Assembly: GCA_905234505.1 (NCBI GenBank) | Contig: CAJOIA010000001.1 | Span: forward strand, 1 to 44,629 | Origin: an uncultured Selenomonadaceae bacterium | Lineage (GTDB): Bacteria > Bacillota > Negativicutes > Selenomonadales > Selenomonadaceae | Reading direction: 5' to 3' | Length of the DNA: 44,629 nucleotides | Made by a program: the position numbers and the translations under genes | Notes under the pieces: model-generated | What the model was told of the DNA's origin: nothing | The model's input: only the letters and a program-made list of their open reading frames with translations | Databases searched by the model: none | Shown here: positions 1-44,629 of the stretch, in pieces | Numbering within the stretch: position 1 is the first letter of the stretch | Layout of the letters: each line of letters begins with the position of its first letter

Positions 1-47
1 TCGAGGTTATTTCTAACCCCGCACATTCTAGCGTTAACATTGTTTAA

Positions 48-59
48 TTTTCAAAGAGC
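48..59 (-). promoter_or_regulatory. boxA-like rRNA leader element
   Basis: Minus strand GCTCTTTGAAAATTAAACAA resembles the Firmicute pre-16S leader sequence (GTTCTTTGAAAACTAAACAA type). The 16S gene itself is outside the window. Confidence 0.5.
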
Positions 60-83
60 CCGCTGAAGTGATTCAGCCTGCGT

Positions 84-112
84 ATAATACTTCACGAAAT
101 TGCTTTTGTCAA
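84..112 (-). promoter_or_regulatory. Strong sigma70-type promoter reading off the left edge, probably rrn P
   Basis: Minus strand TTGACA (107-112), 17-nt spacer, TATTAT (84-89). Confidence 0.7.
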
Positions 113-168
113 CCCCTCATAAAATTTTTTTTTCAAAATCGAAGACTGCGCGATAAATCAACAACTAA

Positions 169-198
169 TTGACACGCCGCCGCGAAAAATTGTATACT
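169..198 (+). promoter_or_regulatory. sigma70-type promoter for the substrate-binding protein gene
   Basis: TTGACA (169-174), 18-nt spacer, TATACT (193-198), upstream of SD taggag and the TTG start at 233. Confidence 0.65.
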
Positions 199-232
199 AC
201 CCACGAATTTTATTGTTAGGAGATGTACTGAA

Positions 233-1417
233 TTGTTCTTCAATAAAAAGAAATTTAGACTCGCGGCACTAGTTGCAAGTGGTATTTTAGCTTGTTCGTT
301 ATTCAGCGGTTGCGGTGAAGATTCTGGTGGAAATGCGGCTAATGCTGAGCAAATCGTCGTCGGCTCTAACTTTGAATTGACCGGCAATCACGCGCAATAT
401 GGCACAAACGCCGCTAAAGGTTTTAAACTAGCTGTTAAGGAAATTAACGCGGCTGGTGGTATCGATGGTAAGCAAATTAAAATTGTCGAAGCTGACAGTA
501 AATCTGACGCCGCCGAATCAGTTAACGCCGCTATTAAATTAATTTCTGATGATAAAGTTGTTGCACTTGTAGGACCGGCTGTCACGGCTAACGTTATTGC
601 CGAATCGCAGGTTGCCGCTGATAATAAAGTACCGGTCATTGCGCCCGCCGCTACCAATCCGGACGTTACCGTTGAACATGGCGCGGTTAAGCCGTTCATT
701 TTCCGCAGTTGCTTTATTGACCCACAGCAGAGCGAGGTTATGGCTGAATTTGCCTCCAAAGATTTAAACGCTAAAACTGCTGTGCTTTATCTTGATTCAA
801 GCTCCGATTATTCCAAGAGCTTAGGCAAGATTTTTAAAGAAAAATTTGAGGCTGCTGGCGGCGAAGTTGTTATGGAAGAAGCTTTCTTGGCTAAGGATCA
901 AGACTTCAAAGCTGCGCTCACTAAAATTAAAACTGCCAACGCCAACGTAATTTTTGTTCCGGCTTATTATGAAGAAGTTGGTAAAATCGTCAAGCAGGCG
1001 CGCGAACTCGGCATTGAATCAATCATTCTTGGTACTGACGGCTGGGACGACGTAAAAGTTGTTGATATTGCTGGCGGCGAAGCGCTTAATAATACCTTCT
1101 TCTGCACACATTACTTTGAAGGCGACGAAGACGTTAAAGCTTTCCTTACTGCTTATCAAACTGAATACCTTGAAAACCCGAATGTTTTTGCGGCGCTCGG
1201 TTATGATTCCGGCAAAATGCTGATTAACGCCATCCAACGCGGCGGCTCTGATTCTGAAAAAATCCGTGACAATATTGAAACGATTAAAGATTTGAAGGTC
1301 GGCACGGGCGTTATCACTATGGACGCGGCGACGCATAATCCGATTAAAGGCATTGTTGTTATTGAAAACAAAGACGGCATACGCGAATTACGCACGAAAA
1401 TTGCGCCTCAAGGATAA
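233..1417 (+). CDS. ABC transporter substrate-binding lipoprotein, branched-chain amino acid (LivJ/Peripla_BP_6) type
   Basis: Lipobox-like SLFSGCG; IVVGSNFELTGNHAQYGTNAAKGFKLAVKEINAAGGIDGKQI is typical of LivJ-type SBPs. TTG start with SD taggag. Confidence 0.88.
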   Translation: MFFNKKKFRLAALVASGILACSLFSGCGEDSGGNAANAEQIVVGSNFELTGNHAQYGTNAAKGFKLAVKEINAAGGIDGKQIKIVEADSKSDAAESVNAAIKLISDDKVVALVGPAVTANVIAESQVAADNKVPVIAPAATNPDVTVEHGAVKPFIFRSCFIDPQQSEVMAEFASKDLNAKTAVLYLDSSSDYSKSLGKIFKEKFEAAGGEVVMEEAFLAKDQDFKAALTKIKTANANVIFVPAYYEEVGKIVKQARELGIESIILGTDGWDDVKVVDIAGGEALNNTFFCTHYFEGDEDVKAFLTAYQTEYLENPNVFAALGYDSGKMLINAIQRGGSDSEKIRDNIETIKDLKVGTGVITMDAATHNPIKGIVVIENKDGIRELRTKIAPQG

Positions 1418-1440
1418 TGTATTTTTTAATTAACAAAAAG

Positions 1441-1476
1441 TCGCCATCGACGTATTGCCGGTGGCGATTATTTTAT
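1441..1476 (+). terminator. Rho-independent terminator after the SBP gene
   Basis: TCGCCATCG-loop-CGGTGGCGA stem (one G-U) followed by TTATTTTATT. Confidence 0.75.
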
Positions 1477-1489
1477 TGGAGGTTTAATT

Positions 1490-2707
1490 TTGCCTAGAAT
1501 TTTTTTCATTATAATCATTCTGCTCTGCGCGAGTGGTTGCGGCAATGAAATTACAGAAATAGATTTGCCAGTTGCGGTTAAAAGTGAAATTGACACGGTG
1601 CCTGAAAAAATTACCACCGACATTTATTTCGACGCAACTGTTTCAATGCGCGGCTATACAACATTGTCGGGCGGCAATGTCTATCGCACTTTGCCGGATA
1701 TTTTAAGCGATATCGGCGGCTCTATGGGTGAAGTAAATTTTTACAGTTTCGGCGAAAAGATCAAGCCGCTTGTTGGCAAAGATTATCGCCGCTTCAGCTC
1801 GCCCGAACCTTATAACGAAATTATTACCGCCGCGCACAACGTTATAGATAAATCTGAGCCCTCGCATTTGTCGGTAGTTATTACTGACCTTTTCGAGAGC
1901 GACGCTGATTGGAGCAATATTGCGCAGAAAATCCGCGATAAATTTTTTGCGAATCATCTTGCCATTGCGGTTATTGGCGTGAAAAATTCTTTCAGCGGCG
2001 ATATTTTTGACGTTGGACTTAACGCCGCCAAATTCCGCTACGATTCAAACATTTTGACTGAAAAATTTCGTCCGTTTTACCTGCTGATTTTGGGCAATGA
2101 AGTGGCGGTTGAAAATTTTATGCAGAAATTCAAGGAACATCAGACATTGCCGAATGAAACTAAATATCTGCTGTTGTCTGAAAATCATGCAAGTGGCACT
2201 TTTACCTTGCTGGAAGTAGCGAATTTTTTTGTTGAAGACAGGCTGAATGTGGCTGACAAGGGCGTTTTAGAATTTGGCATAGATAAATTTAGTGAGCCCG
2301 CCAGTTTCGTCGCTCAATTTAATTACGATGCGCCGCTTGGTGCTTGCCCGATGAATTTTGATGAAATTGATTATAACGTACAAAATTTTTATTTGGAAGA
2401 TGGCGCGTGGCTGAGTTCTGCGCGAAAAGATTTAAAAAATGCAATGACGGCGGACGAAGTGTCAATTGAATTAATGCCCGAAAAAACTTTATGTGAAGGC
2501 AAAATTAATTTTATTCAAGTGACAGTTTCGCCAAATACTAAATTGCCGGAATGGATTAATGAGTGGAATATGGCAAATGTAGACGCCACGCCCGAGGATT
2601 TCGACGGCTCAAAAACTGTCAATCTGCTCCACGTATTAAGCTCGCTCAAAGATTCTATACATCACACCGCGCTTTTTAAATTAAATTTCGTGGTAGATGC
2701 TAGATAA
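1490..2707 (+). CDS. Lipoprotein with vWA-like domain
   Basis: Signal peptide with lipobox (LLCASGCGNE); MIDAS-like DIYFDATVSM and later VVITDLFESD. TTG start with SD ggagg. Confidence 0.65.
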   Translation: MPRIFFIIIILLCASGCGNEITEIDLPVAVKSEIDTVPEKITTDIYFDATVSMRGYTTLSGGNVYRTLPDILSDIGGSMGEVNFYSFGEKIKPLVGKDYRRFSSPEPYNEIITAAHNVIDKSEPSHLSVVITDLFESDADWSNIAQKIRDKFFANHLAIAVIGVKNSFSGDIFDVGLNAAKFRYDSNILTEKFRPFYLLILGNEVAVENFMQKFKEHQTLPNETKYLLLSENHASGTFTLLEVANFFVEDRLNVADKGVLEFGIDKFSEPASFVAQFNYDAPLGACPMNFDEIDYNVQNFYLEDGAWLSSARKDLKNAMTADEVSIELMPEKTLCEGKINFIQVTVSPNTKLPEWINEWNMANVDATPEDFDGSKTVNLLHVLSSLKDSIHHTALFKLNFVVDAR

Positions 2708-3212
2708 AAAAACACAACGCCGCCAAAATTACAACAACGCCAAGAAAAATTTTCAGCTTAGAGAATGTACTATCTGACGAAGCGTCCTGCGCGAAATTTG
2801 AAGGTGAATAAATCTGCTGCTCAGTCAAATCAACGGGTTGCCGTTTCGAACTACCATTTTTTTTAAGCTCATAGTTAACAATAACCGACAAATCTTCTTC
2901 GAGCTTTGAGGCATCTATTGGCGCGTCGCGCAGAACATTGGAAAAAGTATGCAACACAAAATCAATGCGCGCCGATTGCATTCCAGATTTTTTTAATGCG
3001 ACAGCGGCTTTTTTCTGAGCCGCGTCAATATTCTCAACCAAAATGAAAAGCGCGCCAATATTCAACTCTAAAGCCTGCCGAATCGCCGCATAATCCCGCC
3101 TTAAATTGTTCGGCACTTTTTTATCAAGAACCGCAATCAATTCCTCGCGCCGCAATAAAATATTTCTGTCCTGCGCGAAAACCTCACGCAAAATTTCTTC
3201 CATAAAAATCAC
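2700..3212 (-). CDS. Tail-anchored helical protein, last gene of the cytoskeletal-like operon (likely start ATG at 3203)
   Basis: C-terminal TM LKIFLGVVVILAALCFFI; SD AAGGTGAT precedes ATG at 3203 (MEEILREVFAQD). Confidence 0.7.
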   Translation of the reverse strand: MIFMEEILREVFAQDRNILLRREELIAVLDKKVPNNLRRDYAAIRQALELNIGALFILVENIDAAQKKAAVALKKSGMQSARIDFVLHTFSNVLRDAPIDASKLEEDLSVIVNYELKKNGSSKRQPVDLTEQQIYSPSNFAQDASSDSTFSKLKIFLGVVVILAALCFFI

Positions 3213-3216
3213 CTTG

Positions 3217-4113
3217 TCAAGTGAGAATTAAAGAGCCCTTAGTGTGCAAAATCCATTCGCCTTTGAAAATCGCCGGCTTGTCAATGAAAATTCCATTGTA
3301 ACTGTCGCCGGCATTAAAATTCGACTTGAAAATTTCGCCCATCGCCTGCTGAAAATGTATGTTGTTATTGTAGTTTTTAATCTTTGGAACAACGGCAAAA
3401 GTCCCCGCCTCAAATTCAAAAGCCCAATAATTACCACTGCGAACAGGAGTAACTTCCTCAAATTTCGGCGGAGGTATAGGCTCGTCAATGCGCATTTCAG
3501 CATTAGTACAATTAAAAGCCCGCACTTTGAATTTCTGAATAAAATCATTAAAAGCCCTGCGCGAATCGGCGTCTTGCCCGCTCAAACTCAAAAGCGCGTT
3601 GAACTCATTAACAAAATCGTCAAATTTATTAGCTTTCTCCGGCGGTACAAAATTAATAATTTTTTTATTGGGCGGCGGTTCAAAGGTCTTTACAATGATC
3701 TTTTCCTCCTGAGCAGTTTTAATTTCGCTAATGCGCCGTTCTAAATCAGCAATTTTATTTCTAAGCTCAGAAATTTTCTTGTCGGCGTCTCTAAATTGGT
3801 TGCTGTGATTCTCGCGCATTTTGTCAATTCGCGAAGAATTTTCCTTGCAAAGAACAATACAAAGCATAATAGCTACAAGCGCCATAGAAACCGCCGCAAC
3901 CGAAATATAACCAGCAACCGAGCCAAGCGGAATATCAGGCGCCGCCTCAATTTTAGCTTGAAGCTCGGCGAATTTATTCTCAGCAGAAGCTTTGAAGGCG
4001 TCAAAATCCGCCTGCGCGACAGTCTCAATTTCAACCGGCGCGGTCATTTCTTCTTCAATGTAGTATTCTTCAGGCTCGTAATCTTCTTCACGGTCAAAAT
4101 ATTCTTCGTCCAT
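3217..4113 (-). CDS. Membrane protein: acidic N-terminus, single TM, coiled coil, C-terminal globular domain
   Basis: Acidic MDEEYFDREEDYEPEEYY; TM YISVAAVSMALVAIMLCIVLC; heptad-like DADKKISELRNKIADLERRISEIK; SD lies in the end of the upstream gene. Confidence 0.75.
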   Translation of the reverse strand: MDEEYFDREEDYEPEEYYIEEEMTAPVEIETVAQADFDAFKASAENKFAELQAKIEAAPDIPLGSVAGYISVAAVSMALVAIMLCIVLCKENSSRIDKMRENHSNQFRDADKKISELRNKIADLERRISEIKTAQEEKIIVKTFEPPPNKKIINFVPPEKANKFDDFVNEFNALLSLSGQDADSRRAFNDFIQKFKVRAFNCTNAEMRIDEPIPPPKFEEVTPVRSGNYWAFEFEAGTFAVVPKIKNYNNNIHFQQAMGEIFKSNFNAGDSYNGIFIDKPAIFKGEWILHTKGSLILT

Positions 4114-4114
4114 A

Positions 4115-7100
4115 TTAAAACATCTCCATTAAGCGCTTAAGTTCAATAATAAAAACCGGCTCAAGAAAAATTTTCTTCACGTCAACGCCCATATTCGCCA
4201 CGTAAAAACCGTTGGTATCCTTGATAATTTCTTCAGCAGATTCTTCATCAAAATCAACGCCCTCAGCCCAAAGATTCGCCGCCGCGTTAAAAGCCTGCAT
4301 AAATCTTTCAAAAACCTCAAAAGTTGTAACGTTAATGCCTTCCGAAACGTCATTTGCGCTGATAAATGCGTCAGCCGGAAAAGTCTTTTCACCTTGAGAA
4401 AATTCAGCGCCCGCTAATACAGAATTATAAATGTAGTCTTCCGAATCCTCACCAAAAAGTTCCTCATTAATGCGCTCTTGGTCAAAAAAAACTTCCGCAT
4501 TATTCGGCGGCTCAATAATCATCCCGCTAGCAACCTCAACTTTGGGATAATGACTGAGATTAAATTGAAAACTGCGAAGCCGCTTAAGCCCCGACGCCGT
4601 GACAAGCATTTTTTCAAGCACTTTCAGATAGGGATTATTTTCAAGTTCAGTGCCGCCCGCTATCCAGCGAAAAATACGCGAGCCATTCCCGCCAATAAAA
4701 ATGTGCGGGATATTTTTATGATTATAAATTTCCGCCTCATAGAGCGCGCCCAAAATTTCTCCAATGTAATAAAATAAACCCGCCGTTGCTAATTGCGCGC
4801 ATTGCAAAACTTCCTTGACTTCCTGTCTGCCAGTTTTAAAAGCCAGATTTTGAATATATTCTTCGCTGTTTTGGCGCATATCGGCATCAATTAAAGCCTG
4901 GCGCTGATCGTCGGTCAGAGCTTTAATTTGCTCAATATTTTTGCCGAAAAGCTCATAGTGATCGTAAATCGGCTTGAACATATACCGCCCCGCGTATTGA
5001 ACAGAAGTATGAAAAACAATTCTGCCAGGTTGTCCGCTGATAACGGTAATATCGGTGGTACCCGCGCCAATATCCACGCAAACCGCGCCGTGATTAAAAT
5101 TCGATACACCAGCATTGAGCTTATTGAAATAATACGCCGCCGCCTGGCTTTCGGACCAAGTTTCAATTTCAGCATCACTATTGCCGGTATTTTCGCAGGC
5201 AAATTTCACAGCGTCGCGGCAAGTGGCATCAAATGCTAAACTTTGCTCTTTGGAAAAGGCGGTAGGATATGAAAAATTCCACTGAATTTTATCAACGCCA
5301 TTAGCCGCTGCTTCAACCAGCGCTTGAAAACAAATCTGCTGAATATACGCCGCAACTTTCCGCCGCCCAAAATCTTCATTTTGCCATTTCAAATTTGTAT
5401 CAACGTCGTTGCCGAGTTCCTCAAAAATTCGAGGGCTGATAAAACTAAGCACGTGACCATCAAGCAACGCGCGAATTTCTCCAGAATCATTACGTTGCAA
5501 CAAATGGAAAACGCTCAAAAATGAGCCGTCCGATCTTATCGGCTGAATTGAAGATATAAAACTCAAAAAAGTATTTGCCCGCGCGCCGCGACTTTCAGTT
5601 ATCTGCAAGAGGTGCGAATCAAAATCCAGCGGCTTAGGCGGTTGCTTGTCCTGCGCGAAGTAAAGCATTGTTGAACTTGTTCCGAAGTCAACGCCAATTT
5701 TCCAATTTAAACCAACCTGCCGCTTAAAATTGTGCGGCTTATTCAAAAGCAACGCGCCAATTTCCACAGCAACGTCACCGAGCTTGTAATTGCAAATCAA
5801 AGCCTCTGGAAAATCATTCAGTCGCGCAGTTAACCGATTTGCTAAACCGTAAGCAGGAAATTCTTCACAAAGCGCCTTGTCAAAACTAAATGGCTCAATG
5901 TACAGCATTTCTTCAACCAGCAGCTCAGCATTATCTTTCGCCTGCGCCTGGTAATTCTCATAGTACAGATAATATTTATTCCAGCCCGCGCGCCGAACAT
6001 TCGGGTAAAGCTCAATTACTGGAATATCTTTTTGAATATAAATCAGATTATCGCCGCTATAATTTTTTGTGAAGCGATATTCGCCACTTTGAAGCGGAAA
6101 TTTAAAATGCACCGAAATATCATTGTCAGATTCTGCAGTAACCGAAATGCGGCTGATAATTTCTTCCGGCGAAAAAAATTCAAGCAACTCACGCTTAATT
6201 GGCAAAATAATATCAAGGTCTAAATTCGCAATTTGCGCCGCGCCTTCAATTTCAATAGCGCCAATAAAAGATTTACTCGGCTCAATTACCGCCAATTTCG
6301 CATAAAAAAAATCTTCCGGTCGGCGATATTCCGCATCCTTTAAAACAATTTCGCCGATTTTATTTTTATCGCCCTGCAAACTTTCTTCAGTTATATCTGC
6401 GGCACTGACGCCCTGCCAAATAATTAATTGCGACGCGTCAATATTTTCTTGCTCGGCGAAATCGCGTGCCATTTGTGGAGAAACTATCAGCAAATTTTTC
6501 TTTTTGCGCTTGGAATTTGTCAGAAGTCGAACCGCTGAATCTGCTATCGTGGCTACGCGCGCCTCAACTGTACTATTTAAAATTCGCGCAGTGCCAATAT
6601 GCAAATCTAAATTCGAAGCTACAAGATTTAATTTCGGCGCAGGCTTATTTTTAATCTTCGCGCCAATATCACGCCGATAATATTCAATGCACGTCAAAAG
6701 TTTTCCGGCAATTTCTTTCGAGCTTCCGCTCACAGCTTTGCTTATTTCTTGCAATTCGCTATAAACATTATCCAGCCAAAAATCCATTGCAAAAAGTTCT
6801 TCGCCAGAAAGTTTATCAAGCGGGTCAATCAGATTTTTATTTTTATCAAGCCAAGGGGCGGGCGGTTCGTCAATAAAAGTTTCAATATAATCAGCGGCAC
6901 TGGCAACCAACGTAACCGGCGAAGTCATTGCAAAAGGCTTGCCCTTATAAAAAAGCACGTAAATATCACTGTGCCAGGAATTTTCATCGCCATTAAATGA
7001 ATCACTTGGAATTAGCGCCTTGAAAATCTGCGCGAGATCAGTTGAAGTATTTTCCGCCGCGTCCAAATTTACCGAAACCGCCTTGATATTCAAATGTCGA

Positions 7101-7414
7101 ATTTCTTTCAGCGCCAACATAGCCAAAATCGCGCGCCATTCGCCAACAACTTTATCATGCAAACCGGCAACAAATTCACGCAAATTATTATCCGCGTTAA
7201 AATCAAAAAGCGCCATTTTAAAAAGCAACGGACGCGCCCAAATATCCGGTATAGAATCAATGTTGCTGATATCTTCCAAAGTCGAACCGGCGGCTAAACT
7301 ATTTACAAGGCTCGTCAGATAATCGCTGTCAGTTTCTCGCGTCCATTCGCCCGCGTTTCTGTCAATAAACCGCTGATTTTCTCTGTCAATTTTCGGGAGC
7401 ATTGGAAAAGACAT
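4115..7414 (-). CDS. Actin/Hsp70-fold (ASKHA) ATPase-like protein with large N-terminal extension
   Basis: Phosphate-1-like IGVDFGTSSTMLYFA, phosphate-2-like VCVDIGAGTTDITVISG, adenosine-like HIFIGGNGSRIFRW; SD AAGGAGTG. Confidence 0.82.
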   Translation of the reverse strand: MSFPMLPKIDRENQRFIDRNAGEWTRETDSDYLTSLVNSLAAGSTLEDISNIDSIPDIWARPLLFKMALFDFNADNNLREFVAGLHDKVVGEWRAILAMLALKEIRHLNIKAVSVNLDAAENTSTDLAQIFKALIPSDSFNGDENSWHSDIYVLFYKGKPFAMTSPVTLVASAADYIETFIDEPPAPWLDKNKNLIDPLDKLSGEELFAMDFWLDNVYSELQEISKAVSGSSKEIAGKLLTCIEYYRRDIGAKIKNKPAPKLNLVASNLDLHIGTARILNSTVEARVATIADSAVRLLTNSKRKKKNLLIVSPQMARDFAEQENIDASQLIIWQGVSAADITEESLQGDKNKIGEIVLKDAEYRRPEDFFYAKLAVIEPSKSFIGAIEIEGAAQIANLDLDIILPIKRELLEFFSPEEIISRISVTAESDNDISVHFKFPLQSGEYRFTKNYSGDNLIYIQKDIPVIELYPNVRRAGWNKYYLYYENYQAQAKDNAELLVEEMLYIEPFSFDKALCEEFPAYGLANRLTARLNDFPEALICNYKLGDVAVEIGALLLNKPHNFKRQVGLNWKIGVDFGTSSTMLYFAQDKQPPKPLDFDSHLLQITESRGARANTFLSFISSIQPIRSDGSFLSVFHLLQRNDSGEIRALLDGHVLSFISPRIFEELGNDVDTNLKWQNEDFGRRKVAAYIQQICFQALVEAAANGVDKIQWNFSYPTAFSKEQSLAFDATCRDAVKFACENTGNSDAEIETWSESQAAAYYFNKLNAGVSNFNHGAVCVDIGAGTTDITVISGQPGRIVFHTSVQYAGRYMFKPIYDHYELFGKNIEQIKALTDDQRQALIDADMRQNSEEYIQNLAFKTGRQEVKEVLQCAQLATAGLFYYIGEILGALYEAEIYNHKNIPHIFIGGNGSRIFRWIAGGTELENNPYLKVLEKMLVTASGLKRLRSFQFNLSHYPKVEVASGMIIEPPNNAEVFFDQERINEELFGEDSEDYIYNSVLAGAEFSQGEKTFPADAFISANDVSEGINVTTFEVFERFMQAFNAAANLWAEGVDFDEESAEEIIKDTNGFYVANMGVDVKKIFLEPVFIIELKRLMEMF

Positions 7415-7426
7415 ATTTTCACTCCT

Positions 7427-8899
7427 TCACGCGTCGCATGCTTCATACAATCGCCTCAAAAATTTTCCAAATCCATTAATTGACGAATCCAAATTTAAAT
7501 CTTCGGTAAGCCTGTACCAAACTTCGTGCAATGTCAATTTCGGATTGGTTATAACGCCGTCGCAGGCATAAAATTCTTCCGCATTCACTATTCGCGCAGG
7601 TCTGGACTCGAACATTGCCGATTTTATCAGCGCAACTTCCCTGTCTTGCAAAGTTTCAAGTTGTTTAAGCCACGTCACAAAAGATTCTGCGTAGTCTTCA
7701 AAATTTTTCACCGCGCCGGTATTAACAATGTCAGCTTCCGAAAAATAATCCACGTACCAAGGATATTGATAATCTTTAATGTCGCCGCTCGACAAGCCAC
7801 GCAAAACCGGCTTGATAAAATGCACATAAGCAAAAACAAATCGCGCAAATTTGGCAAAGCGTTTCCTGAACTCAAAATCTTTCGCGTCACCATTTTCAAT
7901 TTCCTCAAGCGCCGGAAAATCGCTCCAACTAAATTTATTGCTGTCATTGTGAAAAATGCAATTATAAACTTGCGAATAATCGGCAGGCTGATTGAAAAAA
8001 TCTATAGCGGCAAGCGCAGCGTAAAAATCCACAATATGCGCATCGTTTTTCTGAGTGGCAGCGCCAATGCTGAATTTTTGAAAATGCGTCACGTGTGAAT
8101 CGCCAACAAAATACATCGCGTTGAAAACATTTTCGCGTTGTGCATAATATTTGAGCGCGGCTTTGGTATTCGTTAAAAAATTTTCCGAGCGCGCAAAAAG
8201 TTTATCAGCTTCAGCGGGCGGCGGAAAACTAAAGTACGGCAGAATAAAAGCGCCGCCAATCAAAATAGTATTTTTATCTGGCGAATTATCCTTAAGGTCA
8301 TTTCTCAAAAGTCGGGCGATGGTCGGCATTCCAGAGGCGCCTGTCCCGCCAAATACCGAGCCCGCAAAAAAAATTTTTATCTCGCCGCCGTTGTTCGCGT
8401 CCTGCTTAATCTTTTGAATAAAATCTGTCCATTGCGTATTTTTATTGTCGCGCAGAGTATATTTTTTCGCCAAAACTGCCGCGCCAATTGAAGGATGTCC
8501 GCGAAACCCTTCATTCAGTTTGGTATTTCTTTCGCGCCGCGTATATAAAACTTCGTACAAATTGCCTAGTGAACCGCCCTTGTAAATCTGATAATCCATT
8601 AAATCATCCAGCGTCTTATCAATTTCAATCGGATTCCAAGGAAAAGGTTTAATCAGCGTCATTTTAGTTTTAAAAAGCGGCGTATCATTGCCAACACTCA
8701 GCTTTTGAAATTTTATATAGCTATTCAGCGCAAAACCGCTGCGCTCCAAATTGCCATTGCCAGAATCGGGATCAATTGCCAAAATATTAATTTCCTCGCG
8801 CGTAGGCATAACGCCCGCGACGCATAAATGAGTTAACGCTTCAAGAACTTTTGCGCCACTGCCGCCAATCGAAATAAAATAGTAGCTCATAAAATTCAC
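7427..8899 (-). CDS. Tubulin/FtsZ-like GTPase-fold protein (likely start ATG at 8890)
   Basis: N-terminal FISIGGSGAKVLEAL, LAIDPDSGN, and glycine-rich T4-like FAGSVFGGTGASGMPTIARLL. SD AGGAAG precedes MSYYFISIGG. Confidence 0.78.
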   Translation of the reverse strand: MNFMSYYFISIGGSGAKVLEALTHLCVAGVMPTREEINILAIDPDSGNGNLERSGFALNSYIKFQKLSVGNDTPLFKTKMTLIKPFPWNPIEIDKTLDDLMDYQIYKGGSLGNLYEVLYTRRERNTKLNEGFRGHPSIGAAVLAKKYTLRDNKNTQWTDFIQKIKQDANNGGEIKIFFAGSVFGGTGASGMPTIARLLRNDLKDNSPDKNTILIGGAFILPYFSFPPPAEADKLFARSENFLTNTKAALKYYAQRENVFNAMYFVGDSHVTHFQKFSIGAATQKNDAHIVDFYAALAAIDFFNQPADYSQVYNCIFHNDSNKFSWSDFPALEEIENGDAKDFEFRKRFAKFARFVFAYVHFIKPVLRGLSSGDIKDYQYPWYVDYFSEADIVNTGAVKNFEDYAESFVTWLKQLETLQDREVALIKSAMFESRPARIVNAEEFYACDGVITNPKLTLHEVWYRLTEDLNLDSSINGFGKFLRRLYEACDA

Positions 8900-9393
8900 T
8901 TCCTAGCCAGAAAAAATCTTGCACCAAGCGGCGTGTATTTGAAAATTTTGGGCGTTGTGAAAATCGTTAACAGCCAATAGCCTATTCCTGCAAAAAATAT
9001 TATAAAAACCGCTATGACAATGAAATTTATTTTTATTCCGAGTGTGCTTGAATAAAACTGTGGAATGGCTACACATCCGATTAAATCTAGCGCCGCCAGT
9101 GCTGCCCAAACTGTTCTTTTGCCTATGCCGCGCGACGAATTTATTTTGAAAATCCAGCGTGTAAGCACGAACCACGCCAATGAGCATAAAAATGATAAAA
9201 TGCCCGCGTTTATAGTCAGCGATTGAAATTTTTCTTGCCAGCGACTGAATGCCATATTGCCGGACGCCGTTGCTAATTGATGCCCCGTGATTGACGACGT
9301 AATGAAATAAGTCAATATCACACAGCTGAACGTAACCGCGATAATTGTTGCTAATTTTGCTAAGGTGCGTAAGTCACGATTCATTAAAACCAC
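8896..9393 (-). CDS. Four-TM hypothetical membrane protein (likely start ATG at 9384)
   Basis: Four hydrophobic segments; SD AGAGGTGG precedes ATG at 9384; its TGA stop overlaps a possible GTG start of the tubulin-like ORF. Confidence 0.72.
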   Translation of the reverse strand: MVLMNRDLRTLAKLATIIAVTFSCVILTYFITSSITGHQLATASGNMAFSRWQEKFQSLTINAGILSFLCSLAWFVLTRWIFKINSSRGIGKRTVWAALAALDLIGCVAIPQFYSSTLGIKINFIVIAVFIIFFAGIGYWLLTIFTTPKIFKYTPLGARFFLARK

Positions 9394-9402
9394 CTCTGCG
9401 GC

Positions 9403-10803
9403 TTAAATTTGTTTGAGCGTTTCGATTATCAGTCGGACTTGCGGCTCAATCGTTTCAAGGTGAAGGCGCTCTTGCGGGCTGTGAATAAATTCATTCGTTG
9501 TACCTATTGAGACGATATCGAGGCTTGGATTTTTCACTGAAAAAAAGCTACACTCAAGCCCTGCGTGTATCGTGTGAACCTTCGCGCAGAAATTATTTTG
9601 CTCTTTGAAAATCTGCGACATAATTTCAGCGAGGCGGCTTTTTGGATTATAATCCCAAGCTGGTGTCGGTGTGCCAATTTTTATATCAAAGCCTGTTACC
9701 TTTGCAACCTGCGCGAAATAGTTAATGAAATCCTCAAGCAGTGCCGTGATATTTGCGCGAGCTAATATGTTTAATTCGATATTTTCAGCCGTGCGCAAAA
9801 TTCCAATATTCGCCGAAGTTCTCGCCATTTCGCCAAAAACAGAATAGACGCCGCTATGAATCACTGCCAACAAATTTTTTAAAGCCTCAAAGTCTGCCGC
9901 GCTCATAACTTTTTCCGGAACTTCGACTTTCGCGCAGTCCACGTAAATATTTTCAGCCATCGCATGCATATTTTTTTTCAGCCAATCTGCGCGAGAATTT
10001 ATCTCAGCAACCGAATCAGTGACAATAATAAATTCCGCCGCGTCCGGAATAACATTAGCCGCATTGCCGCTGTCAATTTTTGCCAGCTCAATTTTATCGA
10101 GCCGCCTCAAAAACTTTTCTGCAATTTTAATGGCGTTAGCGTGATTTTCAGTAATTTCAAGACCAGAATGCCCGCCGCGTAAACCGAAAATCTTTACTTG
10201 AATTGCGCTATCAAGATTCGGAGCAACATAATTAATTCTGCGCGAAAAATCTACGTGAACATTGCCCGCGCTGCCAACAACAAGCTCGCCGTGTTTTTCG
10301 CTGTCGCAGTTAATGAGATACGCCGCGTCAGTAAAATATTTTGCGTCAAGATTAATCGCGCCGCTCATGCCTTGTTCTTCGTCAGTGGTAAAAATAATTC
10401 TAATCGGACCGTGCGGGAAATTTTTATGATTCTTCGCAATGTACAAAATTTCGGCAATTCCAATTCCATCGTCGGCGCCTAAACTTGTTCCAGCCGCCTT
10501 CAAATATTTTTCAGTGCGAATTAATTTAATAGCGTCGCGCAGTGGTTCATAATCAACTCCGCTTTCTGCCACGCAAACCATATCCATATGCGCCTGCAAA
10601 ATCGTCACGGCAGAATTTTTACCATTTGCAGGAATTTCAGCTATAATATTTTTAAATTTGTCCTGCGCGACCTCGAAACCTAAACTTTTCAGATATTCGC
10701 GCAAAAAATTACTAACTTGTTCTTCATTCTTGGAGGGGCGCGGTATTGCCGCCAAATTTTTAAATTCGTCAAGAACGCTCTCCAATATATTTCCCATTGT
10801 CAA
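9403..10803 (-). CDS. pepD: Aminoacyl-histidine dipeptidase (M20 family; likely start ATG at 10797)
   Basis: ILQAHMDMVCVAESGVDYEP, GTSLGADDGIGIAEILYIAKN, TTDEEQGMSGA, GLRGGHSGLEI, HAGLECSFF. SD AAGGAG spaced for ATG at 10797. Confidence 0.92.
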   Translation of the reverse strand: MTMGNILESVLDEFKNLAAIPRPSKNEEQVSNFLREYLKSLGFEVAQDKFKNIIAEIPANGKNSAVTILQAHMDMVCVAESGVDYEPLRDAIKLIRTEKYLKAAGTSLGADDGIGIAEILYIAKNHKNFPHGPIRIIFTTDEEQGMSGAINLDAKYFTDAAYLINCDSEKHGELVVGSAGNVHVDFSRRINYVAPNLDSAIQVKIFGLRGGHSGLEITENHANAIKIAEKFLRRLDKIELAKIDSGNAANVIPDAAEFIIVTDSVAEINSRADWLKKNMHAMAENIYVDCAKVEVPEKVMSAADFEALKNLLAVIHSGVYSVFGEMARTSANIGILRTAENIELNILARANITALLEDFINYFAQVAKVTGFDIKIGTPTPAWDYNPKSRLAEIMSQIFKEQNNFCAKVHTIHAGLECSFFSVKNPSLDIVSIGTTNEFIHSPQERLHLETIEPQVRLIIETLKQI

Positions 10804-10869
10804 AACTCCTTACAAAAAAAATAGCCGCCCAAGACAGAGCGACCTTTGATATTTCGATTTCCGAACCAG

Positions 10870-10942
10870 GAAATAGGAGTTAGGAATTAGCGACTAGGGA
10901 AAAATCCCTAACTCCTAATTCCTGAATCCTAAATCCTAAAAT
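10870..10942. repeat. Degenerate heptamer tandem repeats in inverted arrangement, hairpin-forming
   Basis: GAGTTAG GAATTAG CGACTAG ... CTAACTC CTAATTC CTGAATC CTAAATC CTAAAAT; TAGGGA-AAAA-TCCCTA apical stem and AGGAATTAG/CTAATTCCT outer stem. Confidence 0.7.
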
Positions 10943-12042
10943 TAGGTTAGCATAGTCAAAAAACGCGAAACATTGTCCCAAGCATAAGTGGCAGTATTAA
11001 AATTTTGCCGCGAATACAACGATTCTGTAATGTCCTGCGTGTTGTTGTTCGAATAATCATAAATGGACGGAAATAAATTTTCACTTTGAGAACTAGCGCG
11101 CTCAACTTCACGATCTATTTGACCGGCAAGTCCTTCGCCGCCTACAATAGAATTGACATTATCAGCGTTTCTGTCTAATTCAAGCTGCAAAACAGTTTCA
11201 TTAATCGAAAGTTCGCCGTCCGAGTTCATGAAAATTCCAATGCTCATAAGCGATTCAGAAAGTTCACGGCTGCCACCAAAATTATCTGCCAGCGCCGACA
11301 TACGATTTGATAAACCGCGATTTTCATTCAGGTAATTTCGCGCAGAATTATAATCATTGACCAAACTTCTGATATTGTTGAGAATATCTGCGTTGTTTGA
11401 GCGACTATTTTCGGTATTGTTAATGCTTTGCCCAATCTCTTCAAGCGCCGTCAAATCCGTTTCATCTTCATTTTCGGCAATAAGATATCTTTCAGTAAAT
11501 TCCTCGAAGCCCATGCGCCCAGCCTCTTGAAAATTATTGCGCATAGTTTCGCGAATTTCTGCCTCAGTCAATTCTTCAGTTTCTGGCGGTGGCGGTGGAA
11601 AGTCGGGCGCGTTATTCGGCTGCACCATCATATTTCTTTCTTGCGGCGGAATATTGCCATTGGCAAATCCAGCAAGGTTTGATAGCGCCGAACCGGTATT
11701 TGGGTCGCTGTCAGTGGTTGCAGCGGTATCTTCAACCGTTTCAGTGGCGGTTTCCTCTTCAGTGGCGGTGGATTCTTTCAATCTATCGGAAGAGTCTTTG
11801 AGTGACTGCATATTGTCATTTAATTCTTGTCTGAAAGCGTCTCGGCGCGCTTGATAATTTTCAACTAAATTTGTTAAAGCCGGTTGCCCGCCATATTCCG
11901 ATTTGACCGCATTGTTTAAAGTATTAAACGCCGAACCGACCAGCACAGAATTATTACCAGCCGCAAAATCAGAGCCGAAAAATTTCGTTTGCAAGCTCGC
12001 AACCATACTCGCTTGTTTAGCTATTGAATTGATCGTTGGCAT
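10942..12042 (-). CDS. Hypothetical protein with FliD (flagellar cap)-C-like C-terminal half
   Basis: IRSLVNDYNSARNYL...LMSIGIFMNSDGELSINETVLQLELDRNADNVNSIVGGEGLAGQIDREV resembles the FliD C-terminus. SD AAGGAGGTGTGTACC places the start at 12042, not 12069. Confidence 0.6.
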   Translation of the reverse strand: MPTINSIAKQASMVASLQTKFFGSDFAAGNNSVLVGSAFNTLNNAVKSEYGGQPALTNLVENYQARRDAFRQELNDNMQSLKDSSDRLKESTATEEETATETVEDTAATTDSDPNTGSALSNLAGFANGNIPPQERNMMVQPNNAPDFPPPPPETEELTEAEIRETMRNNFQEAGRMGFEEFTERYLIAENEDETDLTALEEIGQSINNTENSRSNNADILNNIRSLVNDYNSARNYLNENRGLSNRMSALADNFGGSRELSESLMSIGIFMNSDGELSINETVLQLELDRNADNVNSIVGGEGLAGQIDREVERASSQSENLFPSIYDYSNNNTQDITESLYSRQNFNTATYAWDNVSRFLTMLT

Positions 12043-12094
12043 GGTACACACCTCCTTGTTAACTAACAACTTACGAACCTACTTAATCAGTGTC

Positions 12095-12123
12095 ATTTTA
12101 TAATTTCAAAACGCCGTTGTCAA
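12095..12123 (-). promoter_or_regulatory. sigma70-type promoter for the FliD-C-like gene
   Basis: Minus strand TTGACA (12118-12123), 17-nt spacer, TAAAAT (12095-12100). Confidence 0.65.
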
Positions 12124-12159
12124 TATAGGAATAATCAAATTGGTAATTATAGAAAATCT

Positions 12160-13740
12160 TCAAATGGTTCTCTGCGCGAAAGTCTCACAATTAATATTAA
12201 TAGTAATTGAAGTGCCTGCGTTGGGTTCAGAATCAATTTGCAGAAAACCCTTGCGTCGGTCAATAACTTCACGAATTAATTTCATACCGTAACCGTGCCC
12301 TGCGCCTTTCGTCGTGTACGAACCGCTGTAAAATTTCTTAATCTGTTGCTCAGTCATACCGCAACCAGTATCATCAACGGTAATCGTTAAACCCTGCGGA
12401 TTGGAATCAATGAAAAATTCAACCTGCCGCGGATTTTTAAGCGTCATTGCCTCGAAAGAATTTTCAATGAGGTTGCCGATAATCAACACAATTTCTTTCG
12501 TCGTCAAAAATGGATTCTTTTCCGGCAAATTACTATCGCGACGCAATTCAAAATCAATATTCATTTCAGCGGCGCGATTAGCCTTACCGAGCAAAAGAGC
12601 GGCGACAGTTTTATCTTTAATCAGCCGCAAAATATTTTGCCCATTCTTATTCATTGCTTCTTCGCTGATAAATTCCATTGCCCGCTTGGTATCGCCGACT
12701 TGCAGAAAACCCGAAATGATATGCAGTTTATTTCTAAATTCGTGAGTATTGGCGCGCAAAGCGTCGATTATGTGATTTGAGCCGGTTAATTGCTCTGTCA
12801 ACTTTACAAATTCCGTGCGATTTCGCAAAATCACCATTACCGCATCAAGATTTTCAAGCGGCTTGAGCGGAATCATACTAACCAAAAATGATTTATCTTC
12901 CAGCTCGATCATTGACCAAGGAATTGTTATATTCCATTTAAAACAATCATACGCGCCAGGATAAATCGGCGACTGCTTTGATAAAAATTCTTCCTTGATA
13001 TATGTTTGAGAGGGCAGATTTTTATAAATGATTCGCTGCTCTTCATTAACAACAATGACGCCTTCATTAAGTTTATCTAAAATTTCTTCGCGTTGCAAAT
13101 ACATCTGCGCGAAAGTTGTTGGGTCATAGCCCAATAAAATTCGCTTAATGCTCTGCGTAATTCCATAAGCCAAAAGCAAGCCCATTGTCAGCGAAATTGC
13201 CAGAAAACCAATCGCGCTGATAACTATATCTTGCTTGCGGAGTTCAATGCTTTTAGTCGAAGTACTCGCCATTACAAAACCGATAATTTCACCGTCATCA
13301 TCGTACACCACATGAAAGGCGCGCTTCTGAAAGTCAGGGTGTCCTTGGTGTGTCGTTACGATTTTTTCTTTATTGCCGCTTAATATTTCGCATTCATCGC
13401 CGCCTATGAATTTTTTGCCAATCAAATTCCGGTCGGGGTGGTAAATTCTCACCTTGTTTTTATCGGCAAGCACAATGTAATCCATACTGCTCTTGGTTGT
13501 TGCAGAAATACCATCCAGCCGCCGCAATAAATTTACCGAGCAGGCGCCGGCTTCAAGCGATTCAATAACCTCTCTGTCGTGTGCCAGAATATAAGCCAGT
13601 CGTGAAAGTGTATTCTCCAAGTTTTTATTCATTGTTTCAATTTGCCCTGGCAATATCAGCGTAACACTAAGCGCTGCCACTATCACAACCAATACTACGT
13701 ACGATACCAATAATTTTTGCGTGATTGATATTTTATTCAT
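12160..13740 (-). CDS. Sensor histidine kinase, CitA/DcuS (GHKL) type
   Basis: Two TMs flanking a sCache-like segment (NLIGKKFIGGDECEIL), cytoplasmic PAS-like region, H-box RANTHEFRNKLHIISGFLQVG, N-box LIGNLIENSFEA, G-boxes DDTGCGM and GHGYGMKLI. Confidence 0.9.
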   Translation of the reverse strand: MNKISITQKLLVSYVVLVVIVAALSVTLILPGQIETMNKNLENTLSRLAYILAHDREVIESLEAGACSVNLLRRLDGISATTKSSMDYIVLADKNKVRIYHPDRNLIGKKFIGGDECEILSGNKEKIVTTHQGHPDFQKRAFHVVYDDDGEIIGFVMASTSTKSIELRKQDIVISAIGFLAISLTMGLLLAYGITQSIKRILLGYDPTTFAQMYLQREEILDKLNEGVIVVNEEQRIIYKNLPSQTYIKEEFLSKQSPIYPGAYDCFKWNITIPWSMIELEDKSFLVSMIPLKPLENLDAVMVILRNRTEFVKLTEQLTGSNHIIDALRANTHEFRNKLHIISGFLQVGDTKRAMEFISEEAMNKNGQNILRLIKDKTVAALLLGKANRAAEMNIDFELRRDSNLPEKNPFLTTKEIVLIIGNLIENSFEAMTLKNPRQVEFFIDSNPQGLTITVDDTGCGMTEQQIKKFYSGSYTTKGAGHGYGMKLIREVIDRRKGFLQIDSEPNAGTSITININCETFAQRTI

Positions 13741-15338
13741 CTATGAGCAACATCCCTGAATAAATGTCGATTTTGATTAATAACTTCGCCTATCAGCATT
13801 TTGCCGACTAAATCGGGATGAATGCCGTCTATACAAAATTTGCTATTCATATTGCCGTTGGAATCGTAAAAGTACGGCTCAATGTCTATAAAATAATCAG
13901 TGCCCTTGATAAAACTGTTGACTGTTACCAATTTGTCGTGCCAATGCGGATCGGTTTCGGTGTGGAAGGCGTATTGTATATTTTCCGGATTAATCGGCAT
14001 TAGCGTTAAAAAAATCGGGCGAATATCATTTCTTTTGCACAGGTTCATTATCTGCGTTAAATCGGAAATAATTTCGTCGGCAGTAATGTTAGCGTCGCGC
14101 AGGCTGTTAGCTCCGGTGGAGATAATTAAATTTTTCGGCTTAAATGGCAGAACATCATTTTCAAAACGCTCCAGCGCCGTGTGAGCTGTGTCACCGCTTC
14201 GACTTAAATTGATCACGGGAAAATCAATATATGTTGCGTAGCTGTATTCAAGCGAGCGCGGGGAATAACTTACAGCGCCGCCGCCGTGCGAAATGCTATC
14301 TCCAAAAATCGCTGCTGTTACGCCTTTGCCAAAATCTTTAACTGCGAACTGTTCAATGTCCGACCATTCGCCAACTTGATTATTTTCTGCGTCAAGCCCG
14401 CGTACGTGCCAATAATACACGCCAGCCGGTCGTCTGAAATCGTCGTAGCAACTTCCCAAATCAGCCGTTGTTTTTCGCCAAATACTGTCATTGCCGGAAA
14501 TCAGCTCCACTTCAAATTTCACTGCGCCATTTATCGGTATCCAATTATACACGGGATACATCGGTAGCGGCTTATAATTCATAAAATCGAAATTATTAAT
14601 TAGCGGCGCGTTTGGCTCGGGAATTTTTTCGTCAATATAAATTGGCTCGGCGTTGCTAAATTCGCCGATTGGTTCTTTGTGCAAACCCAAAGCTCGCGCT
14701 CGCCAATAAACCACAGCATAATTTTTATAGTATGGCGTCAAATCTGCTTGATAGCCATTAGTATAAATTTTCGCCGTGCTTTCCAAATGATAAAGTTTAG
14801 ATAATTTCGTTCCGCCTTCATATTCCGGCGGCGCGCTCAGAATTTCCAGTTCATAACAGACTGCATTTGGTACTGTATGCCAAATTAAAAATGGTTTACT
14901 GCTTGCAGGATTTTCTTTCGTGTAATGGAAAATTGATATTGGGCGCGGCGGTATTGGGAAATTTGGATTTGCCATTGCCGCTTTGGTTTTGAATATCTCA
15001 TTGAAAATTCCTCGCGCAGAAATTGAGTAGTACGTTGGAATTGGCGCGCGCGGTACAATGTAACTTGCGGATATAGTTTCTGCCTCTGTCAGTACGTGGT
15101 ATCGCGGCGCATTCGGTACATAGCCGGTTGTTTCGCTCATTGTTTCAATCTTGTACACGCACGGATATTGAATTGGCGACCAGCTCATTATTAATTCTTC
15201 GCCCGCCGTGTTAAATGATATTGATAAATTGCGGTTGCGCATTTGCAAAACGTCAGTTATTTCTGCTATGAATGTGCTAAAAATCGAAAAGAACGCCATT
15301 AAAACAAACGCTACGCAAAATGTTAAAAAGTGCCTCAT
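13737..15338 (-). CDS. SGNH/GDSL-type hydrolase with N-terminal anchor and fibronectin-III-like segments
   Basis: Block I AIFGDSISHGGG, TGANSLRD, GIHPDLVGK catalytic block; repeated W-x-[YH]-V-x-A-like beta segments upstream. Confidence 0.82.
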   Translation of the reverse strand: MRHFLTFCVAFVLMAFFSIFSTFIAEITDVLQMRNRNLSISFNTAGEELIMSWSPIQYPCVYKIETMSETTGYVPNAPRYHVLTEAETISASYIVPRAPIPTYYSISARGIFNEIFKTKAAMANPNFPIPPRPISIFHYTKENPASSKPFLIWHTVPNAVCYELEILSAPPEYEGGTKLSKLYHLESTAKIYTNGYQADLTPYYKNYAVVYWRARALGLHKEPIGEFSNAEPIYIDEKIPEPNAPLINNFDFMNYKPLPMYPVYNWIPINGAVKFEVELISGNDSIWRKTTADLGSCYDDFRRPAGVYYWHVRGLDAENNQVGEWSDIEQFAVKDFGKGVTAAIFGDSISHGGGAVSYSPRSLEYSYATYIDFPVINLSRSGDTAHTALERFENDVLPFKPKNLIISTGANSLRDANITADEIISDLTQIMNLCKRNDIRPIFLTLMPINPENIQYAFHTETDPHWHDKLVTVNSFIKGTDYFIDIEPYFYDSNGNMNSKFCIDGIHPDLVGKMLIGEVINQNRHLFRDVAHR

Positions 15339-15367
15339 TGTTAACTCCTTTACAAAAATTTATGCTA

Positions 15368-15395
15368 TTGCTAAAATGAATACCGAGATTATAAT
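15368..15395 (+). promoter_or_regulatory. Putative promoter for the 113-aa membrane protein gene
   Basis: TTGCTA (15368-15373), 16-nt spacer, TATAAT (15390-15395); SD aaaggag before ATG at 15433. Confidence 0.45.
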
Positions 15396-15432
15396 TTATG
15401 TTTCAATCAATGTCTAGAAAGGAGTTGGTACT

Positions 15433-15774
15433 ATGAATTTTAAAAATATGAAGTTCGGGCGCAATCAATTAATCGTGGGAATTTTAATTGCGATGATTTC
15501 AATCACGGGAATTTTTATGATCAGAATTGCCTACAATGAGTTGATTATCAATTCTTACGAGGCAATTTCCAATCCGCTACCTGCTCGCTCGAAACTCGCT
15601 GTTTTGGAAAAATCTTGGCGGGAATATAACGGCGCGACTAGAGACACTTCAGTTACCGCTGTAGACGCCCAAAATGCCCGTAGCGCGGTTGATTCTTCCT
15701 CTACCATAATAGTTGTCGCAGACGTGATTTTAATCGCCGCTCTTGCCTTTGTGGTTGTTAAAGTTAAATCGTAA
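15433..15774 (+). CDS. Small two-TM hypothetical membrane protein
   Basis: Hydrophobic LIVGILIAMISITGIFMI and STIIVVADVILIAALAFVVV; good SD; followed by a terminator. Confidence 0.7.
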   Translation: MNFKNMKFGRNQLIVGILIAMISITGIFMIRIAYNELIINSYEAISNPLPARSKLAVLEKSWREYNGATRDTSVTAVDAQNARSAVDSSSTIIVVADVILIAALAFVVVKVKS

Positions 15775-15796
15775 ATTCGCATTTATAAAAAATTTT

Positions 15797-15825
15797 AACC
15801 TGTCAGCAATGGCAGGTTTTTTTAT
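15797..15825 (+). terminator. Rho-independent terminator for the 113-aa gene
   Basis: AACCTGTC-AGCAAT-GGCAGGTT stem followed by TTTTTATT. Confidence 0.8.
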
Positions 15826-15827
15826 TG

Positions 15828-15860
15828 CAAAAAAATAGCTCCCGACTTTCGCCGAGAGCT
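15828..15860 (-). terminator. Rho-independent terminator for the giant gene
   Basis: Minus strand AGCTCTCGGC-GAAA-GTCGGGAGCT (10-bp stem, two G-U, GAAA loop) followed by ATTTTTTT. Confidence 0.85.
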
Positions 15861-15953
15861 TAAATTTTATTTATCGGTTAGGGCTTAACTTAGCCGCCGA
15901 TTTTACCTGTCTTTCGCGCAGGATTTGTTAATTAAATTTACTCGAAGTAGCTA

Positions 15954-18900
15954 TTAAGATTTTTTGTTTTCATCATCGGTACCGGCAATAAAGGTATTAT
16001 CGCCCGCCAATGACGTGAAGTCTTGAGTTTCGATATTGCCTGCAGAGTAATTCGCGCTGTAGTCGGTGAGCTCGTTAAGGTCGGTTGCAGTTTCACCAAC
16101 GCCGCTGTAATTATCGCTGCAGAAGTCATAATCGTAACTGTCGCCCCAGAATGTGTCTTTGCTGCTTGCATAGAACTTAGATTCAAAGTTTGCTGCGGTT
16201 TCTTCATCAAGGACATCAGCTGCACTGCTTTGAGTAATCTTAGCGTTAGTGTAACCTATAAATGTTACTGTATTGCTAGTGCCGCTAATTGTGACAACCG
16301 TATTTCCATTAACAAGAGCTTGGTTAGCAATGGAAGCGCCGTTTTCAAGCACAATCTTGGTTTGTCCATTGAAGCCCCAGACTGAATCTCTGCCGTCCGA
16401 CGCACCAAATACCAGGTAATTGTCAGCGCTATCGGAACCAAGAGAAATAGAATCGTTGCCTGCGCCGCCTGAAACAGTTACACCGGTAACTCCAGATTTA
16501 AGGCTAATATAATCGTTGCTGCTGTCGCCGTAAATTGAAACATCATTTGCATTGTTGATAATTGTATCGACGCCATCGCCGCCATAAATTTCAACATTTG
16601 CAGCCTCATTATCGATTCTGTCGTTGCCTGCGTTGCCATTAATTGTAACGTTTGCAGCTTCATTGGTGATTGTGTCAGCGCCTGTACCGCCAAGAATTTC
16701 AACGTTTTCACCTCTATTGATAATGCTATCGTTGCTATCACCGCCATTGATTGAAACGTATGCAGCTGTATTGGTGATTGTGTCATTGCCTGCCGCGCCG
16801 AAGAGTACGACGTCATTTCTGGTAGTGATTGCGTTGCCGTCATCATCAGTTGTAGTTGTTGACGCCTTGCCTGCTTTGCTATTGGTGATTTGGTCATTAC
16901 CCGCGCCTGCGTCAATTGTTGCTGCATTCAGTGTGCTGTTATCAATCACATCGGCAGTTGCCAATCCGACATAATGACTGGAAACCACAAAGGTACTCCC
17001 TGCCTCTGATGCAGCTTTGCCATTAATCACGATACGATCGGAAATATTATCTTCGATTGAAAGACCTTGGAGTGTGACTGAGGCACTTGTACCAATTCTA
17101 AGGACATAACCCGCCGCATTGAATACGCCGGTATCGGTGACATTAATATTTGCGCCGGTAATTTCAATGTAATCTTTATCTTTGTTGAAGCCTTCAATAT
17201 AGTTGTTGCCGGAGAGTGAATCGAACTCGTAAACGTGCTGTGCTTCGCTAGATACGGTTTCATCATGAGCTGCAACATAATCAGCATCTCCTTCGGTGCC
17301 GCTTGCCGCGATGTGTTCAATACGATATGCATAAACTGAATCATTGCCTGCACCGACAGAAACTCTAACAGCATTTCCAGCCTTTGAAGGATCTACGAGG
17401 TAAATCTTATCAACACCAGCGCCCGCGTTGATTGAAACATCCGCAGCTTCATTGTAAATTGTATCATTACCTGCACCTGCGTCTACTGTGACATGTTGAC
17501 CAGCGTTGACAATAGAATCATTACCTGCGCCGCCAATAATGTAAATGTAGCTGGGTTCATTTTTATCTTTATCTTCAACATCACTTTCAATAGCTGCAAG
17601 TGCATTGTGAATAGTATCGTTGCCGTCGCCGCCATTGATCGTCATAAGAACGTCACCCTTACCAGAACCGGTATTCTTAATAATGTCATTAGCTGCCGCG
17701 CCATTGATTGTAGCATCATTGCCGGTATTGGTAATTGTGTCATTACCTGCTCCGCCGACAATCGAGACGGAATCGCCGCTATTTTCAATAAGATCCGTGC
17801 CATCCTCGCCGGTAATTATAGCATCATTGCCGGTATTGTTAATTGTATCATTTGCTGCGCCGCCATTGATTGTGGAATTTTCGCCGCTGTTAGTGATAAT
17901 GTCATTGCCACCAAGTCCGTAAATCAACGCGCCTTTGGCTGTATTCTCCAGAGCTTTGACAGTTGAATTATCATAGCCATCATCCTCAGATTGTACACTG
18001 TCGCTTTGATTTGTACCAATAACCGCAGTCGGAACTGTAACTTTTGTTTTAGTACCGTCGCTGTTGATAACGTCGAAGGTATTGCCATCCGCCCAGAAGC
18101 TGCCGAGTGTTACATATGTGTTGCCGATTTGAAGTCTGAGGTCTTGGTGTTCGATAATATTTGCTACAGTATTTTCACCTTCGCCGCTTATAACTGTCTC
18201 ATTGCGGGTAATGAAGGAAGTATTATTAAATGCAGCAAGCGTACCAGAAATAATCTTGATTACACTATCTTTAGTGAAGTTTTCGACGTAGTCACTGCCG
18301 TCGCCACTGCCATAAATTAAGATGTTAGTGTTGCCTGATGCCAAAGTAATTGAATCATTACCTGCGCCGCCCCAAATAACAGCATCTTTTGTATTGGTTG
18401 CGTCAATCTTATCATTGCCGCCTGCGCCATAAATCACCACGTCGTCGCTACTATTTGGTTTGATTGTATCTGCATAGGCAGTACCATTGAGCCAAGCATT
18501 ATTGGCAAGGTCTTTATCAATGAATGTATATCTAGGTTGTACAGTGGCACCTGTAGAGTCATCCAAAACATTTGCGGTAGGAACAGTGACAATTGCATTT
18601 TGAATCTTGATTGATTCAGCTTTATCAGCGTCGAATTCTTCGCTATCACCCTGAGTCCAAATCGTGATTTCTGAAGTTTCAGTTGCGAGATCTTTGAGTG
18701 TAAGAGTACCGCCGCCATTTACGCTGATAATGAAATCGAATTTTCCTTCTTCAGCTGCAGGTCTAACTGAAGTATTATAACCGCTGTCATTGAGTTTGAT
18801 AACGCTGTTTGAAGTGTAGCCGTAAATTGTATCGTTGCCGTCAGCGCGGTTGTATTCATAGACGTTAGCACCTGAACTGAGATAGACAGTATCATTACCT

Positions 18901-21900
18901 GCGCCTGCAATAATGCTTACAGCGCCAGCACTACTACCGAGACTGATCTTGTCAGCGCCCGCGCCACCTTCAATATAATTTACTCCTTTTTCGACGATAA
19001 TGCTATCAACGCCGCTACCGCCATAAATTAAAACCCCACTGCCACCATTATTCTCAATGTAGTTTGTGCCGCTGTTGCCATAAATCACTGCGTTTTCGCC
19101 GGTATTGGTAACTTTGTCTGTGCCGTCGCCCAAGCTGATAATTGCATTTGCGCCCGCATTGTCGATCGTATCATTGCCCGCGCCTGCGTCAATAGTGACA
19201 CTTGCTGCGACATTGACAATCGTGTCATTACCTGCGCCACCATAAATTTCAACCAATGTTCCAGCATTATGAATAGTATCATTACCTGCCAATGCATTAA
19301 TAACATAATGCTCGCCTTCCTTGCCGTCTATCTTACCTTCGGCATGGGTTTCACTTTCTTCACCGGTGAATGTGCCATTATCGATTGAGTCATTACCAGC
19401 TGTACCAGGCATAACCTTCGGAATGCTAAATGATTTTTCCTCCGTCTTGCCGTTTTTCGAGATCTTGATTGACGTAGGAATGCTATTAGCATCGGGTGCT
19501 GTGCCGTCTTCCCAGATACCAAGATAACCTTTAAGCGTGACATTGCTGTTGCCAATGCTCAGCGCGAGTGAATAAGCTTGTACAGTATCCGTTCTGGAAG
19601 TACCTGTCTGGATGTAGTCTTTGACAACTTGATTTGGTGTAATATCAGCGACCTCAATGGTATCATTAAGAACTTCAATGACGTCTTTTTCTCTAAATCC
19701 CAAAATAACGTTGTTGTTGTAGCCATTGTCGAATTGATATGTAATAGCACCAGCCTCAGCTTTTACAGTCTCTGCATTAACGGTATCAGCGCCTGCGCCA
19801 ACGTTGACAGTGACGTTGCCGGAATTTTCACCGAGAATAATTGTATCCGCGTCTGCGCCGCCATAAATAATACCATTTGCAGCATCATTAGTAATTGTGT
19901 CGATACCAGCGCCGCCGTCAATTGTAAAGCCGGCTTCAGCAGTACCGGCGCCGTTGTTATAGATTGAATCTCTATCAGCACCGCCCATGAGCAGAGCAGA
20001 AGCACTGGAGTTTTCAATAGTATCCATACCAGCGCCACCGTCAACAGTAACGCCGGTAATCTTTGCAGGTGTGTTGTCCGTTGTTTCTGCAAGAACTTTG
20101 ATATAATCTCTGCCCGCCAAAGCGTTAGCATATTTACTGCTTGCTTCAACGATAATGTTATCATTTCCAGCAGTACCGACCAAAACCGAAGTCAAATCTG
20201 TTTCAACTGCCTCTTTATCGCCATTCTCAATATTAATCTTACTTGCTTCACCGTAGCCTTGAAGTGTGACATTGGTTGTACCAACCTTTACAACGAGATC
20301 ATAACGATCAGCTGCACCGCCGGATTGAGTTACTCTGACAACTGAATTTGCGTCCAAAGTGATATCAGACTCGCCGATATTGTGCAAAATATCGCTGGCT
20401 TTGAAGCCTTTGATAACGTTATTGCCATAGCCGGTATCAATTTCGTAAGTGATAGCATTGGTCTCGGAGACCACCTTTTCAGCATCAACTGTATCATTGC
20501 CTGCACCAACATTAATCACAATACCGCTAGAATCTGCACTAACGCTAATGAAGTCATTATCAGCGCCCGCATAAATTTTACCGCCAGGAGTCGTAATTCT
20601 GTCAGCGCCTGCGCCTGCGTCAATTGTGATGACATCTTTCTCACTGATAATTGTATCATTGCCAGCGCCTGCCACAATTGAAACGCTTGTACCGCTGTTA
20701 ATAATGCTGTCATTGCCTGCTCCGCCGTCAATTGTAACTTGATCGCCTTCATTGGTAATTATGTCATTATCTGCGCCGCCAATAATTTCTGTTTCATCAC
20801 CACTATTGACGATTCTGTCTGCACCTGCGCCACCGTCAATCTTGGAATTGGTACCGCTATTCTCAATCGTATCAGCGCCAGCCAAAGCGTTAATTTCATA
20901 TGCATCTTTGTCATTTGTTAAATTATCTGCACTAGCTGTACCGGTAATCCAATTACGAACTACGATATCATTGCCACCATCAACCTTAACTTTATAGCCA
21001 GCTTCGCCGTAACCTTGAAGAGTAACATTGCTATTGCCAATCTTAAGTACGAGGTCATTATAGATTTCAGTTACCGGAGTTTCGCCTTCGCTTGCAGCCT
21101 CTAATGTAACTGTACGTTGAACAACAGAAGAGTATGTAATCGGAGTAATAGTCGCGCCATTGAGCAATTGGATTGTATCGGTTGCAGAGAAGCCCTTGAT
21201 AACGTTGTTGTTGTATGTTCCGGCAAACTGATAAACATTGGTAGAGTTCTCATTTTCATTAATAATCGTATCAGTACCTGCGCCAACATCAACAGTAGCA
21301 TTACTGACTTCTGCGCCAAGCTTAATTGAATCGTTGCCAGCGCCGCCGGTTATGCTGACGTTAGAGCCTTCATTTTCAATTAAGTCATTACCTGCACCGG
21401 CGTCAATTACAACACTTTCTGCAGAATTTGTGATAGTGTCATTGCCTTCGCCTGCTTCGATTGAAACATCTGCAGCGTAGTTAATAATTTGCTCTGTACC
21501 TGCACCGCCACTGATATAAACTTTTTCGCCCGCAGTTTCATTTGTGATAATGTCGTCGCCTGCACCGCCATAGATTGAAGCGCCTTCGCCGGTGTTAATG
21601 AATGTATCGCTGTCATTGTCGCCATTCAGAACAACATTTTCGCCGCTGTTAGTAATTATATCAGCACCTGCGCCGCCGTTAACTGTGGATTTTTCGGCGG
21701 TATTGGTAATTGTATCGTTCCCATTAAGCGCATTAATTACATAGCCTCTCTTGGAATTTTCCAAAGCATCATGACTTGCAGTTCCGTTAGTAATCTTCGG
21801 CCAGCTGACTGTAGTCTCATTGCCGTCTTTGTCAATAACTTGAATTTCTTCAAGATCGTCATCAACGTCTGAAAGCAACAATCTGGAAGATCCAATCGTG

Positions 21901-24900
21901 ATTGAAACATTATTATTATTATCGTCGCGAGTAACATTAACAACATTGGTAGTTGTATCGAGCTTAAGCTTGTCAAATGCCGTGAATCCAGTAATCGTAT
22001 CGTTGCCGTCATTTCTGCCAATTTCATAGATATAAGCATTTTCTTCATCAGAGGTATGTGTTCCAAATTCAACGATATCATCGCCAGCGCCTGCGTTAAT
22101 TGTGACATTTTCGCCGGAAACTGAAATTGTATCAGCGCCCTTGCCGCCATAAATTGAAACTTCATTGCCGCTATTGGTAATTTCGTCTGCATCGTCGCCC
22201 GCGTCAATGGTAACATTTGCCGCGCTGTTAACGATTGTATCGCTACCTTCGCCGGTAATAATGGTAGTTCTAATTGCGTTGTTGGTAATGTTGTCATCGC
22301 CAGCGCCCGCGTTAATATAAACATCAGCTGCTTTTGCGTCAACTACGATGGTATCAGAACCTTCGCCGCCGTCCACAGTGACAAATTCACCGCTAATTTG
22401 AATGTTATCATTGCCCTTCTCCGCATTAACGGTAACGTTATTGCCACCAACTTGAATTTCATCGTTGCCGCCGTTAAGGCTAATGAATACATTATTGCCA
22501 GTGGAATGAAGCGAATCATCTGTACTATCAGCAGAGCCTTTAATTGTGAAATCGCTCTTGCCTTGATCGTCATAAGAATTACCAATACTACCACTACTAA
22601 GCTGTACAACGCGCGGAATGCTGACTTCTTCGCCATTAATCTTGATTACGCCTCTCTCGTAATTGATACCATCGAGTGTCAAAGCATTTGTATTATTGTT
22701 TTTAATAACAAGGTTGCCGTCAACAAGGTCAAATGTGTAATTAACATTCTTTGCAATTTGCAATTCGTCAGTATCTTGGAAGTTTTGAATAGTATCATTA
22801 CCTTTGCCGTCATACACAAAGACATTACTGCCGGCTGCGCTACCAATAAGCAGATCGTCCTTTGCTCCGCCGTCAAGAGTAACATTGCTTGCACCGCTGT
22901 CAAGTGAAATTGTGTCTTTACCATCTCCGCCGACAATTGAAGCACCACTGCCGCTATTGAGAATCAGATCATCGTCGTTTCCTGCCAAAATTATAGCATT
23001 AGCGCCGGAGTTGGTGATTGTGTCAGCGCCGCCCGCAGCGCTAATAGTGAAGTCATCCTTAGAATTAGTGATATTTTCAGCAGCGTCAGTACCAATTATA
23101 GCGTTTGGAACTTCAATACCTGCATCTGCTCCTACAGCATTGCCGCTACTATCGATAACATTAAGCTCAATACCGGTTTCAATTCCAGCAAGAATCAATG
23201 TGCCATAAGATTTATCGTTGGTCTTGAAGTTGATTGTCAAGCCACTTGCGGTTTGTTTAGTGTCGCTGACTTCAACGTCCGCGGGCAATTGCAAAGTATC
23301 ATCTGAAGTGAATCCAAAGATAGTATCAACGCCTTCACTGATTTCAAAAATGTTACCTTTACCATTATTGTGAATGGCATCCTCTTCTTTGCCAGTAACA
23401 ACCGTAACACCGCTTGCTTCACCCGCGAGGCTAACAACGTTTCTACCTGCGCCTACGTCAATATAAGCATTGTCTGCGCTGTTGAAGATTGTATCATTGC
23501 CGTCGCCGCCATAAATTGTAGCATTTGCAGCTTCCGCGTCGTTGACAACTGAATCATTATCTACTCCGCCGATAATTACAGCATTTTCAGCGTTGTTGGT
23601 AACGTTGTCTTTACCTGCGCCCGCGTCAATCGTTGTGCCTTTAGCGTTATTGACAATGGTATCATCGCCCTTGAACAATTCAACAAGGTAATTTTCTTTA
23701 TCAGAATCCCAAGTGATATTATCAGCAGTAGAGGTATCCTTGCCCTTATAATAGCGTGGGACAGGAATTTCTGCTGTAGAAGAATCGGAGAATACCGCAT
23801 TAATAGTTGCACCAGGAGCAATATCTTTGATAACAATTCGAGTAGAATCTGCTGTAATTGTGATATCTTCCAAAGCGGTAGCAGTGTCAATTCCGCTAGA
23901 AGCAGTTGCAAAGTTCGCTATAGCCCCATTGAATACAAGTGCATCATTGCTTGTAAATCCGAAGATTGTATCATTGCCGCTGTTGGAGTCATAAACGAAG
24001 GTATTGCCGCTTGTGGCTGCGTTATAAATGGTATCGTTACCAAGTCCACCGATAACGGTAACGTCCGCTGCCGTCGAAGTGAGCGAAACCAAATCGTTGC
24101 CTACGCCAGCATCAATGAAAGCTCTGGCGCCGTTGTTGTAAATTACATCGTTACCCGCTTTCGCATCGATTGTTACGCGGTTGCCGTCGTTAGTAATTGT
24201 GTCGTGTTTAGTGGTGCTTGTAACGCCGGTAAGAATATAATCATCGATATCGTCGCCCTTATTAATGAGTTGTTCGCCTTCAGTTGCAACTTTTTCTTTC
24301 GGAGCAGTTATATCAGCGCCTGAAATGTTTTTGAGACCAATTAAAGTCTTTTCAGCAAGCGGATATTTATCAAGCATAAGTTTAATGACGCCTGTTTGCG
24401 TTGTCTTTGTCTCATCGGTGGCGTCAACTGTACCCAAAGTTACGCTAAAGCTGTCAGCCAACATTTCACTACTGATAACTTTAACATCACTAAGGACGAA
24501 TTTATCAGTATCCGGATTGAAACTATAAATTATATCATTTCCGCTTGTAGAGTCATATTCATAGGTAGCGTTATTGCCACTGCCATAAATAGTATCATTG
24601 CCAGCGCCGCCATTGACAATTGCATTTTCAGCGTCTGCGCCAAGACTAATCATATCATTGCCCTTGCCGCCAAAGATTGAAACATCTGCGCCACTGTTAA
24701 TAATGCTGTCGTTATCGTCGCCCGCGTTAATTGTAACCGCTTCTGCGTTGTTGGTGTAACTGTCTGTGCCCTTGCCCAAATTGACTTGGAAACCGTTCCA
24801 AGCAGTATTTGTAGCTTTGTCGTTCGAGTCTGTGCCGACAATAAGTTTTTCAGCCTGAATAGGCTCCTCGTCGTTGAGCACTTCAATATATTGCGCTTCA

Positions 24901-27900
24901 GTGTTGGCATCGCCTTCGGACAAGTCATATTTTGGATTAAGAGCTCGAACATTAATATTAATACCAGCTTCAACGTCCTTCAAAATAACGGTAGAAGTAG
25001 TATTCGTAGCGCCTTTGAATTTAAAGGTGACGTCTTCAAGACCGGTGTTTGTATCAATGCCGCCGGAAGTTATAGTTACATTGGAATTTTCGCCAGTGAG
25101 AACAACTTCACCTTTGATAACGAGCGTATCATTTGCTTTGAATCCAACAATAACATCATTGCCTTCACTAGCGACAGAATCGCGTTTTTTATTGTCACCA
25201 CTTTCAGCTCTTGCTTCTTGGTAATTCTGGTAGAAGTAGACATTGCCTGCGGTATTTTCACCAACATTGATGGTATCGTTGCCAGCGCCGCCGTCAACAG
25301 TCGTCATTTCAACTGTACCAGTGAGGTTGATAATATCGTTGCCAGCTCCTGCGTTAATTTTGGTATTATCGCCAGAGTTGGAAATAGTATCGTTACCCTC
25401 GTTCGAGTTAACTACTACATTCAAGCCGCTATTTGTAATCTTGTCAGCTTGACTGCTACCAGTAATTTTATAATCGTCATTTGCATTATCAAGAGTTGCC
25501 GCGACATTTGTACTGGCGTTAAGCTCAGTGGGAACGTCAACTGTTTTGTCATTGATATTTAATTGAGTCAAACTTGCAGAGATACCTTTAATTCTAATAA
25601 GTGTTTGAGTATCTTTTTTAATGAGGAGGTCGGACTTGGTTTCGCCATTTTCTTGATAAGATTCAATTTCAAGATCTGTTGAAGCGATAGCTACATTAGC
25701 TGTAGTACCATCAGTAATTTTGACAATCTTAATCACGTCGTCAGCATTAAAGTCATAAATAACGTCTGTGCCATCACCATCAGCAGCAGTTTCGTTGTAA
25801 GTGTAATAGTAGGTATGAGCTGCTTCATCGCCATAAATGGTATCATTGCCCTCGCCGCCGCTAACAGTAACACCGCCAGCTGCTCCGCTAAGATTGATAA
25901 CATCATTGCCATCTTCGCCGAAAATTGAAACATTAACGCCGACATTGGTGATAGTATCAGCGCCCGCGCCGCCATAAATTTCAACGTCATCGCCGCTATT
26001 TTCAATTGAATCAGTGCCTGCTCCACCGGTAACATTGAATCCTTCATGATCTTCGGTTGTAACGAGCGTTGATTTCTTTGTTTCGGTGGTGATAATTTGA
26101 CGTGGAATGGTGAGTTCTTTTGCAGCTTCGGCTATATCTGCTTTTGCTGTGGCTATATCTGCTTCTGCTGCGGCTTTGGCTGTGTCGTCACTTGCCTTTT
26201 CCGCTGCTTCTTTGGCGGCTGTTGCTGTTGCCAAGTCTGACTGTGCTTTTGTTAAATCTTCCACTACGTAGACAGTAAATTTGGTATCAGCAGTAACTTC
26301 TTTCAAAGTAATTGTGTTGGAAGCATCAATCTTGATAATGAGGTCTGTCTTGACAGTATCGCCGTCCATATAGGAAGAAAGCACTGTACTATCAGACAAA
26401 GCATAATCCGTTGGCAATTTGCTCAATGCAATGCTGTCACCGTCAGCAATACCATAGATAATGTCTTTGTTGTCGCCTTTAGCATATTGATAGAGGATTG
26501 CATTGGTATGGTCAGTAGCTGTAATGGTGTCGTCGCCAGCGCCCGCGATAATAGTGACATTTTCAGGATCGCCAGAAATATTAATAACGTCTTTGCCAGC
26601 GCCGCCACTGATTGAAGCAGCATTTGCAGAGTTATTAATGGTATCGGCATTGGCTGAACCTTCAATGAGTGCATTGTCATCAGTGTTGGTGACCTTATTG
26701 CTATTTTCCGAAAGTCTAACAACATTAGCTACGGTTGCTATAGCGCCTGAAGCATGTTCTGTATCAATAATCGTGTAAGTTGTACCAGCCGAAAGCGTAT
26801 TCGTTGAATCTGGGAGGAGGTAAACGCTTCCGCCGCCACTCAAGCTAATGTAAGAATGATGTTTAGCGTCAACAGTGAGATTGTAACCAGCACCTGCAGC
26901 GCCATCGAGGCTGATTGTATCTTTTTCATTGAAGCCGTAAATTGTATCTTTGCCGTTGTCTTTTACTGCAAATTGATAAACGTGACCAGCTTCATCAGCA
27001 TAAATAGCGTCATTACCTGCGCCACCAAAGACGGTGACATTGTCAACTGCGCCTTCAAGGGTAATCTTATCAGCACCGGCGCCGCCATTAATGGATACAT
27101 ATTCGCCGGAATTTCTAATCTTATCATCGCCATTGCCAGCTTCAATAATCAAAGGATCGCCTGCACTTGCACCTTCGAGCGGATCTGTTTCATCGTCACC
27201 GACATTAACAATTGTATCAGCTTTGTCAGTACCCTTAAGTTTTCTTTCAATCGAATTATTTTCGGTCAAAGCTGTAAAGTTTGTGCCGTCAGTTGAAGTT
27301 GAAATCTTGAGCGCTTGACCAGGAGTAATATCTTTGAGAACAACAGCTGCGCCGGTGATTGTAATTGTGACATCTTGTGTGCCGTCTGCGTTACCTGTCA
27401 AATTAATGTTCTCTCCATTGAACTTGTCAGCAATGCCAGCAGCGCCAACAAACTGCAATTTGTCAGTTGCATAATTGAATCCGGTAATGGTTGTATTGCC
27501 GTCGTTTTCGGTAATTTGATAAGTATTGCCAACCTCGCTGTTATTAGCCTTAATTACATCGTTGCCTGTGCCGGTCTTTATGGTATTGCCGCTTGCGTCT
27601 GCTCCGAGCGAAACAGTATCGTTGCCAGCGCCCGCGTCAATAATTGAAGTACTTGCCTCAACTTTGATAAGGTCATTGCCTGCTTTTGCGTCAATATTGA
27701 AATTAGCTTCATCTTCGCCAAGAGTGATAGTGTCAGCATTTGCTGTGCCTAATTTAGTGCGAAGTTTTGCTTTGTCAGCATCATCCAATAGTTTGCCATT
27801 AACGTTGAAGACAGCGTCGCCAGAAACCGGTACAAGTTTTTTGCCTGTTTCGTCATATTTCTTGAGCAATACAGTAGTGGTGCCGTTAGAAATCTTAAAG

Positions 27901-30900
27901 GCGTCATTGGTCATTTCGTAGGTCAGAGTACCTTTGAATTCAATATTGTCACTTTCAGTAATGCCAATAATGACATTTTCGCCTTCATTGTCTCCGAAGT
28001 AATAAGTATTGCCGCCTTCAGTATTTGCGTAGATAGTATCATTGCCCGTGCCAGAAATAACTGTAACATTATTGGCTTCTGCACCGAGTGAAATAATATC
28101 TTTGCCGGTGTCGGCTGTAACAGAGATATTTGAAGATTGGACAGTAATTTTATCGTCGCCCGCGCCTAAGCTTACATTGTAGCCGTCATGGTCGCCGCTG
28201 AATGTAAGGCTATCAGCAGTAATTTTTCCAAGATAAACTTTGGGCATTGTTTCATAACCTGTAGCAGTAATTGCCTGCAAATTGCCATCAGCATCTTGAC
28301 ATGCGAAATGAATTTCTGTGTCAGGTGCAACATCTCTAAGCGTGATAACATTGTTGCTGCTCAATGAAACCTGCAAATCGTTATTGACCAAACCGTCAAC
28401 AGTGCTATTCTTGGCATTTGCTATTAAACTGATCTTATTTTCCAAGTTGTCTATATTAGCAGTGCCGAGCACGATTGTATCATTCTTGCCAATACCAACA
28501 ATGACGTCTTTGCCAATCTTATCGGTCTCGGTATAGATAATCTTGTTTGCGCCGCTGCGATCTGCACTGCCGCCAATGCTGATTGTATCTTCAGCCGCTG
28601 AAGCCGCACCGGTAGCTTCGTCATTGTCAGCATAAATCACGTTTTCTGTTACATCGCCGGAAACTTTGATAATGTCTTTGCCTGCGCCGCCATAAATTGT
28701 AACTTTGTCCGCATTGCTGGTAATTGTATCTGCGTTTGCTAAACCTTGAACTTTGTACTCTGCTTCATCTGCAACAAGCGCTTCTGCTTTGGCAGTGCCC
28801 AATACAAGTTTTTCAGCAACAATCTTAGTTGCATCTCCAGAACCGATATCGGAACCATCAGCCTTAGCAAATTTAATTTCAGTTCCAACTTCAATATTCT
28901 TGAGTGTCAAAGTCTTAGCCGCGCCGCCCAGCGTAAAGATATAATCTAAGCCGCCTTCGTTATTCTTAACAATATCTGTCTTATATTTGTCGTTCGAACT
29001 ATTAACATCCGCGATACCATCCAATTGGGTGGGATCAATCAAAATTATGTCACCGGTCTTGAAGCCATACAAAACATCAGCGCCGTCCGGATCGGTATAA
29101 TCATAAACATGTCCGCCAGTCGCCGCGTCGTCATCAGTTCTATCGGTGTCTACGCGGATTGTATCTGCGCCCTTGCCAGCATTAATTGTAACCGCTTGAG
29201 CGTCTGCACTGAGTGAAATTAAATCTTTGCCGTCGCCGCCCTCAATCGTAACAATGCTGCCGTCGTTATAAATCTTGTCGTCGCCCGCGCCTGCAACAAT
29301 TGAAATCTTATCAGTTCCTTCCGCTGTGCCGCTTGCATGATTAGTGATAACGTCATTAGCTGCGCCAGCATCAATTGTGTAACCGGTATTGTCAATACCT
29401 TTCTCGTTGTTTGCATTCAGCGTAAGAGTATCGGCTTTGCTCGTTCCGAAATAAATTCTTGGTGCTGTGAAGGTAGTAGTTTCGGTTCCTTCGCCATGTT
29501 TAACCATTTGTCCCTTAGTTTCGCCTTCTCCACTAATGATTGCAAATTGAATCTTAGTATCCGGAGCAAGAGATTTGAGTGTAAGAGAATTATTGCCGCT
29601 ACCAATTACAAGGTCATTATTAACGCCGGAAGTACCGCCGGATATCAACTTATTTAATGCGTCCTGATCTTCAGGAATACTGGCGTTATCAAGAATAATC
29701 GTATCACTAGAACTGAAGCCATAGATAACATTTTTGCCGGTAAGAGTGCTGAAATTATAAACGTGACCTTTAGGCTCTTCTGCGCCGCCATAAACGCTGA
29801 TTGTATCGTCGCCTTTGCCCGCTGTGATTGTAACGTCGCTTGCTTCGTCGCTAACATAAATCTTATCGCTACCATCGCCAGCATCGAAAACAATACCATT
29901 TGCGCCAAGCGTTACAGTATCGTCACCTGTACCTGCATTGATTGTATAACTCTCATATGTTTCGCCGGTGAAGTCTAATTTATCTTTGCCAGTTGTGCCA
30001 GTGTAAATACTCGGAACGGTATCAACAATATCTTTACTATTATTGTCTTTAGCCGGCTTATAAGGATTTTCTGTGTCGCTAGAATCTAAAGTAGCGTAAT
30101 TAATGACAACGCCAGCAGCAACATCTTTCAGCGTTATGGTATTGTCGTCGCTCGTGAATACAACATCACTATGATTGCTACCGCTAATAGTATTAAATGT
30201 TGGATCTGTACTAAAATAATAATCCGAAGGCAATACGAGGGTATCACTGGAATTAAAGCCAACTACAACATTCTTGCCTGTAAATGTACTAAAGTCATAA
30301 ATGTGACCTTTTGCATCTTGTTCATTGACTGGAGAATTATAAACAATCGTGTCATTGCCTGCGCCAGGTGTAACAGTAACATCAGAAGCCGTTGAACTAA
30401 GGCTGACATAATCATTGCCATCGCCTGCGTTAATTACAGCTGAACTTGCATCATTGAAGATTGAATCATTGCCAGTGCCAGCGTTTACTGTGACATTGGT
30501 AATTTCGCTACCAGTAACAGAAACTTTGTTGTTACCGTCACCGGTTTCAATAACTGCGTCGTTTGCTGAAACTCGGATTGTATCGTTACCTGCGCCTGCT
30601 TTAATGGTATAGTCGGCGTAAGCTTCTCCCGCCGGTAAAGTAATTTTGTCAGCTTTTTCTGTGCCGTGAATTATCTTCTTTGTAGTGTAAGCCTCAGTTA
30701 TGTCATCATCAGTGATAACCTCGAGCTTTTTGTCGGAGTCAAGGGTTGCTACTTTGATTTCAAAGCCAGCCTCGATATCTTTCAAAGTTATAGTGTATTC
30801 GCCGGATTTAAGCTTAATGTCATTATTTGTAATGCCGTCAACAACGCTGTTTTTGGCATCGCTTATTGACGTAAGTTTATCATCACTTGAAACTTCATTG

Positions 30901-33900
30901 AGAACGAGAATATCACTTGCAGTAAAGCCGTAAATTGTAACATTACCTTCAATATCTGCTGCACTGAAGTCATAAACCCGATTGACGCCATCATCTGCAC
31001 TGCCATTAACGATGATTGTATCACTGCCCGCTGAGCCGACAACTGTAACATCGGAAGCTTTTTCGCCTTTATCGTTGAAGTTATACAGGTAAATCTTATC
31101 GTCACCAGCGCCACCATCAATTGAAGCCACTGCGCCATAGTTGCGAATTGTATCAGCGCCATCTCCGCCAGAAATTGAAACTTCATTGCCGCTATTGATA
31201 ATGAGGTCGTTGTCATTCTTACCTTCAAGTTTGAAACCATCTTCAGTGTTGTTAATGGTGTCTTTGCCTGTGGAACCGACCCAAGCTTTTTCAACTTCAA
31301 CATCCGAAGCATTGGCGACATAAGCTTTAGCTACAGTGGTGCCAGTTTCTATTTTAATCTGGTTGCCTGTAATATAAGCCGCGTCTTTAATTGTGATAGA
31401 ACCAGTTAATTTATCCCCATCCTCAACTGTCCATTTCTTTTCTGTTTCTTCATAAGTGGCTGTCTTTGCAAATTTAATGATAAGATCTTTACCAGATTTT
31501 TCGATGTAGTATGCATTACTTCCTGTACCCGTATCACTTACGCCGATAACAAGCGTATCAGTTGCATTGAAGCCATAAATGACATCGTCGCCATCAGTGC
31601 CTTGCTGATATTCATAAACATGACCGACGCCGCCTTCCATTGTAGCGTAAATAGTATCATTGCCCGCTCCGCCGGAAATAGTGACGTTACTGGAAACATT
31701 ATCAACAAAGATCTTATCGTTGCCGTCGCCGCCGGAAATATATGCATGTTCTACACCGGACGTGCCGATTGTGTCATTGCCGCCCTCTGCCATTAAACTA
31801 TATTGACGTACAGCAATGTTTGTATCAGTTGCTGCGTACAGTTCAGACAATTTACCGTCTTCAATATCTTCAGCTGTGAGAGAAATTCTTTGATTGCTGC
31901 TTGTACCGTACTTGACATAAGGAACAATATAAATGCTTGCTTTGTTCTTTTGTCCGTCAGTTGCATCATCCGTATTATAAATTTCATTGTACGCCTTAGG
32001 ATCTGATGATGGTGTCACACTTGCTTGGTGAATAACAGTCTCACCAGGTTTGACATTTGCCAGCGTAATTTTACCGCTATCATTTGGTAAAGTGATAATC
32101 AGGTTAAAGGTCTTGCCGTCCGCAGAAACGCTAATCTCGGTAGTATCAGAACTATTAAGATTGAAAGCCTTATTATCAACATTTGGCAAAACGAGCGTAT
32201 CATTGGAATTGTACCCATAAATAGTATCATTGCCAATGACATTAGCTTTGCTTGTAGCAGCCTCATATGCAGAAGCGAAATCGTAAATGTGACCGACAGG
32301 ATCTTCAGAATCTGCACCAACAACGCTGATAACATCATTACCCAAACCAGCTTCAACGGTTACTTTTTCTGCGCGAGTGGCAGCATCATCTACATTATTG
32401 TCATAGAGATAAATCTTGTCATCGCCAGCGCCCGCAACGATTGAAACGTCAGAGCCATAATTGTAAATGACATCGTTGCCCGAGAATTTTGCTCCATTTG
32501 CTGTATCAGAATCAAAGTAGTCTTCGCCAATCTTGCGCATGTCGCTGAAAATATTGGTCTTGTTAGCGTAGTTATAAATAACATCGTTTCCGGCGTCACC
32601 AAGTACTGTAAATTCATCGCTACCAGAAGCAATCTTAATTGTATCTTGACCAGCAGTGCCAATATATTCTTTATTAGCATCTACTTGGTAATTATGGGCA
32701 TATGCATCTGCCAAAGTTGTTCCAGAATTCAAATTAATACCTTGCAGACCGGCAACATCTTTGAGTGTGATTCTTCCGGATTCGGCGCTACCATCTGCAG
32801 ACACGGTAAAGATAACGTCATTGCCGGAAATTGAAGCAAATCCCACTGCTGCGTCGGTGCTGCCAACATTAACAACAAGCGTATCAGTTGCTTGGAAACC
32901 ATAAATGATATCGTTGCCGTCACCAATATTGTATTCAAATTTATGACCAACAGCATCTGTACCGTCTGGCAGAACAGTAGGAGCTATGATAACGTCATCG
33001 CCCTGTCCAGCGTTAACTGTTACGCCGGTTGCAACATTGTCAAGGTTAATTGTGTCATTGCCCTCACCAGCGTCAATGTAAACAGAATTGATACCATTAT
33101 TGGTGATATTGTCACTGCCGCCCTGCGCGGAAAGTGTATATCCATCGCTATATCCGTCAACTATATTAGCTACATCATTTCTATCGATAACAAGATCGGT
33201 ATCAGCGCTCTTTTCGCCGTACTTAATGAACGGAACAACGAATACGTCATTTTCATTTGACTCAAGCGAAGCGTAAGTACTATTGTCAAACTGTGCTTGA
33301 TGAATCTTTGTCTGACCAATCTTGATATCTTTCAGCGTTACGGTATTACCTGCGCCATCAATTGTAATCTTCAGATCGTCTGTGCCGTCGTCGTCATTAT
33401 GGATTATTTCCCTGCTGCTAAAGCCAAGTTTATTTGTATCTGTAACAACAATAGTATCATTGTCATTGAATCCATAAATTACATCCGCGCCATTGCCGCC
33501 GTTGTGGAAGTCGTAAATATGTCCAACAGGATTATCGACGTCTGCACCAACAACACTGACAGTATCATTGCCCGCGCCTGCCGTGACTGTAATGCCAGAA
33601 GCTTTGTCGCCTTCAGAATTTTCGTCATAGAGGTAGATAAAGTCATTGCCGTCGCCTGCACTTATTGAAACCTTCGCGCCGTAGTTAGTAATAGTGTCTT
33701 TTCCTTCGCCGCCGTCAATGGTTGTGTCAGAACCGCTGTTAACAATTAAATCATTGCCGTTTGCACCAGAAATATTGAAGCCAGCAACAGCATTGGTGAC
33801 AGTTTCAGCTGTAGCCCTGCCGGTGTAGGTCTTATCAAATGTGAAAGTTTCAGCACTAGAACCAGAGTTATCTTGAGCATTACCATTAATGCTAATCTTA

Positions 33901-35850
33901 GCTGTCTTGCCGGCTGCGTCTTTCAACGTGATTGTATTACCTTCGGTTGTAGTAATAATGACGTCATACTGATCGAATGCAATTACACCCGCGATAGTAA
34001 GATCACTGTGACTATCATCAGCTTTAATAACAAGGCTATCACTGTCATTTTCTGCAAAACCGTAAATAGTATCTTTGCCGTCAGCTTCGCCAACACTAAA
34101 TACAACAGCATTGGAACGGTTGCCGCCTGCGGTTGTTGCGTAGATAGCATCATTGCCAGTTCCACCAACAACTGTTGCGTTTTTGATATTGCCAATAGTA
34201 ATGGCGTCATTACCAGCGCCGCCGTCGATATAAGCATCCTTTTGACTATCAACAAGAATTACATCATTGCCATTACCCGCGCTAAGAGTGTATTTACCGG
34301 AATAACGCGAATCAACAGCTGCAATTTTATCTTCAGAGAATCCAAATGCCTCAGAGGCATTGCCATCGTCGCCAGATGTACCAAATTGGACATAAGGCAG
34401 AACAGTTGTATCACTGTTTGTGCCAACTACGACATTGAAATTAGTTTGTCCGACCGTAATATCTTTGAGCAAGATAGTATCTGTTGAATTAACATCTGCC
34501 TTAAGAGTAATTCTGAAATCATCGCTGGTAGTTTCGTCGTCATTGATAACATGAACAACTTCGCCGCTGTCAATAATATTAAGACCGCTAGGAACAATCA
34601 ACGTGTCATTTTCATTGATACCAAAGATAACGTCCTTACCCGATGGAGCGCTGAAGTCATAAATGTGACCGGTGATATTTGTATCATTTTCAGCGTAGAT
34701 AGTATCGTCGCCTGCACTTGCTTTGACGGTAACGCCCGAAGCTACAGCGCCTTTGTCATTTGCGCTCTTAAGGGTGATTGAATCGTTGCCTTCGCCGCCA
34801 TCGATTGAAACATTTTTGCCATAGTTAATAATTAAATCGTGACCATCTCCGCCTTCAATCTGGACAAAATTATTAGCAGTACCGGTATTGTCAGAGCCAT
34901 CACCGGTATTGGTGATCGTGTCTGCGCCTGCCAAGCCCTTGATTGTAAAGTTGGCTTGATCGTTTGTGAGTTCGTCTGCTCGGCTTGTACCATTGACTTC
35001 ATTTATAGCAGGTAACGTACTACCTGTTGCAGCTGCATCATAAGCAAGGGCTAAAGTTGTTCCACTGCCGTAATGGATAGCAATTCCGGCGGCGTCTTTA
35101 AGGGTATACGCCAAAGTGGAACCAACACTGATTTTAACGTCTTTAACTTCAACTGCAGTGGTAATAGAGGAATTTGCGGCAAAGATAAGAGTATCATTTG
35201 CGCTAAAGTTGGTGATAACGTCTGAGCCGTCGCCTTCTGACCATTCAAAGATATGACCAACTTGAACTTCACCAGCGTCAACGGAAACTCCCGCGATATT
35301 AATCGTATCATTGCCCTTGCCCGCGTTAACAGTAATACCGGTGCTAAGTCCATCAAGATTAATAATATCCGCGCCGTCGCCCGCATTGATATAAACATTA
35401 TTGAAGTCGGAAGTGTTAATTGTGTCATCTCCGACGTCCGCTATAATGCTATATCTGGAATTAGAACTCAAAGTATAATCGTCGCTGGCAGTGCCGTGAT
35501 CGTCTGCCGTAAGGTTAATTTCATCTGCGCCACTTGTGCCATAATCAACATAGGGCAAAATGTATTTGGTAGTATCAGCGGCGCCCGATTCCTTCCAATT
35601 AATTACAGTTGTGCCAGGAACAACATCCTTAATTAATAAAACGTTACCTGAACCAAAAGTAATCTCATAATCAGTTGTCCAGCCATTGCCAGAAGAAACA
35701 GTTTCAAATTTATTATTAGTACCGTTCCAGGTGACGGATCCACCACTAGGAACTATGATTGTATCGCCGGATCTGAAACCGTAAATAGTATCATTGCCGA
35801 CGCCATAGGTAGTAGCGCTGAAGTTTGAATAATCATAGACGTTGTTATAA
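15954..35850 (-). repeat. Array of about 31 large (average about 210 aa) modules: RTX turns, then Y-x-[FY]...GND-x-I-x-GF...D-x-[IL], then ITLKD-like segment
   Basis: Hand count of recurring segments such as GHIYDFSTFTGKNVVVGFNSSDTLVLP...NTITLKDVAAG and GNTFVYDSNSGNDTIFGFTSNDALVF. Confidence 0.75.
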
Positions 35851-38800
35851 GTATTATCCGAAGAAACGCTGATAGTATCATTGCCTGCGTTTGCTACAAT
35901 CGTTGCATTTCGAGTATCGCTATCAAGATAAACAAAATCAGCTGCGTCTGCATTTGCACCGCTACCGAGTGAAACATAAGTATTAGCGCCGCTAACAGTA
36001 ACTTTATCAGTCTCACTACCGCCGATAATTGAAACGTTATCGCCTGTGCTAGTGATTGTATTAGTGCCGTTGCCTGCGTTGATTGAAACATAACTTGCAT
36101 TATTGGTGATTAAATCATTACCGCTACCAGATTTAACACTAATCCAAGCGCTAAGATCGCCCGATCCGGCAATATCAATAATATTTTTACCGTCGCCTGC
36201 GTCAACATTTACGCCTCTAACGTTACCGGTAAGACTAATTGTATCATCATCTGCACCGGTTGTAATGGTATTGTAAAAGCCACCTTCGTTGAGGATTGTA
36301 TTTCTGCCCTCGCCCGCGTCAATGGAAACGTAAGAGCCAGTAAGTGTAACAACATCAGCGCCGCTACCTGCCGAAACGCTAATAAAGTTGTTAGCATCGC
36401 TATTTTTACCGCTTGCATTGACAAGAATTGTATTAATGCCTTCGCCCGCGTTAACGCTTACATCTTGAACGTCATACGTACCGGTAGCGTTTTCAATTCT
36501 GATTGAATCGTTTGCGTCACCGGTATTAACCGTAACATGAGAGCTATTAATTGCAACAATATCTTCGTCCGCGCCAGTATCAACGGAAACATATTCGCCA
36601 TTGATAACAACATCGTCTTGATCGCCGCCAAGACTGACGTTAATGCGGCCAGTGTCGCTGTTGGTACCACTAGCATTAACAGTAACAGAATCTTTGCCAC
36701 TGCCGCCAACTAATGAAACGTCTGCGGTAGGCGTATCGCTATAACGCCCTCCATTATTGAGCACAAAAGTATTGGCGCCAGCGGAAGAAGTAATTGTGAC
36801 GTGAGAGCCTGAGCTAATCACGGTGTCATTACCTGCGTCCGCGTTGATTGAAACATAATCACCGCTGTTGTTAATGGAGTCTGCATTAGCGCCGGTCTGA
36901 ATAACCGTTTTGCTAGTAGCAGTACCACTACCAGAGTTGTCAATAATATTAAGACCGTTGCCAGCCTGAATAGTTGTCACATGAGCAACGTTAATAATTG
37001 TATCATTATTGTTACCGGTTACAATTGAAACTTTTTCCGGCGAAGGTTCATCACCATAATAAACATATCTCTTAGTTTCAATATAGTTATCGCCAGAACC
37101 CGCGTTAATTGTGGTGTAGCCGGAATAGGCAACGATTGAATCAGCGCCTGTTCCTGCTGTAAGTGAAATGCCGGCATCAGCTACACTCGCCAAAGCTTGA
37201 TCGACATAATCGGTTTTAATTGTGTTGTTACCATCTCCAACATCAACCCTGAGTGATGTGCCGTTTGTAATATAAATAAAATCATCTGGTGTTCCGGCAG
37301 TGATTGAAACATCGCTTCCAGAGGTTGTAATGCTTACCGCGCCTGCAGCAGCACTAACTTCATCAATAACAACGTGATTTGCCGCGTTATAAATCGAATC
37401 AGTTGCACCCTCGCTGCCAGTAACCGTGACATACTCTCCGCCGGTAATACTGATAGCATTAGCGCCGACACCTGCATTTATATCAACATACTTGCCTGTA
37501 TTGGTAATTGTGTCGTTACCAACGCCTGTGTTGATTGTAACAATCTCACCTGAAGCACCGCCAGAGTTTGTAACTTTGTCATCGCCTGCACCGGTATTAA
37601 TATTGGTTTTCTTAGACTCGTTGATAACTGTATCATTGCCGCTGCCTGTTAAGACATTAACACCTTGTTTATCAGAACCACCAACACTGACATAGTTATT
37701 ACCTTCACCTGCATTGATACTTGCATAATCGCCTGTGCTCTTAATGGTATCATTGCCTGTTCCGGTGGTAATTGTAACAGCAGTATCGGAATTTGAACCG
37801 CTGCCGGTATTGATGACGGTATTGGCACCATTGCCCGCGTTAATCTTTGTGGAAGTACCGACGTTACTGATAGAATCATTGCCGTCATAAGTCGTGATAG
37901 TGATATTGGTTCCGCTAGTGACCTTAATTGTATCGTTAGTACCAGCGGCATTTTGTCCACCATCAATTTTGACGTAAGAGCCGCTATTTGTAATATAATC
38001 TGCGCCCGTCCCTGCTTGGATGGTTACGCCGTGCCCTTCAGCGCCGCCTGCGTTGGTAATTCTGTTAGCACCATTGCCAGCTTCAATAATCAAATCATTA
38101 GCGAGTGTACTAGAGACGTTGATAGTGTCGGCGCCTCCAGCGGTTTTGATCGTACTCTGCTCAACGGCTCCGACCACAATATTATTACCTGCTGGGTTAT
38201 TTTGGTTATTGTTGTCATATTCTGAGGCATCTACAATAACCTTGCTACCGCCAGTAAGAGTGATCTTGTCACCGCCGTTGATAGCATGAATTGAAACATC
38301 TGAAGCGCCGCTAATGACCGTGTCATTACCATCGCCCGCCTCAACTGTAATTTGGTCGGTACCTGAATCCAATGAAATATAATCACTACCCGCGCCGGTA
38401 TTGATATTAATTTTGCTGGAAGTGCCTTGAACGTTAACACTGTCATTGCTACCTCCATTGCTCAAATCAATATTAACATCTTGGCTGCCGCTTTGAAGTG
38501 TAACTTGATCTGCGCCTGTGCCGCCATTTATTGAAATATTTTTACCTGCGCTAATGATATTATCGGCACCTGAACTACCAACTGTTGAACCATTAATAGT
38601 GATATATTGCGCAGCGCTATTAATACTAACATACACGCCATTATTACCACCATAGATTGTCTCGTATCTTGCCTTTTCACCCGCTACAATGGAATCTTTA
38701 TAGGTATCGTCACGCTGGACAATATTTTGCTCACCATTGATAGTAATTTTGTCTGCGCCAGCACCGCCATTTATTGTGACATAGTCTGCGGTATTAATAA

Positions 38801-41513
38801 TTTTATCACTACTACTGCCACCAGAAATTGAAACTCTTGCTCCGCTGTTATTGATACTGTCAACACCGCCGCCGCCTGTAATTGTCAAATTATTGCCGCT
38901 GTTATCAATAGTGCTACCTGTATTGCCGCCTTTAATTGTGACATTTTCTGCGGTATTGTGAATGGAAGCTCTACCAGATCCGCCATAGATTGAAACGTCT
39001 CTAGCGGTATTATCAATTGTAGAATAACCTTCACCGCCGTGTATTGTGACATTAGATGCAGAGTTAACGACTGTATCAGAGCCCGCACCGCCATAAATTG
39101 AAACCTGTTGTGCTTTGTTGCTAATACTGGAATTGCCTGCGCCGCCATTAATTGTGGAATGCATTCCGTGCGAGTCAATGTCGATTGTAGAGGCAGCGCT
39201 GCCACCATCCACATAAACAGATTCGCCATGTACAGAAACAAAATCAGCGCCCGCGCCTGCGTTAACTGTGTTACTATTGCCGGAAATCGTGATTTTATCA
39301 TCGCCCGCGCCTGCCACAATTGAAACGCTTGTACTGCTGTTAATAATGGTGTCATTGCCTGCTCCGCCGTCAATTGTAATAGCGTCAGCGTTATTGAAAA
39401 TAGAATCAGCACCCGTGCCGCCAACGAATTTGATATTTTGTGCACCGGCTTCAATGCTGATTTTAGATGCGCCAGTAGTATTAACAGTAACATGATTAGC
39501 ATTGGAAGTAATGAGAACTGTATCGCTATCTGTAGCTGCACCCGTGTTAACTACAACATTGCTGCCAGATATAGTAATTTTATCATCGCCAGCGCCTGCG
39601 TTAATCGTGGTTGCAGTGTTTCCCCTGTAAACGATTTCGTCATTGCCCGCGTCAGCGTTTATTGTGCCGCTGCTGTTACCGGTAATTGTAATTTTGTCTG
39701 CTTCATCGCCCGCATTGACCAAAACACTACCTGCATTATTAATAACAATTTCGTCTGCATCTGTGCCTGCGTTAACTGTGTTACTGGTACCGGAAACTGT
39801 GATTTTATCTGCGCCCGCGCCTGCGTCGATTGTGTTACTATTGCCGGAAATCGTGATATTATCTGCGCCAGCGCCTGCGATAACTGTGTTACTACTACCG
39901 GAAACTGAAATTATATCGTTGTCATCTCCTGCGTCGATTGTGTTATTATTGCCGGAAATCGTGATATTATCGTCACCAGCGTCGCCATTAATAACGATAT
40001 TGCTACCAGCGTTGTTAATGCTATCAGCAGCTCCATCAGCATTAATCGAAACATACTTAGCACTGGAAGAAAGGATGAATTTATCTCCATTGCTGCCACC
40101 ATTGACTGTAATATAGTGGTTACTATCTTTGCCAGATGCTCCAATACTAACGGTATTTGCGCCTGCGCCAGTATTAACGACAACATCCTCAAGATTAGAG
40201 CCGCTAATCGTGATTTTATCATCGCCCCCGTCGGCGTTAATTGTAACGTTATCACTGCTATTGATAATCGAATCAGCGTCGCTTCCGCCATCAATCACTA
40301 CATTGGCGCCACTGTTGTTTATGTAGTTTGTGCCGGTGCCGCCATTGATTGAAACATAAGCGCCACTGTTGGTTATACTGTCGTCTCCTGTGCCGCTTTG
40401 GAGTGTGACCAAAGAACCAGAACTACCGCTAAAATCGTTTTTGATGGTGTCATTGCCATCGCCCAACGATACATTTTTGGCGTCAACCAATATATCAAGA
40501 ATCTTACTCGTTCCTGATAACTCTGTAACATTCACGCCACTAGTAGATCCAGAAATTGAACCTGCGTTTGAAATACTAACTGTATCGTTGCCAGTACCAC
40601 CTACCACTTTTGCTTCAACATCATTACCATTAGAGCTTAAAATCCAAGTAGCAACTGTTGTACTTGCGTCTGAATACAATTGGAGCGTATTGTCATTAAC
40701 ATTAAGACTCGTGATAGTAAATAATGTATTTCCGCTGCTATTTTTAACAACATAGGAATTGCCGGATTTTGAGACAACAGCATCTGCTGCCCCGTTAACA
40801 ATGAGTTTATCGCCAGACCCAACTTTAGAAATATTACTGTTGCTGCCCATTGTAATGGTATTGCCATTAGTGGAGTTGTTGCTGATAGTGCCATTGTTGT
40901 CGATAGTCATTCCAGTTGCGTCGTTTCCGAGCGTTAATGTTTTACCGCTTCCAACAGTAACCGTACTGATTGTATATGTGACACCACTGATAAGATGGCT
41001 GATTTCGGTATTGTCCGAAGCTTTGATTGTCGTATTGCTTGGAATTGAAGTAATTGTTGCATTGTTTATCGAAGTGTTTCCAGAAACTATGGCTTGGATT
41101 CCAGTTACAGCAGCGCCATCCGCTCCGTAATATGTGTTTCCGTTAACTGTGATTGTTTTGACAGAACTAGCCGGGGTTGCAGTAATGGATCCAATGTGAA
41201 CAGCGTTGTTGCTGTAGGATACTGTTCCACTAGTTACAATATTAGTAGTAGACGCTACATTGGAAATAGTGAGCGTCATTGTGCTTGGAACAGTGAGCGT
41301 AGTCACATTAAGACCGCTCAAATTAATACTACTGAAATTCGAGCTTTCATTTTGTATTGTTGTTGGTGAATTACTCGTTGTTGTATAAGTAAGAGTTTTA
41401 GCGTCGGTAAAAGTAATAACAGCACCTGAGGTGACGATATTGGTGAAGTTTGACGAAGTAAGTTCTGTCACATCTGTAAAGCGCTGAATATCGAATTTAA
41501 AAGTGTTTTCCAT
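15954..41513 (-). CDS. Giant (8519 aa) RTX-like repeat protein, predicted extracellular/surface
   Basis: Single uninterrupted ORF; many GGAGND/NAGAGNDTI-type repeats; SD GGAAGGAG upstream of ATG; N-terminus MENTFKFDIQRFTD with no classical signal peptide; no stop or frameshift across 25.5 kb. Confidence 0.9.
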   Translation of the reverse strand: MENTFKFDIQRFTDVTELTSSNFTNIVTSGAVITFTDAKTLTYTTTSNSPTTIQNESSNFSSINLSGLNVTTLTVPSTMTLTISNVASTTNIVTSGTVSYSNNAVHIGSITATPASSVKTITVNGNTYYGADGAAVTGIQAIVSGNTSINNATITSIPSNTTIKASDNTEISHLISGVTYTISTVTVGSGKTLTLGNDATGMTIDNNGTISNNSTNGNTITMGSNSNISKVGSGDKLIVNGAADAVVSKSGNSYVVKNSSGNTLFTITSLNVNDNTLQLYSDASTTVATWILSSNGNDVEAKVVGGTGNDTVSISNAGSISGSTSGVNVTELSGTSKILDILVDAKNVSLGDGNDTIKNDFSGSSGSLVTLQSGTGDDSITNSGAYVSINGGTGTNYINNSGANVVIDGGSDADSIINSSDNVTINADGGDDKITISGSNLEDVVVNTGAGANTVSIGASGKDSNHYITVNGGSNGDKFILSSSAKYVSINADGAADSINNAGSNIVINGDAGDDNITISGNNNTIDAGDDNDIISVSGSSNTVIAGAGADNITISGNSNTIDAGAGADKITVSGTSNTVNAGTDADEIVINNAGSVLVNAGDEADKITITGNSSGTINADAGNDEIVYRGNTATTINAGAGDDKITISGSNVVVNTGAATDSDTVLITSNANHVTVNTTGASKISIEAGAQNIKFVGGTGADSIFNNADAITIDGGAGNDTIINSSTSVSIVAGAGDDKITISGNSNTVNAGAGADFVSVHGESVYVDGGSAASTIDIDSHGMHSTINGGAGNSSISNKAQQVSIYGGAGSDTVVNSASNVTIHGGEGYSTIDNTARDVSIYGGSGRASIHNTAENVTIKGGNTGSTIDNSGNNLTITGGGGVDSINNSGARVSISGGSSSDKIINTADYVTINGGAGADKITINGEQNIVQRDDTYKDSIVAGEKARYETIYGGNNGVYVSINSAAQYITINGSTVGSSGADNIISAGKNISINGGTGADQVTLQSGSQDVNIDLSNGGSNDSVNVQGTSSKININTGAGSDYISLDSGTDQITVEAGDGNDTVISGASDVSIHAINGGDKITLTGGSKVIVDASEYDNNNQNNPAGNNIVVGAVEQSTIKTAGGADTINVSSTLANDLIIEAGNGANRITNAGGAEGHGVTIQAGTGADYITNSGSYVKIDGGQNAAGTNDTIKVTSGTNITITTYDGNDSISNVGTSTKINAGNGANTVINTGSGSNSDTAVTITTGTGNDTIKSTGDYASINAGEGNNYVSVGGSDKQGVNVLTGSGNDTVINESKKTNINTGAGDDKVTNSGGASGEIVTINTGVGNDTITNTGKYVDINAGVGANAISITGGEYVTVTGSEGATDSIYNAANHVVIDEVSAAAGAVSITTSGSDVSITAGTPDDFIYITNGTSLRVDVGDGNNTIKTDYVDQALASVADAGISLTAGTGADSIVAYSGYTTINAGSGDNYIETKRYVYYGDEPSPEKVSIVTGNNNDTIINVAHVTTIQAGNGLNIIDNSGSGTATSKTVIQTGANADSINNSGDYVSINADAGNDTVISSGSHVTITSSAGANTFVLNNGGRYSDTPTADVSLVGGSGKDSVTVNASGTNSDTGRINVSLGGDQDDVVINGEYVSVDTGADEDIVAINSSHVTVNTGDANDSIRIENATGTYDVQDVSVNAGEGINTILVNASGKNSDANNFISVSAGSGADVVTLTGSYVSIDAGEGRNTILNEGGFYNTITTGADDDTISLTGNVRGVNVDAGDGKNIIDIAGSGDLSAWISVKSGSGNDLITNNASYVSINAGNGTNTITSTGDNVSIIGGSETDKVTVSGANTYVSLGSGANADAADFVYLDSDTRNATIVANAGNDTISVSSDNTYNNVYDYSNFSATTYGVGNDTIYGFRSGDTIIVPSGGSVTWNGTNNKFETVSSGNGWTTDYEITFGSGNVLLIKDVVPGTTVINWKESGAADTTKYILPYVDYGTSGADEINLTADDHGTASDDYTLSSNSRYSIIADVGDDTINTSDFNNVYINAGDGADIINLDGLSTGITVNAGKGNDTINIAGVSVDAGEVQVGHIFEWSEGDGSDVITNFSANDTLIFAANSSITTAVEVKDVKISVGSTLAYTLKDAAGIAIHYGSGTTLALAYDAAATGSTLPAINEVNGTSRADELTNDQANFTIKGLAGADTITNTGDGSDNTGTANNFVQIEGGDGHDLIINYGKNVSIDGGEGNDSITLKSANDKGAVASGVTVKASAGDDTIYAENDTNITGHIYDFSAPSGKDVIFGINENDTLIVPSGLNIIDSGEVVHVINDDETTSDDFRITLKADVNSTDTILLKDITVGQTNFNVVVGTNSDTTVLPYVQFGTSGDDGNASEAFGFSEDKIAAVDSRYSGKYTLSAGNGNDVILVDSQKDAYIDGGAGNDAITIGNIKNATVVGGTGNDAIYATTAGGNRSNAVVFSVGEADGKDTIYGFAENDSDSLVIKADDSHSDLTIAGVIAFDQYDVIITTTEGNTITLKDAAGKTAKISINGNAQDNSGSSAETFTFDKTYTGRATAETVTNAVAGFNISGANGNDLIVNSGSDTTIDGGEGKDTITNYGAKVSISAGDGNDFIYLYDENSEGDKASGITVTAGAGNDTVSVVGADVDNPVGHIYDFHNGGNGADVIYGFNDNDTIVVTDTNKLGFSSREIIHNDDDGTDDLKITIDGAGNTVTLKDIKIGQTKIHQAQFDNSTYASLESNENDVFVVPFIKYGEKSADTDLVIDRNDVANIVDGYSDGYTLSAQGGSDNITNNGINSVYIDAGEGNDTINLDNVATGVTVNAGQGDDVIIAPTVLPDGTDAVGHKFEYNIGDGNDIIYGFQATDTLVVNVGSTDAAVGFASISGNDVIFTVSADGSAESGRITLKDVAGLQGINLNSGTTLADAYAHNYQVDANKEYIGTAGQDTIKIASGSDEFTVLGDAGNDVIYNYANKTNIFSDMRKIGEDYFDSDTANGAKFSGNDVIYNYGSDVSIVAGAGDDKIYLYDNNVDDAATRAEKVTVEAGLGNDVISVVGADSEDPVGHIYDFASAYEAATSKANVIGNDTIYGYNSNDTLVLPNVDNKAFNLNSSDTTEISVSADGKTFNLIITLPNDSGKITLANVKPGETVIHQASVTPSSDPKAYNEIYNTDDATDGQKNKASIYIVPYVKYGTSSNQRISLTAEDIEDGKLSELYAATDTNIAVRQYSLMAEGGNDTIGTSGVEHAYISGGDGNDKIFVDNVSSNVTISGGAGNDTIYATMEGGVGHVYEYQQGTDGDDVIYGFNATDTLVIGVSDTGTGSNAYYIEKSGKDLIIKFAKTATYEETEKKWTVEDGDKLTGSITIKDAAYITGNQIKIETGTTVAKAYVANASDVEVEKAWVGSTGKDTINNTEDGFKLEGKNDNDLIINSGNEVSISGGDGADTIRNYGAVASIDGGAGDDKIYLYNFNDKGEKASDVTVVGSAGSDTIIVNGSADDGVNRVYDFSAADIEGNVTIYGFTASDILVLNEVSSDDKLTSISDAKNSVVDGITNNDIKLKSGEYTITLKDIEAGFEIKVATLDSDKKLEVITDDDITEAYTTKKIIHGTEKADKITLPAGEAYADYTIKAGAGNDTIRVSANDAVIETGDGNNKVSVTGSEITNVTVNAGTGNDSIFNDASSAVINAGDGNDYVSLSSTASDVTVTPGAGNDTIVYNSPVNEQDAKGHIYDFSTFTGKNVVVGFNSSDTLVLPSDYYFSTDPTFNTISGSNHSDVVFTSDDNTITLKDVAAGVVINYATLDSSDTENPYKPAKDNNSKDIVDTVPSIYTGTTGKDKLDFTGETYESYTINAGTGDDTVTLGANGIVFDAGDGSDKIYVSDEASDVTITAGKGDDTISVYGGAEEPKGHVYNFSTLTGKNVIYGFSSSDTIILDNASIPEDQDALNKLISGGTSGVNNDLVIGSGNNSLTLKSLAPDTKIQFAIISGEGETKGQMVKHGEGTETTTFTAPRIYFGTSKADTLTLNANNEKGIDNTGYTIDAGAANDVITNHASGTAEGTDKISIVAGAGDDKIYNDGSIVTIEGGDGKDLISLSADAQAVTINAGKGADTIRVDTDRTDDDAATGGHVYDYTDPDGADVLYGFKTGDIILIDPTQLDGIADVNSSNDKYKTDIVKNNEGGLDYIFTLGGAAKTLTLKNIEVGTEIKFAKADGSDIGSGDATKIVAEKLVLGTAKAEALVADEAEYKVQGLANADTITSNADKVTIYGGAGKDIIKVSGDVTENVIYADNDEATGAASAAEDTISIGGSADRSGANKIIYTETDKIGKDVIVGIGKNDTIVLGTANIDNLENKISLIANAKNSTVDGLVNNDLQVSLSSNNVITLRDVAPDTEIHFACQDADGNLQAITATGYETMPKVYLGKITADSLTFSGDHDGYNVSLGAGDDKITVQSSNISVTADTGKDIISLGAEANNVTVISGTGNDTIYANTEGGNTYYFGDNEGENVIIGITESDNIEFKGTLTYEMTNDAFKISNGTTTVLLKKYDETGKKLVPVSGDAVFNVNGKLLDDADKAKLRTKLGTANADTITLGEDEANFNIDAKAGNDLIKVEASTSIIDAGAGNDTVSLGADASGNTIKTGTGNDVIKANNSEVGNTYQITENDGNTTITGFNYATDKLQFVGAAGIADKFNGENINLTGNADGTQDVTITITGAAVVLKDITPGQALKISTSTDGTNFTALTENNSIERKLKGTDKADTIVNVGDDETDPLEGASAGDPLIIEAGNGDDKIRNSGEYVSINGGAGADKITLEGAVDNVTVFGGAGNDAIYADEAGHVYQFAVKDNGKDTIYGFNEKDTISLDGAAGAGYNLTVDAKHHSYISLSGGGSVYLLPDSTNTLSAGTTYTIIDTEHASGAIATVANVVRLSENSNKVTNTDDNALIEGSANADTINNSANAASISGGAGKDVINISGDPENVTIIAGAGDDTITATDHTNAILYQYAKGDNKDIIYGIADGDSIALSKLPTDYALSDSTVLSSYMDGDTVKTDLIIKIDASNTITLKEVTADTKFTVYVVEDLTKAQSDLATATAAKEAAEKASDDTAKAAAEADIATAKADIAEAAKELTIPRQIITTETKKSTLVTTEDHEGFNVTGGAGTDSIENSGDDVEIYGGAGADTITNVGVNVSIFGEDGNDVINLSGAAGGVTVSGGEGNDTIYGDEAAHTYYYTYNETAADGDGTDVIYDFNADDVIKIVKITDGTTANVAIASTDLEIESYQENGETKSDLLIKKDTQTLIRIKGISASLTQLNINDKTVDVPTELNASTNVAATLDNANDDYKITGSSQADKITNSGLNVVVNSNEGNDTISNSGDNTKINAGAGNDIINLTGTVEMTTVDGGAGNDTINVGENTAGNVYFYQNYQEARAESGDNKKRDSVASEGNDVIVGFKANDTLVIKGEVVLTGENSNVTITSGGIDTNTGLEDVTFKFKGATNTTSTVILKDVEAGININVRALNPKYDLSEGDANTEAQYIEVLNDEEPIQAEKLIVGTDSNDKATNTAWNGFQVNLGKGTDSYTNNAEAVTINAGDDNDSIINSGADVSIFGGKGNDMISLGADAENAIVNGGAGNDTIYGSGNNATYEYDSTSGNDIIYSFNPDTDKFVLSDVKVISSEMLADSFSVTLGTVDATDETKTTQTGVIKLMLDKYPLAEKTLIGLKNISGADITAPKEKVATEGEQLINKGDDIDDYILTGVTSTTKHDTITNDGNRVTIDAKAGNDVIYNNGARAFIDAGVGNDLVSLTSTAADVTVIGGLGNDTIYNAATSGNTFVYDSNSGNDTIFGFTSNDALVFNGAIANFATASSGIDTATALEDITITADSTRIVIKDIAPGATINAVFSDSSTAEIPVPRYYKGKDTSTADNITWDSDKENYLVELFKGDDTIVNNAKGTTIDAGAGKDNVTNNAENAVIIGGVDNDSVVNDAEAANATIYGGDGNDTIFNSADNAYIDVGAGRNVVSLAGEASGVTVVTGKEEDAIHNNGKGNIFEISEGVDTIFGFTSDDTLQLPADVEVSDTKQTASGLTINFKTNDKSYGTLILAGIETGIELNVIDSSGNAVGADAGIEVPNAIIGTDAAENITNSKDDFTISAAGGADTITNSGANAIILAGNDDDLILNSGSGASIVGGDGKDTISLDSGASNVTLDGGAKDDLLIGSAAGSNVFVYDGKGNDTIQNFQDTDELQIAKNVNYTFDLVDGNLVIKNNNTNALTLDGINYERGVIKINGEEVSIPRVVQLSSGSIGNSYDDQGKSDFTIKGSADSTDDSLHSTGNNVFISLNGGNDEIQVGGNNVTVNAEKGNDNIQISGEFVTVDGGEGSDTIVVDAKAADVYINAGAGDDNITNNAIRTTIITGEGSDTIVNSAANVTIDAGDDADEITNSGNEVSIYGGKGADTISVSGENVTINAGAGDDIVEFGTHTSDEENAYIYEIGRNDGNDTITGFTAFDKLKLDTTTNVVNVTRDDNNNNVSITIGSSRLLLSDVDDDLEEIQVIDKDGNETTVSWPKITNGTASHDALENSKRGYVINALNGNDTITNTAEKSTVNGGAGADIITNSGENVVLNGDNDSDTFINTGEGASIYGGAGDDIITNETAGEKVYISGGAGTEQIINYAADVSIEAGEGNDTITNSAESVVIDAGAGNDLIENEGSNVSITGGAGNDSIKLGAEVSNATVDVGAGTDTIINENENSTNVYQFAGTYNNNVIKGFSATDTIQLLNGATITPITYSSVVQRTVTLEAASEGETPVTEIYNDLVLKIGNSNVTLQGYGEAGYKVKVDGGNDIVVRNWITGTASADNLTNDKDAYEINALAGADTIENSGTNSKIDGGAGADRIVNSGDETEIIGGADNDIITNEGDQVTIDGGAGNDSIINSGTSVSIVAGAGNDTIISEKDVITIDAGAGADRITTPGGKIYAGADNDFISVSADSSGIVINVGAGNDTVDAEKVVSETNAITYEIDTGYGNNVIKGFKASDILHNIGESDITLDANSVVRVTQSGGAADRYDLVVKVGTTNVTLQGYGEASKINIENGDKEAVETDLTSVLVGTAGNDNIIVEASSKYANALAGRDYIKVLAETTDNTPAKITGVTVDGGAGMDTIENSSASALLMGGADRDSIYNNGAGTAEAGFTIDGGAGIDTITNDAANGIIYGGADADTIILGENSGNVTVNVGAGADTVNAETVKAEAGAITYQFDNGYNNNVILGFREKDVIEVLNDTIEVADITPNQVVKDYIQTGTSRTDTVQAYSLALSIGNSNVTLKGYLGIWEDGTAPDANSIPTSIKISKNGKTEEKSFSIPKVMPGTAGNDSIDNGTFTGEESETHAEGKIDGKEGEHYVINALAGNDTIHNAGTLVEIYGGAGNDTIVNVAASVTIDAGAGNDTIDNAGANAIISLGDGTDKVTNTGENAVIYGNSGTNYIENNGGSGVLIYGGSGVDSIIVEKGVNYIEGGAGADKISLGSSAGAVSIIAGAGNDTVYLSSGANVYEYNRADGNDTIYGYTSNSVIKLNDSGYNTSVRPAAEEGKFDFIISVNGGGTLTLKDLATETSEITIWTQGDSEEFDADKAESIKIQNAIVTVPTANVLDDSTGATVQPRYTFIDKDLANNAWLNGTAYADTIKPNSSDDVVIYGAGGNDKIDATNTKDAVIWGGAGNDSITLASGNTNILIYGSGDGSDYVENFTKDSVIKIISGTLAAFNNTSFITRNETVISGEGENTVANIIEHQDLRLQIGNTYVTLGSFWADGNTFDVINSDGTKTKVTVPTAVIGTNQSDSVQSEDDGYDNSTVKALENTAKGALIYGLGGNDIITNSGENSTINGGAANDTINNTGNDAIITGEDGTDLIENSGDSVSIVGGAGNDTITNTGNDATINGAAANDIIKNTGSGKGDVLMTINGGDGNDTIHNALAAIESDVEDKDKNEPSYIYIIGGAGNDSIVNAGQHVTVDAGAGNDTIYNEAADVSINAGAGVDKIYLVDPSKAGNAVRVSVGAGNDSVYAYRIEHIAASGTEGDADYVAAHDETVSSEAQHVYEFDSLSGNNYIEGFNKDKDYIEITGANINVTDTGVFNAAGYVLRIGTSASVTLQGLSIEDNISDRIVINGKAASEAGSTFVVSSHYVGLATADVIDNSTLNAATIDAGAGNDQITNSKAGKASTTTTDDDGNAITTRNDVVLFGAAGNDTITNTAAYVSINGGDSNDSIINRGENVEILGGTGADTITNEAANVTINGNAGNDRIDNEAANVEIYGGDGVDTIINNANDVSIYGDSSNDYISLKSGVTGVTVSGGAGNDSISLGSDSADNYLVFGASDGRDSVWGFNGQTKIVLENGASIANQALVNGNTVVTISGTSNTVTFIGYTNAKITQSSAADVLDEETAANFESKFYASSKDTFWGDSYDYDFCSDNYSGVGETATDLNELTDYSANYSAGNIETQDFTSLAGDNTFIAGTDDENKKS
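26113..26265 (-). other. Ala/Lys/Glu-rich helical (coiled-coil-like) insertion in the giant protein
   Basis: Encodes EDLTKAQSDLATATAAKEAAEKASDDTAKAAAEADIATAKADIAEAAKEL, unlike the flanking beta-rich repeats. Confidence 0.85.
39250..39990 (-). repeat. 18-aa (54-bp) RTX-like tandem turns
   Basis: Successive units ADNITISGNSNTIDAGAG / ADKITVSGTSNTVNAGTD; DNA repeat period counted as 54 bp near 39776-39890. Confidence 0.85.
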
Positions 41514-41569
41514 GATACTATTCTCCTTCCATGAATGAAAAATCCATATCTATAATTCCCTGAAAATCT

Positions 41570-41576
41570 ATTGACA
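41570..41576 (-). promoter_or_regulatory. Candidate -10 element for the giant gene
   Basis: Minus strand TATACT about 60 bp upstream of the ATG; no good -35 seen. Confidence 0.3.
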
Positions 41577-41682
41577 GTATAAAAATTTCCAAAAACCTAG
41601 AAAGTTCACGAATTGAAAAACCGAGCCAAGTTATGTTGCGTGATCACACCCTTTTAAAAATTAAATTAAACCTAAAAAAATA

Positions 41683-41691
41683 CCCCCCCCC
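41683..41691 (-). repeat. Homopolymer G9 (minus strand) / C9 (plus strand) tract
   Basis: tacccccccccttg between the trpG stop (41735) and the giant gene start (41513). Confidence 0.9.
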
Positions 41692-41734
41692 TTGCAGATT
41701 TACGAAGACAAGATAAGTTCGGCTTTATAACTCA

Positions 41735-42310
41735 TTAGAAATGGTTAACGTGATTAAGGAAGTTATTCAGCATGATTTTACCGGTTGGCGTAAGAATTGA
41801 TTCCGGATGGAACTGAATACCTTCGATGTCGAAATTTTTATGATGAATGCCCATGATAGTACCGTCCGCAAGTTCGCTGGTAATTTCAAGGCAGTCCGGC
41901 AAAGTTTCACGTTCGACAATTAGCGAATGATAACGCCCGACTTCGGCGTTCTGCGCGACGTTTTGATAAATACCTTTGCCGCAGTGAATTAGCTTTGAAG
42001 TTTTACCATGAACAATTTGCTCTGCGCGAATGATCTTGCCGCCAAAAACTTCACCAATGGCTTGATGACCTAAACAAACGCCCAAAATCGGCAGCTCGCC
42101 CTTGAGCTCCGAAATAAGATTTTCAGTAATACCTGCGTCTTTAGGAACACCCGGACCAGGCGAAATAATAACGGCTTGATAATTCCGGCTTTGAATATCT
42201 TGGACTGAAATTTTATCGTTGCGAATAACTTCGACACTTGCGCCGAGCTCTGCTAAGAGTTGATAAATATTATAAGTAAAAGAATCGTAGTTATCAAGCA
42301 GAAGTAACAT
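41735..42310 (-). CDS. trpG: Anthranilate synthase glutamine amidotransferase component (TrpG/PabA)
   Basis: LLLDNYDSFTYNI, ISPGPGVPKDAG, PILGVCLGHQAIGEVFGG, GIQFHPESILTPTG; TAATG overlap with trpE. Confidence 0.92.
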   Translation of the reverse strand: MLLLLDNYDSFTYNIYQLLAELGASVEVIRNDKISVQDIQSRNYQAVIISPGPGVPKDAGITENLISELKGELPILGVCLGHQAIGEVFGGKIIRAEQIVHGKTSKLIHCGKGIYQNVAQNAEVGRYHSLIVERETLPDCLEITSELADGTIMGIHHKNFDIEGIQFHPESILTPTGKIMLNNFLNHVNHF

Positions 42311-43803
42311 TAATTTTCAACCTCCTCGACAACTTCAAAGAGTGCTTTAGCTTTCTGCAACATTTCACGATATTCATTGACAGGAACAGAATCGGCAACG
42401 ATACCCGCGCCAGCTTGAATAATTGCGGTGTCATTTTCAATTTTCATAGTGCGAAGAGTAATGCACATATCCATATTACCGCAAAAATCCATATAACCAA
42501 CAGTACCGGCGTAAAAGCCGCGCGGCTGATTTTCCAATTCGTGAATAATTTCCATAGCACGAAGTTTAGGCGCGCCGCTAACTGTACCGGCGGGAAACGT
42601 CGCCTTCAGTACGTCCATAGGCTTGTAATCATTTTTCAAAGAGCCAGTGACGCTGGAAACCATGTGCATAACGTGGCTGAAATATTCCACTGCGCGAAGT
42701 TTATTAACTTTGACAGTGCCAGCTTTGGAGATTCTGCCCAAATCATTTCGTGCAAGGTCGACTAACATTGAATGCTCAGCGCATTCTTTTTCGTCGGCTT
42801 GCAATTCTGCTGCCAAGGCGGCGTCTTCTTCTGGAGTTTCACCGCGTCTGCGAGTGCCGGCGATCGGATACGTATAAACTGTATCATTTTGAACTTTCAC
42901 CAACATTTCCGGCGACGCCCCGATCAGTTTTATACTCCCGAAATTCAAGTAGAACATGTAAGGCGAAGGATTTACTTGTCTAAGCTTCCTATAAAATAAG
43001 AAAGCCGGTTTAGAAACTCTCGACTTGAACTGATAACTCGGCACAACTTGAAAAATTTCTCCGGCAAAAATATAATCCTTCGCTTTATTAATAGCATAAA
43101 TAATACTAGGCGGCACTTCGCCATATGTCCCTATAAGATTTATCGGATTTTGGCTTTGATTCTTAACAAGATTTTTGAAAACTTTTAGCGGCGCTGAAAT
43201 AATTTCGGCAATTTTTTTCATGCGCGCGGAAATTTCTTCATACAGTGCGTCAAGATTATCATTTGGCTTAACGTCGGCAAGATAAATCAGTCGCGCAGAA
43301 TTTTTAAGCGAATCAAAAACAACCATCACGCGGCAAATCATAAATTGACCAAGAAGTTCTTCATCGCAAATTTCAAGCCCGCGTATTCTGTCAAAAGTTG
43401 CGGCAACTTCGAAATTGAAATAGCCAACCATGCCGCCATTTTGAAGTGGCAAAAGGTTAGTGGTTAGTGGCAAAGTTTTATACAACGACATAAATTTATT
43501 AATCGTGTCGACCGGTGCGCCGTCAATGCTTTTCATCAAATCGCCGTCTTTGTAAATCAGCTTGTTTTTGAAAACCTGCAAATGAATGAAAGGCTCTGCG
43601 CCGATAAATGAATATCGCCCAAATGCCTGTTGCGTGGTGTCGACCGATTCAAGGATAAAACCTTTGCCTTCGTCAACCAGCTTGTAATAGATTGAAACCG
43701 GAGTATCCAAATCGACGCTGATATTGGCAGAAACCGCAATCAAATTGGCGTCCTGCGCGAAAGATTTAAACTCGTCGATAGTCGGAGAAATTTTCAAGTT
43801 CAT
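42310..43803 (-). CDS. trpE: Anthranilate synthase component I; real start is near 43803 (ATG) or 43797 (TTG), not 44568
   Basis: PIAGTRRRGETPEEDAALAAELQADEKECAEHSMLVDLARNDLGR, FPAGTVSGAPKLRAMEII; PIAGT (Ala) rather than PIKGT favours TrpE over PabB; ILES-type feedback motif; SD AGAGGTGAT directly at the start. Confidence 0.88.
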   Translation of the reverse strand: MNLKISPTIDEFKSFAQDANLIAVSANISVDLDTPVSIYYKLVDEGKGFILESVDTTQQAFGRYSFIGAEPFIHLQVFKNKLIYKDGDLMKSIDGAPVDTINKFMSLYKTLPLTTNLLPLQNGGMVGYFNFEVAATFDRIRGLEICDEELLGQFMICRVMVVFDSLKNSARLIYLADVKPNDNLDALYEEISARMKKIAEIISAPLKVFKNLVKNQSQNPINLIGTYGEVPPSIIYAINKAKDYIFAGEIFQVVPSYQFKSRVSKPAFLFYRKLRQVNPSPYMFYLNFGSIKLIGASPEMLVKVQNDTVYTYPIAGTRRRGETPEEDAALAAELQADEKECAEHSMLVDLARNDLGRISKAGTVKVNKLRAVEYFSHVMHMVSSVTGSLKNDYKPMDVLKATFPAGTVSGAPKLRAMEIIHELENQPRGFYAGTVGYMDFCGNMDMCITLRTMKIENDTAIIQAGAGIVADSVPVNEYREMLQKAKALFEVVEEVEN

Positions 43804-43854
43804 CACCTCTGCAGATATTTTATAACGACCTGTCAAATAAAATAATGACGGCAT

Positions 43855-44629
43855 TTTGACGCCATTTTTGCCAATTATGTTGTTTTTTCCCGAGGAAAAG
43901 TCCAAAATCGGCGTTTTCAAAAATGAGAATCGCGTACTGACGCCATTTGTACCAATTTGATTGTTTTTTCCCGAGGAAAAGTCTAAAATCAGCAGTTTCA
44001 AAAATGAGAATCGCATACTGACGCCATTTTTGCCAATTATGTTGTTTTTTCCCGAGGAAAAGTCTAAAATCAGCATTTTAAAAAATGAGAATCGCGTACT
44101 TACGCCATTTCTGCCATTTATGTTGTTTTTTCCCAGTGAAAAGTCCAAAATCAGCAGTTTCAAAAATGAGAATCGCATACTGACGCCATTTGTGCCATTT
44201 ATGTTATTTTTTACCGAGGAAAAGTCCAAAATCGGCGTTTTAAAAAATGAGAATCGCGTACTGACGCCATTTATCGCATTTTGATTGTTTTTTCCCAGTG
44301 ACAAGTCCAAAATCGGCGTTTTAAAAAATGAGAATCGCGTATTGACGCCATTTGTCGCATTTTGATTGTTTTTTCCCAGTGACAAGTCCAAAATCAGCAG
44401 TTTCAAAAATGAGAATCGCATACTGACGCCATTTTTGCCGATTATGTTGTTTTTTACCGAGGAAAAGTCCAAAATCGGCGTTTTAAAAAATAAGAATCGC
44501 GTACTGACGCCATTTCTGCTGATTATGTTATTTTTTCCCGAGGAAAAGTCAAAAATCAGCAGTTTCAAAAATGAGAATCGCGTACTGACGCCATTTGTGG
44601 CAATTATGTTGTTTTTTCCCGAGGAAAAG
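43855..44629. repeat. 81-bp tandem repeat array (minisatellite), at least 9 full copies, continuing beyond the window
   Basis: Equivalent positions at 43882, 43963, 44044, 44125, 44206, 44287, 44368, 44449, 44530, 44611: exact 81-bp spacing with no indels. Confidence 0.95.

Follow-up and report, generated by a model that had tools for sequence, protein, structure and literature searches.

The ftsA-ftsZ pair is the textbook example of an operon that joins an actin-fold to a tubulin-fold protein, and in it the actin-fold ATPase can tether the tubulin-fold polymer to the inner membrane and tune it. The actin-fold protein MamK co-occurs with an FtsZ-like protein in magnetosome islands, and plasmid partition uses NTPases of both folds.

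Two groups of predicted systems stand closer to the locus described here. The main text of Makarova and Koonin (2010; PMC2875224) links the tubulin-like FtsZl1 family to vWA proteins, which are often secreted and have an intact MIDAS, and to GTPase, OmpA, and membrane proteins, a linked P-loop GTPase or protein kinase being frequent but not universal and OmpA proteins occurring in several genomes; that text makes no mention of an ASKHA partner. It describes FtsZl1 proteins as having no recognizable T6-H7 and C-terminal elements, which FtsZ uses for polymerization, and predicts a function in membrane remodelling, for which the literature searched contained no experimental follow-up. Kaur et al. 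(2020; PMC7159879) described bacterial systems that combine GTPases, tubulin homologues, HSP70, and vWA proteins, with the tubulin- and HSP70-themed sets of the DO-GTPase/GAP1-N2 systems not overlapping.

Here, we analyse a 44,629-nucleotide stretch of DNA (the window), part of a 1.79-Mb assembly whose nearest public relatives are rumen Selenomonadaceae. The window encodes the following six-gene set:

8896..9393, minus strand: integral membrane protein with four transmembrane (TM) segments (4-TM protein), 165 aa (open reading frame and four hydrophobic segments)
7427..8899, minus strand: predicted divergent Tubulin_2/FtsZl1-like GTPase, 490 aa (PF13809 match; T1, T3, and T4 loops)
4115..7414, minus strand: predicted ASKHA ATPase, 1,099 aa (PF06723 match; three nucleotide-binding motifs)
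3217..4113, minus strand: single-TM coiled-coil protein with an acidic N-terminus (sequence and TM segment)
2700..3212, minus strand: tail-anchored protein (C-terminal TM segment)
1490..2707, plus strand: lipoprotein with vWA-MIDAS-like motifs (lipobox, conserved residues, and co-occurrence)

The initial annotation of this DNA had described five tightly packed minus-strand genes, and the open reading frames are indeed separated by only -4, +12, +1, and +4 nt when followed from 9393 to 2700. All five belong to the set, but a sixth partner had been missed: the lipoprotein gene lies on the plus strand, outside the range then given, and overlaps the last operon gene tail-to-tail by 8 nt. The three membrane proteins that had been recognized in the operon (4-TM, TM/coiled-coil, and tail-anchored) are retained as such by hydrophobicity, searches with them having matched nothing informative. 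Three genes probably start at an in-frame ATG located 9 nt downstream of the listed GTG, namely at 9384 (4-TM), 8890 (tubulin), and 3203 (tail-anchored), because the homologues begin with MNR, MSYYF, and MEEIL, respectively, and because of the Shine-Dalgarno-like spacing. Also within the window, at 15954-41513, is an RTX-like repeat protein of 8,519 aa, and similar sequence occurs near the module at loci L022 and L097.

A TubZ/ParM-like cytomotive cassette for DNA segregation would account for the co-occurrence of tubulin- and actin-fold NTPases, as in plasmid partition. Such a function is highly improbable for a set flanked by ordinary chromosomal genes (trpE/trpG, by sequence), with no DNA-binding adaptor recognized in the operon and with four of its six products being membrane proteins or a lipoprotein.

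The assignment of the second protein as tubulin-like, proposed from its glycine-rich motifs, is upheld by a match to PF13809 (Tubulin_2; E 5.1e-9, 36.3 bits, the cut-off being 27). Tubulin_2 corresponds to the FtsZl1 family of Makarova and Koonin (2010), so the connection drawn to that work is supported, and the lipoprotein with its vWA-MIDAS-like motifs belongs to the gene set described here. All motifs cited for the tubulin-like and ASKHA proteins (GGSGAK, VFGGTGASG, DFGTSST, DIGAGTTDI, and GGNGSR) are present; they are not chance occurrences, since the residues concerned are at or near invariance in 36 tubulin and 43 ASKHA homologues. In the tubulin-like protein, the T1 (GGSGAK) and T4 (VFGGTGASG) loops, whose core residues are conserved to this degree, are accompanied by a T3 motif (AIDPD). 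Over residues 7-227, an alignment of the tubulin homologues gives a match to the long Tubulin_2 proteins from other Firmicutes (hhalign E 7.6e-7). Judged from its sequence, the protein is a member of the Tubulin_2/FtsZl1 family by virtue of an N-terminal domain for GTP binding that has both glycine loops, T1 and T4. The divergence is considerable: long members of the family score about 188-260 bits against 36.3 for the window protein, and the homologue at L023 falls just below the PF13809 cut-off. At 490 aa, compared to 843-1,192 aa for the long members at L112-L114, the window protein is missing, judged by length alone, the extended coiled-coil and helical C-terminal domain of the majority architecture.

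The ASKHA protein is predicted to consist of an unrelated N-terminal region of about 560 aa and an MreB/FtsA-like actin-fold domain, the latter containing phosphate-1 (DFGTSST), phosphate-2 (DIGAGTTDI), and adenosine (GGNGSR) motifs, with residues at or near 100% conservation in the 43 homologues. PF06723 (MreB_Mbl) matches barely above its cut-off (E 1.8e-6; 27.5 bits against 27), the FtsA Pfam model remains below threshold, and the NCBIfam models for MreB and FtsA score 4e-5 and 2e-4, respectively. PF06723 also matches ten of ten ASKHA homologues at E<=1. When the 43 homologues are aligned to 26 MreB sequences, the similarity spans phosphate-1 through phosphate-2 (hhalign E 9e-15; reversed-sequence control, E 0.34), and the best PDB match of the ASKHA profile is MreB (7bvy; E 3e-6). 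With three motifs in order and this profile similarity, we place the protein in the ASKHA superfamily as a predicted MreB/FtsA-like member. The initial description as actin/Hsp70-like is supported, the resemblance being to MreB/FtsA and a match to HSP70 not having been obtained. An AlphaFold model, built from a shallow alignment, has a mean pLDDT of 40. SrfB (PF07520) was considered as an identity for this protein and dropped, since none of ten homologues matched the Pfam model; a search for SrfB in 120 genomes has no bearing on its presence, the positive controls having been silent as well. A phylum-wide search with the ASKHA profile matched 164 genomes, and among the matches listed, all except those in the window's genome and G058 were short matches to the MreB phosphate-2 region and not full-length homologues.

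In one subclade, the C-terminal domain of the coiled-coil protein is fused onto the ASKHA protein. Of 43 distinct ASKHA homologues, 25 are at least 1180 aa long, and in the four examined the C-terminal extension matches the C-terminal domain of the coiled-coil protein with E-values of 1e-51 to 4e-55. Such a natural fusion joins two products of the operon, which argues that these touch, and it suggests that the C-terminal domain of the coiled-coil protein is cytoplasmic, as the ASKHA part of the fusion is expected to be. Matches of the coiled-coil protein to PADLOC LmuB and to Relaxase_C-type Pfam models were set aside as mere coiled-coil similarity. The 4-TM homologue is encoded directly upstream of the tubulin gene in most relatives. 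Tail-anchored homologues at L014 and L023 are longer, with an extension past the TM segment for which a weak, CAP_assoc_N-like match below the cut-off was obtained.

In the lipoprotein, the lipobox G-C is invariant among 36 homologues and is followed by a YxDATxSMxGY ... TDLF pattern, of which the MIDAS-like D/T/S residues show 100% conservation and the T-D residues further on 97 and 100%; the C-terminal half is predicted to be rich in beta-strands. Pfam vWA models do not match the protein. Aligned to vWA_2 domains, it yields an hhalign E-value of 0.0057, collinear with the MIDAS (controls, E 0.06 to 0.7). The AlphaFold model, again built from a shallow alignment, has a mean pLDDT of 55, and Foldseek with this low-confidence model returned weak beta-sandwich matches, none of them significant. 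Searching the PDB with the lipoprotein profile produced ribosomal S24 noise only. We treat the lipoprotein as vWA-like, a putative assignment suggested by its sequence.

The gene order in relatives is lipoprotein, 4-TM, tubulin, ASKHA, coiled-coil (in one or two copies), and tail-anchored. The lipoprotein gene is located upstream on the same strand at eight loci (L018, L023, L024, L099, L104, L106, L108, and L109). The window and the relatives closest to it (L013 and L014) have this gene at the opposite end, in convergent orientation. Co-conservation, on which the initial proposal had been made to depend, is pronounced. The tubulin is present in 54 of 189 genomes of the family; 53 of these 54 also have the ASKHA protein (the exception being a genome that is 59% complete) and 49 have the lipoprotein. 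Of 20 same-genus genomes without the tubulin, none has either. Fisher tests that ignore relatedness give 4e-17 for the ASKHA protein and 9e-14 for the lipoprotein. On an RpoB tree of 60 family genomes, the module changes state eight times, with at least five changes forced by well-supported branches. In independent pairs on this tree, the ASKHA and lipoprotein genes change in the same direction as the tubulin gene; one pair was without a difference in a few random pairings, the opposite direction was found in none, and the sign test gives 0.0625, the minimum for five pairs. The six genes are a conserved module that is gained and lost jointly and in which the motifs for binding GTP and ATP are intact. 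One part of the genus, the subclade with the ASKHA fusion, has the module genes dispersed over separate contigs and yet all retained (examined in G168, G676, G678, G704, and G710). The flanking peptidase gene had no match in the sister genome G130.

Two deep relatives of the module were found, in G091 of another family (L024) and in G725 of the window's family (L143), with ASKHA proteins 29-31% identical to that of the window. At both loci, the operon runs on into genes for members of the MotA/ExbB and OmpA families, for which the best PADLOC matches are ZorA and ZorB, respectively. The two OmpA-family proteins, which are 67% identical to each other compared to 34% for the ASKHA proteins, have an aspartate in the TM segment (SFTDLML). 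The resemblance to Zorya, confined to L024 and L143, thus comprises a MotA/ExbB protein with a long helical tail and a MotB/OmpA protein with a TM aspartate. In contrast to Zorya, ZorC, ZorD, and ZorE are absent from the genes scanned, the pair is absent from the window, and the motor is joined to the tubulin, the ASKHA protein, and, at L024, the lipoprotein.

These ZorA/ZorB-like subunits, together with the patchy joint presence and absence of the module and the tubulin plus vWA or HSP70 themes of GAP1-N2 systems (Kaur et al. 2020, PMC7159879), raise the question of whether the set is an NTP-dependent biological-conflict (defence) system, with a vWA-like sensor and an ASKHA/tubulin scaffold for a threshold-gated membrane effector. 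We consider this unlikely. Among the operon genes scanned, there is no DO-GTPase, GAP1, or recognized defence effector, no variable effector domain was seen, and PADLOC matched nothing in the module core save one coiled-coil-type match; the retention of scattered genes in one subclade is also unlike a mobile defence cassette.

The neighbourhood of the module has an envelope character. A GH3 (NagZ-like) protein is encoded downstream at four loci of other genera (L018, L023, L099, and L104), and a DegP-like protease near the module at three (downstream at L099, and adjoining the lipoprotein gene at L108 and L109, the latter by sequence); both are envelope functions. These neighbours, and the giant RTX-like protein of the window with its counterparts at two further loci, would suit a chaperone or surface-display role, in which an Hsp70-like ASKHA protein, a vWA-like lipoprotein, and a DegP-like protease fold or export surface proteins such as the giant repeat protein. 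The chances of this explanation seem slim, given that the ASKHA domain matches MreB/FtsA and not HSP70, that neither a substrate-binding domain nor a J-protein/GrpE was seen, and that adjacency to the giant protein is limited to three loci and possibly reflects inherited synteny.

We suggest that the set is best placed with the FtsZl1-vWA systems of Makarova and Koonin (2010), as a variant that has an MreB/FtsA-like partner in addition and in whose operons no GTPase was found. Shared with those systems are Tubulin_2, a secreted and putatively vWA-like protein, several membrane proteins per operon, and, in the deep relatives, the OmpA family. The differences are the 490-aa tubulin without a long coiled-coil extension; the large MreB/FtsA-like ASKHA partner, which the main text of PMC2875224 does not feature; the absence of a P-loop GTPase or protein kinase from the operon and flanking genes scanned (window, L023, L024, and L025); and the absence of an OmpA-family gene from the window operon. 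The DO-GTPase/GAP1-N2 systems resemble the set in having tubulin and vWA, or HSP70-fold, components in envelope-associated Firmicutes operons; here, however, no DO-GTPase, GAP1, or FNIII component was found in the operon genes scanned, and tubulin and MreB/FtsA-like ASKHA proteins occur together in nearly every module genome. Because of this joint occurrence and because no GTPase was found, the variant is one not yet described. The pairing of an actin fold with a tubulin fold in a single operon, which had been called unusual, is in itself not new, the precedents being ftsA-ftsZ, MamK with an FtsZ-like protein, and the systems of Kaur et al. (2020). The FtsA-FtsZ pair is likewise operonic and combines actin- and tubulin-fold NTPases at the membrane, whereas the present set is accessory and patchy instead of universal, has the unrelated 560-aa ASKHA N-terminal region, and includes an additional lipoprotein and membrane subunits.

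The products of the gene set probably form a scaffold inside the cell that is tied to the envelope. We propose a dual-NTPase scaffold because the operon has an FtsA-FtsZ-type pair, a fusible TM protein, two further membrane proteins, and a lipoprotein for which a metal-dependent adhesion site (MIDAS) is predicted; that all six genes specify one envelope apparatus, with a tubulin/ASKHA scaffold that sits at the inner membrane and is coupled across the envelope, is in our estimate an even bet. The predicted folds, nucleotide-binding residues, gene order, co-occurrence, fusion, and envelope neighbours speak for it. In such an apparatus, the tubulin-like GTPase would work on the cytoplasmic side of the inner membrane as a polymer or a switch, and the MreB/FtsA-like ATPase would bind it and provide an anchor via the coiled-coil/TM protein, as FtsA tethers FtsZ, with the 4-TM and tail-anchored proteins completing the membrane platform. 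The MIDAS-like site of the lipoprotein and the periplasmic extensions of relatives may relay the state of the scaffold to a divalent-cation-dependent ligand, which in these diderm Negativicutes would lie in the periplasm or outer membrane. The output would be local organization or remodelling of the envelope, and one branch would have an ion-driven ZorAB-like motor besides. Filaments may not form, as FtsZl1 proteins, according to the main text of PMC2875224, are without the T6-H7 and C-terminal elements by which FtsZ polymerizes, and the role of the ASKHA domain could be that of a chaperone-like switch instead of a membrane tether. More tentatively, and with some doubt, the set may be a distinct cytoskeletal apparatus in which a tubulin polymer and the MreB/FtsA-like ATPase are an obligate pair that signals across the envelope to the vWA-like lipoprotein and that, in one branch, is powered by an ion-driven ZorAB-like motor. 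That motor would tie a cytoskeletal NTPase pair to an ion motor reaching into the periplasm.

In these Selenomonadaceae, Tubulin_2 has a near-obligate actin-fold partner, a fusion that hints at contact, and defined envelope subunits, which make the 2010 prediction of membrane remodelling directly testable. A related arrangement is found in G202 (L025), where an FtsZ-like protein matching PF00091 is encoded beside the lipoprotein and a TM-bearing ASKHA homologue; this lipoprotein and an ASKHA protein thus recur next to a tubulin-superfamily GTPase even with a tubulin from another family.

In the locus of genome G202 (L025), the Tubulin_2 protein of the module has apparently been replaced by a divergent FtsZ-like protein, the gene for which adjoins the lipoprotein gene and a gene for an ASKHA homologue bearing a transmembrane segment:
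L025, 14558-15727 (-): divergent FtsZ-like protein (PF00091, 38 bits)

In two deep relatives, L024 (genome G091, of another family) and L143 (genome G725, of the window's family), MotA and OmpA genes share an operon with the deep module versions:
L024, 13963-16415: ZorA/ZorB-like MotA and OmpA genes
L143, 5721-8208: ZorA/ZorB-like MotA and OmpA genes

The surroundings of the tubulin gene were also located in the dispersed subclade, the members of which carry the module genes on different contigs:
L101, 10422-16651: tubulin gene surroundings
L102, 10002-12135: tubulin gene surroundings
YrbL-like and LytR-CpsA-Psr genes (Pfam) adjoin the tubulin gene in L102, and a trio of kinase-like, vWA, and phosphatase-like genes, as judged from sequence, lies farther along from it in L101.

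Envelope-type neighbours comprise a GH3 (NagZ-like) protein 3' of the module in four loci from other genera (L018, L023, L099, and L104) and a DegP-like trypsin/PDZ protease close to it in L099, L108, and, as judged from sequence, L109.

The window additionally contains two repetitive features:
15954-41513 (-): 8,519-aa ORF with 51 GGxGxD RTX-type motifs
43857-44629: tandem repeat, unit 81 bp, at least 9.5 copies, 87% matches
Residues G, T, D, and N abound in the ORF, which is nearly devoid of cysteine, and similar repeat sequence is also found close to the module in L022 and L097. The tandem repeat lies within the 5' part of a trpE-like ORF and continues beyond the window end.
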